Position numbers and translations under genes: made by a program. Positions 1 to 49,275 of a DNA stretch of 49,275 nt are shown here, piece after piece (position 1 is the first letter of the stretch; each line of letters opens with the position of its first letter). The stretch spans positions 1 through 49,275 of the forward strand of contig JALXBF010000122.1 of NCBI GenBank assembly GCA_026991575.1, read 5' to 3'. The notes below the pieces were generated by a model. That model saw only the letters and a list, made by a program, of their open reading frames with translations, was not told the DNA's origin and searched no databases. The DNA is from Planctomycetota bacterium (lineage in GTDB: Bacteria; Planctomycetota; Planctomycetia; JALXBF01).

Positions 1-1447
1 GGACATCTTACAGGGCCCACCCTATACCCTGATGTACCGCAGGCTCCTCGCGTCCTGTGCCGATCAGGCCTCCGTCGTTCACGTCATCGGACCTTCCGAG
101 CATTCCGCCCCCAACCACCCCACGTCGCCATCCGCATCGGTCTGTTTTCCCCCGGACGCTGACCTGGCCTTCCGACAAGGCATCTTGGGCTTCGCCACTA
201 CCCAGCAGGCCCGCCACGACGTCAGGCCGAATCGGGTTCCTCTCGTGCGGACTACTCGTTCGCCTCCGGTTGCTCCCCACGCCCCCTCACGAAGCCGCAG
301 TTACCTTCGGCTACAGGGTCCAGACCAAACCCTGGCCAGGACTTCCACCTCGCTGATCCAACGCGCTCCGACGCGCACCGGGCGGGAGGCTTTATGCCCC
401 CCGCCCGTCCATTAACGCAACATGACGGGTTGATTTGGCTATGCCCTCGGCGGGGTTCCTGCTCCGCAAGTCCCCTCACTTCGAAGGCGGCGCCGACCGC
501 CGGGAACGCAGGAACGTCCCGCGGCGCCACTCTCGCCAGCGCAACGATCGCCTCATGCCGCAGCCGAGCGTCCTGTTGTCGTCGAAGCTGCCGACGGATC
601 ACCGGTACAGGTGGGGCGGTCACTTCCCCCAGCCGATCGGCCCCCACCGGAGCTAACGCCCGTACCGGCGGGCCCTGGTGCTCGGGCAGCTGTTCGGGCA
701 CGGGTACGGCATCCGGACCAAATCTCACCACCCGCTCGATCGCATGCGGCCGTTCGGCCAGGTCATCGGCACCGGCCCGCACCATCAGGGCCCGTAGTCC
801 CGCGTCCGATGTGCTCGACGGCCGGCCAGACGAAACGGGGACCAATCGAGACGATCGGACGTACTGAAGTTCCGCAGCAATAGATGGTTTCCGCTACCGG
901 CAAATGCACAGGCGGCTCAGCAAGGCGCACGGCGCGAGCAATCCGTACCACTACGGGCGGCGAATCGAAGGTGTGGCAACACAGGATGATACCCTCGGCT
1001 ACGTCCCTAAGCGTGTTGTTCTACCGCCCTGAACTGCGGGCAAGAACCACAGCTCGCCAGGAAACGGGCCACCGTCCGTCGGGCTGCCCTCTATCTGCGC
1101 TTCGCCTCCGCACCGTCGGACGCCGCATCAGCGGACTGCTCGGCATCAGTTTCGGCCTGTCCCCCACTCCGAGCTTCCGATGTCTCGTCATCGGACGCTG
1201 GCCCATCGGCGGCAGTCACCACGATCGTCCCCTGAACCGCGTACAGCTTCCGCCCGTCGGTCCGCCTCGCTGATGTCCTCCACGACTCGCTTGCACGCTC
1301 GCCCCCACCCTCATCTCCGGCCCTTCTGGGGCCGCCAGGCCAGTTTGGCTATCCTGTAGGCAGCCTTGTGCCTTTAGCCTGTCGATCGTATCCCGACTGG
1401 TTGGGCATTGGACGCTGTGGCCCGCGTGATCAACGCGTTGGGGCTAA
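1..1447. other. decayed region without an intact gene
   Basis: No frame in this stretch reads as a convincing intact protein, and codon use shifts from frame to frame. On the minus strand, 1 to about 410 looks like structured RNA (strong hairpin near 380-407 with GGGCGGGGGGCATAAAGCC on the minus strand) and may be the 5' part of a group II intron running off the left edge; this is inference. On the minus strand, 1091 to about 1330 contains a short stretch with coding character and an acidic, alanine-rich end that stops at 1091-1093. It looks like a frame-broken relic, identity unknown. The right end abuts the RHS remnant. Confidence 0.4.
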
Positions 1448-2107
1448 GCCGCTTCTTCCGCAGCAGGCTCGCTGTGGGCTCTACGGGCCAGGTACCTGGC
1501 ACCAGATTTGGGACGATTTGCTAGTGTGGATCCCCTGCTTTTCGTTTCACGCCCTAACCCTTATGCCTACGCCCGGTCAAGGCCGGCGTACAGACTCGAT
1601 CCACCTGGTCTGTCGGACCAGGACACTGGCTCGGAGAAACAGGTCGAACGACCGCAAACGCTCGATGAGTTCGCGGCGCGGGACCGGTCTCTCCTGAGGC
1701 CTCTCGGCGATGGTGGCGCTTTCGAGGCAGCGCTGAGATACCGCGTCCTGAACGCTTCTTTTCACGGCGGAAAAGATCTCGACGAACCACCGCTCTCCCC
1801 GTCCCCATGGTCTGAACTCGGCGGTCTCTTAGCCTGGCTAGCGATCAAGATGGGGTCCCGAATCGCCACCCGACCTATACCGTTCTGGCCTGTTCGGATT
1901 ACATTTAGGAAGCTGCTCGAGCAGGCACCCAAGGAAGTGAGCGGCCTCAACGAGCCGCCGCCACCACCGCCGATAGACAGACCGAAGCGGTGGCCCGAGA
2001 GCAAGCCCTTCCACGAGAGAAGTCGCACCTGTCCCGTCGAGCCGGGACTACGGTGCCACGAGAATTCCAATTGCCGTTCGTCCCCGTTGTATTGGTGCGA
2101 ACGCTAG
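1448..2107 (+). pseudogene. RHS-repeat protein C-terminal remnant (core motif plus variable tail)
   Basis: The open frame begins right after an in-frame stop (1445-1447) and has no convincing start codon. Around 1478-1600 it reads LRARYLAPDLGRFASVDPL, then NPYAYARSRPAYRLDPPGL. This is the RHS repeat-associated core signature (RARYYDP..GRF.S.DP..NPY.Y..N.P....DP.GL) that marks the boundary between the RHS shell and its variable C-terminal domain. About 165 residues follow the core, including a proline run (EPPPPPPID) and several late cysteines; this tail matches no toxin I recognise. The YD-repeat shell expected upstream is absent, so this is a truncated gene or an orphan C-terminal module. 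The stop lies 13 bases before the ATG of the next gene, a spacing common for RHS toxin-immunity pairs. That pairing is inference only. Confidence 0.65.
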
Positions 2108-2120
2108 CGGAGAGGCAGCG

Positions 2121-3221
2121 ATGCTTCGTTCATGCCTGGCGATCGTCATCGCTTGGCCCGTGGCCTCGGTGTGCGCCGGCAACGCCCCAGCTCATCCGCC
2201 GGCCAACACTAACCGGTGCTACACGATATCGTTGCGGCCAGTGCCGTGCGGGCTGTTGGTGGGCTGCACACCCCAGGGTACCCTCCTGATCACTGTAGAG
2301 CGACCCGTCGGGAAAACCCTCCTTTTCCGGTGGCACCCCGGTCGAGCACGGTGGACTGAGGAGCAAGGCCTCCAGGGCGAAGCCCAGCTAGTCGTGTCCA
2401 CCCGCGGCGACATGATTCTCGCCAGAGACCGTCACAGCGCCCTGTGCCGAGTGCGGCCAAATGGTCTCGTGCTGTGGTCGGCCTCAATGAAACCCGGCAA
2501 GCTTGGTCAGGTCTTCTGGGATGGTGCTTCGCAGTTGGTCGGTGGGGAGGCATGGTTGCCGGCCAATGGTCCCGTGGCAGAGACCGCCTTTCGCACATTT
2601 GCGATCGATCTGAAAAGCGGTCAGCTCCGCTGGGGCCCTATGGGGCGGTACGGGGTTCCGGTTGGTCGGGATCGGATCTGGTACTTCAGGTATCAGCAGC
2701 ACGCCAGCCCGCACACACTGGTGTACGAGTGGACTCCCTCTACGGGGAAAACGCGCCTCCTCCGCTCGTACGCGGCATTTGTTGGGTTACCGACGGTCTC
2801 ATCAGCCATGCCGCACACGGTGGTAGCACAGACATTCTCTCCGAATGACGGAGAGGAAGCACGGCGACTGGTCGCCATCTCCCGCAAGGATGGCTCCCTT
2901 CGCGTGCTCTGCCCGGGCCGTGGACCGGTCGCTTGCGGCACAGCACCGTACGTGGCCTACGTACAAGAAGGACACCCCGAACGGCTGGCTGTCTACTGTC
3001 TCCGCTGTGCCAGGACATTCTTTCTGGCAGGCTCGGCCAAGCTCATTGCTTTCGGCACCTACAAATGGTGTCTCGGCGAGCCGCAACTAGCGTGGCAGGC
3101 TCCTGCAGGGGCTACCGCAGGTGACAGGCGCCTTGCCACGGCGGCTCTCGTTCTTGTTGACCTGGCATCGCACACGTGCAACCCACCCGGGCATCCCAGT
3201 CGCGAGCAGGCGACTCGATAA
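2121..3221 (+). CDS. secreted hypothetical protein, propeller-like
   Basis: The 366-residue product starts at an ATG preceded by a GGAGAGG ribosome site. It has a short Sec-type signal (hydrophobic residues about 3-19, then AGNAPAH). The body contains repeated blocks such as LFRWHPG, LVLWSASMKPG, AFRTFAIDLKSGQLRWG and LVAISRKDGSLRVL. The pattern of a value, a turn and a closing W or V resembles PQQ/WD-type beta-propeller blades, but no family is firmly recognised. The C-terminal 40 residues are low in structure. It follows the RHS remnant by 13 bases, so co-transcription is plausible; it could be an immunity-type partner or an unrelated envelope protein. Function unknown. Confidence 0.6.
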   Translation: MLRSCLAIVIAWPVASVCAGNAPAHPPANTNRCYTISLRPVPCGLLVGCTPQGTLLITVERPVGKTLLFRWHPGRARWTEEQGLQGEAQLVVSTRGDMILARDRHSALCRVRPNGLVLWSASMKPGKLGQVFWDGASQLVGGEAWLPANGPVAETAFRTFAIDLKSGQLRWGPMGRYGVPVGRDRIWYFRYQQHASPHTLVYEWTPSTGKTRLLRSYAAFVGLPTVSSAMPHTVVAQTFSPNDGEEARRLVAISRKDGSLRVLCPGRGPVACGTAPYVAYVQEGHPERLAVYCLRCARTFFLAGSAKLIAFGTYKWCLGEPQLAWQAPAGATAGDRRLATAALVLVDLASHTCNPPGHPSREQATR

Positions 3222-3301
3222 AAGGCACACGTCCTCGACGGCAATCGTCCACGGGTCGGGCGCAGACGGGTAGTGCGGGACAATGATCGAGGTAAGATCG
3301 A

Positions 3302-3840
3302 CTAGCGTACGCAGTGGTCGAAAAGTATCGGTAGAAAGAGCATCGCTCCCAGCCGTCGCTTGCCAGGCTCGGGGACGGGGCGTGAAGGTTGTCTTCCCTG
3401 GCGCCAAGCAACGACCGCGTCCCTGAAGAAGCTTCGGATACCGCGCCCGTTTGGCCGATACATCTCCGTGATGGTTAGCAGTCGTTCTGTGCAGCGAGCA
3501 CCAGATCCGGTGTCATTGCCGAAGCTGATCTTTCGGCAGATCACCGGTGACCGCAGCGCCCGCTCCGCCGCATTGTTGGTGGGCTCAACGCCGTCCTAGT
3601 ACAACAACACCCACGACGACGGTTCGTGTCGCATTGGGAAGCGGCGCGTTGCCGTGGTCTTGGCACACTTCGGCCGTGCCCTTGCTCAAGCAGTTCTCTG
3701 ATCCACCACCGTGCGTGCTTCAGGATCGGGCCCTGCACGGTGCCACACGCGACCTCACCACGACACATCCGCGCATGCTGCAACAAAACAAACTCGGGGT
3801 TGTTCAGCAGAAGCGCGCCGATCTGGCCACTCGTCCCTCC
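3302..3840 (-). pseudogene. IS66-family transposase (TnpC) C-terminal relic
   Basis: Read on the minus strand, 3305-3595 encodes GVEPTNNAAERALRSPVICR, then KISFGNDTGSGARCTERLLT and a terminal helix region. This is the highly conserved end of the IS66 DDE transposase (EPTNNxAERALRP...WRKxSFG...GxRFxERxLT). An in-frame stop lies at 3596-3598. Upstream of it the same frame gives ARPKCAKTTATRRF, and a frameshift near 3677-3684 links to SGQIGALLLNNPEF and ARWWIRELLEQG, matching the family segments 'IGxALLxLExxLF' and 'RxxxxxLLEQG'. At least one stop and one frameshift make this a dead copy. The flanking gene-free DNA (3222-3301 and 3841-4111) probably includes further decayed parts of the element, but I could not find its terminal inverted repeats. 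Confidence 0.75.
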
Positions 3841-4111
3841 CTACGGCGCAAGAAGAGCTTCTCATCACGCACCGCGCCCGCCAACTGACCCTGCGCGTGT
3901 GTTGGGCCAAGAGAGGCCCGACTCCCTTCAAGCAAGCGGGCCCATCGATCAACTTCCGAGCCCGCACGATGGTCCCCTGGCATGGCGCGTGTCTCCTTCA
4001 CCGTGCCGTGCGCGCACCCGGCGATCCACAGGTCCAGTGGCGGCCAACGGTCGAGACGCAGCCCTCCGCCGGTCGGGGACTTGACACACACACAGGAGCA
4101 GTAAGATAGGT

Positions 4112-5281
4112 TTGGCTAGCAGCCCGGGGAGGCTTCCCAGGAAAGGAAGCAGCGGTCGCAAGCTCTGGGGGTTCACCCTTGCGCACGCGGCAGCAGGGGG
4201 CGCACTATTGCTCATCGTGGGCGGGCTGTGGATACTGGGTCGAGTCCGCCTGCAGGGCACAGGTTCGCATGCCGTGCATATCCCAGCCGTCGTCGACGTA
4301 GGCTCCGTCCTGGCCGAGGCAGATGGAACAATTCGGGCAAGCATACCCATCCGCAACGATGGAAAAGCGACTGCTGTCGTGCGTGTGGTCCGCGTGAGCT
4401 CTCCGTGCTGTGTCCGTCCGCTGCGGGATGCGCTCACGGTCCGTCCACACGGAACCGAGTCCCTCCCCCTGTCCATCCGGCCCGGTGCTACTGGGACGAA
4501 GTTCGCGGTGGCTGTGCTGCTGTCGGCGCGCACTGGTCGTGACGAACCCACCCGAGTCCAGGTGCGCGTGCAGGGCCGAACGGTGCCGGTCTTGGAGCTG
4601 GTCGATTCCTCAGGGGCGACGCTACGGCTGGTGGGACAACCCGGCCAAGAAATCGCTTGCAAGGGCTGGCTCCGCATTCGCGAACCCCGATCCACGAACA
4701 CACCGAGGGCCGCTGCAGTACCACGGCTCGTTTCCGACATCCAGAGCGTGCAGATTAGCGTCGGAGACGCCCTCCGCCGCGAGATTTGTCCTGCTTACAC
4801 CACCAACGAGTGGCCCGTCACCGTGCGTGGAAAGCTGCCCAGCACGGATCTCGCCGTCGCGTTCGTTCGGTTCCGGGTCGAGTGGGGCGGACTCTGCAGC
4901 GATCTCCTGGTTCCTGTAACGGTCAAGCCCGTCGTCTGGGCCGAGCCACGCTGGGTGAAAGTGACACGGTGTGCGGGTCTCGAATGTGGGGGTCATACTG
5001 TTCAGGTGCGTCTCCGGTCCGACGTCGCTGATGTGTTTGATGTCGAAGGCGTTAGCTGCCTTGAGGACTGTTCGATTGAGCTGCGCCGGAAATGGCGCAC
5101 TGATGCCAGGAGCATTTCGTGCGAGCTGTGGTTACGTTGCACCGAGAGCAGGCCGCTGGTAACCTTGAGCTTGGAACTCACCGGGGCACGTCAGACCACT
5201 GTGCGGGTTCCTGTCTTCTTTGTTTCAGGGGAGGAGGTAACCGATGACGCGGTACCTTCGAGGAGCAATTCGGGGGCGTGA
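4112..5281 (+). CDS. membrane-anchored DUF1573-like protein
   Basis: The 389-residue product has one N-terminal membrane segment (about residues 22-45), with the rest predicted outside the cytoplasm. Residues about 60-150 contain SIPIRNDGKATAVVRVVRVS, then CC, then LTVRPHGTESLPLSIRPG. This follows the DUF1573/Ig-like pattern (F.l.N.G...l.I..v..sC.C....s...i.pG), common in planctomycete surface proteins. A second, similar Ig-like half with several cysteines follows. The start is a TTG with an AGGAG about 15 bases upstream, so the exact start is uncertain. The end overlaps the next gene by 38 bases, so the two are probably co-translated. A role in envelope structure is inference. Confidence 0.6.
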   Translation: MASSPGRLPRKGSSGRKLWGFTLAHAAAGGALLLIVGGLWILGRVRLQGTGSHAVHIPAVVDVGSVLAEADGTIRASIPIRNDGKATAVVRVVRVSSPCCVRPLRDALTVRPHGTESLPLSIRPGATGTKFAVAVLLSARTGRDEPTRVQVRVQGRTVPVLELVDSSGATLRLVGQPGQEIACKGWLRIREPRSTNTPRAAAVPRLVSDIQSVQISVGDALRREICPAYTTNEWPVTVRGKLPSTDLAVAFVRFRVEWGGLCSDLLVPVTVKPVVWAEPRWVKVTRCAGLECGGHTVQVRLRSDVADVFDVEGVSCLEDCSIELRRKWRTDARSISCELWLRCTESRPLVTLSLELTGARQTTVRVPVFFVSGEEVTDDAVPSRSNSGA

Positions 5282-6311
5282 TCACCGCACGCGTAGACGA
5301 GGCTTCACGCTGGTGGAACTACTGACGGTGATAGGCGTTCTGGCCATCCTCTTCTCGGTTCTAATGCCGGCAGTGCAGCGTGCCCGGGCAACGGCGCGAC
5401 GGTTTCGGTGCCAGGCAAACCTACGGCAGCTTGCCCTGGCCCTGTCACGCTACCATGACAACCACCAGGTCGTACCCCCTGTTAGCCTGGGCTGGTTCCA
5501 ATGGATACGCGTGGGACTGTCCGGTCCAGTCCATCCGCGTGACTACTCCTTCCTGGTACACCTGCTGCCCTACTTGGGGCATGAACATCTGTATGCGTCG
5601 GTCAACTTCTCGATCGACGGATTCAATGTCGTCGCGGGCGGGGTGGCTGATACATACGCGGCGGCAGCCAACCGCACGGCGCTGTTCACCAGAGTAGAGG
5701 TCTTCCTGTGTCCGGCCGACGCCTACGGCGCTGAGGCGGCACCGAGCTCCTATCGAGGTTGCACCGGGCTGCTTGACTCGACGATCCGGCGCCGTGGTTG
5801 GCCCGATAGCGGGTTGGGCCTGTTTCAGAGTCCACCGCTAGTGTCGTTTGCTTCGGTGACGGATGGCCTCAGCATGACCGCGGCGCTGTCGGAACGTCTG
5901 CTCGGTGACGGCAACCTGACAAGGCCAATGGCCCGCGAGCGCGACATCCACTGGTTTGGCATGGTCCCGATACCAAACCGTACAGAAACATACGTGCGCA
6001 TTTGCGCGCTCCTTACGGAACGGCGCACGGCACCGTCGTTCCGTCGTGCTGGTTGGTTCTGGCTTGCAACCGGGCCTCTGTTCACGCTCTACAACCACGC
6101 CTTGCCCCCGAACTCACGCGTGATCGACTGCATGATTAATCCCGATGCCAACTGGGCAGCCTTGACGGCGCGCAGCAATCATGGCGGCGGCGTGAACGTA
6201 GCCTTCGTCGACGGCCATGTGCGGTTTGTGTCGGACAGTGTGGATCTCGGCGTGTGGCGAGCAATAGCTACCCGTGCAGGTGGCGAGCCCATCGACGAGT
6301 CGGCATTCTGA
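5244..6311 (+). CDS. DUF1559 family pseudopilin-like protein
   Basis: The 355-residue product begins at an ATG with an excellent ribosome site (GAGGAGGT). It carries a type IV prepilin leader and methylation motif, RRGFTLVELLTVIGVLAIL, near residues 16-34, followed by a hydrophobic stalk and the family's ANLRQLALALSRYHD segment. Near the C-terminus is HGGGVNVAFVDGHVRF, the H-X9-DG box typical of planctomycete DUF1559 proteins. These proteins are very numerous in planctomycetes and are thought to be type II-secretion-like pseudopilins or surface fibres; the precise role is unknown. The start lies inside the preceding gene, so expression is likely coupled. Confidence 0.9.
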   Translation: MTRYLRGAIRGRDHRTRRRGFTLVELLTVIGVLAILFSVLMPAVQRARATARRFRCQANLRQLALALSRYHDNHQVVPPVSLGWFQWIRVGLSGPVHPRDYSFLVHLLPYLGHEHLYASVNFSIDGFNVVAGGVADTYAAAANRTALFTRVEVFLCPADAYGAEAAPSSYRGCTGLLDSTIRRRGWPDSGLGLFQSPPLVSFASVTDGLSMTAALSERLLGDGNLTRPMARERDIHWFGMVPIPNRTETYVRICALLTERRTAPSFRRAGWFWLATGPLFTLYNHALPPNSRVIDCMINPDANWAALTARSNHGGGVNVAFVDGHVRFVSDSVDLGVWRAIATRAGGEPIDESAF

Positions 6312-6407
6312 CAACGCTACGGGGATCCCAGTTCACAATGCGGTTTCGTGCCATGCCGAACGCACCCGGCCAACGGGCGTTGCCACGACGACATGGGAGG
6401 AGCTGAT

Positions 6408-7565
6408 ATGAACCCGTTGAGCCTTCTGGCCGCGGGGATCGCTCTTGCGTCGTCCCCGGACGCACCCCAAGCAGCTCCCGCAGCACGTGTAACGGCTGCG
6501 CAGGCCATTGTGAGAGCGCTGTGGGCGGAGTACCAGGGGCTGGAGGATATCGTTTTTCATTTTGATGAATGGGCCCGAGCTGGAGGATCGGCGATCTGGC
6601 CAAGCGACAGCTCCCGCTCCGGCTACCTCTACTTGCGGCTGACCGATGGCGCGTACCGCTTGCGTCTGGACGCTGTGAATCAGAGGGGTGAGCAGCACCT
6701 CGAAGCGTCGGTCATCCGGGGCTCGCGCGCCAGCGTGACCCGGATTCCTGGAAAGCGAGCTGCGTTTCATCAGCAGCCCGCATGGACCTGGGCATGCTCG
6801 GGCTATTGCACTATGTTCGCAGTGCTTCTGGCGGGCAGGATGCCGGACGAGTACGCCGTGGAGCTGGTGGGCTGGGAAAAGGTGGATGGTGTACAGTGCG
6901 CCAGGGTGGCCGTGCATCACCTGAAAGCTGGTGGGGCAAGGCTGCTCGAGTATCTGCGGTCGACGGATCCGACTGCTGTGGCCCCGTTTCCGGCGCTTCA
7001 CTGCTGGGTGGATCTGGAGCGTGGGGGTGTGCTGCTTCGCTCTGCATTCGTGGCGTACAGGCAGGTGGGGCTTCGCCGTGAGGAAACGGTGCTGTTCGAC
7101 ACGTACACGCGTCAGGTGTATCGCTTCGACTGGGCCCCCGACCGCAAGCCGTTGTGGATCCCGGTGGAGCTGGTGACGAAACTGACGGAAGCTGAGACAA
7201 GGGCCGGTACCGTTCGTTTCGAACGGCGTCTCGTCATCATCCCCGATTCGATCCGCGTCAATGTCGGTTTGTCCGATGAGCAACTGGCTGTGCGCCCGCC
7301 GCCTGGGGCACGCGTCTCTCGCTACAGCGAAGAAAACGCGCACCTGAAGGTGGAACCCGCTGGAGTCGTGATGCGGTCGTTGAGCCAGGGTTCGCGCCCG
7401 CTGCTGTCCGAGCAGGAATTACCACCACCCCTTTCGGGCGTGGTCCTGCGCGCGCCGAGTGATCGGCAGACAGGCCGGGCTGGCTGGTGGTTCACGTGGG
7501 CCAGCCTCGCTGTCGGCGTCGTCTGTCTGGTTCTCGCGCTCTACCTCCGCGCTCGTAGGGCATGA
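6408..7565 (+). CDS. envelope protein with LolA-like fold, C-terminal membrane anchor
   Basis: The 385-residue product starts at an ATG with a GGGAGGAG ribosome site 6 bases upstream; an earlier start 60 bases upstream lacks one. It has a short N-terminal signal (LSLLAAGIALASS). A body of alternating strands follows, with YRLRLDAVNQRG, RRLVIIPDSIRVNVGL and other segments reminiscent of the LolA/LppX lipoprotein-carrier fold seen in planctomycete hypothetical proteins. The C-terminus has a single membrane helix (about 358-378, ending LYLRARRA). It sits 96 bases after the DUF1559 gene and is probably the last gene of the 4112-7565 cluster. Assignment to the LolA-like fold is tentative. Confidence 0.55.
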   Translation: MNPLSLLAAGIALASSPDAPQAAPAARVTAAQAIVRALWAEYQGLEDIVFHFDEWARAGGSAIWPSDSSRSGYLYLRLTDGAYRLRLDAVNQRGEQHLEASVIRGSRASVTRIPGKRAAFHQQPAWTWACSGYCTMFAVLLAGRMPDEYAVELVGWEKVDGVQCARVAVHHLKAGGARLLEYLRSTDPTAVAPFPALHCWVDLERGGVLLRSAFVAYRQVGLRREETVLFDTYTRQVYRFDWAPDRKPLWIPVELVTKLTEAETRAGTVRFERRLVIIPDSIRVNVGLSDEQLAVRPPPGARVSRYSEENAHLKVEPAGVVMRSLSQGSRPLLSEQELPPPLSGVVLRAPSDRQTGRAGWWFTWASLAVGVVCLVLALYLRARRA

Positions 7566-8200
7566 ATCCCAGCGCAGCCGCCACCATGGCACACCGCGGC
7601 AAGATCCTGAGCAGGGCGTTTGTGCTCGGCCGCTGTGAAGCCGCCAGGACCTGGTTCGGGGTGCACGCGGCGGTTTCGCAACCGACGCGCGATCATAGCG
7701 GGGCGCGGGTCTCGAGCAGGATGCGCCGTAGGGCGGGGTCGCCCGCCGGGATATTGCGGACACGGAAAGTCGATCGACTCGCTTCGTTGCTGCGGTGAGT
7801 TGGCCGGGGGGTGGCCCCATCGGGGGAGCTTGGTCGAAACCGGGTCACAGCGCTTTCTTTCTTCCCTCTTCCCTGCGAACAACACGGTCACCAGTTTACC
7901 GGAGGCGGCGCGGGGGGCCTCAGGGAAACCGCTCTCGCTGGCGACGCCAGCACCACATACGACAGCACGTGCTTTGCCGCTCTCACCAGTGCGACCGACC
8001 GTTGATGCATCATCGACAGAGCGGCTCCTGCTCCACCCGTAGGACGGTCGATCGGGAACGTCGGCGTCCGCAAGACTGGGGCCGATTGAGGTGATCGGAC
8101 AGGCTCAGGTGGCCCATTCGATCCGGAAGAAAAGCTGCATGGGAACCGAGAAGCAGTCATAGAATGAGGTTCCATCTGTCACCTGGCCGAGGGCAAGAGC
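7566..8200. other. intergenic region, no gene seen
   Basis: This 635-base stretch between the envelope cluster and the PEP carboxykinase gene has no frame with a recognisable product. A 78-codon frame beginning at 7562, overlapping the previous stop, lacks family features. TAGAAT at 8160-8165 could be a -10 element for the carboxykinase gene, but I see no matching -35. Confidence 0.4.
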
Positions 8201-9952
8201 ATGGCTACAGACTGCGAGGCCGACGCCCATCGATGGGTTGAGGAACAGGCAGCTTGGTTGGAACCGAAGCGGATCCAGTGGTGCGACGGCAGCGACGAGG
8301 AAAGACGCTCGCTGACGGAGCTGCTCGAGCAAACCGGCAACTTCATCCCGCTAAACCACCGGCTTTACCCCAACTGCTGGCTCTATCGGAGCGATCCGCG
8401 TGATGTCGCCCGGACCGAAAAGAGCACGTTCATTGTCGTTCCGGAGCGTGACGATGCGGGCCCGACGAATAACTGGATGAGCCCTGACGAAGCACACGAA
8501 CGGGTCTGGCCGCTGTTCCGGCGAGCGATGCGCGGACGAACCATGTACGTCGTGCCGTACCTGATGGGCCCGCCCGGATCGCTGTTCTGCCGCGTCGGGA
8601 TCCAGCTCACTGATTCCCCCTACGTCGTGCTCAACATGCGCATCATGACCCGCATGGGACGCGTGGCACTCGAGGAACTCGCCCGTCAGAAACGTTTCGT
8701 CCCCGGCGTGCATGCCCTGGGAACACTCGATCCCGAGCACCGCTATATCCTCCACTTTCCCCGCACCGAGACAATCTGGAGCATCAACTCCGGCTACGGC
8801 GGGAACGCGCTTCTGGGCAAGAAGTGCTTCGGGCTGCGCATCGCCAGCTGGATCGGTCGGTGCGAAGGCTGGCTGGCTGAGCACATGCTGATTGTGGGCA
8901 TCGAGGATCCCTCCGGACGGACGCGGTACATTGCCGCCGCCTTCCCCAGTGCATGCGGCAAGACCAACCTCGCCATGCTGGTTCCGCCGAAGCAGTTCGA
9001 TGGCTACCGAGTCTGGACGGTTGGCGACGACATCGCCTGGCTACGCATCGGCCCAGACGGGCGGCTGTGGGCGGTTAATCCCGAAGCAGGCTTTTTCGGC
9101 GTCTTGAAGGGCACAAACGCCCGCACGAACCCGAACGCCGTGGCTACCTTCCAGGCCGACAGCATCTTCACCAACGCTGGCTTAACCCCCGAAAAGACAC
9201 CCTGGTGGGAAGGTTTGACCGACAGCCCCCCGCCAGGCACGGTGGACTGGCAAGGTCGCCCGTGGCGACCTGAGCTGGGGCCGGTGGCTCATCCAAACGC
9301 CCGCTTTACAGCCCCTGCTGCACGTTGCCCGTCGATCTCACCGCACTGGGAAGATCCCCAGGGCGTGCCGATCTCGGCCATCCTCTTCGGTGGCCGGCGG
9401 AAGACGTTGGTGCCCCTGGTGTATCAGGCATTCGATTGGGCTCACGGTGTGTTCCTCGGCGCTACGATGGCCTCGGAAACCACGGCCGCACAGAGCGGTG
9501 CGGTAGGTGTGGTCCGCCGCGATCCCATGGCCATGCTGCCGTTCTGCGGTTACAACATGGCCGACTACTTTGCACACTGGCTGGAAATCGGCAAGCGGCT
9601 CCGTCACCCGCCGCTGATTTTCGGTGTCAACTGGTTCCGTGTCGATGAGCAGGGACGATTCCTCTGGCCCGGTTTCGGTGAGAATCTGCGCGTGCTGCTC
9701 TGGGTCCTGGACCGGTGCGAGGGGCGCGTCGGTGCCGACGAAACACCAATCGGTTACGTGCCGCACGAACACGATATGAACCTGGAAGGACTGTCGCTGG
9801 AGCCGGGGGCTATGACCAAGTTGCTTGCCGTCGACCGCGCCGGTTGGCGCCAGGAAACGGAGGCCATCGCCGAGTACTTCGAACAGTTCGGCGACCGGTT
9901 GCCCACCGCGCTCCGATCGGAACTGGTCCAGCTGCAGAAGCGACTGGGCTGA
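8201..9952 (+). CDS. pckG: phosphoenolpyruvate carboxykinase (GTP)
   Basis: The enzyme converts oxaloacetate plus GTP to PEP, CO2 and GDP, the first committed step of gluconeogenesis, in the cytoplasm. The 583-residue product is close to the family length of about 600. Residues 247-257 read AFPSACGKTNL, the GTP-class P-loop with the reactive Cys252. K207/K208 (LLGKKCF) and H228 (AEHML) fit the metal-binding residues, and WTVGDDIAWL is the second kinase motif. PYLMGPPGS near 119-127 matches the conserved substrate-loop region. Downstream, EHDMNLEGL is also a typical family segment. The gene ends 20 bases from the convergent Fur-family gene, with only a weak 6-bp inverted repeat between them. 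Confidence 0.96.
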   Translation: MATDCEADAHRWVEEQAAWLEPKRIQWCDGSDEERRSLTELLEQTGNFIPLNHRLYPNCWLYRSDPRDVARTEKSTFIVVPERDDAGPTNNWMSPDEAHERVWPLFRRAMRGRTMYVVPYLMGPPGSLFCRVGIQLTDSPYVVLNMRIMTRMGRVALEELARQKRFVPGVHALGTLDPEHRYILHFPRTETIWSINSGYGGNALLGKKCFGLRIASWIGRCEGWLAEHMLIVGIEDPSGRTRYIAAAFPSACGKTNLAMLVPPKQFDGYRVWTVGDDIAWLRIGPDGRLWAVNPEAGFFGVLKGTNARTNPNAVATFQADSIFTNAGLTPEKTPWWEGLTDSPPPGTVDWQGRPWRPELGPVAHPNARFTAPAARCPSISPHWEDPQGVPISAILFGGRRKTLVPLVYQAFDWAHGVFLGATMASETTAAQSGAVGVVRRDPMAMLPFCGYNMADYFAHWLEIGKRLRHPPLIFGVNWFRVDEQGRFLWPGFGENLRVLLWVLDRCEGRVGADETPIGYVPHEHDMNLEGLSLEPGAMTKLLAVDRAGWRQETEAIAEYFEQFGDRLPTALRSELVQLQKRLG

Positions 9953-9972
9953 GGTCCCGACAGGCTCAGCGG

Positions 9973-10455
9973 CTAGGAAGAATTCGCCAGCGTTCGCCGT
10001 CGGTAATCGTCACGGCAATCGGGACAGACCCCGCGCACCACCATCGTGCAATCCAATACTTCAAAGCCGGTTACCTCCGCTTGCTCGCGGATGGGCCGCT
10101 CGGCCAACGGCACCCCTTCGAGGTCCTCCACGCGATCGCACAGGACGCAGATCACATGGTGGTGCTGTTCTGTGTTCGGGTCGTACCGCACGACCGCCTG
10201 CCGGTTCGGAATCCGCATGGCCAACCCCAGCTCGACCAGCGTCTCCAGCACACGGTAGACCGTTGTGCGTGAGATTCCCGGTAGACGGCGGCGCACGTCC
10301 GCGTAGAGCTGGTCAGCCGTCGGATGGTCACTGCGGCGGAGCAGCGTCTCGTAGATGACCCGCCGCTGGACCGTCACCGGCAACCGGCGGCGGTGACAGG
10401 CAACCTCAAGCTCATGTAGCTTCGCAGCAATGTGCTCTTCGTCGAATTTGGCCAT
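9973..10455 (-). CDS. Fur-family metalloregulator, PerR-like
   Basis: This 160-residue protein is a DNA-binding repressor of the Fur superfamily. Residues 20-80 form the winged helix, with the recognition-helix motif SRTTVYRVLETLVELGL. Structural zinc ligands are C103/C106 (CVLC) and C144/C147 (CPDC), and H98-H100 begin the regulatory metal region. The residue five positions after C106 is D111. In Bacillus PerR the matching position is Asp104, while Fur proteins carry Glu there, so this looks more like a peroxide sensor of the PerR type than an iron sensor. That subtype call is an inference from one position. No clear ribosome site precedes the ATG. Confidence 0.88.
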   Translation of the reverse strand: MAKFDEEHIAAKLHELEVACHRRRLPVTVQRRVIYETLLRRSDHPTADQLYADVRRRLPGISRTTVYRVLETLVELGLAMRIPNRQAVVRYDPNTEQHHHVICVLCDRVEDLEGVPLAERPIREQAEVTGFEVLDCTMVVRGVCPDCRDDYRRRTLANSS

Positions 10456-10660
10456 CTGCAGCTACGGAAGCGTTGAAATCTCAGCAAAGGCCTTTACCTC
10501 TGAATCATATGTTCGCGACCCTGGGGTGCGTTCCTGAGGCCGCCACCATGGGTCATGTGCGGGAGTCGCGCGGGCATGACCGGCACGGACGGCCCGCACA
10601 GGCAGGCCGTGCAGCATCGGCTCCTCAGCGCCTCGCCGCAACCGCGTAGTCGGCTGGTCC

Positions 10661-13600
10661 CTAGGGTGTGAACGGATCGGGTCGCAAGGCCTGCAGAATC
10701 TCTTCGGTCATCGTCTCGTACAGGTGCCGCACATGAGCCGGATCGCCTACCCCGTGGCGAGCTTCCGGGTAGATCAGCAGCCCGAACCGCTTGCCAGCCG
10801 TTGCCAGCGCATCCACCAGCTGGAGCGTATTGGCCGGGTGGACATTGTCATCGGCCATGCCGTGGATAAGAACCAGCCGACCCGATAGCGCCGCGGCCCT
10901 GGCAGCGAGCCTGGTCCGCTCGTAGCCCTGTCGGTTGTGCTGCGGCATCCGCATGTACCGCTCCGTGTAGATGGCGTCGTAGTTGCGCCAGTCGGTCACG
11001 GGGGCCCCCGCAATGGCCAGGCGGAACGCCTTGGAGTGCAACGCAGCAAAAGCCGACATGTAACCGCCGTAGCTCCAGCCGTGGATCGCCATCCGCTGCG
11101 AATCGGCCCACCCCTGGCGCTGCAGCCACTGCAAGCTGTCCAGCAGATCGCGCAGCTCCACGAAGCCCATCTGACCATAGATGCGATGGGTGTGCTTGAT
11201 GCCTTTCAGCGACGAGGCGCGGTTATCGCACAACCAGACCAGGATGCCACGCTGGGCGAGGTACTGGAACCACAGCATGCGTGATCCCGCCCAGCGACGC
11301 TGGACCACCGGCGCCTGCGGGCCACCGTACACATAGCAGAAAACCGGATAGCGGTGCCCCTGCTTGAACCCCACCGGCAGGACGACCATGCACTCCAGCG
11401 GCATGCCATCCCGGGCAGGAACACGCAAGAAGCGGGTCTGGCCCCGGCGCACGTGCCGGTGGTAGTCGACAAGGTTTGGCTCGATGGCCCAAAGTCGCCG
11501 GCCGGTCGCGTCATGCAGCCAGGCTGCTGGCGGGGTAAGCTCGTTGCTGAAGTAATCGACGTAATAGGCCATGTTCGGCGCAAACCGGGCGCGGTGCGAA
11601 TAGCGGAGATCCGACAGGCGCCGGATGCGACCGGAGGCAAGCTCCAAACGGTACAACTGCGCCGCGATCGGTGAATCCTTCATGCCGCGGAAGTACACGT
11701 ATCGGCCGTCGGGCGAGACGCCATAGAGTTCGACCACATCCCAGTCACCTGTGGTCACCGCCGAGGTACTTCCGCGTTCGGTGTCCACGAGGTAGATGTG
11801 ACGGTTGCCGGTGCGATCACTTAGCCAGAGGAAGCGGTGCTCGTCCAACCAGACCGGCTCACCGAGCACCTCCACCCAGGCCTCCGACCTTTCTTCGACC
11901 AGTGTCCGGCGGATGGTACCATCCAGACCGGTTTCGATCAGCTTCAACCAGGTCTGCTCCCGGTCCTGCAACTGGAACAGCAACTGCCGGCCACTTGGGT
12001 GGAAGCCGACACGAACGACGAGGCGGTCGCCGGGCAAGACGGTATCGAGCGGCACCCAGGAGATTCGCCCCCCTCTGGCAGGTACGATGCCAAGTTTCAC
12101 GGTAGGCAGCGGATCACCTGCCTTCGGGTAGAACTCCTGCTCCAGGTGCGCGCGATAGGGTAGGTGCCGCACGATTGGATACCGGTGGACGCGCGACTCA
12201 TCGAGATAGAGGAAGGCCAGATGGCGGCTGTCCGGCGACCACCAGTAGCCTCGGTAGTTGCCTCGTCCGTAGAGTTCTTCCTGATACACCCAGTCGAGCT
12301 TGCCGTAGCGGTGGGCCTCGTCTCCTGCCGGCGTCAACCGTCGCTCCCTGCGGCGCCGGAGGTCATAGACGTAGAGCGTGAACTCTTTCACGTAGGCCAG
12401 CATGCGGCCGTCGGGGCTGAAGCTGACGAGTTCCTCTCGGGCCGGATCGTGCGTGAGACGAGTCACCGTAGCGCGGACGAGGTCGACCAGGTAGAGATCA
12501 TCCCCCGCCATGATCACGCCGGCTCGGCCATCGGACCTAAGCACGTCCCAGCCGCGGGCAGCCAATCGTGCCGCGTCGGCCGGACCGATGCCGGGAAGCG
12601 AGGTCCAAGCTTCAGCTAGTGCCTGGCGATCGTAAGCGGGCTCCTCGGCGCCGCTACGCGCGTCGATGCGTAACCAACCCTGGCCCGTGCGCAGCAGGTA
12701 GTGATGGCCATCCGAAAGCCAATGTACCACCGGTGGGAACCGTCCCGAAAAGGGAATGCGTCGCTCCGGGCCGTAGATCATCTCCAGCGTGAGACGGAGC
12801 GAGGGCGGCACGTCCTGCACCCGCCTCAGGCTCAGCGCCGCCCGTTTCGGCAAGGCCACCACCGGTAGCGGTTTGCCTGGAGCAATCCGATGATCCAGGA
12901 AGTTCCACATGAGCAAGTTGTCATGAGCGGTTGGATCGAGCAGGGTCACCGCCAGCGGGCTGCGCACGGGAACGATGTAGGTGCCCTGGCGTAAGGTCCG
13001 CTCGTCGCGTGTCCGGTTCACGGCCACGCGCACCAGCCGATGCCCTTCAAAGCTCGCGCCACGGTCGACCTTCTCCACGACGAACCGCTCGACCGTGACG
13101 GACACGTCACGCCGGAGCCGATACACGGCCAGTCCGTGCCAGAGTAACCGCTCGACCAGCCTGCTTTCCTGAGAATCGATCGCGTATGCCCACGGTGCCG
13201 CAACGACGCGCGTTGGTTTGACCCGACCCTCATACGGCAACCGCAGCACGCGGTCCTCTGCATCGTTGCCTGGCACGATTAGTTCCACGGTACCCTGCTG
13301 CGTGAGCGTGCCGTCGACGGGCATGCTCTGACCGGGCTTGATGCGCCGGGCGGCGGTGCGCAGCGCGTTCATCTCGCGCGCTTGTTCGGCCGTGAAGTCC
13401 AGGACGCTCTCCAGGAACAGCCGGGTAGCTCGGATCCGTTCACGAAACGGTGTTCTGGCGTAGACCTCGCTGAGCAGGGCGAACGTTCCGCGCAGCCCCA
13501 TGTACTCGGTGCTGTAGCGCGCACCGAACCCGAACGTTCGCCACGCAGCACGTCCGTTGGCGAAGTTTCCGTAGTAAGTAGCAGCGACGCCGTGATCGGC

Positions 13601-14284
13601 CAGCCGGCGGCGCACCTCCGGGAGCAGCCGATCCCGCAGATACTGGACCACGGCATGGGGCACGGCGGGATGGTGCGGAACGTCGAACAGCAATTGGTGC
13701 TGATGGGTGGCACCGTTGGTCGTGTGGGTATCGATGAACAGCAGCGGATCGAGGCGGTTGGCCAACTGGACGAGTGCACGGACTTCGGGCGTTTCGAGCT
13801 TGACGAAGTCCCGGTTCAGGTTCAACCGCTGGGCGTTGTGGCGCACGCCCATGCCGGCCACCGGCCCAAGCTGATGCCTGCGATGCCGCTTGCCGCGGCG
13901 AGCGTTTCCGTCGACGTTGAAATCCGGGACGACAACTAGGCGCAGGCGGTGGATCCAGCGGGGGGAGCTACGCGCTGCCTCGCCACGCACAAGCTCTAGC
14001 AGCGCCTCCTTGCCGGCGCACTCACCGGCGTGGATGCCGCCAAGCAGCAGGACGGCGGGTCCAGCACCGGCCTCAACCGCCCAGATCGGTCGGCCCTCGA
14101 CCGAGCGGCCAATCTGCTGCAGCCGAAACCGGTCGTCCCGCTGGGCGATGGCACGGAGGAACTGATGCACGTCGGCCGGAGACGACGTAGCCCGATAGTC
14201 GGACCGCTCCGCTCGGGTACGCGGTAGGCCGTCTGCGGCCAGAGCGGTGGCAACGGCAAGCGTAGCGAGTGCCGTGGCACACAT
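10661..14284 (-). CDS. secreted M14 carboxypeptidase-like / S9 dipeptidyl-peptidase fusion
   Basis: The ATG at 14284 has an AGAAGGG ribosome site and opens a 1207-residue protein with a Sec signal (LATLAVATALA). Residues about 25-310 are an M14 zinc-peptidase domain: GGIHAGE supplies H85 and E88, H187 lies in FIDTHTTNG, and NLNRDF carries the substrate-binding Arg. RYSTEYMGLRG and LLSE follow the pattern of bacterial M14 peptidases, with E273 a candidate catalytic Glu. After a linker of about 250 residues comes a DPP-IV-type propeller (SFSPDGRMLAYVKEFTLYVY, WWSPDSRHLAFLYLDES). The C-terminus is an S9 hydrolase: S1071 in GWSYGGYM, D1145/D1146 in MADDNVHP, and H1177 in EARHGVG. Both peptidases appear to keep their catalytic residues. 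It probably degrades peptides in the periplasm; the joining of the two activities in one chain is unusual. Confidence 0.88.
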   Translation of the reverse strand: MCATALATLAVATALAADGLPRTRAERSDYRATSSPADVHQFLRAIAQRDDRFRLQQIGRSVEGRPIWAVEAGAGPAVLLLGGIHAGECAGKEALLELVRGEAARSSPRWIHRLRLVVVPDFNVDGNARRGKRHRRHQLGPVAGMGVRHNAQRLNLNRDFVKLETPEVRALVQLANRLDPLLFIDTHTTNGATHQHQLLFDVPHHPAVPHAVVQYLRDRLLPEVRRRLADHGVAATYYGNFANGRAAWRTFGFGARYSTEYMGLRGTFALLSEVYARTPFRERIRATRLFLESVLDFTAEQAREMNALRTAARRIKPGQSMPVDGTLTQQGTVELIVPGNDAEDRVLRLPYEGRVKPTRVVAAPWAYAIDSQESRLVERLLWHGLAVYRLRRDVSVTVERFVVEKVDRGASFEGHRLVRVAVNRTRDERTLRQGTYIVPVRSPLAVTLLDPTAHDNLLMWNFLDHRIAPGKPLPVVALPKRAALSLRRVQDVPPSLRLTLEMIYGPERRIPFSGRFPPVVHWLSDGHHYLLRTGQGWLRIDARSGAEEPAYDRQALAEAWTSLPGIGPADAARLAARGWDVLRSDGRAGVIMAGDDLYLVDLVRATVTRLTHDPAREELVSFSPDGRMLAYVKEFTLYVYDLRRRRERRLTPAGDEAHRYGKLDWVYQEELYGRGNYRGYWWSPDSRHLAFLYLDESRVHRYPIVRHLPYRAHLEQEFYPKAGDPLPTVKLGIVPARGGRISWVPLDTVLPGDRLVVRVGFHPSGRQLLFQLQDREQTWLKLIETGLDGTIRRTLVEERSEAWVEVLGEPVWLDEHRFLWLSDRTGNRHIYLVDTERGSTSAVTTGDWDVVELYGVSPDGRYVYFRGMKDSPIAAQLYRLELASGRIRRLSDLRYSHRARFAPNMAYYVDYFSNELTPPAAWLHDATGRRLWAIEPNLVDYHRHVRRGQTRFLRVPARDGMPLECMVVLPVGFKQGHRYPVFCYVYGGPQAPVVQRRWAGSRMLWFQYLAQRGILVWLCDNRASSLKGIKHTHRIYGQMGFVELRDLLDSLQWLQRQGWADSQRMAIHGWSYGGYMSAFAALHSKAFRLAIAGAPVTDWRNYDAIYTERYMRMPQHNRQGYERTRLAARAAALSGRLVLIHGMADDNVHPANTLQLVDALATAGKRFGLLIYPEARHGVGDPAHVRHLYETMTEEILQALRPDPFTP

Positions 14285-14475
14285 CAAACGACCCTTCTGG
14301 CGCGCGGTTCGGTTCTGGTGGCAGGGTAGGCGTTCGGGCAAACGGTCGGAGGAGCCGTCCGTGCTGCAGGGGGGAGGCGATTCGCCGACGGCCGGCAGCA
14401 TCGCGCTGGCCGCCCTTGCCTAGTCCGGCCAGCTCCCCCTAGTTTCGTCGGCATCGCAAATGGGCGTACATTCCC

Positions 14476-14504
14476 TTGACTCACTAGGTTCACGATTGTA
14501 TCCT
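14476..14504 (+). promoter_or_regulatory. sigma70-type promoter for the Cys/Lys-rich protein
   Basis: TTGACT (14476-14481) and TATCCT (14499-14504) are separated by exactly 17 bases. Transcription would start near 14511, leaving a leader of about 115 bases that contains a small inverted repeat (CGCCCGATTTGGGCGG, about 14605-14620) just before the ribosome site. Confidence 0.55.
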
Positions 14505-14627
14505 AAGCACGGACAACGGCCGTAGTGATTCTGACGGTTGGACTGCTTCGGTGGTGATGCGGGGCATGGTGTGGACGATTGGTAGCATCTAGGGTCTGCA
14601 ACACGCCCGATTTGGGCGGGGAGTGGA

Positions 14628-15089
14628 ATGATGAACACCCTATTTGTGGCTGTCGCCGTTGCGACGCTCGGTTGTCATGGCTGCGCGCCGGTGGCCAAGT
14701 GCGGCCATGCGGCCAAGGTCGAGTGCGCGCCGATCAAGATTTCCCTGCCGAAGATTTGCCTGCCGAAGATCGAACTACCGAAGCTTGACTGCGTCAAGAA
14801 GGTTAGCTGCGCGAAGCCAGTCAAGGTAAAGAAGTGCTGCGAGGTCAAGAAGGTTACCAAGAAGATCGAGAGCAAGGGCTGCTTCAAGCTCGTTAAGCCG
14901 AAGTGCTGTCTGCTGGGCTGCCTCGGCATCCATCGTCCGAGCTGCGCAGCGGCAGCCGGGAAGAAGGCCGAAGTAGAGAAGGCTCCGGCACCCGCACCTA
15001 AGCCGGCACCCGCACCGAAGCCGGCCCCGGCTCCAAAGCCGGCGCCTGCTCCAAAGCCGGCGGCCAAACCGGCACCACAGGGCAAGTAA
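14628..15089 (+). CDS. small secreted Cys/Lys-rich protein with PAPAPK tail
   Basis: The 153-residue product starts at an ATGATG preceded by GGGGAG. It has a short hydrophobic N-terminus ending in LGCHGC, which may be a signal peptide or a weak lipobox. The body holds 14 cysteines in a lysine-rich background with a repeated theme (SLPKICLPKIELPKLD; KKCCEVKKV; KPKCCLLGC). The last 50 residues are a tandem PAPAPKP repeat, typical of wall-spanning or extended linkers. I recognise no family. Disulfide crosslinking or metal binding in the planctomycete envelope is a reasonable guess. It has its own promoter at 14476 and a hairpin terminator at 15256, so it is a single-gene unit and probably well expressed. 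Confidence 0.7.
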   Translation: MMNTLFVAVAVATLGCHGCAPVAKCGHAAKVECAPIKISLPKICLPKIELPKLDCVKKVSCAKPVKVKKCCEVKKVTKKIESKGCFKLVKPKCCLLGCLGIHRPSCAAAAGKKAEVEKAPAPAPKPAPAPKPAPAPKPAPAPKPAAKPAPQGK

Positions 15090-15255
15090 CCGGCCCACCG
15101 GCCAGGACGTTCCGGGGCCTGGCCATCCGATCAATCCGTAGTACACGCTGCGGTGAGGAGGAACGGGAAGTTCGGCGCGAGGGAGAGCGGAACGCGTTGG
15201 TCATCCTGCCTTCTGAGACCCGCCCCGCAAAACCAACCGAAGCAAGCAGTCTGGA

Positions 15256-15290
15256 GCCTCGACCGCCGCGGCGGCGGTCGAGGCTTTCTT
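15256..15290 (+). terminator. intrinsic terminator downstream of the Cys/Lys-rich gene
   Basis: GCCTCGACCGCCGC (15256-15269) pairs perfectly with GCGGCGGTCGAGGC (15271-15284) and is followed by TTTCTT. It lies about 165 bases after the stop codon. Confidence 0.75.
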
Positions 15291-15655
15291 GATGCGCTTC
15301 GACGCAGAGTTCCGACCCGGTCGCGCCGCGGCATCAGCACGTCGGCGACGCTCCGGTAGCCAGTCCCGGCGCCGCCAGCAGCGGCGGACCGGCTGGCAGC
15401 AGCGTTCGCAACCGCGATGGTCGCACACGAACTGAGTGCTGCGGGGCAGCGTAACCAATTCGGTAGCCTGCCGGCGCGCGCAGGAGGGTCTGAGTGTGCG
15501 CGGTGGGCAGCCGGGCCAGGCCGCGCGGGCCGAGCCGCAGCAGGGCGTCCCCAGCGGCTACACGCCACGGCCGGGGGGAGTGTGCGTTTTCCGAAAGAAA
15601 CCGTCGGCGTCGACAGCAACCGCCACAGGCATCGAGCAGCTCGAGGGTGGAGACG
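15291..15655. other. intergenic region, no gene seen
   Basis: The frame of the following membrane-protein gene stays open back to 15494, but this part is arginine/serine-rich with no ribosome site or family likeness, so it is treated as non-coding. No clear promoter is visible. Confidence 0.4.
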
Positions 15656-18600
15656 GTGACTGAACAAGTGAAGCAGAACGGCCGGTCGGCAGGCATCGAA
15701 CAGGCCCCAGTGCAGGCTGCCGAGGAACAGCCGGTCGACGAACCGGGACGGCAGCACGAGGCTCCGCCGCAAAAGCAGCCGCTAACACCCGATGCGCTCG
15801 AACGGGAAAACCGCCAGGGTGACCGGGCAATCGCCCTGCTCGTTACGCTGCTCGGCATCGGCCTGGGCGCCTTCACCATCGCGGACACTTCGATCTGGCG
15901 ACACCTGAAGACCGGCTGGTACGTGCAGCATGTGGGTATTCCGCGCACCGACACGCTGAGCTTTGCAACCGAGGGTCAGCGGTGGATCGCCGACAGCTGG
16001 CTATACGACTGGGCGCTGTATCGGGGAGAGCAGATCGAGTCGCGCCGCAACGCGCTTGCGCTAGCAACGCGGTTCGAGACGGAGTTGCACCGCCGCTCCG
16101 AACCAATCGAGGAGGAAGGGATCACCCGGCCAGCGGTCACTGAGGAAGGCCGTCAGCAAGTGCTGAAGGCAATTGCGGGCCTGCGCCAAGCAGCCCGATC
16201 GGGTGACACTACTCAGATGCGCTGGGCTGCCGAAGAGCTGATACGGGCCGCCGATGAAGCAGACATCAGACTGGCGCCGACACCGGACGACACTGCCGCC
16301 TTGATCACCTTGAAGTGGCTTAGCGTGGCCCGCGCGGCCTGCTGGGGGCTAATCGTTGCAGTGCTGCTGACGCTGCGGCATGCCGGCCCGACGCTGTGGT
16401 GGACTGCCGTGTGCGTCGCGCTGGCGCTGGTGTCGCTGTTGAGCTACGTGGACAGCGGGCCGATCAATCTGACGCTCTTGTTCCTGGCGATCGAGCTGGC
16501 CGTGCTGCACCGGGCGACCACACGGGGCGCTGGCTGGCTCTGGCTGCTCATTCCGCTCTTTGCGCTCTGGGCCAACGTGCACACCTGGTTCGCACTGGGC
16601 GTACTGGTGGCCTGGCTGTTCGTGATGGGCGAAACACTTGTGCCGCCGGACCAGGTTGGCGACCGCAAGCGGCCGCTCCAGTGGCGTTCGGCTCTGGTGC
16701 CGGTAGCGGTGGCCACCGCTGCGACGTTCCTGACACCATACGGGCCACTTGTCTGGGTGAATCCGCTGCAGTGGGCGTCGGTCGTGCTGGAGCCAGAGCA
16801 CTTCCAGGGCACGAGCCGCCTGTTCCTGGTGGACCTGGGCTTTGTGCCGATTGCTTCCGCCCGGTTTGTGCGTCAGGCGCAGATCCCGCCGGCCCTGGCG
16901 GCCTGTGCCCTGACGGTCATCCTCGCAGCCGTCTCCTTCTGGTTGCCGCGAGTGCCGTTCAGCCTCGGCCGGCTGCTGCTTCTGGTGACGGCCGTCGCGC
17001 TGTCGGCGGTGGCGGTGCGGAACTTGCCGTTGACGTCGATGTTGGCCACCTTTGTGCTGATCCTGAACGGCCAAGAGTGGTTCCTGAACCGCTTTGGCAC
17101 GCAGACGCGCATCAGCAGGCCGTGGGTGCTGTGGTCTCGGTTAGGCCGGGTGGTCACGGTCCTGGTGCTGCTGGTGTTCTCGTTCCTGGCGCTGTCGGGC
17201 CGGGTGGGGGTGCGAGTCGGCCGAATGGGTTGGGGACTGGAATGGGGCATCTACGATGTGCCGCTAGCGCGGGAGGTGCGCCAGCTCGGGCTGCACGGGC
17301 GGCTGCTGAACACCACCCCCCTTCAGGGGGATTTGCTGCTGTGGTACAACCGCTCCACGGACAACAACTACCAGGTCTTCTTCGACAGTCGCCTGTCGCT
17401 GCATCGGCCTCGCCTGGAGGAGATCTACGACTTTTTCCTGAGGATGAGCCGCGCGGAGGTAACCACCGAAGAGCTGAATGAGATGAAAGTGACGGCCGTG
17501 GCGCTGAACCGGAGGATTTCTCCTGTGCGGCCAAGCTTCGAGAACACGTTCCGCCGTCTGTCCGATTCACCCGACTGGGTTCTGGTCGACGTTGCGCCGA
17601 CGGCCGCCGTCTTTGCCCGGATCGACTCAGCCGTGACACCCGATCTGAGCGCCGACGTTGAGTTGGCAAAGAAACGGCGCGTGGATCCGTCGCAACTGGC
17701 GTTCAAGCAGCACACGCGCCGCATCCCGGAACTGCCACCTGGACCACCCCCTCCGATCCGCCCTCCAACGCTGATCGATCGACTCTGGCCGTTCCTGCGC
17801 GTGAACCGGCACGTGGAATCGTTCCGAGCACACCATTGGATGCTTGTCAGCAGCGAGCTGCCTGGACCGGCCGAGTGCCTGCTCGCGATGCGCACGGCGC
17901 GGCGGGCAACGGCAGCCGCCCCCGCATCACCCACCGCCTGGTACGCCTACTACCAGGCATGCAGCATCCTGCTGCAGCATGAGCGTGCCATTGCGCGGAC
18001 ACAGCTGGCCGTGCACCAGGTGCGCATCCAAGAACTGCTGGCCGCGCTCGATCAGATCGTTTCGCTGGTGCCCAACTGGCTCGAACCTCGCCTGGCACTG
18101 GCTTACTGGTACGAGCAACTCGGCTACGTAGACCTGGCCGCCGAACACTACGGCGTGGCACTGCAGTTGATTTCGCCAAGCGACCCGGGCTACGCGGACG
18201 TGCAGGCCAGCTACAACCAGCTGCAGGCGATGGTGGATGAGATGAGACGGACGCTGGCGGATCCGGAGAATATGCTGCCCAGCCCGGAATTGCGTGCCCA
18301 GGTGGCTGCCGGACGCGGGTTCCTGAAGCTGGCCATCGAGCAGATCACCCAGGAGCGTGGCCCAGTTGGCTCCGGTGACGTTGATAGCGGTATCCTGAGC
18401 GACTACTACATCCGAGCCGGCCTGGTCGCCGATGCGTTCGACACCCTGCTACAGATGCGGTCTGCGTCTGCCCTGGAACGGATGACACCAGGGCTGTTCG
18501 AAGAGAAGTGGGGCATGGTCCATCTGATGCGCGGCGACTACCGGCGTGCGAAACGCTACTGGGAAAGCTCTCTGGCCAAGCAGCGTCACGCATTGGCGGA

Positions 18601-18952
18601 ACAGAAGATCCAGGCCATGCAGTCGCTGCTGTTCGCCGACCCACAGGCCAGCATCGACCGCTACTTCCAGCTCACCGCCGCCATCCAGCGCCAAGCAGCC
18701 ACCGAATACCACCTCGGGTTTGTTAACCTGGAGATGGGCGAACCGCTGGAAGCAGCCAAGCACTTCCGGCAATCGCTCCAGCTAGCACCGGATAATCCCT
18801 ACCGGCCGCTGATCGCCTATTACCTGGAACAGATTACCGGCGAGAAGATCGAACCGCGTCCTCGGCCGGCGAGCCAGCGCCAGGACGGGCGTGCCGCCAC
18901 GCCAACGGCAACGCCCGAAGCTCAGCCGGTCAGCGAGCGCACGCAGCGCTGA
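15656..18952 (+). CDS. large polytopic membrane protein with C-terminal TPR domain
   Basis: The GTG at 15656 has a GGTGGAGA ribosome site and gives 1098 residues; the open frame extends 54 codons further upstream without support. A charged N-terminus precedes TM1 (about 58-76), then DTSIWRHLKTGWYVQ and EGQRWIADSWLYDWALY. This pair of motifs is typical of a planctomycete family of glycosyltransferase-C-like membrane proteins. An insertion of about 100 charged residues follows, then roughly nine membrane segments to about residue 530. A periplasmic domain contains LLLWYNRSTDNNYQVFFDSR. From about 730 to the end, helical repeats fit TPRs (WLEPRLALAYWYEQLGYVDL; YHLGFVNLEMGEPLEAAKHF). Function unknown; envelope glycan transfer is inference. 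Confidence 0.75.
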   Translation: MTEQVKQNGRSAGIEQAPVQAAEEQPVDEPGRQHEAPPQKQPLTPDALERENRQGDRAIALLVTLLGIGLGAFTIADTSIWRHLKTGWYVQHVGIPRTDTLSFATEGQRWIADSWLYDWALYRGEQIESRRNALALATRFETELHRRSEPIEEEGITRPAVTEEGRQQVLKAIAGLRQAARSGDTTQMRWAAEELIRAADEADIRLAPTPDDTAALITLKWLSVARAACWGLIVAVLLTLRHAGPTLWWTAVCVALALVSLLSYVDSGPINLTLLFLAIELAVLHRATTRGAGWLWLLIPLFALWANVHTWFALGVLVAWLFVMGETLVPPDQVGDRKRPLQWRSALVPVAVATAATFLTPYGPLVWVNPLQWASVVLEPEHFQGTSRLFLVDLGFVPIASARFVRQAQIPPALAACALTVILAAVSFWLPRVPFSLGRLLLLVTAVALSAVAVRNLPLTSMLATFVLILNGQEWFLNRFGTQTRISRPWVLWSRLGRVVTVLVLLVFSFLALSGRVGVRVGRMGWGLEWGIYDVPLAREVRQLGLHGRLLNTTPLQGDLLLWYNRSTDNNYQVFFDSRLSLHRPRLEEIYDFFLRMSRAEVTTEELNEMKVTAVALNRRISPVRPSFENTFRRLSDSPDWVLVDVAPTAAVFARIDSAVTPDLSADVELAKKRRVDPSQLAFKQHTRRIPELPPGPPPPIRPPTLIDRLWPFLRVNRHVESFRAHHWMLVSSELPGPAECLLAMRTARRATAAAPASPTAWYAYYQACSILLQHERAIARTQLAVHQVRIQELLAALDQIVSLVPNWLEPRLALAYWYEQLGYVDLAAEHYGVALQLISPSDPGYADVQASYNQLQAMVDEMRRTLADPENMLPSPELRAQVAAGRGFLKLAIEQITQERGPVGSGDVDSGILSDYYIRAGLVADAFDTLLQMRSASALERMTPGLFEEKWGMVHLMRGDYRRAKRYWESSLAKQRHALAEQKIQAMQSLLFADPQASIDRYFQLTAAIQRQAATEYHLGFVNLEMGEPLEAAKHFRQSLQLAPDNPYRPLIAYYLEQITGEKIEPRPRPASQRQDGRAATPTATPEAQPVSERTQR

Positions 18953-19023
18953 TCGCCGTTGGCTGATCATGGCCAGCGACGACGTACGGGGCCTTGCTTC
19001 AGTACGACACAGCGGAGCACACC

Positions 19024-19863
19024 ATGACCCGAAACACAAGAGCGTTGACACGGCGTGAGTTCGTCCGAATGGGTGCAGCCGCCGCCCTGCTGCCTGCACT
19101 GCACGGCCTCAGCCAGGCAGCGGCTTGCGCCGGCTTCAAGATCGGGATCCAAAGCTACTCGCTGCGCGGCTTCTCGGTCGACCAGGCACTCGAACACTCC
19201 CGCGCGCTAGGCCTGAAGTACTGGGAGTCGTTCCGGGCTCATCTGCCAATTTCCACGGTACCCAGCGTCGTGGAAGGCTATCGCAGAAAGTTGGCTAAGG
19301 CCGGCATCACCCTGTACGCCTATGGCGTCGAACCGTTCACGGGCAAGGAGCAAGTCGACCGGCAGCGGTTCGAGTTTGCCCGGGCAATGGGCATCAAAGT
19401 CCTGACCGCCGACCCCACCCCCGAAAGCTTCGACCTGTTGGACAAACTGGTCGAGGAATACGGTGTGCGCATCGCGATCCACAACCACGGCCCAGGAGCT
19501 CGGTACGACAAGATCAGCGACACGCTGAACGCCATCAAGAACCACCACGAGTTCATCGGGGCCTGCGTCGATACAGGGCACTACATCCGATCGAACGAAG
19601 ACCCGGTGGCCGCCGTCGAAGCGTTCGGCAAGCGGGTCTACAGCGTGCACCTGAAAGACGTCAAGACGCTGCCGGGTGGTAAGAAGCGCTTTGTGATTCT
19701 CGGTGAAGGAGACCTTGACACAGCGAAGCTATTGAAGGCACTGCGCAAGGTCGGGTTCCAGGACTGCCTGGCCCTGGAGTACGAGGAGAATCCCCGCAAC
19801 CCGATCCCGGACATCCGCCAGTGCCTGAAGACGCTCAGCAAGGCGTGCACCCAGTTGAGCTAG
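19024..19863 (+). CDS. Tat-exported sugar isomerase/epimerase-like TIM-barrel protein
   Basis: The ATG at 19024 (CGGAG upstream) gives 279 residues; a start 30 bases earlier would put extra residues before the signal. The N-terminus has a twin-arginine signal (TRREFVRMGAAAALLPAL). The rest matches the xylose-isomerase-like AP-endonuclease-2 barrel: KIGIQSYSLRGF, then metal-ligand segments IAIHNHGPG, CVDTGHYIRS, VHLKDVKTL and ALEYEENP. Planctomycetes carry many exported proteins of this type; substrates are mostly unknown, perhaps sugars or inositols. It lies 71 bases after the TPR membrane protein and may be co-transcribed with it. A strong terminator follows at 19899. Confidence 0.85.
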   Translation: MTRNTRALTRREFVRMGAAAALLPALHGLSQAAACAGFKIGIQSYSLRGFSVDQALEHSRALGLKYWESFRAHLPISTVPSVVEGYRRKLAKAGITLYAYGVEPFTGKEQVDRQRFEFARAMGIKVLTADPTPESFDLLDKLVEEYGVRIAIHNHGPGARYDKISDTLNAIKNHHEFIGACVDTGHYIRSNEDPVAAVEAFGKRVYSVHLKDVKTLPGGKKRFVILGEGDLDTAKLLKALRKVGFQDCLALEYEENPRNPIPDIRQCLKTLSKACTQLS

Positions 19864-19898
19864 CATTGGGGCCGGCATCAACGTAGAGATCGTCACAG

Positions 19899-19927
19899 GC
19901 AGCACCCGATTCCGGGTGCTGCTTTCT
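19899..19927 (+). terminator. intrinsic terminator after the isomerase-like gene
   Basis: GCAGCACCCG (19899-19908), loop ATTC, then CGGGTGCTGC (19913-19922) followed by TTTCT: a perfect 10-bp stem 36 bases after the stop codon. Confidence 0.85.
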
Positions 19928-20167
19928 TGTGCCCGGGCGTACCCAGGCAGGGGTGTCGCAGCGAGCATTCGACCGAGCGGCATACGCACGGGCTGGATCG
20001 CCTTTCTTGCGCGTCCGGCGCGCCAAGCGGCCTGCTCGGATTCGGGCACGAACAGCCGGCCTGACTTAAGACGGGGATCGCTGCGCGCCGAAGCAACGAG
20101 TAAGCACTCGGCATCTGGGGGCATCCTCTCCGCTCGCGGGGCGCTGCACGAACGAGCAAAGCCGGGG

Positions 20168-20194
20168 TTGACAGGCGAGACCGACTACTATAGT
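20168..20194 (+). promoter_or_regulatory. possible promoter for the LEPR-XLL protein
   Basis: TTGACA (20168-20173) and TATAGT (20189-20194) are good boxes, but the spacer is 15 bases, shorter than usual. It lies about 100 bases before the start codon. Together with the terminator at 19899 it covers most of the 430-base gap; nothing else is seen there. Confidence 0.45.
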
Positions 20195-20293
20195 CTTAGT
20201 ACGAACAACATCAAAGGTCGGCGTCGCTCCTCGGGTGTGTGCCCGCGGAGGTGGTTTGGCGACGGCTGGAGCTTCTTCGTGTGGAGGTACGCG

Positions 20294-21286
20294 ATGAGCC
20301 GAGTGCGAGAAGCGAAACGGCACACTCAACTGGCGGTTGACCGCCTGGAGCAGCGAGAGCTGCTTTCGGCCAACGTCGTCAACGGAACCCTGTACGTGGA
20401 AGCAGGCGACCTGGATGACGTGGTGCGCATTGACCTGCGCAACAGCTCTCTGATCGTGCGTGAAAACCACGAGCTTTACCGCTTCGACGCATCGAACGTG
20501 AACCGCATCGTCGTGCTGACCAAGGCCGGGCATGACCGGGTCACGATTGACCCGGACATCACACTGCCGGTTGTTGTGCGTGCCGGTTCGGGCGACGATA
20601 TCATCCGGGGCGGCAGCGGAAACGACCGGATCTATGGTGGCAGCGGCAACGATCGTCTCTACGGCCGCGACGGAGACGATCGCCTGTATGGTCAACGTGG
20701 TGATGACCGGCTGTTCGGCCAGGACGGCGACGACTACCTCTTCGGCCATCGGGGCCACGATGAGCTGCGCGGTGGCCGGGGTTATGACCGGCTCCGGGGC
20801 GGCCGTGACGCAGACGACTACTACGGCCACTGGGATGACGATGTACCGGGGCACGAGCTCCGCGAGTACGAGCACCACTACCGCTACGAACACCGACACC
20901 GCGATGACTCCCCTCGGGATGACTCAGGGCACTGGTCCGACAGCAGGTATGAGTATGAGGTCGAGTACAAGGCGTACCTGACTGGATCCGGTGGCCGGCA
21001 CGCAAAGGTTGAGTATGAGGTTGAGAACGAGCATGGGATGACCAAGACCGAGTTTGAGGTGAAGGTGTGGGGGGCGACGCCCGGTGAGGTGCTGGACGTC
21101 TACGTTGACGGCCAACTCGTTGGCCAGGTGCTCATCGGTCCGTACGGCACCGGCAAGCTGAAGTACACGACCTATCCGCACAAGCCTGGCCACAGGCCGT
21201 TCCCGGACAACTTCCCCACGATCACGGACGGCACCAGTGTTGCCGTGGGTGATATGAACGGCACACTGCGTGTGTGGTATTCGTAA
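20294..21286 (+). CDS. LEPR-XLL motif protein with RTX-type calcium-binding repeats
   Basis: The 330-residue product starts at an ATG with GGAGG 7 bases upstream. Residues 17-27 (RLEQRELLSAN) are the planctomycete LEPR-XLL N-terminal motif found on surface or exported proteins. Residues about 98-178 hold eight nonapeptide repeats of the GGxGxDxLx type (GGSGNDRIY, GGSGNDRLY, GRDGDDRLY and so on), the calcium-binding beta-roll of RTX proteins; the last two drift from consensus. A very acidic and histidine-rich stretch follows (YEHHYRYEHRHRDD). The C-terminal 120 residues form a strand-rich domain (VEYEVENEHGMTKTEFEVKV; VLDVYVDGQLVGQV). It is probably a surface or matrix protein stabilised by calcium; adhesion is inference. 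Confidence 0.85.
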   Translation: MSRVREAKRHTQLAVDRLEQRELLSANVVNGTLYVEAGDLDDVVRIDLRNSSLIVRENHELYRFDASNVNRIVVLTKAGHDRVTIDPDITLPVVVRAGSGDDIIRGGSGNDRIYGGSGNDRLYGRDGDDRLYGQRGDDRLFGQDGDDYLFGHRGHDELRGGRGYDRLRGGRDADDYYGHWDDDVPGHELREYEHHYRYEHRHRDDSPRDDSGHWSDSRYEYEVEYKAYLTGSGGRHAKVEYEVENEHGMTKTEFEVKVWGATPGEVLDVYVDGQLVGQVLIGPYGTGKLKYTTYPHKPGHRPFPDNFPTITDGTSVAVGDMNGTLRVWYS

Positions 21287-21327
21287 GCCGAGGACTACAG
21301 CTGGACTATCTCTGGCTCAGGCTACCG

Positions 21328-21360
21328 GAGCCGCCCCGTCAGCTGTCGGGGCGGCTCTTT
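21328..21360 (+). terminator. intrinsic terminator after the LEPR-XLL gene
   Basis: GAGCCGCCCC (21328-21337) pairs with GGGGCGGCTC (21348-21357) and is followed by TTT. It lies between two convergent transcription units; the T run supports the plus strand only. Confidence 0.75.
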
Positions 21361-21389
21361 GTGCGCGCTGGTTAGCGCCCGGTCGGTTG

Positions 21390-21641
21390 TCAGCCGGAGA
21401 ACTCAGGCTCATAGCCGGCAGCGCGGATGCGCTCCAGCAGATCCTCGATCGCAAGGTCCGCTCGCACGTGCACACGCACGGTCTTGCTCCGCGCGTCGGC
21501 CTGGACGTGAAGAACGCCGCCGAGTTGTTGCAACGAGTAGCTGATCAGACGTTCGCACGCCTGACAGGCCATATCGGGCACACGAAGCGTGACCTCACGA
21601 CCTGCCCGCCCGTGTTGCTCGCCCATCGCCCGGCCTCTCAC
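21390..21641 (-). CDS. HMA-domain metal-binding protein
   Basis: The 83-residue product fits the heavy-metal-associated fold of about 70 residues (beta-alpha-beta-beta-alpha-beta). VPDMACQACERLISYSL carries a CxxC loop corresponding to GMTCxxC of copper chaperones and MerP, and AAGYEPE is the usual end. No signal peptide is evident, so it probably acts in the cytoplasm. The start is a GTG whose last two bases overlap the TGA of the upstream gene (GTGA); a later ATG six codons in is an alternative. It is the last gene of the MerR-controlled operon. Cu(I), Ag(I) or Hg(II) are the likely ligands; the sequence does not distinguish them. Confidence 0.85.
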   Translation of the reverse strand: MRGRAMGEQHGRAGREVTLRVPDMACQACERLISYSLQQLGGVLHVQADARSKTVRVHVRADLAIEDLLERIRAAGYEPEFSG

Positions 21642-22582
21642 TGCCCGTACGCCAGTCGCACGGTCCCGGAGTACTTGTCGATGATCAACCAGTTCACGCG
21701 GGAACCGTCTTTGGTTACGACCTCGACCTCAAACGTGCCGATGGTCTCGCGCACCTGACCGATCGTGAGGTTCGGGTTAGCCAGACGGCGCAGGTACGCT
21801 TCCGCCCGCTGTCGCGCCTGCTCGACAGTGCGGGGATTAACCTGAACCTGCGGTTGGCCGTCGCCGCCGACAGAAGACTCCATCTTGCCCCCGCCCATGC
21901 CCGTACCGATGGTGCCCGCCATCATCATGCGCATGCACGGGCACATCATCATCTGGTTAGCTCCTCCCCCCATCCCAGCCATGGCTCCAGCCATCATCCC
22001 GACGGCACCGGCCATGCTGGTCCCTGTCGAGCCTACTAGGCCGCTTCCCATGCCCGCAGCAGCACCGGCAAAACCGGTCACGTTACCCATCCGATCCGAT
22101 GCGATACTGGCAGCTTCCGACCGATACTGCAGCGGTTCCCCTTCGTACGGTGCGCCCAGCTCGACCCAGCGCCGCACGGCCGCCAGCACCTCCGGCCGTA
22201 CCATCGGCCCCCCCTTCGGCATCTCGCCCGCCTCGATTAGCTGAACCAGTAGGCTCTCATCCGGCTTCCCTGGCACGATCGCTTCGCCCGTGTCGCCGCC
22301 GCGCAGTGCTGCCGCGCGCCGGCTCAAATCCAGCCCCCCTTCTCTTCGGTCCGCGTTGTGGCACTTCAAACAGCTTCGCACCAGCAGAGGCCGGACGACC
22401 TGGCGGAACAGCACCAGCGCCTGCTGCTCATCGGACGTGCCGGCCATCTCACCCGGTTGCTCTGCCCCTCCGCCAACGGCCATCGGCGTCCGAGCCGCCT
22501 GGGGCACCAGGCTTGTGTACGCTACTACGAACAGGCCCATCAGGACGGAAACCAGGCCGCTCACGGCCAGATTGCGCATCAT
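21638..22582 (-). CDS. Met-rich envelope protein with planctomycete cytochrome c domain and PepSY-like tail
   Basis: The ATG at 22582 overlaps the upstream stop codon (ATGA) and gives 314 residues; the frame is open further upstream, but only inside the previous gene. A membrane segment or signal covers 7-27. Residues about 52-148 are a planctomycete-type cytochrome c domain: CLKCH at 71-75, then GGLDLSRRAAALRGG and IVPGKPDESLLVQLI. Residues 165-233 are extremely rich in Met, Gly and Ala with a central MMMCPCMRMMM (211-221), resembling Met-rich copper or silver sites of periplasmic metal-handling proteins. Residues 250-314 look PepSY-like (VEQARQRAEAYLRRL; NWLIIDKYSGTVRLAY). I know no named family with this order. 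A role in envelope coinage-metal binding or redox is inference. Confidence 0.75.
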   Translation of the reverse strand: MMRNLAVSGLVSVLMGLFVVAYTSLVPQAARTPMAVGGGAEQPGEMAGTSDEQQALVLFRQVVRPLLVRSCLKCHNADRREGGLDLSRRAAALRGGDTGEAIVPGKPDESLLVQLIEAGEMPKGGPMVRPEVLAAVRRWVELGAPYEGEPLQYRSEAASIASDRMGNVTGFAGAAAGMGSGLVGSTGTSMAGAVGMMAGAMAGMGGGANQMMMCPCMRMMMAGTIGTGMGGGKMESSVGGDGQPQVQVNPRTVEQARQRAEAYLRRLANPNLTIGQVRETIGTFEVEVVTKDGSRVNWLIIDKYSGTVRLAYGQ

Positions 22583-24042
22583 CGCTCGTCGCTCCACCCG
22601 GCGGTCTTCCCCGCAGAAGCCAGCTCGAGCCGGTCGGTCCGGACCGGTGGGGCTGACAGGTCCAAGCACATGATCTCCTGCTCGTCCCGCACGAACAGAC
22701 GACCGGCTACCAGCGTTGGCGGCGTCCACGTTCTGTGGCGGCATAGTCGCGTGCGGGCCAGCTCGCGATAACCGTCCGGCGTGGCGGCCAGCAGCGCCAG
22801 TTTGCCGTACTCGCCCAGTACGATGAGCTTGTCGTTGCAAGCAATCAACGATCCTTTACGGAACCCACCCCGGTGCCATCGTACCCGGCCCGTCGCGAGT
22901 TCCATGCACGTCAGCCGCGTCTCGTCGAACCCGTACAGGTATTCCCCCACCAGCACCGGCGTGCTGAAGTGGTTGCGCATCGCCGTGGACCGATAGACCA
23001 CCTCGGCACCCGCGCCGCCGCCTGGCAGCGCCACGACGCGCAGCAACGCACAGCCGCGCCCGTAGCCGGTCGAAATGAACACATACGGGTCCGAAACGAT
23101 CGGCGTCGCAATGTTGCAGTCCATGGACGTCGTCCATGGGAACCGCCAGTACAGCCGACCGGTTTGCGGTTCGACGCTTACCAACGCCTCGGCCGTGAAG
23201 AACAACACCTGCGGCTGTCCGGCCAGCGTCGCATACACCGGTGACGCATAGCCGGGCCGATCATCCAAGCTCTGCCAGCGCACCGCGCCGCTGTGTCGAT
23301 CCAGCGCTGCAACCGACCGGCCGCCCGCCCCCCCAGGCATCACGAATACCAAATCTCCAACGACCAGTGGAGAAAACGACACCCCCCAATCCGGTATCCG
23401 ACCGCCGAGCTCCCCGATCAGATCGCGCCGCCAGATCGGCCTTCCAGTACGAGCATCCAGGCAGTGCATCAACCCGGTGGCCCCCACGGCGTAGACCAGG
23501 CCATCGTACACGGCCGGAGTCGACCGTGGCCCGGATCCCTGGTCGCTGACAAACGACGCCCGATAGCGGTACCGCCAGCGCTCTTCTCCTGTGGCGGCAT
23601 CCAGACAGACCACCGCCTCGTCCGGCCCATCCTGCATCATCGTGTACAACAGCCCGTCCACCACCACGATGCCCGAATAGCCCGGGCCGGTAGTCGATTG
23701 GCGCCACAGCACTGGCGGCCCGCCTTCGGGCCAGCGCGTAGCCAGCCGCTGCGGTGGTGCCATGCCATCGCGTCGTGGCCCTCGCCATTGAGGCCACCCG
23801 GTCAACGCCGCATCCGTGTCCCGGCCGGCCGGAGCTTCGCGCCCCCGGGTCGCCGGCTCGGAATCAACCGTCTGGCTGCCAGTCCGCCAGCGCCCTGCGA
23901 AGGCCACGGCTGCGACAACGACAGCCGCCGCGACCACCAGCCCGATGGCCCAGGCGACGGCTGGATACGTTGCACCACTTGAGCGGTTTCTCGTGCCCGC
24001 TGCCGAGGTACTCATCGACAACGCCGTTCTTGCAGCCCCCAT
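22579..24042 (-). CDS. membrane-anchored PQQ-like beta-propeller protein
   Basis: The 487-residue product has one N-terminal membrane helix (about 25-50) and a periplasmic propeller. WPQWRGPRRDGMAPP is the entry motif of planctomycete PQQ-like propellers. Repeats follow with GxxYxxD..TG...W closures (VVCLDAATGEERWRYRY; MHCLDARTGRPIWRRDL; LVSVEPQTGRLYWRFPW; LTCMELATGRVRWHRGG). The catalytic features of PQQ alcohol dehydrogenases are not evident, so it may be a scaffold rather than an enzyme. It lies 30 bases after the OB-fold lipoprotein gene and overlaps the next gene by 4 bases, so it belongs firmly to the MerR-controlled operon. Two or more ATG codons near the start leave a 9-residue uncertainty. 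Confidence 0.85.
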   Translation of the reverse strand: MGAARTALSMSTSAAGTRNRSSGATYPAVAWAIGLVVAAAVVVAAVAFAGRWRTGSQTVDSEPATRGREAPAGRDTDAALTGWPQWRGPRRDGMAPPQRLATRWPEGGPPVLWRQSTTGPGYSGIVVVDGLLYTMMQDGPDEAVVCLDAATGEERWRYRYRASFVSDQGSGPRSTPAVYDGLVYAVGATGLMHCLDARTGRPIWRRDLIGELGGRIPDWGVSFSPLVVGDLVFVMPGGAGGRSVAALDRHSGAVRWQSLDDRPGYASPVYATLAGQPQVLFFTAEALVSVEPQTGRLYWRFPWTTSMDCNIATPIVSDPYVFISTGYGRGCALLRVVALPGGGAGAEVVYRSTAMRNHFSTPVLVGEYLYGFDETRLTCMELATGRVRWHRGGFRKGSLIACNDKLIVLGEYGKLALLAATPDGYRELARTRLCRHRTWTPPTLVAGRLFVRDEQEIMCLDLSAPPVRTDRLELASAGKTAGWSDER

Positions 24043-24072
24043 CTTGCCCGGCAGAAGACCTTCCGCCGGTAG

Positions 24073-24507
24073 CTATTCTGCTTGCTGACCGTCCGACTGA
24101 GTGTTGCCGACACGGAACTCGACGTAACTGGCTTCGATTCGGTACTCGGCCCCTGCCCGCACCAACTTTCCAGCCACGCGCACCCTCGACCCTACCCGCT
24201 TCTGCCTCACGTGCCACCCGGCCGGGTTCAGGTCCACCAGCACCTTCCCGCTGCCATCGTCCACCTGGAACCAGCATCCCACCGACGGGCACTGTTGCAC
24301 GACGGTGCCCTCCACGACGATCTGTTGCCCGAGCAGCTCATCGCTGAACGCTCGCACGGCAACCGTCTGGACCGCAGCCTGCGGGGGACTGCCCAGTACG
24401 GTGGCCTCGACCGCTTCCCCGGACGGCTGCCCGCAACCGGGACAGGCCAGGACGCTCAGGATTGATATCGTGATCGCAGGCAGCAGCTTCTGATCCGGTC
24501 CAACCAT
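24073..24507 (-). CDS. putative OB-fold lipoprotein
   Basis: The ATG at 24507 lies 2 bases after the MerR stop codon and gives 144 residues; longer starts lie inside merR. The signal ends in SVLAC, an acceptable lipobox with C22 as the lipid site, followed by PGC. Residues about 60-135 read as an OB-fold: GQQIVVEGTVVQQC, VGCWFQVDDGSGKVLVDL, RVRVAGKLVRAGAEYRIEAS. The CPSVGCW loop (C73, C78) recalls the paired cysteines of DUF4920-like periplasmic OB proteins and may bind metal or form a disulfide. It probably sits in the periplasm and works with the PQQ and Met-rich proteins encoded downstream; the function is unknown. Confidence 0.7.
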   Translation of the reverse strand: MVGPDQKLLPAITISILSVLACPGCGQPSGEAVEATVLGSPPQAAVQTVAVRAFSDELLGQQIVVEGTVVQQCPSVGCWFQVDDGSGKVLVDLNPAGWHVRQKRVGSRVRVAGKLVRAGAEYRIEASYVEFRVGNTQSDGQQAE

Positions 24508-24509
24508 CG

Positions 24510-24935
24510 TCACTTCCGCCTGGAACGCTTCGCCAACGTGGGATCGCCGTTGAGCGATTGAATGATGGGACAAGCGGCAGATCGCTTCGTGCGGCAGGCA
24601 CACAACAATTCGTTCAACGCCTGCTGCATGGCCCGCAAGTCACGGATCTTCCGGTCGATCTCCTCTAGCTTCTGCTTGACCAGCCGTCGAACCGCTGGAG
24701 CCGCGGCCTGTGGCGCGTCGCGCAGCGCCAGTAGCTCGCGGATCTCGCGTAACGAGAACCCAAGTTCCTGGGCACGCTTCACGAACCGCACCAGGTCCAC
24801 CGTCTCGGGCGGATACTCGCGGTAGCCGGATGGACGCCGCGGCGGCGGTGGTAGGATTCCCACGCGCTCGTAGAACCGAAGCGTCTCGACGTTCACGCCA
24901 GCCTGCCGGGCGACCTCACCGCTACGCAAACCCAT
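24510..24935 (-). CDS. MerR-family metal-responsive regulator, CueR/MerR-like
   Basis: The 141-residue product starts with the family DNA-binding domain (GEVARQAGVNVETLRFYERV; GYREYPPETVDLVRFVKRAQ), then a dimerisation coiled coil (about 80-112) and a metal-binding loop: C112, C114 and C122 in LCACRTKRSAACPIIQSL. Seven residues separate C114 and C122, as in CueR (C112/C120), while mercury MerR has eight. The Cys in the 77-82 region that MerR needs for Hg(II), and the Ser found in CueR, are both absent (DAPQAAAPA). This suggests sensing of a monovalent ion such as Cu(I) or Ag(I), but the end of the protein is also similar to MerR (ELLCAC), so Hg(II) remains possible. It is the first gene of the operon and would autoregulate from the promoter at 24969. 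Confidence 0.9.
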   Translation of the reverse strand: MGLRSGEVARQAGVNVETLRFYERVGILPPPPRRPSGYREYPPETVDLVRFVKRAQELGFSLREIRELLALRDAPQAAAPAVRRLVKQKLEEIDRKIRDLRAMQQALNELLCACRTKRSAACPIIQSLNGDPTLAKRSRRK

Positions 24936-24968
24936 AGGCCATCACCTCAGCACCGTGCAGTCCGCTAA

Positions 24969-25000
24969 AGCATAGAGTCCGTACCATGGTACGGAGTCAA
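24969..25000 (-). promoter_or_regulatory. MerR-type promoter with palindromic operator
   Basis: On the minus strand, TTGACT (25000-24995) and TATGCT (24974-24969) are separated by 20 bases, the over-long spacing diagnostic of MerR-activated promoters. The spacer contains the perfect 16-bp palindrome CCGTACCATGGTACGG (24979-24994). From memory, the mercury-resistance operator has the form TTGACTCCGTACxxxxGTACGGA, and this site matches that pattern. The merR start codon lies 34 bases downstream, so one promoter serves the regulator and the four genes after it. Confidence 0.85.
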
Positions 25001-25090
25001 CCGGGACCGACAGCAGCCGGAGGTTGCGGTCGGTCAGTCCGGCCGGAAGCGGTGGCCGTCGGCGAAAGAGGGGAGCTTGTGCCGTTGTCG

Positions 25091-26329
25091 CTAGTGGGTT
25101 CGCAGGCGGGTTGGTCGGCCGGCTAGCGTGTTGAAGAAGTCGCGTTTCATTGCGTCTTCGTCGATGTCCAGGATTAGCCGCAGCGGTGCGGAGCGGTTGG
25201 CGGCGCGTTTCCAGCGGTATTTCTCGTCTGGACCACCTAGCTCTGCTGGCTCGACCCGCACGAGCCACGGGAGGCGGCGGGCAAGGGCAATCACGGTCGC
25301 CACGGCAGTCACGTCGTACAGCGACTTTGCGCGCTCCCGGCGTAGCACGATCGGATGAACCAGACCGCGCAGGTAGCGACCCAGTGGGTTGTCCGGATAC
25401 AGGTCTTGCTCGTGCCGCGTGTCTACGGTCAAGCTGGCTCCCGGTGGCCGTTCAAGGATCACCCACCAGGGTAGCCGACTGCGCGCGACCACGTGCACGG
25501 CCCAAGGATCGTTGCGGCCGTTGAACGAGTCGATGTGCGCGTGTTCGGGGCCGCCCCCCAGCCAGCAGATCTGGAGCCGCCCGTGCACCTCAAGTCCTTC
25601 GCGACGAGCCTGCAGGATGGCACTGGCCACGTTCGTGCACGGCCCGACCGGAATGACCCAGACAGGATCGCCGGGAACCGACCCGCGTGCCGCTGCCAGG
25701 ATCGCTTCGCTGGCCTCCGAAACCCTGGGCACGGTATCTTGCCATCGCTGGCTCGGTGGAACAACCAATCGGTAAGGCGAGCCGCGAAAAACGGGCGGGA
25801 TGCGACCGACATCCAGCCCGCTACAGCGAGCGAGATCGAGCATGTGAACGATTTCTGCGTAGTTCATCGCCTCCTGCCACGCTTCATTGGCCCGACCGCC
25901 GTGATGGGCGCTGTTGATTGCCAGAACGTCCAGCTCACTGAAGAGGGCGTAGGCAAGGTAGTGCTGGTCGTCCACTTCGTTCTTTGCATCCGTGTCCAGA
26001 ATCACGCGTGGCACAGGCCGCTCGCCCGGCCTGTACACGCGCAGCAGCATAGTACAAACGTGCCCATCAGCCCCGGTGATCAGCCGCACGTGGTAGCGTC
26101 CCGGTTGGCGAAACGTGTGCCGGACGACCGGACCGCTCGCCTCGGCACCGTCGCCGAAGGACCACCGTAGGCGCAGGGTATCATGGCGTCCGGTCGGCAC
26201 GATCGCTCGGAATTCGACCGGCCGCCCACAGACGGCTCGTTCGTTCAGCGGCTTAATGTGAACGGTGGACTCGGAGGGAAGTAAACCTAGGCCTCCTGTG
26301 AGTAACGCCACAGCAGCAAACGGCAGCAT
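25091..26329 (-). CDS. secreted PKD-domain nucleoside hydrolase-like protein
   Basis: The 412-residue product starts at an ATG with GAGGTGAG upstream and has a Sec signal (LPFAAVALLTGGLGLL). Residues about 25-105 form a PKD-like Ig fold (LRWSFGDGAEASGPVVRHTF). From about 110 it resembles inosine/uridine-preferring nucleoside hydrolases: RVILDTDAKNEVDDQHYLA is the N-terminal Asp cluster (usually DTDxGxDD), and WVIPVGPCTNVASAI is the family's GPLTN-like motif. The cluster is changed from DTDPGIDD, so activity on nucleosides is uncertain; PF07632-like cellulose-binding relatives are an alternative. It is likely periplasmic. Transcribed on its own, it lies just upstream of the MerR promoter. Confidence 0.75.
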   Translation of the reverse strand: MLPFAAVALLTGGLGLLPSESTVHIKPLNERAVCGRPVEFRAIVPTGRHDTLRLRWSFGDGAEASGPVVRHTFRQPGRYHVRLITGADGHVCTMLLRVYRPGERPVPRVILDTDAKNEVDDQHYLAYALFSELDVLAINSAHHGGRANEAWQEAMNYAEIVHMLDLARCSGLDVGRIPPVFRGSPYRLVVPPSQRWQDTVPRVSEASEAILAAARGSVPGDPVWVIPVGPCTNVASAILQARREGLEVHGRLQICWLGGGPEHAHIDSFNGRNDPWAVHVVARSRLPWWVILERPPGASLTVDTRHEQDLYPDNPLGRYLRGLVHPIVLRRERAKSLYDVTAVATVIALARRLPWLVRVEPAELGGPDEKYRWKRAANRSAPLRLILDIDEDAMKRDFFNTLAGRPTRLRTH

Positions 26330-27169
26330 GGCTCACCTCGTCCAGGTGTGCGACCGGCCCCGACGGGCAGCTGGGTGCCGGCACCGGCTCGGGACGATTT
26401 CGAACGGTGCACGACGGCCACTAGTTTAGCGGTGCACGGCCGCCTACAGCCGCGCGCGAAGACCGGCGCGCGCTTCGCGGTCGGCTGCCTATCCTATCGA
26501 CCACCATAGAGTCTGGATGAGGGTACGGTCTGGGCCGGGGCAGACCCTGGCGTGGTTGCACCGCGTCCGCAGCCCGACGAAGAGCCAACGTCTACTGCTG
26601 CAGCGTAGAGGCCACGTCGGGCGAGCGGGCTGTCGCCGGAGCACGACGTTTGGTGAGAACAGAGTTCGGCGACGCCGCGCAAGGGGTGCTTGTCCGGTTG
26701 GAACCGCTCAATGAGCGAGGAGCCGGTAACTGGTTTCCGAGACGAGCGGCGGCCTTGCAAAGCGGTCCATTGACCGGCTCGCTGCTGCGAGACCGCATTG
26801 GCAAGATCCGTATGGCTCGTCAGCTCCCGCTCGATCTTGCCAGTGGGCAGACTGGCGGCAGACCGTTCAGTCCCGAGCACGTTGCCGATGGGCTCGCCGC
26901 TAGAGCCTATCTGCTGCGAGCACTCTCAGCGCCCGGCGCCGCGACAGGTGTGGGGTTCGGGAAAGCCGCTCTCGGGACAAGCGTAGCTTGTCGTCGCCGG
27001 AGCTACGCACATGGATTCGAACGCACGCGCAGACCTCGCCGGTGCCGAGGTTTGTAATGCCGTTGGTACCGCCGTGCGATCCGGCACAGGTGGGAAACCG
27101 GATCGCGTTGCGGCCGTTAGGGCGGTAAGCCCGTGCTTCTTGCATTCCGCTCCGGCAAAGGACGTCAGT
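26330..27169. other. intergenic region, no gene seen
   Basis: I see no convincing protein-coding frame in these 840 bases, nor the conserved cores of RNase P RNA or tmRNA. A GC-rich dyad near 26451-26480 (GCGCGCGAAGACCGGCGCGCGC) could fold into a hairpin. The base composition is unlike the neighbouring genes and may reflect decayed DNA. Confidence 0.4.
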
Positions 27170-27242
27170 GCGCCCGGAGGGACTCGAACCCCCAGCCTGC
27201 GGATTAGAAATCCGCTGCTCTATCCAATTGAGCTACGGGCGC
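27170..27242 (-). tRNA. tRNA-Arg (TCT anticodon)
   Basis: The minus strand folds into a 73-base cloverleaf. The acceptor stem is GCGCCCG/CGGGCGC, the D stem GCTC/GAGC, and the anticodon stem GCGGA/TCCGC around loop TTTCTAA (anticodon TCT). The variable loop has 5 bases, and the T arm has the loop TTCGAGT. The discriminator base is A at 27169, and CCA is not encoded. Confidence 0.96.
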
Positions 27243-27729
27243 GGTTGCATGTAGAACAAACGCACGTAATTCTAAGCGATCGTACCTCGTAGTGTTTCGC
27301 CCTTGGGCACTCCTGACGCAGCCGACTCAGCTCCTGCGGACGCTCCCCCCGGAGCGCGTCTCCAGGAGGCGGGGAGCGAAGTGGGCCGTGACACTGCTTC
27401 GCGCAGGGTCGGCCGGTATGCCTGCCAGACCCCGCGGAACTGGCGATCGGGAGAGCTAGCGCCTCGGCCCGTGCCGCTGCCAGGCAACCGGCAGCACGAA
27501 GCCACTGCCCGCTCCACGCGGGCTAAGCTACCGGGTCCGGCACCTCGTTCGGAAACACCCGCCGTCCGCTTTGTCCTTGCGTCCCTGCGTCCACGCCACA
27601 AGAGCAAAATCGGCTTGCCTCCGACAGTGTGTCCCGGCCAAGCCGGTCCGGACAGATCCCGCTCGGTTCACCTCTCACGCCGGGGTCGCTACGGGCAGCC
27701 AATGCGCTGCTGGCGTGTCAGCCCGGCGG
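27243..27729. other. intergenic region, no gene seen
   Basis: There are 487 bases between tRNA-Arg and the DUF1080-like gene. Open frames here have no recognisable product. I see no promoter for the tRNA in the immediate upstream 50 bases. Confidence 0.35.
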
Positions 27730-28449
27730 TCACGGGTTCGCCGGAGGCTGAACCCTAACACCGCGAAGCACGAAATCGTCAAAGATGCCCGTGTCATCGA
27801 ACGAGCCCACGCCCACACGGCCCCAGACGAACGTCTTGTCCTCCGCCGTCATGATCGGCTCGGGCTTATCGTCGATAAACACGGCAATCCGGCCATCGGC
27901 GACCGTGCGTTCGATCCGCACCGTGTGCCAGCCCTGATCCCATGCAAACCCATCGGTTCGTTGCTTGGCAATCGACCGCCGCGGCCGGCCGTTGACCAGG
28001 AAGATCGAGTGGGCGTGCGGATCGGCCTGGCGAGCGATGTGCACGTAGTAGAAATGCTTCGCATCCTGGTAACCGAAGAACAGGCAGAGGTCGCGGTGCG
28101 GGTAGTCCTGCGTGGTAGACCGGACGCGCACCTGGAGCACGAAGTCGCTGACGACCCGGTCCTTCACCAAGGCGATGTTGACCGGACTGCGTACTGGTGG
28201 GTTGTACTGGCTCTGGCGGAACAGGGCGAGATAGCGGTTGGTGCGACCGTTGATTCGCATCTGGTCCAGCGCCCAAGCGGACGGGTCGGTGAACTCCCAG
28301 TCCTTCAGGCTGCTGTCCGTCTCGAAATCGGTCTGGTATACGACCGGCAGCGCGTCGAGTTTGCCGTTCTTCTTCTCTTGATCTTGGCCAGCCCACACAA
28401 GAATCGACAGGCTCAAGACCGCTGCTGCCAGAAGCAGACCAAAACGCAT
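27730..28449 (-). CDS. secreted DUF1080-like (concanavalin-type) protein
   Basis: The ATG at 28449 has GGGAG upstream and gives 239 residues with a clear signal peptide (RFGLLLAAAVLSLSILVWA). The remainder fits the LamG/DUF1080 beta-sandwich common in planctomycetes: YQTDFETDSSLKDWEFTDPS, RDLCLFFGYQDAKHFYYVHI, GWHTVRIERTVADGRIAVFI and GRVGVGSFDDTGIFDDFVL. DUF1080 proteins are linked to 3-keto-glycoside hydrolysis, but most members are uncharacterised. A longer start (28587) would place the signal internally and is not supported. A candidate promoter lies at 28559-28587. Confidence 0.8.
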   Translation of the reverse strand: MRFGLLLAAAVLSLSILVWAGQDQEKKNGKLDALPVVYQTDFETDSSLKDWEFTDPSAWALDQMRINGRTNRYLALFRQSQYNPPVRSPVNIALVKDRVVSDFVLQVRVRSTTQDYPHRDLCLFFGYQDAKHFYYVHIARQADPHAHSIFLVNGRPRRSIAKQRTDGFAWDQGWHTVRIERTVADGRIAVFIDDKPEPIMTAEDKTFVWGRVGVGSFDDTGIFDDFVLRGVRVQPPANP

Positions 28450-28558
28450 CGGTGCCGTCTCCCGTTGTGCCCGCAAGGGGCGAAGGTATCGGGGCAGATC
28501 CGAAGTGACCGACCAAACCGCGAGCTCAAGCCGCCACGTGCCTCCTTGACCAGCAAGT

Positions 28559-28587
28559 AGTTTACCCAAGCATCCCAGATCTTTCAA
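28559..28587 (-). promoter_or_regulatory. possible promoter for the DUF1080-like gene
   Basis: On the minus strand TTGAAA (28587-28582) and TAAACT (28564-28559) are separated by 17 bases, about 110 bases before the start codon. Confidence 0.4.
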
Positions 28588-28629
28588 TTTTGCCAGACCA
28601 CCGCAGTACGGCCGGGGCGGCAGCCCAGC

Positions 28630-30771
28630 CTAATCGGGCATTTGACAACTTGTTGCGCCGGCAGCTACCAGGTAGCACTGCTCCACGTAGTCGCGCACCA
28701 TCCGGTCCGCGTTGAATCGCCAGCCTAAGGTGCGGATCGCTCGCTTCATCTGCTCGATCCAACCGCGCGGCACCCCGTCTTCGTCCCGCTCGTAGTAGAG
28801 CGGCACGACGACCCGCTCCAGGGTACGGTACAGGTCCAGCGCGTCGTTACGGTCCTGGATCTCTGGATTCGTGTGGATCCGTCCCTTGCCGAACGCGAAC
28901 CCGTTGGTACCGTCGTACGCCTCGGCCCACCAGCCGTCGAGGGTAGACAGGTTCAGCACGCCGTTCAGTACGGCCTTCTGACCGCTGGTGCCCGATGCTT
29001 CTAGCGGGCGTCTGGGATTGTTCAACCAGACGTCCACCCCCTGTAGCAGGTGGCGTGCGACGTTCATGTCGTAATCCTCGATGAAGGCGATCTTTCCGCG
29101 GAAGCGGGGATCCTGGGCCAGCTGCGCGATCCGTTGGATGAGTTGCTTGCCAGCGTCGTCGCGCGGGTGAGCCTTACCCGAGAAGATGAGCTGCACGGGG
29201 CGCTCCGGATCGTTCACGATCCGGTCGAGGCGATCCAGGTCCGAGAAGATCAGCGTCGCCCGTTTGTACGTGGCGAAGCGGCGGGCGAAGCCGATGGTAA
29301 GCACGTCGGGCTGCATCATGCGCGACGCGAACGCGATTTCCTCCTGCGAAGCACCGCGCCGCTTTAGCTGGCGGACAAGCCGGCGGTGGACGAAGTCGAG
29401 CATGGACGCTTTCAGTGTCTGGTGCACCTCCCAAAGCTCGCCATCGTCGACCTCTTCGATCCCCGCCCAGACCTCCGGATCGCTCGTACGCTGCGTCCAG
29501 TTGGGCCCGAAGTAGCGGTCGTAGAGTCGATAGATCTGCGGCGCCAGCCAGCTCAACACATGCACACCGTTGGTGATGTGACCGATCGGAATCTCATCCT
29601 CGGAACGGTCTGGCCAGAGCGGGTGCCACATGGTCCGGGTGACACGGCCATGCAGAGCACTGACGGCATTGGCCCGCAGACTGCCTTTCAGCGCAAGCAC
29701 GGTCATGCAGAACGGTTCGTTAGGATCCTCTGGCCGAACCCGTCCCAGCCGCATCACGTCCTCGACCGAGAGGCCGATCTGGTCGGCGAGCGGGCCGAGG
29801 TGCTCGGCGATCAGGTCGTAGTCGAAACGGTCATGGCCAGCAGGCACGGGCGTGTGTGTCGTAAAGACCACGTGCTGCCGGGCCACGCGGAAAGCATCTT
29901 CAAAGGAGCGCCCTTCCTCATGGATGTACTGCCGCACCAATTCCAGGACTGCAAAGGCGGAATGCCCCTCGTTCAGGTGCAGGCAGCCGGGGTCGATGTT
30001 CAAGGCCTTCAGCGCGCGCAGGCCACCAACCCCCAGCAGCAGTTCCTGGCGGATGCGGGTGCGCATGTCGCCGCCGTAGAGTCGTGCCGTGAGCTCGCGG
30101 TCCTCGGGCCCGTTTGCGTCGATGTTCGAATCCAGCAGCAACAGCAGCGTCCTGCCAACCTGGATCCGCCATACCCGCGCGTAGATCGGGCCGTTGCGCG
30201 TATCCACCTGCACGACCACCGGTTGTCCGTCGCGGTCGAGCACGGCGTCCATGGGAAGTTTACTGGTATCGACGTTGATGTACTCCTCGACTTGCCAGCC
30301 GTCTTCGTTGAGGCGTTGCCAGAAGTAGCCCTGGGAGTAGAACAGGCCCACGCCAACCATGGGCACGCCCAGGTCCGAGGCGCTCTTGAGCACGTCGCCG
30401 GACAGGACACCGAGGCCGCCGGAGTAGATCGGCAGCGATTCGTGCAACCCGAACTCGGCAGCCAAATAGATGACAGGTCGAACCTGCAACACACCGCTGC
30501 GCGTCGCGCCCCAGGTGTCGGTCGCGGTCATGTACTCGCCGAGCCGGCGGTAGGCGTAGTTGATGCGGCTCTCGAGCACAAGTTCACGAACGCGCGCCTC
30601 CACCTCCTCAGGCGTCAGCTCCTGTAGCAGCGCCACCGGATTGTGCTGCAGTTCCCGCCATCGCTGCGGGTCGAGCGCCCTGAAGATGGGATCAAGCTCA
30701 GGCTGCCAGGTCCACCAAAGGTTGTGCGCAAGGATCTGGAGCTTTTCGTAGATCGTTTTCGTGGCATCCAT
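28630..30771 (-). CDS. glgP: alpha-glucan (glycogen/maltodextrin) phosphorylase
   Basis: The enzyme releases glucose-1-phosphate from alpha-1,4-glucans with phosphate, using pyridoxal phosphate. The ATG at 30771 (GGAGGAG upstream) gives 713 residues, the length of the short bacterial class. The N-terminus is the DUF3417 region (YEKLQILAHNLWWTWQPELD). Then come YSGGLGVLSGDVLKSASDLG and CLHLNEGHSAFAVLEL, both typical of the family, and near the end EASGTSGQKAVLNG with K599 as the pyridoxal-binding lysine, followed by LSTLDGWWAEAYDGTNGFA. It probably serves glycogen or maltodextrin turnover. No other glycogen gene is in the window. Confidence 0.95.
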   Translation of the reverse strand: MDATKTIYEKLQILAHNLWWTWQPELDPIFRALDPQRWRELQHNPVALLQELTPEEVEARVRELVLESRINYAYRRLGEYMTATDTWGATRSGVLQVRPVIYLAAEFGLHESLPIYSGGLGVLSGDVLKSASDLGVPMVGVGLFYSQGYFWQRLNEDGWQVEEYINVDTSKLPMDAVLDRDGQPVVVQVDTRNGPIYARVWRIQVGRTLLLLLDSNIDANGPEDRELTARLYGGDMRTRIRQELLLGVGGLRALKALNIDPGCLHLNEGHSAFAVLELVRQYIHEEGRSFEDAFRVARQHVVFTTHTPVPAGHDRFDYDLIAEHLGPLADQIGLSVEDVMRLGRVRPEDPNEPFCMTVLALKGSLRANAVSALHGRVTRTMWHPLWPDRSEDEIPIGHITNGVHVLSWLAPQIYRLYDRYFGPNWTQRTSDPEVWAGIEEVDDGELWEVHQTLKASMLDFVHRRLVRQLKRRGASQEEIAFASRMMQPDVLTIGFARRFATYKRATLIFSDLDRLDRIVNDPERPVQLIFSGKAHPRDDAGKQLIQRIAQLAQDPRFRGKIAFIEDYDMNVARHLLQGVDVWLNNPRRPLEASGTSGQKAVLNGVLNLSTLDGWWAEAYDGTNGFAFGKGRIHTNPEIQDRNDALDLYRTLERVVVPLYYERDEDGVPRGWIEQMKRAIRTLGWRFNADRMVRDYVEQCYLVAAGATSCQMPD

Positions 30772-31029
30772 CGAGTCACGCTCCTCCGTGCCCGGGGTCC
30801 GGTCCCGCTCAGTCGAGCGGCTGACAAGAAACTCTAGCACACTCCGGGTACAGCGTCCATGCGCGCCGAGACGCCCGCTCGATGGTCTCCGTGTGCTTCT
30901 GCGGCTCTAAATCGCCGGGCTGCGACGACGGGGCCGGCACGCTACGCGCCACCATTATCTCCGACCACACATGGGCCCCGGCTCGCCGGCAGCCCGCCTC
31001 AAGCTGGCCACACACTTGGAAGGCACGTC

Positions 31030-31179
31030 CTACTTCTTCTTGCGCGACTTCTTCTTCGCGCCCGTTCGGGTCGACTTGCTCGTTGCCGCCTTCTTCCGGC
31101 GGCTGCTGCCGCCGCGGCCAAAGATCAACTCCCAGCCCTCGGCATACTTCTTCGTGCTGCCGACGCGTACGATGCTCAT
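31030..31179 (-). CDS. 49-residue basic protein, planctomycete-type short protein
   Basis: This very short gene starts at an ATG with GGGGAG 9 bases upstream. The product begins MSIVRVGSTKKYAEGWELIF, then GRGGSSRRKKAATSKSTRTG, and ends AKKKSRKKK before the stop. The conserved-looking N-terminal 20 residues joined to an arginine/lysine tail recall short basic proteins I associate with planctomycetes. The function is unknown; nucleic-acid or ribosome association is a guess from charge. A candidate promoter lies at 31256-31284, and an inverted repeat (AGCCCG/CGGGCT, 31218-31232) sits in the leader. Confidence 0.75.
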   Translation of the reverse strand: MSIVRVGSTKKYAEGWELIFGRGGSSRRKKAATSKSTRTGAKKKSRKKK

Positions 31180-31255
31180 TGCCTATTCTCCCCTTCCGCA
31201 CCAAACCGTCTGAGACGAGCCCGAAGCGGGCTACATCAAGAACCGAATCATTAAA

Positions 31256-31284
31256 GACCTACGCCGCGGCGTGAGCTTGGTCAA
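31256..31284 (-). promoter_or_regulatory. possible promoter for the 49-residue protein
   Basis: On the minus strand TTGACC (31284-31279) and TAGGTC (31261-31256) are separated by 17 bases. The -10 is weak. Confidence 0.4.
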
Positions 31285-31622
31285 GTCCCGGCCGCGCCCG
31301 CACGGCCGCTGGTCTCGGCCGACCAACGTCGCGTGGCCGGGACGATCACGCGCAGTGCGGGCGGCCACGCCTGCGGGTTGTGGGGCCCGGATGGACCATG
31401 CCGGCGGGGCAGCACCGGCCTGGGACGCTAGCGAGATTCGACGTACTGTGCTGTCGGCTCAGCCTGGCTGGCGCAGCGATCGCCCTCACCACGCAGACCA
31501 TCCGGAAGATCGTGACCTATAGTAGAGCGGAAAGACTCGGTAGCCGAAGGGTGCCAGACCTTCCCCTTCGAGCCCACACTGTGCCCACCCCGGAGAATCG
31601 CCACGTTTGCGCGGAGACGACC
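31285..31622. other. intergenic region between divergent units
   Basis: This stretch lies between the minus-strand promoter of the short basic gene and the plus-strand esterase. CCTATAGTAG (31516-31525) resembles a -10 element for the esterase, but no good -35 is seen at 17 bases. No gene is evident. Confidence 0.35.
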
Positions 31623-32720
31623 ATGCGCTGTCGAACGCTCCTTTGCGCCTGTGCCCTGCTCAGCACCGCCTTTGCCAGCGACGGGCAGGCCCAGCCGTTT
31701 GCGGGCCAGATCTGGGACTTCACCAATAACAGTGGCCGTGACTACCGGGTCTACTCGCCCTCTCTCGGGCAGAAGCGGGACGTGTACGTCTACACGCCAC
31801 CGGGCTTCAGCTGGGAGAACACGGCCACGACTTACCCGCTTCTTATCTGGCTCCACGGCTATCTGGGCGATGAACGGGATTTCCTGATCACGGTGGCACC
31901 GATTCTGGACCGTGCCATTCAGCGTGGTGATTGTCCGCCGCTGATCTGCATGGCACCGGACGGCAGCATCGCCGGCGACTTTCCCCGGGACGACCCGCTG
32001 GAGAGTGGTGGTGGCAGTTGGTTCGTGAACTCGGAGCGGGGTAAGTTCCAGGACTACCTGGTCAAAGATCTGTGGCAGTGGGTGCATGAGAGATTTCCAA
32101 TCAGAGCCGGTCGTGACGCACATGCGATCGCCGGCTGGTCGATGGGTGGGTTCGCAGCGTACAACATCGCGTTGAAGTACCGTGAGCGGTTCGCGATCGT
32201 CGCAGGGGTGTCACCCCCGCTGAACATGCGCTACGTTGACCTGAACGGCAACTACTCCACCGACTTTCGACCGGGCCGGTGGGGCCTGCGCAAGTCGTTT
32301 CCCGATCCAGAGGAGACCCTAGCCTACTTTCCGTACGACACCTTCATCCTAGGCATTCCGACCCGGGTGCAGATTCCGATCACCGCTGAAATGTGGTTCG
32401 GCCCTGTGTGGGGGCTTGGTCGGCGAGGCGCGGAGTTTGTGAGTCGGGAGAGTCCTCTGGAGCTGATGGCGCGCAACCCGGTCCGCCCCGGTGAGCTGGA
32501 CATGTACGTGGCCTATGCCAAAGACGACCCACTGAACATCGATGCGCAGGTAGAATCGTTCGTTTGGTGGTGCCGGGAAAGCGGCATTCCGATTACCGTG
32601 CGCGCTGGCTACGGCGGCCACACGACTGAATTCCTCCAGCGTCAATTGCCGGACTTGTTCCGCTGGATCGGCCAGCGGCTTCGCGAACGACTGGCCACGA
32701 AACGCTCATCCGGGAGTTGA
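31623..32720 (+). CDS. secreted esterase (esterase D / feruloyl-esterase-like alpha/beta hydrolase)
   Basis: The ATG at 31623 (GCGGAG upstream) gives 365 residues with a signal peptide (TLLCACALLSTAFASDGQA). The fold is the putative-esterase family: KRDVYVYTPPGF, YPLLIWLHGYLGDE for the oxyanion region, and the nucleophile S173 in AGWSMGGFAAYN. The candidate catalytic histidine is H333 in YGGHTTEFL, and the acid is probably in the AYAKDDPLN region. Substrates may be acyl groups on plant or algal polysaccharides, but this cannot be told from sequence. The next gene starts 5 bases after its stop, so the two form a pair with a shared exported location. Confidence 0.85.
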   Translation: MRCRTLLCACALLSTAFASDGQAQPFAGQIWDFTNNSGRDYRVYSPSLGQKRDVYVYTPPGFSWENTATTYPLLIWLHGYLGDERDFLITVAPILDRAIQRGDCPPLICMAPDGSIAGDFPRDDPLESGGGSWFVNSERGKFQDYLVKDLWQWVHERFPIRAGRDAHAIAGWSMGGFAAYNIALKYRERFAIVAGVSPPLNMRYVDLNGNYSTDFRPGRWGLRKSFPDPEETLAYFPYDTFILGIPTRVQIPITAEMWFGPVWGLGRRGAEFVSRESPLELMARNPVRPGELDMYVAYAKDDPLNIDAQVESFVWWCRESGIPITVRAGYGGHTTEFLQRQLPDLFRWIGQRLRERLATKRSSGS

Positions 32721-32725
32721 TCACC

Positions 32726-33679
32726 ATGATCCGCTCGACCGCACTGCTCCTGGCCCTGGCCATGGCGGCGTCGGTGCTGGACAGCGTCGCGAGAGGACAG
32801 TCAGCGGAAAGGCCACGTGACCCAGCCGCCGTGCGGCTCAACAAGGTCATCGCCCGGTTCGAGGCGGGCAAGCCGGCATTCGGCATCTTCGTCTCCGACC
32901 CGACGCCGCGCAAGGCGGTCATGTTGGCCGCCAGCCCGCTGGACTTCGTCGTCATCGACATGGAACATACCCCTCTGGCATTCGATCGGCTGGAAGCATT
33001 TCTGACCAGCTTCGTCGACCGCCGTCGGCTGGCGGCGAAGGGAAACTTGCAGCTGGACGTAGCGCCCATCGTGCGGTTGGCGCCGTACGGCCGCGAGCGG
33101 CTACAGTTCACGATCAAGCAGGCGCTGGACCTGGGCGCGTACGGACTGATGCTGCCGTTCATTGAAACGCCCGAACAGGCGCTTGCCGTCGTACGCGCTG
33201 CGCGCTATCCTCAGCCCCGTGGTGCTGCGGATCGTGAGCCGATCGGGCAGCGCGGTGCCGCGTACGGTTTTGCCGCCCGGCTCTGGGGGCTGTCGCCGAC
33301 CGAGTACGTTCGTCGGGCGGACATCTGGCCGCTGGATCGCCAGGGCGAACTGGTGCTGATGCTTCAGATTGAAAGCGTCACGGGGGTGAAGAACATCGAA
33401 CGCATCCTGGCTGTGCCTGGCGTGAGCTCGATTTTCATCGGCCCCTCTGACCTGGCGTTCTCGCTGGGCGTACCCGTCGGCCACCCGGACCATGAACGAG
33501 CGATCCAGACCGTGCTAGCAGCGTGCAAGAAACGCAACGTGCCGTGCGGGATCACGGCGAGCGCAACAGACGTGCGCAAGCGGCTCGCCGAAGGGTTCCG
33601 GTTCGTAACCGTCGGCGGGGACGATCAACTTGGCGAAGGTGTACTCAGGACCCTGCGGGCGGCCCAGCAGCGTCGGTAA
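32726..33679 (+). CDS. secreted HpcH/HpaI-family aldolase-like protein
   Basis: The ATG at 32726 has GGGAG upstream; a TTG 9 bases earlier overlaps the previous stop. The 317-residue product has a signal peptide (STALLLALAMAASVLDSVARG), unusual for a family that is normally cytoplasmic. The barrel shows FGIFVSDPTP, DFVVIDMEHTPLAFDRLEAF, QALDLGAYGLMLPFIETPEQ, MLQIESVTGV (metal-binding Glu) and IFIGPSDLAFSLGV (metal-binding Asp). These are the 2-keto-3-deoxy-acid / citrate-lyase beta family motifs. It lies 5 bases after the esterase gene and may act on acids released by it; that link is inference. Confidence 0.85.
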   Translation: MIRSTALLLALAMAASVLDSVARGQSAERPRDPAAVRLNKVIARFEAGKPAFGIFVSDPTPRKAVMLAASPLDFVVIDMEHTPLAFDRLEAFLTSFVDRRRLAAKGNLQLDVAPIVRLAPYGRERLQFTIKQALDLGAYGLMLPFIETPEQALAVVRAARYPQPRGAADREPIGQRGAAYGFAARLWGLSPTEYVRRADIWPLDRQGELVLMLQIESVTGVKNIERILAVPGVSSIFIGPSDLAFSLGVPVGHPDHERAIQTVLAACKKRNVPCGITASATDVRKRLAEGFRFVTVGGDDQLGEGVLRTLRAAQQRR

Positions 33680-33691
33680 CGCTCATCCCCC

Positions 33692-34063
33692 CTAGGCCTG
33701 TTGCCGTCGTGCCCCCGGCAACACCCCTGCTGCTGACGGCTGATCGTGCGGCGGCGACTGGTCGCCGTCAGCGCCTGTGGCAGCCAGCTCAGCCGAAAAA
33801 CCCCGCGCCGCTTCACCGCTGCCGTGAGCCGGTTCAAGCGGGCGCCGTTGCACCAATTCCAACTGCAACACCTCAGCGATCTTCTCCACCGTGGCCAGTC
33901 TCAGGTCGCGCTCGCCTTTCAGGAACCTGGTGATCACAGCCGGCGCCACGCCCGCCTCCTTGGCCAACCGGTAGACGCTCATCGGGCTGTTGCGGATCGC
34001 CTCGCGCAACGATTCGCTGAGGGTCGGACGCCACAGCCTAGGTTGTCGGGTTGGGGAAACCAC
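33692..34063 (-). CDS. XRE-family helix-turn-helix transcriptional regulator
   Basis: The 123-residue product starts at a GTG with GAGGAGG 7 bases upstream. Residues about 13-68 form a Cro/C1-type HTH: SLREAIRNSPMSVYRLAKEA, GVAPAVITRFLKGERDLRL, TVEKIAEVLQLEL. The C-terminal 50 residues are Ala/Gly/Pro-rich, with no recognised effector domain, so the signal it responds to is unknown. It ends 12 bases from the aldolase stop in convergent orientation. Confidence 0.8.
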   Translation of the reverse strand: MVSPTRQPRLWRPTLSESLREAIRNSPMSVYRLAKEAGVAPAVITRFLKGERDLRLATVEKIAEVLQLELVQRRPLEPAHGSGEAARGFSAELAATGADGDQSPPHDQPSAAGVLPGARRQQA

Positions 34064-34430
34064 CGGTTGCCTCCTCTGGGAACCAAGCCACGACGCCGTC
34101 CGGTCGCACGTTCCGTCCTCCCCCAGCTACTACTATCTTCGCCGCGTGGCCCCGGCGGGGCAAGCGGGGCGAAATGGCCCGTGAGGCGGGCAGAAACCGG
34201 GTTTTTGACGCAATCCAGTGCCCTAGATGGACTTAGGAAAAATCGGCCCACGGTTGACGGCACGGCGACGGTCGGAGACAATGGCACAAGAGTGTGTGGA
34301 CCGTGTGGAACCAGTGGAGCGGGCGGTACCGCGTTTTTCGGGGTTGATGCAAGGCTCAACCGAACCGTGCCGTGCCGTCGAACCTGAAGGCCTGCAAACG
34401 AGAGCCTAGGAGGTACGCAGCGAACGAGGC
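34064..34430. other. intergenic region, no gene seen
   Basis: I see no coding frame or RNA gene in these 367 bases between the XRE gene and the histone H1-like gene. The promoter of the XRE gene is not obvious. Confidence 0.35.
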
Positions 34431-34466
34431 AAAGACCGCTATTTTTTCTTGCGGCCAGCGGTCTTT
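34431..34466 (-). terminator. hairpin overlapping the stop codon of the H1-like gene
   Basis: On the minus strand AAAGACCGCT (34466-34457) can pair with AGCGGTCTTT (34440-34431) around a 16-base loop that contains the stop codon. The U-rich part is inside the stem rather than after it, so termination is only a possibility; it may instead protect the 3' end. Confidence 0.3.
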
Positions 34467-34603
34467 TTCTTCTTGGCGGCAGTCTTCTTCTTTTTGGCGG
34501 CTGTCTTTTTCTTCTTTGCAGCCGTCTTCTTCTTGGCTGCCGTCTTCTTCTTGGCCGCTGTCTTCTTCTTCGCAGCGGTCTTCTTCTTCCTAGCCTTGGC
34601 CAT
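34439..34603 (-). CDS. histone H1-like lysine-repeat protein (54 residues)
   Basis: The ATG at 34603 follows a near-perfect Shine-Dalgarno (GGAGGTGA, 34617-34608 region). The product is MAKARKKK followed by six TAAKKK/TAAKKKK repeats and the end TAGRKKK: almost nothing but Lys, Ala and Thr. This matches the AK-rich C-terminal arm of histone H1 and bacterial H1-like proteins that bind and condense DNA non-specifically. There is no globular domain. A strong promoter lies at 34765-34792. The plus strand of this region shows a phenylalanine-rich frame, which is only the complement of the AAG codons. DNA binding is inferred from composition. Confidence 0.85.
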   Translation of the reverse strand: MAKARKKKTAAKKKTAAKKKTAAKKKTAAKKKKTAAKKKKTAAKKKKTAGRKKK

Positions 34604-34764
34604 AGCTCACCTCCTTTCCGGAACCGGTGCCGCCCGCTCCCGTTTTATTGCTGACACCTGGTTCCACCTGTCCCGGTCGCCAACACACGCACACCCGTCA
34701 CCGACTCGTGGCTGTCCACGCTTCTACTTGCCGCCCAACCACTTGAGCAGCTTCTGTCTGTAGG

Positions 34765-34792
34765 AGTATACCAGTTCGTGCGCGGTGGTCAA
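34765..34792 (-). promoter_or_regulatory. promoter of the H1-like gene
   Basis: On the minus strand TTGACC (34792-34787) and TATACT (34770-34765) are separated by 16 bases: one of the best consensus matches in the window. The leader would be about 155 bases. Confidence 0.65.
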
Positions 34793-34821
34793 GTGGAAAA
34801 TTGGCCAGTTGGCAAATGATG

Positions 34822-37800
34822 TCATCGAGCAACGTTGTCCTGCGACACAGGGACCAGGACCACTCCGCGCAGCCTCACCGCCGCGCCATCGCCACGGTGA
34901 CGCACCAGCAGCTCCAGCTGCGCCTGACCCTGCGGCAAACGCACCCGTGCCAGTTCAGCCTGACGAAACAGATCTGGCTCCGCGCCGGTAGCCGGCAGCG
35001 GAAACTCCCAGGCGCCCCCCTCCGGCATCACGCTCACGCGCGCTTGAACCGCAGAGCGCTTGCCGGGCAGACACCAGTCCAGCCAAACGGCATACATTCC
35101 AGCGCGGGGCAGTTCGATCTGCCAGACCAGCTTCCCGACACCGCCGCCGTTAACACGCATGACCGAAGCGCCCCCGCTGCCGCGGGCCGAAGCCACCGAC
35201 AGCGTCGTGGGCTGATTCGTGGCGACCGCCACCACGCGTCTTGCTTCCGGCGCACCGTGAGCCAGGAACGCAGTCAGATCGGCCAGGTCGCGCGGTGACA
35301 GCTGCTCTTCGAACCCTTCCGGCATTAACGATCGGCGCACCACGCGTATCTGATCGATTTCCGTCCGTGCCAGTTGCTGGCGTGTGCCATCGGCCAACGC
35401 CAGCGTGATGGTCTCCGCGGCCTGCTCTACGATCAGCCCCGTGACCACGCGACCGTCGCGTGTCAGGACCGTGACCGGGAAGTAGCGTGGGTCGACGGCA
35501 GCGTTCGGATCGAGCACGGCGGTGAAGATGGTGCGGCGGTCGCGCGCGGTCAGCTCCGCGAGGTTTGGCCCCACATCAGCCCCGCGCGCGCCAAAGCGAT
35601 GGCACGCAGCGCAATGCCGTTCAAACAGTGCCCGGCCGCGTTCCGGGTCGCCTTCCGCCGGTGCGCTGGCCAGGTATCGGGCCACCAGCGGTCGTCGTGT
35701 GCTGGCGACACCGGCGGCAAGCCGCTTGGCCAGCGGCCCGCCGCCGAGTGCCGCAGCTAGCCGCTGCCGGTGCGCGGGGGTGAGATCCGCTACGGCAATG
35801 ACGTCTCGGTCCAGCTGCTCGATCAGCCAGCGTCGGCCCAGCTCTGTCTGCAACCACCGTTCGATCAACTGCACCCGCTCCTCCGGGCCAATTGCATGCC
35901 ATCGCGTCAACACCGCCTGCCACCAGCTCACGCCCTTACTGGCCACAAACGCCACGACACGCCGCCGCAACTCGGCGGTCCGGTGCGGCAACAGCAACTC
36001 AACGGCCAGGGCGCGCAGCTGCCGATCCGCTTGCCCCCCCAACGCCGACAGCGCCGCCAGCGCTGCGAATCGATCCGCCACCCCGAGCCCTTCATCCTGA
36101 GCCCGGCGCTTCAGCTGGTCACGACAGCGAGCAAGCCAGCGAGCAACCGCTCCATCTGCCTCAGCGGCCTGCCGCAGCAGATCCGCCGCCGGCGCGAGTG
36201 CGGTGTCAACGGCGGCTAACCCCTGACTGCGTGCCACGTCGCGCAGCAGAGCAGCTAATGCGTGAGCGGCACCGGGGGGATTGTCGCCTCTGCGCAGTGT
36301 TTTGGCAAGCTCAACGAGCAGCGCTTCGGTGATTCGGTCACGGTGAGCGTTCAGGGCCGCGAGGAACCGAGGGGGGGATTTGAGCCCCCCTGCAAGAGCA
36401 GCCGCCCGGATGTACTGATCCGACCGCGGATCAGCGGCCAGCGCAGCCGCCAGCTCATACCGACGCGCATCGTCGGGCAATCTGCTGATGGCGATCGCCA
36501 GCTGAAAGCGAACCTCGGCCCGCTCATCATCTGCCAGCCGCTCCAGCGCAGCCCGCACGCTCGCGCTCGGTGCGCCATCAGCCACCGCAAGCCGGATCGC
36601 ATTGCGCCGCAGCTCCGGATGCTCGTCGGCCAGTAGCGCCAGGACGAGCTCCTCGTCCAGGGCCGAAGCCCACGCCAGCAGCCACGCGGCCTGCACGCGA
36701 GCGGCCGGCCAAGCGGCCGATCGCACGATCCGCGCCAACCGCCGGTGCGAAACCTGTCGCCGCCCCAGCACCACCTCACGCTGCACCATGTCACGCAACG
36801 TCCCATTGGTTCCCGCCAGCCACTCGGCCAACCGTTCCTCCGACGCACTCGCCAGTTCATACCAGTGCTGCTCGGGACGTTGGCCTGACGGAACCACCCG
36901 GTAGATGCGGCCGCGGTCGGCACCGGCCCGAACGTCCAGCCGACGGAGGATGTGGGGCGGGATCCAGCGCGGATGTTCGATGACGAAGCGGTACATGTCC
37001 ACCACCCAAAGCGCTCCGTCCGGGCCGGTTCGCACCTCCACCGGTCGGCACCACGGATCCTCCGCTGCGAAGAACTCGGGCTGCTCTCCCGCTATGCGCT
37101 CTAGCTCGAACGTCGTCCCCCTGCGGACCAGTTTGCGGTGTACCACCACGTTGTGCACCGGCTCACAAACGAAGACGTCACCGTAAAGCGCTTCGTCCAG
37201 CCATCGGTCGCGGTACACCGTTGGACCACAAGCCGAGGTAACGTAGTTGAGCTGCTGTGGCTGATTGAACCGCTCCATCGGTGGGCTGGCGGGATACAGC
37301 CGCCGCTGCCGGTCGCTGCCTGCCAGCCGGACCGCCACGGGCGGGGCGGCTAGCCCGGGCACCGCCCGCAGCAGCTCCTGCGGAAAGATGTAATGACTCA
37401 GCAGATTGGCATTGGTGGTTCCGAACCAGTTTCCCCAGTCGTCCCGCACGCGCCCCTGCTGACTCAACCCACTGACCGGCTCGAACCGCCAATCACCAGG
37501 CCAGAATCGGAAGTCGCGGCCGTCGATCGAGACAGGGTCGCGCAAAAAGGGGGATCGAATCGTGCCACCGAACAGGCCGTTGGCGCCGTAGATCCAGCCG
37601 TCCAATCCCAGGCGGAGCGAGTTGACACGGGCCTGATAGTTGTGCGTCGCGAACCCGCTGTACAGCTTGCGCACGCGATCGGCTCGTCCGTCGCCGTCGA
37701 GATCTTCTGCGTAGAGGATGTCCGGGGCGGCGCAGACGAACGCGCCACGGCCCCACACAAGCAGCCCGGTGGGAAAGGGAATGCCATCCAGAAAGGTCAC

Positions 37801-39390
37801 AGCCGTCTCGTAAAAACCGTCCCGGTCCCGGTCGTGGAGCACGCGGATCCTGCCTCCCGGTTGCCACGCTTCGTCAACGCCGGTCGGGTAGTCGTACATC
37901 TCAACCACCCACAACGACCCGTCCGGGCCGAAGTCGATGGCCACCGGCGAGCGAATCTGCGGTTCGCTCGCGACCAGCTCCACCTGGAACCCGTCGGGCA
38001 CGTGAATGGTCCGTAGCGTCTGCTCGGGGGTTCGCGGGGGCGGCATTCGCCTGCGGTTCTGCTCACCATAGAACGACGGAGGCACGATGCTGAGCACCCC
38101 GTCGATCAGGATGTCCTCGACCTCCAGGGCGAGCCGCGACGGCTGGGCATAGTAGATCATCGAGCCATCCGCTTCGTAGCCGCCCTCACGTAGCACCCGC
38201 CGTGACGCGATGTAACAGGGTACGTCGTTCGTATAAGCGTGCACCCAGAGCCGCTGGCCGTCCAGCTCACGTCGGAGCCTCAGCGCGTAGTCCACCACGA
38301 CCTCACCCGCCAGGAACACCATGCACAGGTCGTCACCGAACGCCCAACTCTGAATGACATAGTCCAGGGCTTCGGGCAGCTTGCCCTCTTGTTCCAACCG
38401 CGCCAGCAGCAGGCGGGCACGATGGCCTGCCGGTGTCTGGGCCTTTGCCTGCGCGCGCAACTGCTCGGCAGTGGGGATCCGGTCGAATGGCAACCGGATC
38501 GTCTTTATCCGGCAACGCAACGGGCCGCGAACCGGGCGGAACTTCGCAGCAGCCATCAGCCGCGTCACTTCCTCGGCAATCGCACGCCCGTGCCGTTCGG
38601 CCAGCTCGATCGATCCGCGCGGTTTCGGATTGGCGTCCGCGCCGCAACCAATCGACACGAGCACTGGCACACCGTAGCGCCGGTGTAACTGTTCGCGTGC
38701 GACGCCCGCCCAGTCGCCGTGCACCTGCTGGATGGCCCGGGTGGTGGTGCAGTGGCAGGCGTAGGTCAACAGCAGAGCCACGGGTTGCCCGGTCGCGACT
38801 GACACCGCACGCAACAGCGGTAGACTGTGGTCCACCGGTCCTCCCTGGGGCCGCCTGTTCGCCGCGAACGTTACCTGACCAACCGTCCATTCCAGCTTCG
38901 CCGGCTGCCGGGTCGACGCTGCCTGTTCGGCGACCTGCACCAGCCGCCGGGCCACGAACTCGGTGTATCGCTGCACCGCTTCCTGCTCCTGCGGGGCAAA
39001 CGGCCGTCCGAAGATGTTCGGAATGGCGCCGCTGAGGCATGGCGTGGCATGAGAATGGGAACAGCTAACCGCGATACGGGCCGGATCGGTCTGAAGCTTC
39101 CGGGTCAGCTCCGTGCGCACCCGCTGCACCAATGAACCCGGCACGGCGCAGTTATCGACCGTGATAAGCACCGCCGGCTGTCGGGCACCGATGACCAGAG
39201 CGGTGGCGAAGATCCGCTGGGCAACCGAATCAAAGAACGGATTATCCCGGCGAGCGAGATAGCCGTTGAGCGGCACGGGATAAGGGGGGGTGATGTCGAT
39301 CTGGGCGGCGCCAACGTCGAAGACTTCCCGCTCAGAAGCCGCAGCCAACAGCGCTGAAGCACACAGCACCAGCGTGTGCAAACCGCTCAT
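34822..39390 (-). CDS. ceramidase-like / PVC-type dehydrogenase / HEAT / cytochrome c fusion protein
   Basis: This 1522-residue exported protein (signal LHTLVLCASALLAAASE; GGAGCGG upstream of the ATG) has five parts. Residues about 22-440 resemble neutral ceramidase (VGAAQIDITPPYPVPLNGYL; AVSCSHSHATPCLSG). About 460-840 is the planctomycete/verrucomicrobial membrane-bound dehydrogenase propeller (FQVELVASEPQIRSPVAIDF, GPDGSLWVVEMYDYPTG). About 860-1225 is helical HEAT-like repeat. About 1240-1385 is cytochrome c with C1260, C1263 and H1264 (HCAACHRFG) and the family end (VVTGLIVEQAAETITL, DLADLTAFLAHG). The last 130 residues form a strand-rich, carbohydrate-binding-like module. Electron transfer to the haem domain is expected from the family. 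The substrate and the role of the ceramidase-like part are unknown. The gene lies 44 bases after the spermidine-synthase-like gene. Confidence 0.85.
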   Translation of the reverse strand: MSGLHTLVLCASALLAAASEREVFDVGAAQIDITPPYPVPLNGYLARRDNPFFDSVAQRIFATALVIGARQPAVLITVDNCAVPGSLVQRVRTELTRKLQTDPARIAVSCSHSHATPCLSGAIPNIFGRPFAPQEQEAVQRYTEFVARRLVQVAEQAASTRQPAKLEWTVGQVTFAANRRPQGGPVDHSLPLLRAVSVATGQPVALLLTYACHCTTTRAIQQVHGDWAGVAREQLHRRYGVPVLVSIGCGADANPKPRGSIELAERHGRAIAEEVTRLMAAAKFRPVRGPLRCRIKTIRLPFDRIPTAEQLRAQAKAQTPAGHRARLLLARLEQEGKLPEALDYVIQSWAFGDDLCMVFLAGEVVVDYALRLRRELDGQRLWVHAYTNDVPCYIASRRVLREGGYEADGSMIYYAQPSRLALEVEDILIDGVLSIVPPSFYGEQNRRRMPPPRTPEQTLRTIHVPDGFQVELVASEPQIRSPVAIDFGPDGSLWVVEMYDYPTGVDEAWQPGGRIRVLHDRDRDGFYETAVTFLDGIPFPTGLLVWGRGAFVCAAPDILYAEDLDGDGRADRVRKLYSGFATHNYQARVNSLRLGLDGWIYGANGLFGGTIRSPFLRDPVSIDGRDFRFWPGDWRFEPVSGLSQQGRVRDDWGNWFGTTNANLLSHYIFPQELLRAVPGLAAPPVAVRLAGSDRQRRLYPASPPMERFNQPQQLNYVTSACGPTVYRDRWLDEALYGDVFVCEPVHNVVVHRKLVRRGTTFELERIAGEQPEFFAAEDPWCRPVEVRTGPDGALWVVDMYRFVIEHPRWIPPHILRRLDVRAGADRGRIYRVVPSGQRPEQHWYELASASEERLAEWLAGTNGTLRDMVQREVVLGRRQVSHRRLARIVRSAAWPAARVQAAWLLAWASALDEELVLALLADEHPELRRNAIRLAVADGAPSASVRAALERLADDERAEVRFQLAIAISRLPDDARRYELAAALAADPRSDQYIRAAALAGGLKSPPRFLAALNAHRDRITEALLVELAKTLRRGDNPPGAAHALAALLRDVARSQGLAAVDTALAPAADLLRQAAEADGAVARWLARCRDQLKRRAQDEGLGVADRFAALAALSALGGQADRQLRALAVELLLPHRTAELRRRVVAFVASKGVSWWQAVLTRWHAIGPEERVQLIERWLQTELGRRWLIEQLDRDVIAVADLTPAHRQRLAAALGGGPLAKRLAAGVASTRRPLVARYLASAPAEGDPERGRALFERHCAACHRFGARGADVGPNLAELTARDRRTIFTAVLDPNAAVDPRYFPVTVLTRDGRVVTGLIVEQAAETITLALADGTRQQLARTEIDQIRVVRRSLMPEGFEEQLSPRDLADLTAFLAHGAPEARRVVAVATNQPTTLSVASARGSGGASVMRVNGGGVGKLVWQIELPRAGMYAVWLDWCLPGKRSAVQARVSVMPEGGAWEFPLPATGAEPDLFRQAELARVRLPQGQAQLELLVRHRGDGAAVRLRGVVLVPVSQDNVAR

Positions 39391-39434
39391 CGCAACCGCT
39401 CCGATCGTAGGTGGCTTCGCCTGGAGGGGGACTG

Positions 39435-41213
39435 CTAACGCTCAGAAGCTACTGGCGCAAGCAAGTTCTCGACCGGGGCATAGTCGTCGGTCAGCACGAT
39501 GCCGCGGGCGCGGCGGACGGCCAGCTCCAGCAGCCTCGGTGTCAGACGATAGTAGCGGATCGTGCCGTCGGACAGGTCGTCTGCGACGTGCTCGGCATCG
39601 GCGGGCGGAACGTCCGAGAAGTCCAGAGGCCGTTTTGCCATCAGGACCACGAACGTGTCCCGATAGGCGGCCGGCTCAACCGGCTGCGTGGCAAACACCT
39701 CGACAACCGGGAAACAGCGCCTGGCCGTGTTCACCAGCGCGCCAAGAAAACCGGCGTGGTCGAAGTCGTCGATGATGTTCATCAGATACATGCCATCATC
39801 GGTCAGCAGGTCGTGGAGCTGCCTATTGAACTCCAGGGTCGTGAGGTGGTAGGGCACGCTGAGGTCGTTGAACGCGTCCCCGAAGATGCAGTCAAACGGT
39901 GGCCGTCGGCCGCTGCGCACCTCCGCCAACAAACGCCTCACCGTGATTCGCGCATCGCCGTGAATGATCTCGATGCGCGGCTCGTCCTCCAGGAAAAGCG
40001 CCTCACGAGCGGCCTGCGTGACGGCCGGATCGATCTCGGCCACCACAATCGTGCTACCGGGCAAGACCGCGTCGATAAACCGCGGAAACGTGTACGCTCC
40101 CCCGCCCAGGAACAGGCAACGGATCGGTTGCCCCGTTGCAAGAGGCTGCTCGTCCAGGTTGTGCTCACCGTCGAAGAGCTCAAACTCCTCAGGCAACAAG
40201 CCAGCCTTCTTCAGGATAGCCACGTAGGTCTGCTCGTATTCGTACTCCAAGTGCAGAGGATTCGTTGGGTGGATGTAACCGTGGATGAGATGGTCCAGGA
40301 TGAGCGAGCGGAGCGTGCTGCCGGGGGCCTCGAACGGATCCTCCTTGACCTCAATCGTGTAGTACTCGCTTTCGTCGAAGTAAACCACGTTCTCGTCCAA
40401 CCGGGGCCGGACCCCAGCCTGCCGGCCGGCCATCACGGCCCAGCTCAACGACTCCGGTGCCAGCGACAGAAAACAGAGCGCCACAGCCGCTCCGGCCCAG
40501 AGCGCGTTCACCATGCCAGCACTGGTCAAAAGCGTGCCCACGAGCGCAAGCGTGGCAGCCGTCAGTGTTAGCACAGCAAAGCAGCCCAGCTGGGCGATGA
40601 GCACATAGCCGGCTGCGAACGTACCGGCAATGGCACCAAACTGGCCCCAGGCGTAGATGTTTCCGATCGTTGCACCAACCCGTTCACTCTGTTCGAGCGC
40701 CATCTTCGCCACCACCGGCGATATCGTGCCAAGCGCAACGGAAGGGACGAAGAACACGCCGCTAATCACCAGGAACACCTGCAACGGAAACCACCGCAGC
40801 GCACCAGCAAGCCAGCCAAGCAGGGAAAAGCCCTCCAGAGAAGCGGCTAGTTCGGCAAACGTCTCCGTCTTGCCCAGCAGCTCGTTCAGCCATACCGTAG
40901 ACAGCACTGTCACGGACGAAATCAGGAACAGCACCGGCAGCAGTCGCCGCGCGGTGAAGCGGTCCGCCAGCCGGCCGCCGATGTAGTTGCCCAGTCCCAG
41001 TCCCGCCAGGACCACACCGATGACCGAAGTCCACGTGTAGATCGATGAGCCGAGGTGACGTGCCACCAAGCGCGGAGCGACCAGCTCCATCACCATCAAA
41101 CAGAACGCGCTCACGAACACCAGCAGGCACGGCACCAGGCGGACCCACCAACGAACAAGACGAGCATGCGGCGCGGACACGGACGTTGAGCGGGTCGACG
41201 GTGCGTCAGCCAT
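39435..41213 (-). CDS. fused MFS membrane domain / spermidine-synthase-like methyl/aminopropyl-transferase
   Basis: The 592-residue product has a membrane region (about 25-270) with MFS-like helices (FCLMVMELVAPRLVARHLGS; LGLGNYIGGRLADRFTARRL). A soluble C-terminal domain of the spermidine synthase fold follows: IRCLFLGGGAYTFPRFIDAV is the nucleotide-binding loop, VVAEIDPAVTQAARE the acidic loop, and DARITVRRLL and FDCIFGDAFNDLSVPYHLTT carry the expected Asp residues. Fused spermidine-synthase/MFS proteins are widespread in bacteria, and their substrate is not known; polyamine synthesis is only a possibility. The gene is just upstream of the large fusion protein gene on the same strand. Confidence 0.85.
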   Translation of the reverse strand: MADAPSTRSTSVSAPHARLVRWWVRLVPCLLVFVSAFCLMVMELVAPRLVARHLGSSIYTWTSVIGVVLAGLGLGNYIGGRLADRFTARRLLPVLFLISSVTVLSTVWLNELLGKTETFAELAASLEGFSLLGWLAGALRWFPLQVFLVISGVFFVPSVALGTISPVVAKMALEQSERVGATIGNIYAWGQFGAIAGTFAAGYVLIAQLGCFAVLTLTAATLALVGTLLTSAGMVNALWAGAAVALCFLSLAPESLSWAVMAGRQAGVRPRLDENVVYFDESEYYTIEVKEDPFEAPGSTLRSLILDHLIHGYIHPTNPLHLEYEYEQTYVAILKKAGLLPEEFELFDGEHNLDEQPLATGQPIRCLFLGGGAYTFPRFIDAVLPGSTIVVAEIDPAVTQAAREALFLEDEPRIEIIHGDARITVRRLLAEVRSGRRPPFDCIFGDAFNDLSVPYHLTTLEFNRQLHDLLTDDGMYLMNIIDDFDHAGFLGALVNTARRCFPVVEVFATQPVEPAAYRDTFVVLMAKRPLDFSDVPPADAEHVADDLSDGTIRYYRLTPRLLELAVRRARGIVLTDDYAPVENLLAPVASER

Positions 41214-41412
41214 CGGGTGGGTTCCCTGTTGATTCGGCAGCAGCGCCGGGCGGTTTGCCGGAGGATCCCGTCCATTCTAAGCGAACGAACGACGTCCATG
41301 ATCATTGCACCCGTTGCGGCCACCGCACCACGTGGACCGGCAGTTGCGTGCGGTAGAATCGGTCGAGACCCACCAAACTGTGGCTCCTACCTCAAGCGCT
41401 GAGTTGTCCGCG

Positions 41413-41811
41413 ATGCCTGCCGCTACCGCTCATCTGCTTGCGTTCGTGCTCTGTGACAACATCATCGAGGACGTCGAAACGGGCAAGAAGACACTCGTCG
41501 GCTTGTTCGATCTGGTGGTCAGCGTCCAGGCGCCGGCGTACGTGCCGGAGCTAGCCGTGTACATCTGCCTGACCGGGGGACCGGCCCAGTCGCCGACGGC
41601 CGTCAGACTGTACTGCGTCGACCCGGACGGGCACGTGCTTGCGGAAGCCACCGAGCAGGTGGAATTTCGCCACGAGCACTCGATGGCGGAGCTGGTGTTC
41701 AAGTTCCAGGGGTTCGAGTTCCGCAGGCCCGGATGGTACCGGTTCGTGTGCGAATTGAACGGTGAGCCGGTTGCCGAACGCGGCTTTCGCGTCGAGCTGG
41801 AGTCAAGCTAG
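41413..41811 (+). CDS. DUF6941-like small protein
   Basis: The ATG at 41413 gives 132 residues. The sequence HLLAFVLCDNIIEDVETGKK then TLVGLFDLVVSVQAP follows the pattern of DUF6941, a planctomycete-rich family of soluble beta proteins (a 'cd.ii.d..tgk.sliGiFd' start). The later part alternates strands (VRLYCVDPDGHVLAEAT, FQGFEFRRPGWYRFVCEL) and looks like a single Ig-like sandwich. There is no signal peptide. Its function is unknown. Its stop overlaps the dnaE stop by 4 bases on the opposite strand (CTAG), so the two genes converge with no spacer. Confidence 0.7.
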   Translation: MPAATAHLLAFVLCDNIIEDVETGKKTLVGLFDLVVSVQAPAYVPELAVYICLTGGPAQSPTAVRLYCVDPDGHVLAEATEQVEFRHEHSMAELVFKFQGFEFRRPGWYRFVCELNGEPVAERGFRVELESS

Positions 41812-44800
41812 TTCCGGCCGTTGGTGCGCTGGCCGTTGCCGTTGACATTCAGCAGCGGCACGACCGTACCCTGACCGAGCAACGCCTCCAACTCCGCCTT
41901 CAACTCCGGCGTGTACTTCACCCGGTAGTTGCTTCCCGCCTGCAATTGCACCCGGAACCGTTGCGGTCGCCGCACCTCGAAGTAAACATAGGCCTCTCCC
42001 GGATGGCGCGCGAGGCACGTTTGCAGCGCCTCCAGCAGCTGGTCACCCACCCGATCGGCTTGCATCCGCAGCAGCACACCGGCCGCGTAGGCCTCTGCCA
42101 TCCGGTTCCACGGAATCACCCGCCGCACCAGCACCTCGACCTCGTCCATCCTGTGCTGCACCGTTCCTTCCACCAGGCAGAACGCCTCGTCATGAACGGC
42201 CTGCGCGCAGGCTGCCAGGTCGTCGGGGAAGATGACACAGGGGACGGCGCCGCTGAGGTCCTCCAGCTCGAAGCGGGCCATGCGCGCGTTGCCTGCCCGG
42301 GTTGGCCGTCGCGTCGTGCGGTACCGAACGGCACTGATCAGACCAGCCAGCACCACCTTTGTCCCGTCAGCCAGCTCCTTCAGCTCGCTGCAGCGGTGCG
42401 ACGTGTACGCTTCGAGTTGCTTCCGGTAAGGCTCCAGCGGATGACCGCTCAGGTAGAAGCCCAACACCTGCTTCTCGTAGTTCAGCCGTTCCGCGATCGG
42501 CCAATCGTCCACGTCGGGCAGCACGTGGTCGGCCGGCCTGGTCGAATGGTCGGCTTCGTCGCCAAAGAGGCTTTTCTGGCCGCGGCGGCGGTCAGCCTGC
42601 AGCGACTGCGCCGCCTGGATCGCCCGGTCCAGTGCTTCGAGCCACCGCCGCCGGTTGGCGTTGATCGAATCGAACGCTCCGGCCTTAATCAGCGCCTCGA
42701 TCGTGCCCCGATTCACCAAGCGGAGATCCACCCGGGCGCAGAAATCGAACAGGTCGCGGAACGGCCCTCTCTGCCTCCGCGCCTGCACAATCGCTTCGGC
42801 CGCTGGCTTGCCCACCCCCTTGATGGCTGCCAGACCGTAGACGATTTCACCGTTGTCGACGGTGAACTCAACGTCGCTACGGTTGACATCAGGCCCATGC
42901 ACCGCGATGCCCATACGCTGGCAGTCGTCGACGTGCTCAACCAGCCGGTCGGTGTTGCCCATTTCGCTGGAGAGCAACGCGGCCATGAACTCGACCGTGT
43001 AGTGAGCCTTCAGGTAGGCGGTCTGGTAGGAGATGAGCGCATAGGCGGTGGAGTGGCTCTTGTTGAAACCGTAGCCGGCAAAGTGGCAGATCAGTTCGAA
43101 GATCTCCTGAGCCTGCGGCTCGCTAAGCCCACGTTCCATGGCGCCGGCAATGAACTGGCCGCGGAACGACTCAATCAAGTCTGCCTTTTTCTTGCTGATC
43201 GCCTTAATGCAGGTGTACGCTTTGCTGAGCTCGATGCCACCGAGCCGGTTCAGGATGCGCATCACCTGTTCCTGGTACACCATCACGCCGTAGGTTTCCC
43301 GGAGCACCTCCTCCAGCACCGGATGCATCGCTTCGGGTTTCTCGAGCCCGTGCTTTCGGTTGATGTAGGCATCAACCATGCCGCCGCCGAGTGGGCCGGG
43401 CCGGTAGAGCGCGTTGGTGGCGATGATGTCGCGGAAGTTGTCCGGCCGCATGCGACGAAGCAACTCACGGATACCGGAACTCTCCAGCTGGAAGACCCCC
43501 TTCGTCTCGCCCCGCTGCAGCAACTGGTAGGTCTTCGGATCATCGAGCGGCAGGTGCTCTAGGTCGACCCTTTCGCCCCGGGTCTGTTCGATCAGCTTCA
43601 GGGTCTTGTCCAGGATGGTCAGGTTGCGGAGCCCGAGGAAGTCCATCTTCAGCAGGCCGACCCGCTCCACATCGCCCATCGTCCACTGGGTGGTCACGGT
43701 ACGCTCGTTCTTCTTGCCGTCGCCACCGCCGCTGCTGGTCCCCTTGGGCACCAGCACCTGCAACGGCACGTACTCGGTCAGGGGACGATCGGCGATGACC
43801 ACGCCAGCGGCATGTGTTCCGGCATGGCGAGCCAGCCCTTCCAAGCGGGCACCGATGTCGATGAGTTCGCGGACCTGCGAATCAGACTCGTACAGTTCGC
43901 GCAGCTCGGGGATCTGCTCCAGCGCTTCGCGTAGCGACAAACCACCTGGACCGGCTGGGATCAGCTTGGCGATCTGGTCGACGCGTGCCAGCGGCACCCC
44001 CAGTGCCCGGCCGACGTCGCGGACCACGGCGCGTGCGGCCATCGTGCCAAACGTGCCGATCTGCGCGACACACTCCGCACCGTACTTCTCGCGCACATAC
44101 TGAATCACCTCCTCCCGCCGCTCCTGGCAGAAGTCGATGTCGATATCCGGTGGTTCGTTCCGGTTCGGGTCAAGGAACCGTTCGAACAACAGGTCGTACT
44201 CTAGCGGATCGACCTGGCTCAACTCCAGCACGTACGCCACGATCGAGCCGCACACCGAACCGCGCGCGCCACAGCGGATCCCTCGGCTACGGGCAAAGCG
44301 GACGAAGTCCCAGACCACCAGAAAGTACGGGGCAAACCCCATCTGACAGATAACGCCCAGTTCCCGTTCGAGCCGGTCGACGGCAGCCTGCGGCGGCGGA
44401 TCACCGTAACGTTTTTTCAGGCCCTCTTCGCACAGGTGCCGCAGGTACTCTTCGGCCGTGTACGGCTCAGGCACGTCGAACGACGGGAAGTGGCGGCTCT
44501 TGAAGTCCAACTCCAGATTGCATTGCTCGGCAATCTCAACCGTCCGTTCCACCGCGTCGGCCAAGTCCGCGAACCGTTCATACATCTCCTCAGCGGAACG
44601 CAAGTAGAACTCATCCGACTCCATCCGCATCCGGGCCGGCTCGTCAACGCGCCGACCGGTGTTGATGCACAGCAGGATGTCGTGTGCGGCAGCGTCCTCG
44701 CGGGTCAGGTAGTGGACGTCGCTGGTGGCCACGACGGGCACGCCTAACTTGCGTGCGATGTCGACAGCCATCGGCAGGTATTGTCGCTGGATCTCCAGGC

Positions 44801-45341
44801 CGTTGTCCTGGATCTCGATGTAGAAGTTCCCCTCGCCAAAGACGCTCAGGAACCAGCGGGCTAGTTCCTCGGCTTCCTCCACCCGGTCGCGGAGCAGACA
44901 GCTGGCAAACTCACCCGACGCACAGCCGCTGAGGCAGATCAGCCCTTCGCTGTGCGCCGCCAGCAACTCCTTGTCGATCCGCGGCCGATAGTAGAAGCCC
45001 TCCAGGAACGCCTGACTGGCCAGTTTGATCAGGTTCTGAAAGCCGCGGCGGTCGCGTGCCAGGAGCGTGAGGTGATAGCTTGCTTCGCTGATGCCTTTGC
45101 TGTCGCGGCTGCGGCGGTCGCCCGGCGCGACATAGGCTTCGTAGCCGATGATCGGCTTGATGCCCGCGGCTGTGGCCGTTCGGTAAAACTCGATCGCCCC
45201 GTAGAGGTTACCGTGGTCGGTGATTGCCAGCGCGGGCATGCCCAACTCGCGGGCTCGATCCACCAACTCCGGGATGCGCGCCGCCCCGTCAAGAAGGCTG
45301 TAGTGCGTGTGGCAGTGCAGGTGGACGAAGGTGCGTGCCAT
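41808..45341 (-). CDS. dnaE: DNA polymerase III subunit alpha
   Basis: This is the replicative polymerase of the bacterial chromosome, 1177 residues, the usual DnaE1 length. The PHP domain opens with FVHLHCHTHYSLLDGAARIP and ALAITDHGNLYGAIEFY. The palm carries the catalytic aspartates in PPDIDIDFCQERREEVIQYV and the third in LKMDFLGLRNLTIL. FKSRHFPSFDVPEPYTAEEY and LICHFAGYGFNKSHSTAYAL are strongly conserved family blocks. The end has the helix-hairpin-helix region and an OB-fold (TKVVLAGLISAVRYRTTRRP). Many PHP metal ligands are kept, so the PHP may be active in proofreading. The start at 45341 gives the canonical N-terminus; the open frame extends 17 codons further. Confidence 0.97.
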   Translation of the reverse strand: MARTFVHLHCHTHYSLLDGAARIPELVDRARELGMPALAITDHGNLYGAIEFYRTATAAGIKPIIGYEAYVAPGDRRSRDSKGISEASYHLTLLARDRRGFQNLIKLASQAFLEGFYYRPRIDKELLAAHSEGLICLSGCASGEFASCLLRDRVEEAEELARWFLSVFGEGNFYIEIQDNGLEIQRQYLPMAVDIARKLGVPVVATSDVHYLTREDAAAHDILLCINTGRRVDEPARMRMESDEFYLRSAEEMYERFADLADAVERTVEIAEQCNLELDFKSRHFPSFDVPEPYTAEEYLRHLCEEGLKKRYGDPPPQAAVDRLERELGVICQMGFAPYFLVVWDFVRFARSRGIRCGARGSVCGSIVAYVLELSQVDPLEYDLLFERFLDPNRNEPPDIDIDFCQERREEVIQYVREKYGAECVAQIGTFGTMAARAVVRDVGRALGVPLARVDQIAKLIPAGPGGLSLREALEQIPELRELYESDSQVRELIDIGARLEGLARHAGTHAAGVVIADRPLTEYVPLQVLVPKGTSSGGGDGKKNERTVTTQWTMGDVERVGLLKMDFLGLRNLTILDKTLKLIEQTRGERVDLEHLPLDDPKTYQLLQRGETKGVFQLESSGIRELLRRMRPDNFRDIIATNALYRPGPLGGGMVDAYINRKHGLEKPEAMHPVLEEVLRETYGVMVYQEQVMRILNRLGGIELSKAYTCIKAISKKKADLIESFRGQFIAGAMERGLSEPQAQEIFELICHFAGYGFNKSHSTAYALISYQTAYLKAHYTVEFMAALLSSEMGNTDRLVEHVDDCQRMGIAVHGPDVNRSDVEFTVDNGEIVYGLAAIKGVGKPAAEAIVQARRQRGPFRDLFDFCARVDLRLVNRGTIEALIKAGAFDSINANRRRWLEALDRAIQAAQSLQADRRRGQKSLFGDEADHSTRPADHVLPDVDDWPIAERLNYEKQVLGFYLSGHPLEPYRKQLEAYTSHRCSELKELADGTKVVLAGLISAVRYRTTRRPTRAGNARMARFELEDLSGAVPCVIFPDDLAACAQAVHDEAFCLVEGTVQHRMDEVEVLVRRVIPWNRMAEAYAAGVLLRMQADRVGDQLLEALQTCLARHPGEAYVYFEVRRPQRFRVQLQAGSNYRVKYTPELKAELEALLGQGTVVPLLNVNGNGQRTNGRN

Positions 45342-45508
45342 TGATGCCCCCAGCAAGTTCCGCCTGCCGCGCCTCCACGCGCGGCACTCCACCAGCGCTT
45401 CGCCGGCATTCTATCGAGCTGCTCCGTGCACCGCCCAGCAGAGCATGCACACGGGGGTACGGTCCCCTACTCCCGCACCCCCGTCGCGGCACATGCGGGC
45501 TTTCGACA

Positions 45509-46804
45509 CTAGCCAGCCGGCTGCTCGGCCGACTGCGACCGATCCTCCCGGAAGAACAACGCGAAGATGACGCCGCCTACAACCGTAATCAGGGCCGGCA
45601 CAATGAAGACCTTGAACCAGTCGGTCTGCTGCTCCTCGGTGAAAAAGTCCTTCAAGAACCCGGCGAACCAACTGCCAATCAGCAGCCCCAGCCCGAGCAC
45701 AGCCACGTTGATGAGCGTCTGGGCCGAAGCGCGGATGTCCGGCGGCGCCACCATGTCCGTGTAGATGAACGCCACCACGAAGAAGAACACATAGCAGAAG
45801 CCATGAAGCGCCAGCGCGGCAATCGAAGCCCAGACCATCGAAGGCATCTGCTCGTACAGCGGCCAGGCGGCGGCGAATACGAAGTAGCGCACCGGCCAGG
45901 CCATGATGCCGATCAGCATACAGGTCCGCACGCCCCACCGCGGCAGTGCGTATGGCAACAGGAAAGCCATCACGAAGATTTCGGCCACCTGAGCGATGGT
46001 CATCCACGCCGGTATCGTGCGCTCGTTCACGTACTCGGTAACCCGACCAATCTCGCTCAGATACGGAAACGTCAGCACGTAGTAGAGCTGCAGTTCTGTG
46101 GCCACAATGAACGCCACGATGAAGAACACGGTGTAGCTGGGATTCTTGAACAGCACCAGCGCACGGCGGAAGGCCAACGGGTCCACGTGCTCCTTAGCCG
46201 GCGGCGTGTGCGGCAACCCGAACGACAGCAAGCCCATGACCAACGAAAGCACCCCAGCCAGGATGAACGCATCGAAGTAGGGCCACTCGCCCGACCCCAG
46301 CTGCGTGCGCATCGCGGAAAGCACCAGGTTGGCCGCAATCCAGCCAAGCGTCCCCCAGACACGAATCGCTCCAAAATCACGCTCCGGATCGTCGACGTGC
46401 TTCAGTGCCAGCGTGTTCGTTAACGCCAGCGTCGGGGCATACAGCACCGAGTACGCAAGCAACAGTGCCATCATCGCCCCAAACGTCTTGACGCCCCCCA
46501 GGATGATCAGTAGCACGCCACCGGCGAGCTGGCAGATCGCCAGTGCAATCTGAGCGGGCAACCAGCGATCGGCCACCTGCCCTCCAGTAAACGGGGCGAA
46601 CATCACCGCAAGCGGCAGGGCGGCGTAGAGCCATCCGAGCTGGGCACCAGTGAAACCGAGCGTCTTCGTGACGTAGTCGGAGAGGCTGGGCTGGTAAGCT
46701 CCCCAGATCGCGTACTCCAGAAACATCATCAAACTGAGCCCGGGGTGCGACAGCGCAACGCGCAGGGCTCGCGTGAAGACGTTCTCTTGGCTCGCTTCAG
46801 CCAC
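45509..46804 (-). CDS. MFS transporter, nucleoside:H+ symporter-like
   Basis: The 431-residue product has 12 predicted membrane helices and the NHS/MFS pattern: LSLMMFLEYAIWGAYQPSLS at the first helix, LGWLYAALPLAVMFAPFTGG and QVADRWLPAQ between TM2 and TM3, and FGAIRVWGTLGWIAANLVLS in the middle. This is the layout of NupG/XapB-like nucleoside transporters, common in planctomycetes and Bacteroidetes. The substrate is predicted to be nucleosides. It lies upstream of dnaE on the same strand, with 167 bases between the coding regions, so it may be in a separate unit. Confidence 0.85.
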   Translation of the reverse strand: MAEASQENVFTRALRVALSHPGLSLMMFLEYAIWGAYQPSLSDYVTKTLGFTGAQLGWLYAALPLAVMFAPFTGGQVADRWLPAQIALAICQLAGGVLLIILGGVKTFGAMMALLLAYSVLYAPTLALTNTLALKHVDDPERDFGAIRVWGTLGWIAANLVLSAMRTQLGSGEWPYFDAFILAGVLSLVMGLLSFGLPHTPPAKEHVDPLAFRRALVLFKNPSYTVFFIVAFIVATELQLYYVLTFPYLSEIGRVTEYVNERTIPAWMTIAQVAEIFVMAFLLPYALPRWGVRTCMLIGIMAWPVRYFVFAAAWPLYEQMPSMVWASIAALALHGFCYVFFFVVAFIYTDMVAPPDIRASAQTLINVAVLGLGLLIGSWFAGFLKDFFTEEQQTDWFKVFIVPALITVVGGVIFALFFREDRSQSAEQPAG

Positions 46805-47252
46805 CGGTTACCTCCGGATCACAGGTCAGCGACAGTAGGCTCCGATGAAAGGGGCGCCCGTCGTCGGCACGGCCGCTATTGTAACCGCCCCGGCAGCATG
46901 TAGAGAACCGCCTTGCCAATCCAAGCCCACTCCGGCGTCTGCAGGCTCCGCGCAGGGCCGCTCCGGAACGCGTCGACCTCACTACCGTCCCGGAGAGCAC
47001 TGCACCGGACGGCGCCGTCCGTACCGAACAAGGAAGCGGCGCCCCCTGCACCCCCGGCCCACAGAGCGCGCTCAAACAAGATCTATCCGGGACCAAGCGA
47101 ACAAGACAGCAATCCACCCGCCCGTTTCTCGAGCCGCCTGCCAACAAGCCACACCCGTGGGTGGCCGCGGCGCATTCCACTTCGGCCGCAGCGCTGCGGG
47201 CTATTCTTTAGCAGGGTGTGGGGTTGGAACGAGCGGACCCAACGGCTTTCGC
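46805..47252. other. intergenic region between divergent genes
   Basis: There are 448 bases between the MFS transporter (minus) and the YbhN-like gene (plus). No coding frame or RNA gene is recognised, and no box pair is convincing enough to list. Confidence 0.35.
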
Positions 47253-48239
47253 ATGAACGATCGCACAAGGGCCAAAATCCGTGCCACGGTGGCGCTGGTC
47301 CTGGGAATCGGCCTCATCGGCCTGCTGCTCTACCGTAACCGCAGCGACCTGCACCGGCTGCTCGCAGAACCGCCCGACCTAAGCTGGGTGCTGGCCGCCC
47401 AGGCGATTGTGTTTATCGGCATCTATAGCACGTTCGTCCGCTGGTACCTGCTAGTGCGCGCCCAGGGGTTGAACTTCCCGTTCATGGATGCCCAACGATT
47501 AGGCTTTGTTGGATTCCTGTTCAATCAGGTGATTCCGGGGGCAGTCAGCGGCGACCTGGTCAAGCTGGGACTGTTCGCACGGGAACAGGAGAAGCTCGGC
47601 CTCGGCATGGCGACCATCGCCGTAGACCGGATCGTCGGGATGTACGGCCTGTTCCTGATCGGCTCGGCAGCCGTGGTCGGCTTCTGGGAACAGGTGATGC
47701 GGACCGGTGGGCTGCGGTCAGCCGCCCTGCTCGTGCTGGCTGCCGCACTGGCAAGCACCCTCATCCTGGCCATCCTGATCCTGGCCGCCTCCCTGCCTTG
47801 GCTTGGCCGGATCACACGCCAGCTTCCGGTTATCGGCCGTCCGCTTACTGAGATGATCGACGCCCTGGCGGTGTACCGGGGTAAGTACGGCACGCTGCTG
47901 GTCGCCATCGGTCTGGCCTCATTCGGCCACGCCTGCTTCGTGACGGCACTGTACTGCTGTGCCCGGGCGCTACCTGGGGCCGACTGGCCGCTGGTCACGC
48001 ACTGCGTCGCCACCCCCATCGGTCTGACCATCAACGCACTCCCCTTGACGTCCGGGGGAATCGGAGTGGGCGAAGCCGCTATGCAGGAGATCTTCGCGCT
48101 GTTGGGCCACGACGGCGCCAAGGCCTTTCTGATGATGCTCACGTACCGCCTGCTGAACTGGGTGGTCGCGCTGGGCGGCGTTCCATATCTGGTCCGCTCT
48201 GCCCACGCACGCCGTCGGCTGGAGCAACCGGTCCGGTAG
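47253..48239 (+). CDS. YbhN/UPF0104-type membrane protein (lysylphosphatidylglycerol synthetase TM region-like)
   Basis: The 328-residue product has about eight membrane helices. TVALVLGIGLIGLLLYRNRS at the start and GLNFPFMDAQRLGFVGFLFN then PGAVSGDLVKLGLFAREQEK are the diagnostic blocks of the UPF0104 / flippase-like domain of LPG synthases. INALPLTSGGIGVGEAAMQE is the conserved C-terminal block. It lacks the soluble aminoacyl-transferase domain, so it is probably a lipid flippase-like protein, with unknown substrate. Downstream, 320 bases separate it from the DUF1549 gene. Confidence 0.9.
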   Translation: MNDRTRAKIRATVALVLGIGLIGLLLYRNRSDLHRLLAEPPDLSWVLAAQAIVFIGIYSTFVRWYLLVRAQGLNFPFMDAQRLGFVGFLFNQVIPGAVSGDLVKLGLFAREQEKLGLGMATIAVDRIVGMYGLFLIGSAAVVGFWEQVMRTGGLRSAALLVLAAALASTLILAILILAASLPWLGRITRQLPVIGRPLTEMIDALAVYRGKYGTLLVAIGLASFGHACFVTALYCCARALPGADWPLVTHCVATPIGLTINALPLTSGGIGVGEAAMQEIFALLGHDGAKAFLMMLTYRLLNWVVALGGVPYLVRSAHARRRLEQPVR

Positions 48240-48559
48240 TTGGAAGCGGGCTCGCCAGGAGCCGGCGCGCCCTGGTGCGCCTGTGTTGGGCAAATCGCCC
48301 TGCTAGACCCCCCTCAGCGTGTGCCTCGTCTTGCTCCCCGCAATAGCCACGGCGTGCTGTGGCGGCTACGTACCTGGGAAAGAGCATCAGGCGAGCGCAA
48401 GTTGACACAACGAAAGCTGTTGCCGATAATCCACCGGCAAGGGCCCGCGGAAATGCCTTCGTTGAGCTGGCCGGTTACCCGATGCCGGCAGTGACGGTTC
48501 CGTATCCGTGCTCTTGCCCGACCAACGCAACGGGGCGCACGGGCCAGCATCGCCGACGC
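48240..48559. other. intergenic region, no gene seen
   Basis: There are 320 bases between the YbhN-like and DUF1549 genes. I see no coding frame, terminator or clear promoter. Confidence 0.35.
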
Positions 48560-49275
48560 ATGACGAGGAAGTTGACCGTGATCCGTCTCGTCGCGTGCCT
48601 CACCGCCTGGTTGGTGCCGGCGCTGGTGGCAGCCGTAGCCGGTGAGTACGACGCTTCCAGCAGCCACTGGGCATTCCGGCCCCTGCAGGCTACGCGTCCA
48701 CCTCGCATCGACTCATCCTGGCCTAGCTCGCCCATCGATGCCTTCTTGCTCCGCGCAGCGATTTCCCAGGGGGTTCAGCCGGCTCCGGACGCAGACACGC
48801 AGACCGCGTTGCGCCGGTTGTACTTCACATTGCACGGTCTGCCACCGAGCCCGGAGGCGGTTCGCCGGTTCCTCGCCGACCGGCGCCCTGACCGCTGGTC
48901 TCGGCTTGTTGATCGCCTGCTCGCGTCACCGCGTTTCGGACAACGCTGGGCACGGCACTGGCTCGATGTGGCCCGCTACGCCGATTCTAGCGGCGGCGGC
49001 CGCTCGCTGGTTTTCTCTGAGTCCTGGCGCTACCGCGATTACGTCATCGACACGTACAACAGAGACACGCCGTTCGAGCAGTTCGTGTTCGAGCAGCTCG
49101 CGGGCGACCTGCTGCCGGCGACAGAGCTGGACCAGCGCCGCCGCGCCCTTATTGCGACGGGCTTCCTGGTCATCGGACCGAACAACTATGAGACGCAGAA
49201 CAAGCGACTGCTTGACTACGACATCGCCGATGAGCAGATCGAAACGGTGGGCAAAGCTTTCCTGGGCATCTCACT
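48560..49275 (+). CDS. DUF1549 (PSD1-type) planctomycete protein, 5' part
   Basis: The frame is open from an ATG at 48560 to the right edge (238 complete codons). It has a signal peptide (RLVACLTAWLVPALVAAVAG) and then the DUF1549 sequence: SHWAFRPLQATRPPRID, SSPIDAFLLRAAISQGVQPA, LRRLYFTLHGLPPSPEAV, RLVDRLLASPRFGQRWARHW and LDVARYADSSGGGR. The usual partner domain DUF1553 would lie beyond the window. The cytochrome c domain often found before DUF1549 in this family is missing here, because the protein starts directly with the WAF block. These paired-domain proteins are a planctomycete/verrucomicrobial hallmark with no proven function. No strong ribosome site precedes the ATG; a GTG 18 bases later is an alternative start. 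Confidence 0.9.
   Translation, partial: MTRKLTVIRLVACLTAWLVPALVAAVAGEYDASSSHWAFRPLQATRPPRIDSSWPSSPIDAFLLRAAISQGVQPAPDADTQTALRRLYFTLHGLPPSPEAVRRFLADRRPDRWSRLVDRLLASPRFGQRWARHWLDVARYADSSGGGRSLVFSESWRYRDYVIDTYNRDTPFEQFVFEQLAGDLLPATELDQRRRALIATGFLVIGPNNYETQNKRLLDYDIADEQIETVGKAFLGIS

Follow-up and report, generated by a model that had tools for sequence, protein, structure and literature searches.

The window (the whole 49,275-nucleotide stretch of planctomycete DNA that was analysed) contains five packed minus-strand genes behind a MerR-type promoter, with a strong hairpin 3' of the last gene:

24969..25000, minus strand: MerR-type promoter/operator, defined by its sequence and by the same element before homologous genes in relatives
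24510..24935, minus strand: gene for a CueR/MerR-type regulator (141 aa; Pfam MerR, 5.6e-21)
24073..24507, minus strand: gene for an OB-fold lipoprotein (144 aa; from an alignment of 8 homologues, a structure model and a fold match)
22579..24042, minus strand: gene for a BamB-like (PQQ_2) propeller (487 aa, membrane-anchored; Pfam PQQ_2/BamB, 2.5e-35)
21638..22582, minus strand: gene for a protein with a PSCyt1 haem c domain, a Met-rich stretch and a PepSY-like domain (314 aa, membrane-anchored; Pfam PSCyt1, 1.2e-14), below called the cytochrome
21390..21641, minus strand: gene for an HMA domain protein (Pfam HMA, 4.4e-12; start at GTG 21641 or ATG 21626)
21329..21358, minus strand: strong hairpin with an 11-bp stem, 3' of the HMA gene (folding z −3.8)

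The original prediction had described five packed genes read from a single MerR-type promoter, and we confirmed the place and strand of all five open reading frames as well as the promoter, TTGACT and TATGCT boxes 20 bases apart. The regulator and OB genes are separated by 2 bases and the OB and propeller genes by 30 bases, while the propeller/cytochrome and cytochrome/HMA pairs each overlap by 4 bases. The spacer between the −35 and −10 boxes holds a perfect dyad, CCGTACCATGGTACGG. The operon region showed no promoter of the ordinary type, with boxes 16-18 bases apart. The hairpin, which has no T run, is possibly a transcript end common to the operon and to a convergent plus-strand gene (window 19916-21286), whose product is an RTX protein with calcium-binding repeats and a high content of His, Asp and Arg. 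Upstream of the operon, on the minus strand, lies a gene whose product joins a PKD domain to one resembling inosine-uridine nucleoside hydrolases (window 25091-26329).

Searching the 4.96 Mb genome with a joint operator pattern, at up to 3 mismatches, retrieved 2 sites, one in the window and one on another contig (C34), and none in the reversed control; a looser pattern added only four single-mismatch sites, with two in its reversed control. The second site, TTGACCCCGTACCAAGGTACAGGCTCTAACCTTTAGCGG (window counterpart: TTGACTCCGTACCATGGTACGGACTCTATGCTTTAGCGG), lies just upstream of an operon encoding a DsbD_TM-type membrane protein with a single CPC and a P1B ATPase with a YPC motif (G000:C34:16584-20119; L117:8585-12120). 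The operator core, CCGTAC-N4-GTACGG, resembles that of mer operators. The genome is 98% complete, and a search of it found no second regulator of this kind. In a related Planctomycetaceae MAG (L032), a close relative of the window regulator heads a single run of MerR, OB, DsbD_TM, P1B ATPase, propeller, cytochrome and HMA genes, and the adjacent C34 DsbD_TM and ATPase proteins are 64% and 69% identical to their orthologues there. The near-identical operators, the single regulator and the one-run arrangement in L032 together indicate that the window and C34 operons form one regulon, with predicted binding of both operators by the window regulator. An assembly artefact was rejected as the cause of the split, since each operon has its own operator and different flanks. 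The claim that an ATPase is lacking is thus true of the 3.6-kb stretch but not of the regulon.

The nearest PDB matches of the C34 ATPase are Cu+ ATPases, and it shares with CopA-type P1B-1 ATPases the HMA domains, the P1B architecture and the M and S of the last helix. It departs from the CopA motif set by having YPC for CPC, F-N for YN, and MxxS(V) for MxxSS, which leaves one of the two Ser. The CPC and YN residues have a documented copper-binding role in the Cu+ ATPase CopA (PMC9433437). Ten distinct ATPases from cassettes of this type were compared: YPC was present in every one, F-N replaced YN wherever the later helices were readable, and a DsbD_TM protein adjoined each of the ten, the only Cys pair common to these partners being a single CPC. 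Since the ATPases were gathered mostly through one regulator, this coupling may stem from inheritance and not from function. A canonical CPC CopA, without this operator, is encoded elsewhere in the window genome. A further contig (G000:C49, L119:4924-8166, minus strand) encodes a P-type metal ATPase of 1080 aa (CPCGLILATP) with a fused SPFH/Band_7 domain, followed by a His-rich Band_7 protein.

By its PF02683 match and its size the C34 DsbD_TM protein resembles the CcdA/DsbD transmembrane family. In members of the CcdA type the two Cys are split between two helices, as in the canonical Arthrobacter CcdA, whereas the two Cys of the C34 protein both lie in its only CPC. The Cys of the first helix is lost, making the usual thiol relay unlikely. 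A PDB search with a protein of the DsbD_TM type gave no match, and literature searches on YPC ATPases and on mercury together with CcdA yielded no relevant papers. A Leisingera plasmid likewise carries a YPC ATPase beside a DsbD_TM protein, there with CPxC. The CPxC variant also occurs in mercury loci, as CPFC in DsbD_TM proteins that adjoin MerR near merA (L093:6652-7956, L095:6652-7956, L096:6220-7521).

Turning to the envelope proteins, Pfam matches back the MerR, propeller, haem c and HMA domains that had been proposed for the window operon. The OB lipoprotein gives only sub-threshold matches to the DUF4920/BOF/OB families, but the structure modelled for it is an OB fold (mean pLDDT 79; YgiW, 1nnx, among the structure matches), in line with the original assignment. 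Its homologues share a conserved QCPxxGCW, and in relatives its gene adjoins the DsbD_TM-ATPase pair. The propeller had been called PQQ-like; it is a BamB-like propeller, and none of the PQQ enzyme models scores as high as its cut-off, the PQQ-dependent dehydrogenase model TIGR03075 scoring 36.6 bits against a cut-off of 480. The HMA protein is CopZ-like, with MACQAC and no evident signal peptide.

The cytochrome scores 55 bits against PF07635 (PSCyt1; cut-off 22) and carries the haem motif CLKCH, together with a Met-rich stretch that includes MCPCMRMMM. Because the whole-protein model was poor (pLDDT 46, from two sequences), it was interpreted for the C-terminal domain alone. This domain forms a helix and four strands (pLDDT about 80-88), and its best structure match is the C-terminal domain of YpeB (5boi; probability 0.99, but E 0.11), which gives the proposed PepSY-like tail weak support. 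A weak match of the cytochrome profile to FoxE (E 0.003) was left out of the interpretation. All four Met-rich proteins of this kind retain MCPCM[RQ]MM and the C-terminal domain, and one of them lacks the haem domain with its motif; what stays constant is the metal-binding stretch and not the haem.

The same gene order had been proposed as something to look for in other genomes, and it is present in two: L032 and G675. Together with the operator count of two per genome, this recurrence speaks against an arrangement by chance. A short G675 contig carries the propeller, the cytochrome, a second Met-rich protein and the HMA gene, and another carries MerR, OB, DsbD_TM and ATPase genes. The latter contig agrees in content with that of locus L034, which apparently comes from the G675 genome. 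Its ATPase gene ends near the contig edge, so that one continuous run from MerR to HMA is likely in G675. The window propeller is 53% identical to that of L032 and 59% to that of G675 (53-66% among all propellers). The cytochrome C-terminus, searched against 392 genomes of the phylum, matched the window genome only; a cytochrome profile added only G675 as a strong match among 398 genomes of the class and nothing strong in the family of G675. A search of plasmids with the cytochrome gave haem-domain matches only. The propeller-cytochrome-HMA module is real but rare, occurring in these three genomes.

We then examined which metal the regulator might sense. Its predicted sensor cysteines, C114-x7-C122, correspond to C112/C120 of CueR in an ungapped alignment (1q05). 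By PDB alignments with E. coli CueR and Tn501 MerR (1q05, 5crl), it has Ala79 where MerR has C82 and CueR has S77; two of the three MerR sensor Cys (82, 117, 126) are present and the first is absent, and the length of the loop is that of CueR. In a survey of about 95 homologues this third Cys was missing from the closest relatives and present in most others. Replacing Ser77 by Cys in CueR and GolS opens a response to divalent ions (PMC7911910). Motifs of merA were found near distant homologues only, most of which carry the third Cys, and at no locus of the regulator's close clade. Close relatives of the regulator (64-67%) control DUF326 (Csp) copper-storage-type genes at three loci: in L037 the gene ends the operon and its product matches Csp3 copper storage protein structures, and in L039 and L057 operators of the same kind stand ahead of the DUF326 proteins. 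Such operators also precede MacAB-like ABC genes in L036, L038 and L045 (Pfam was run on the L045 genes only). Near another clade regulator lies a gene for a Cys-rich, apparently exported Csp1-like protein (L142:10689-11189, minus strand), with no Pfam match at 1e-5. The missing third Cys, the lack of merA nearby and the DUF326 proteins in three relatives' loci make Cu(I), or else Ag(I), the most likely metal.

Part of the evidence runs against copper: the YPC/F-N motifs, the separate CPC CopA, the mer-like operator core and the one haem-less Met-rich paralogue. The regulator also scores higher against the NCBIfam MerR equivalog (TIGR02051, 136.4 bits, below its cut-off of 150.85) than against that of CueR (TIGR02044, 120.9 bits, below its cut-off of 147.4), and YPC ATPase or CcdA genes lie near mer on two plasmids, with a similar YPC ATPase near merA/merB and MerR-Trx-CcdA in Paraburkholderia and MerR-Trx-CcdA beside MerT/MerP in Afipia. 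The operator core, the model scores and the plasmid neighbourhoods would fit a regulon for Hg(II) or some other soft divalent metal, in which a mer-type regulator drives export through the YPC ATPase while MerP-like scavenging falls to the envelope proteins. Given that the C82 equivalent, found in most merA-linked homologues, is missing from the window regulator and those closest to it, that no merA motif occurs at close-clade loci, and that the relatives' regulon includes copper-storage-type genes, we consider this reading unlikely.

The window operon is thus probably the envelope half of a split, CueR-type efflux regulon responsive to Cu(I), possibly Ag(I), and the original view of an envelope metal operon that is under MerR control and likely answers to a soft metal is supported. 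Rising cytosolic Cu(I) would bind C114/C122 of the regulator, which would then distort the 20-base spacer and turn on both its own operon and the C34 DsbD_TM-ATPase operon. As a cytosolic chaperone, the HMA protein would pass Cu(I) to the ATPase for export, aided by the CPC-bearing DsbD_TM partner. For the envelope proteins we infer that the OB lipoprotein and the Met/Cys-rich CPCM protein would take up the metal in the periplasm, with the propeller as a scaffold for the CPCM protein. As had been proposed, neither merA nor merT is present in the window operon, and merP is absent from it as well. No match to a multicopper oxidase domain was detected genome-wide. This leaves room for the haem protein as a Cu(I) oxidase, and at a guess such an enzyme may be replaced by the haem c domain, either oxidising or sensing Cu(I).

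The same parts might serve copper supply rather than removal, the ATPase and DsbD_TM protein loading copper for cytochrome oxidase or exported cuproproteins and the envelope operon delivering it. CcoI, a known copper pump for oxidase assembly (PMC8475189), would be a precedent; a non-canonical pump beside a canonical CopA in one genome fits such a role, and the DsbD_TM/CcdA and haem c proteins point to respiratory assembly. The rarity of the set (the OB marker occurs in 7 of 398 genomes of the class) misfits a core assembly function, however, induction by a CueR-type activator fits excess, and the DUF326 storage and MacAB-like ABC genes of related regulons fit defence, making a supply role quite improbable. 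That the pump regulon includes only the regulator and the OB protein, the propeller, cytochrome and HMA genes having been captured behind the promoter with no metal role, would agree with the module's absence from most loci of this regulon and with the ubiquity of PSCyt1 domains in related genomes (all 99 searched had a match, which is uninformative), but is very unlikely in view of the three genes standing in the same order in two further regulon genomes, with an invariant CPCM motif and the HMA gene in the set each time.

As a putative Cu(I) efflux system, the regulon resembles E. coli CueR/copA/cueO in its MerR-family activator with two Cys sites, in the dyad operator within a 19-20-base spacer, and in the control of several separate operons, with a P1B pump and periplasmic proteins, by one regulator. 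It differs in the YPC pump with its DsbD_TM partner, in having no detected CueO, in a periplasmic part made up of the OB lipoprotein, the propeller and the haem c/CPCM/PepSY-like protein, and in the mer-like look of the operator core. With the mer operon (Tn501/Tn21) it shares the regulator family, the operator core and an HMA domain protein, but merA and merT are absent and the regulator has no C82. The propeller and haem c domains belong to the families of BamB and of planctomycete PSCyt1 proteins; here, in contrast, they form a fixed pair in a MerR operon, with a Met-rich CPCM stretch and a PepSY-like tail. CueR-type copper regulons are already known; the envelope set (OB, propeller, haem c/CPCM/PepSY-like and HMA proteins) is unusual and rarely seen. 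It is conceivable, if doubtful, that the system combines two linked novelties: a two-part soft-metal pump, consisting of an ATPase without the first Cys of CPC and a dedicated DsbD_TM protein with a single intramembrane CPC, and a haem c/CPCM/PepSY-like protein that, with a BamB-like propeller, replaces the multicopper oxidase as a periplasmic Cu(I) oxidase or sink.

The open papers that we searched say very little about how planctomycetes defend themselves against copper. Efflux genes that form one run in the relative L032 are divided here between two operons, each with its own operator, and the regulon links an ATPase with altered metal motifs to a membrane partner that holds a CPC. The putative copper regulon would offer a case in which an envelope copper system with no detectable multicopper oxidase can be tested.
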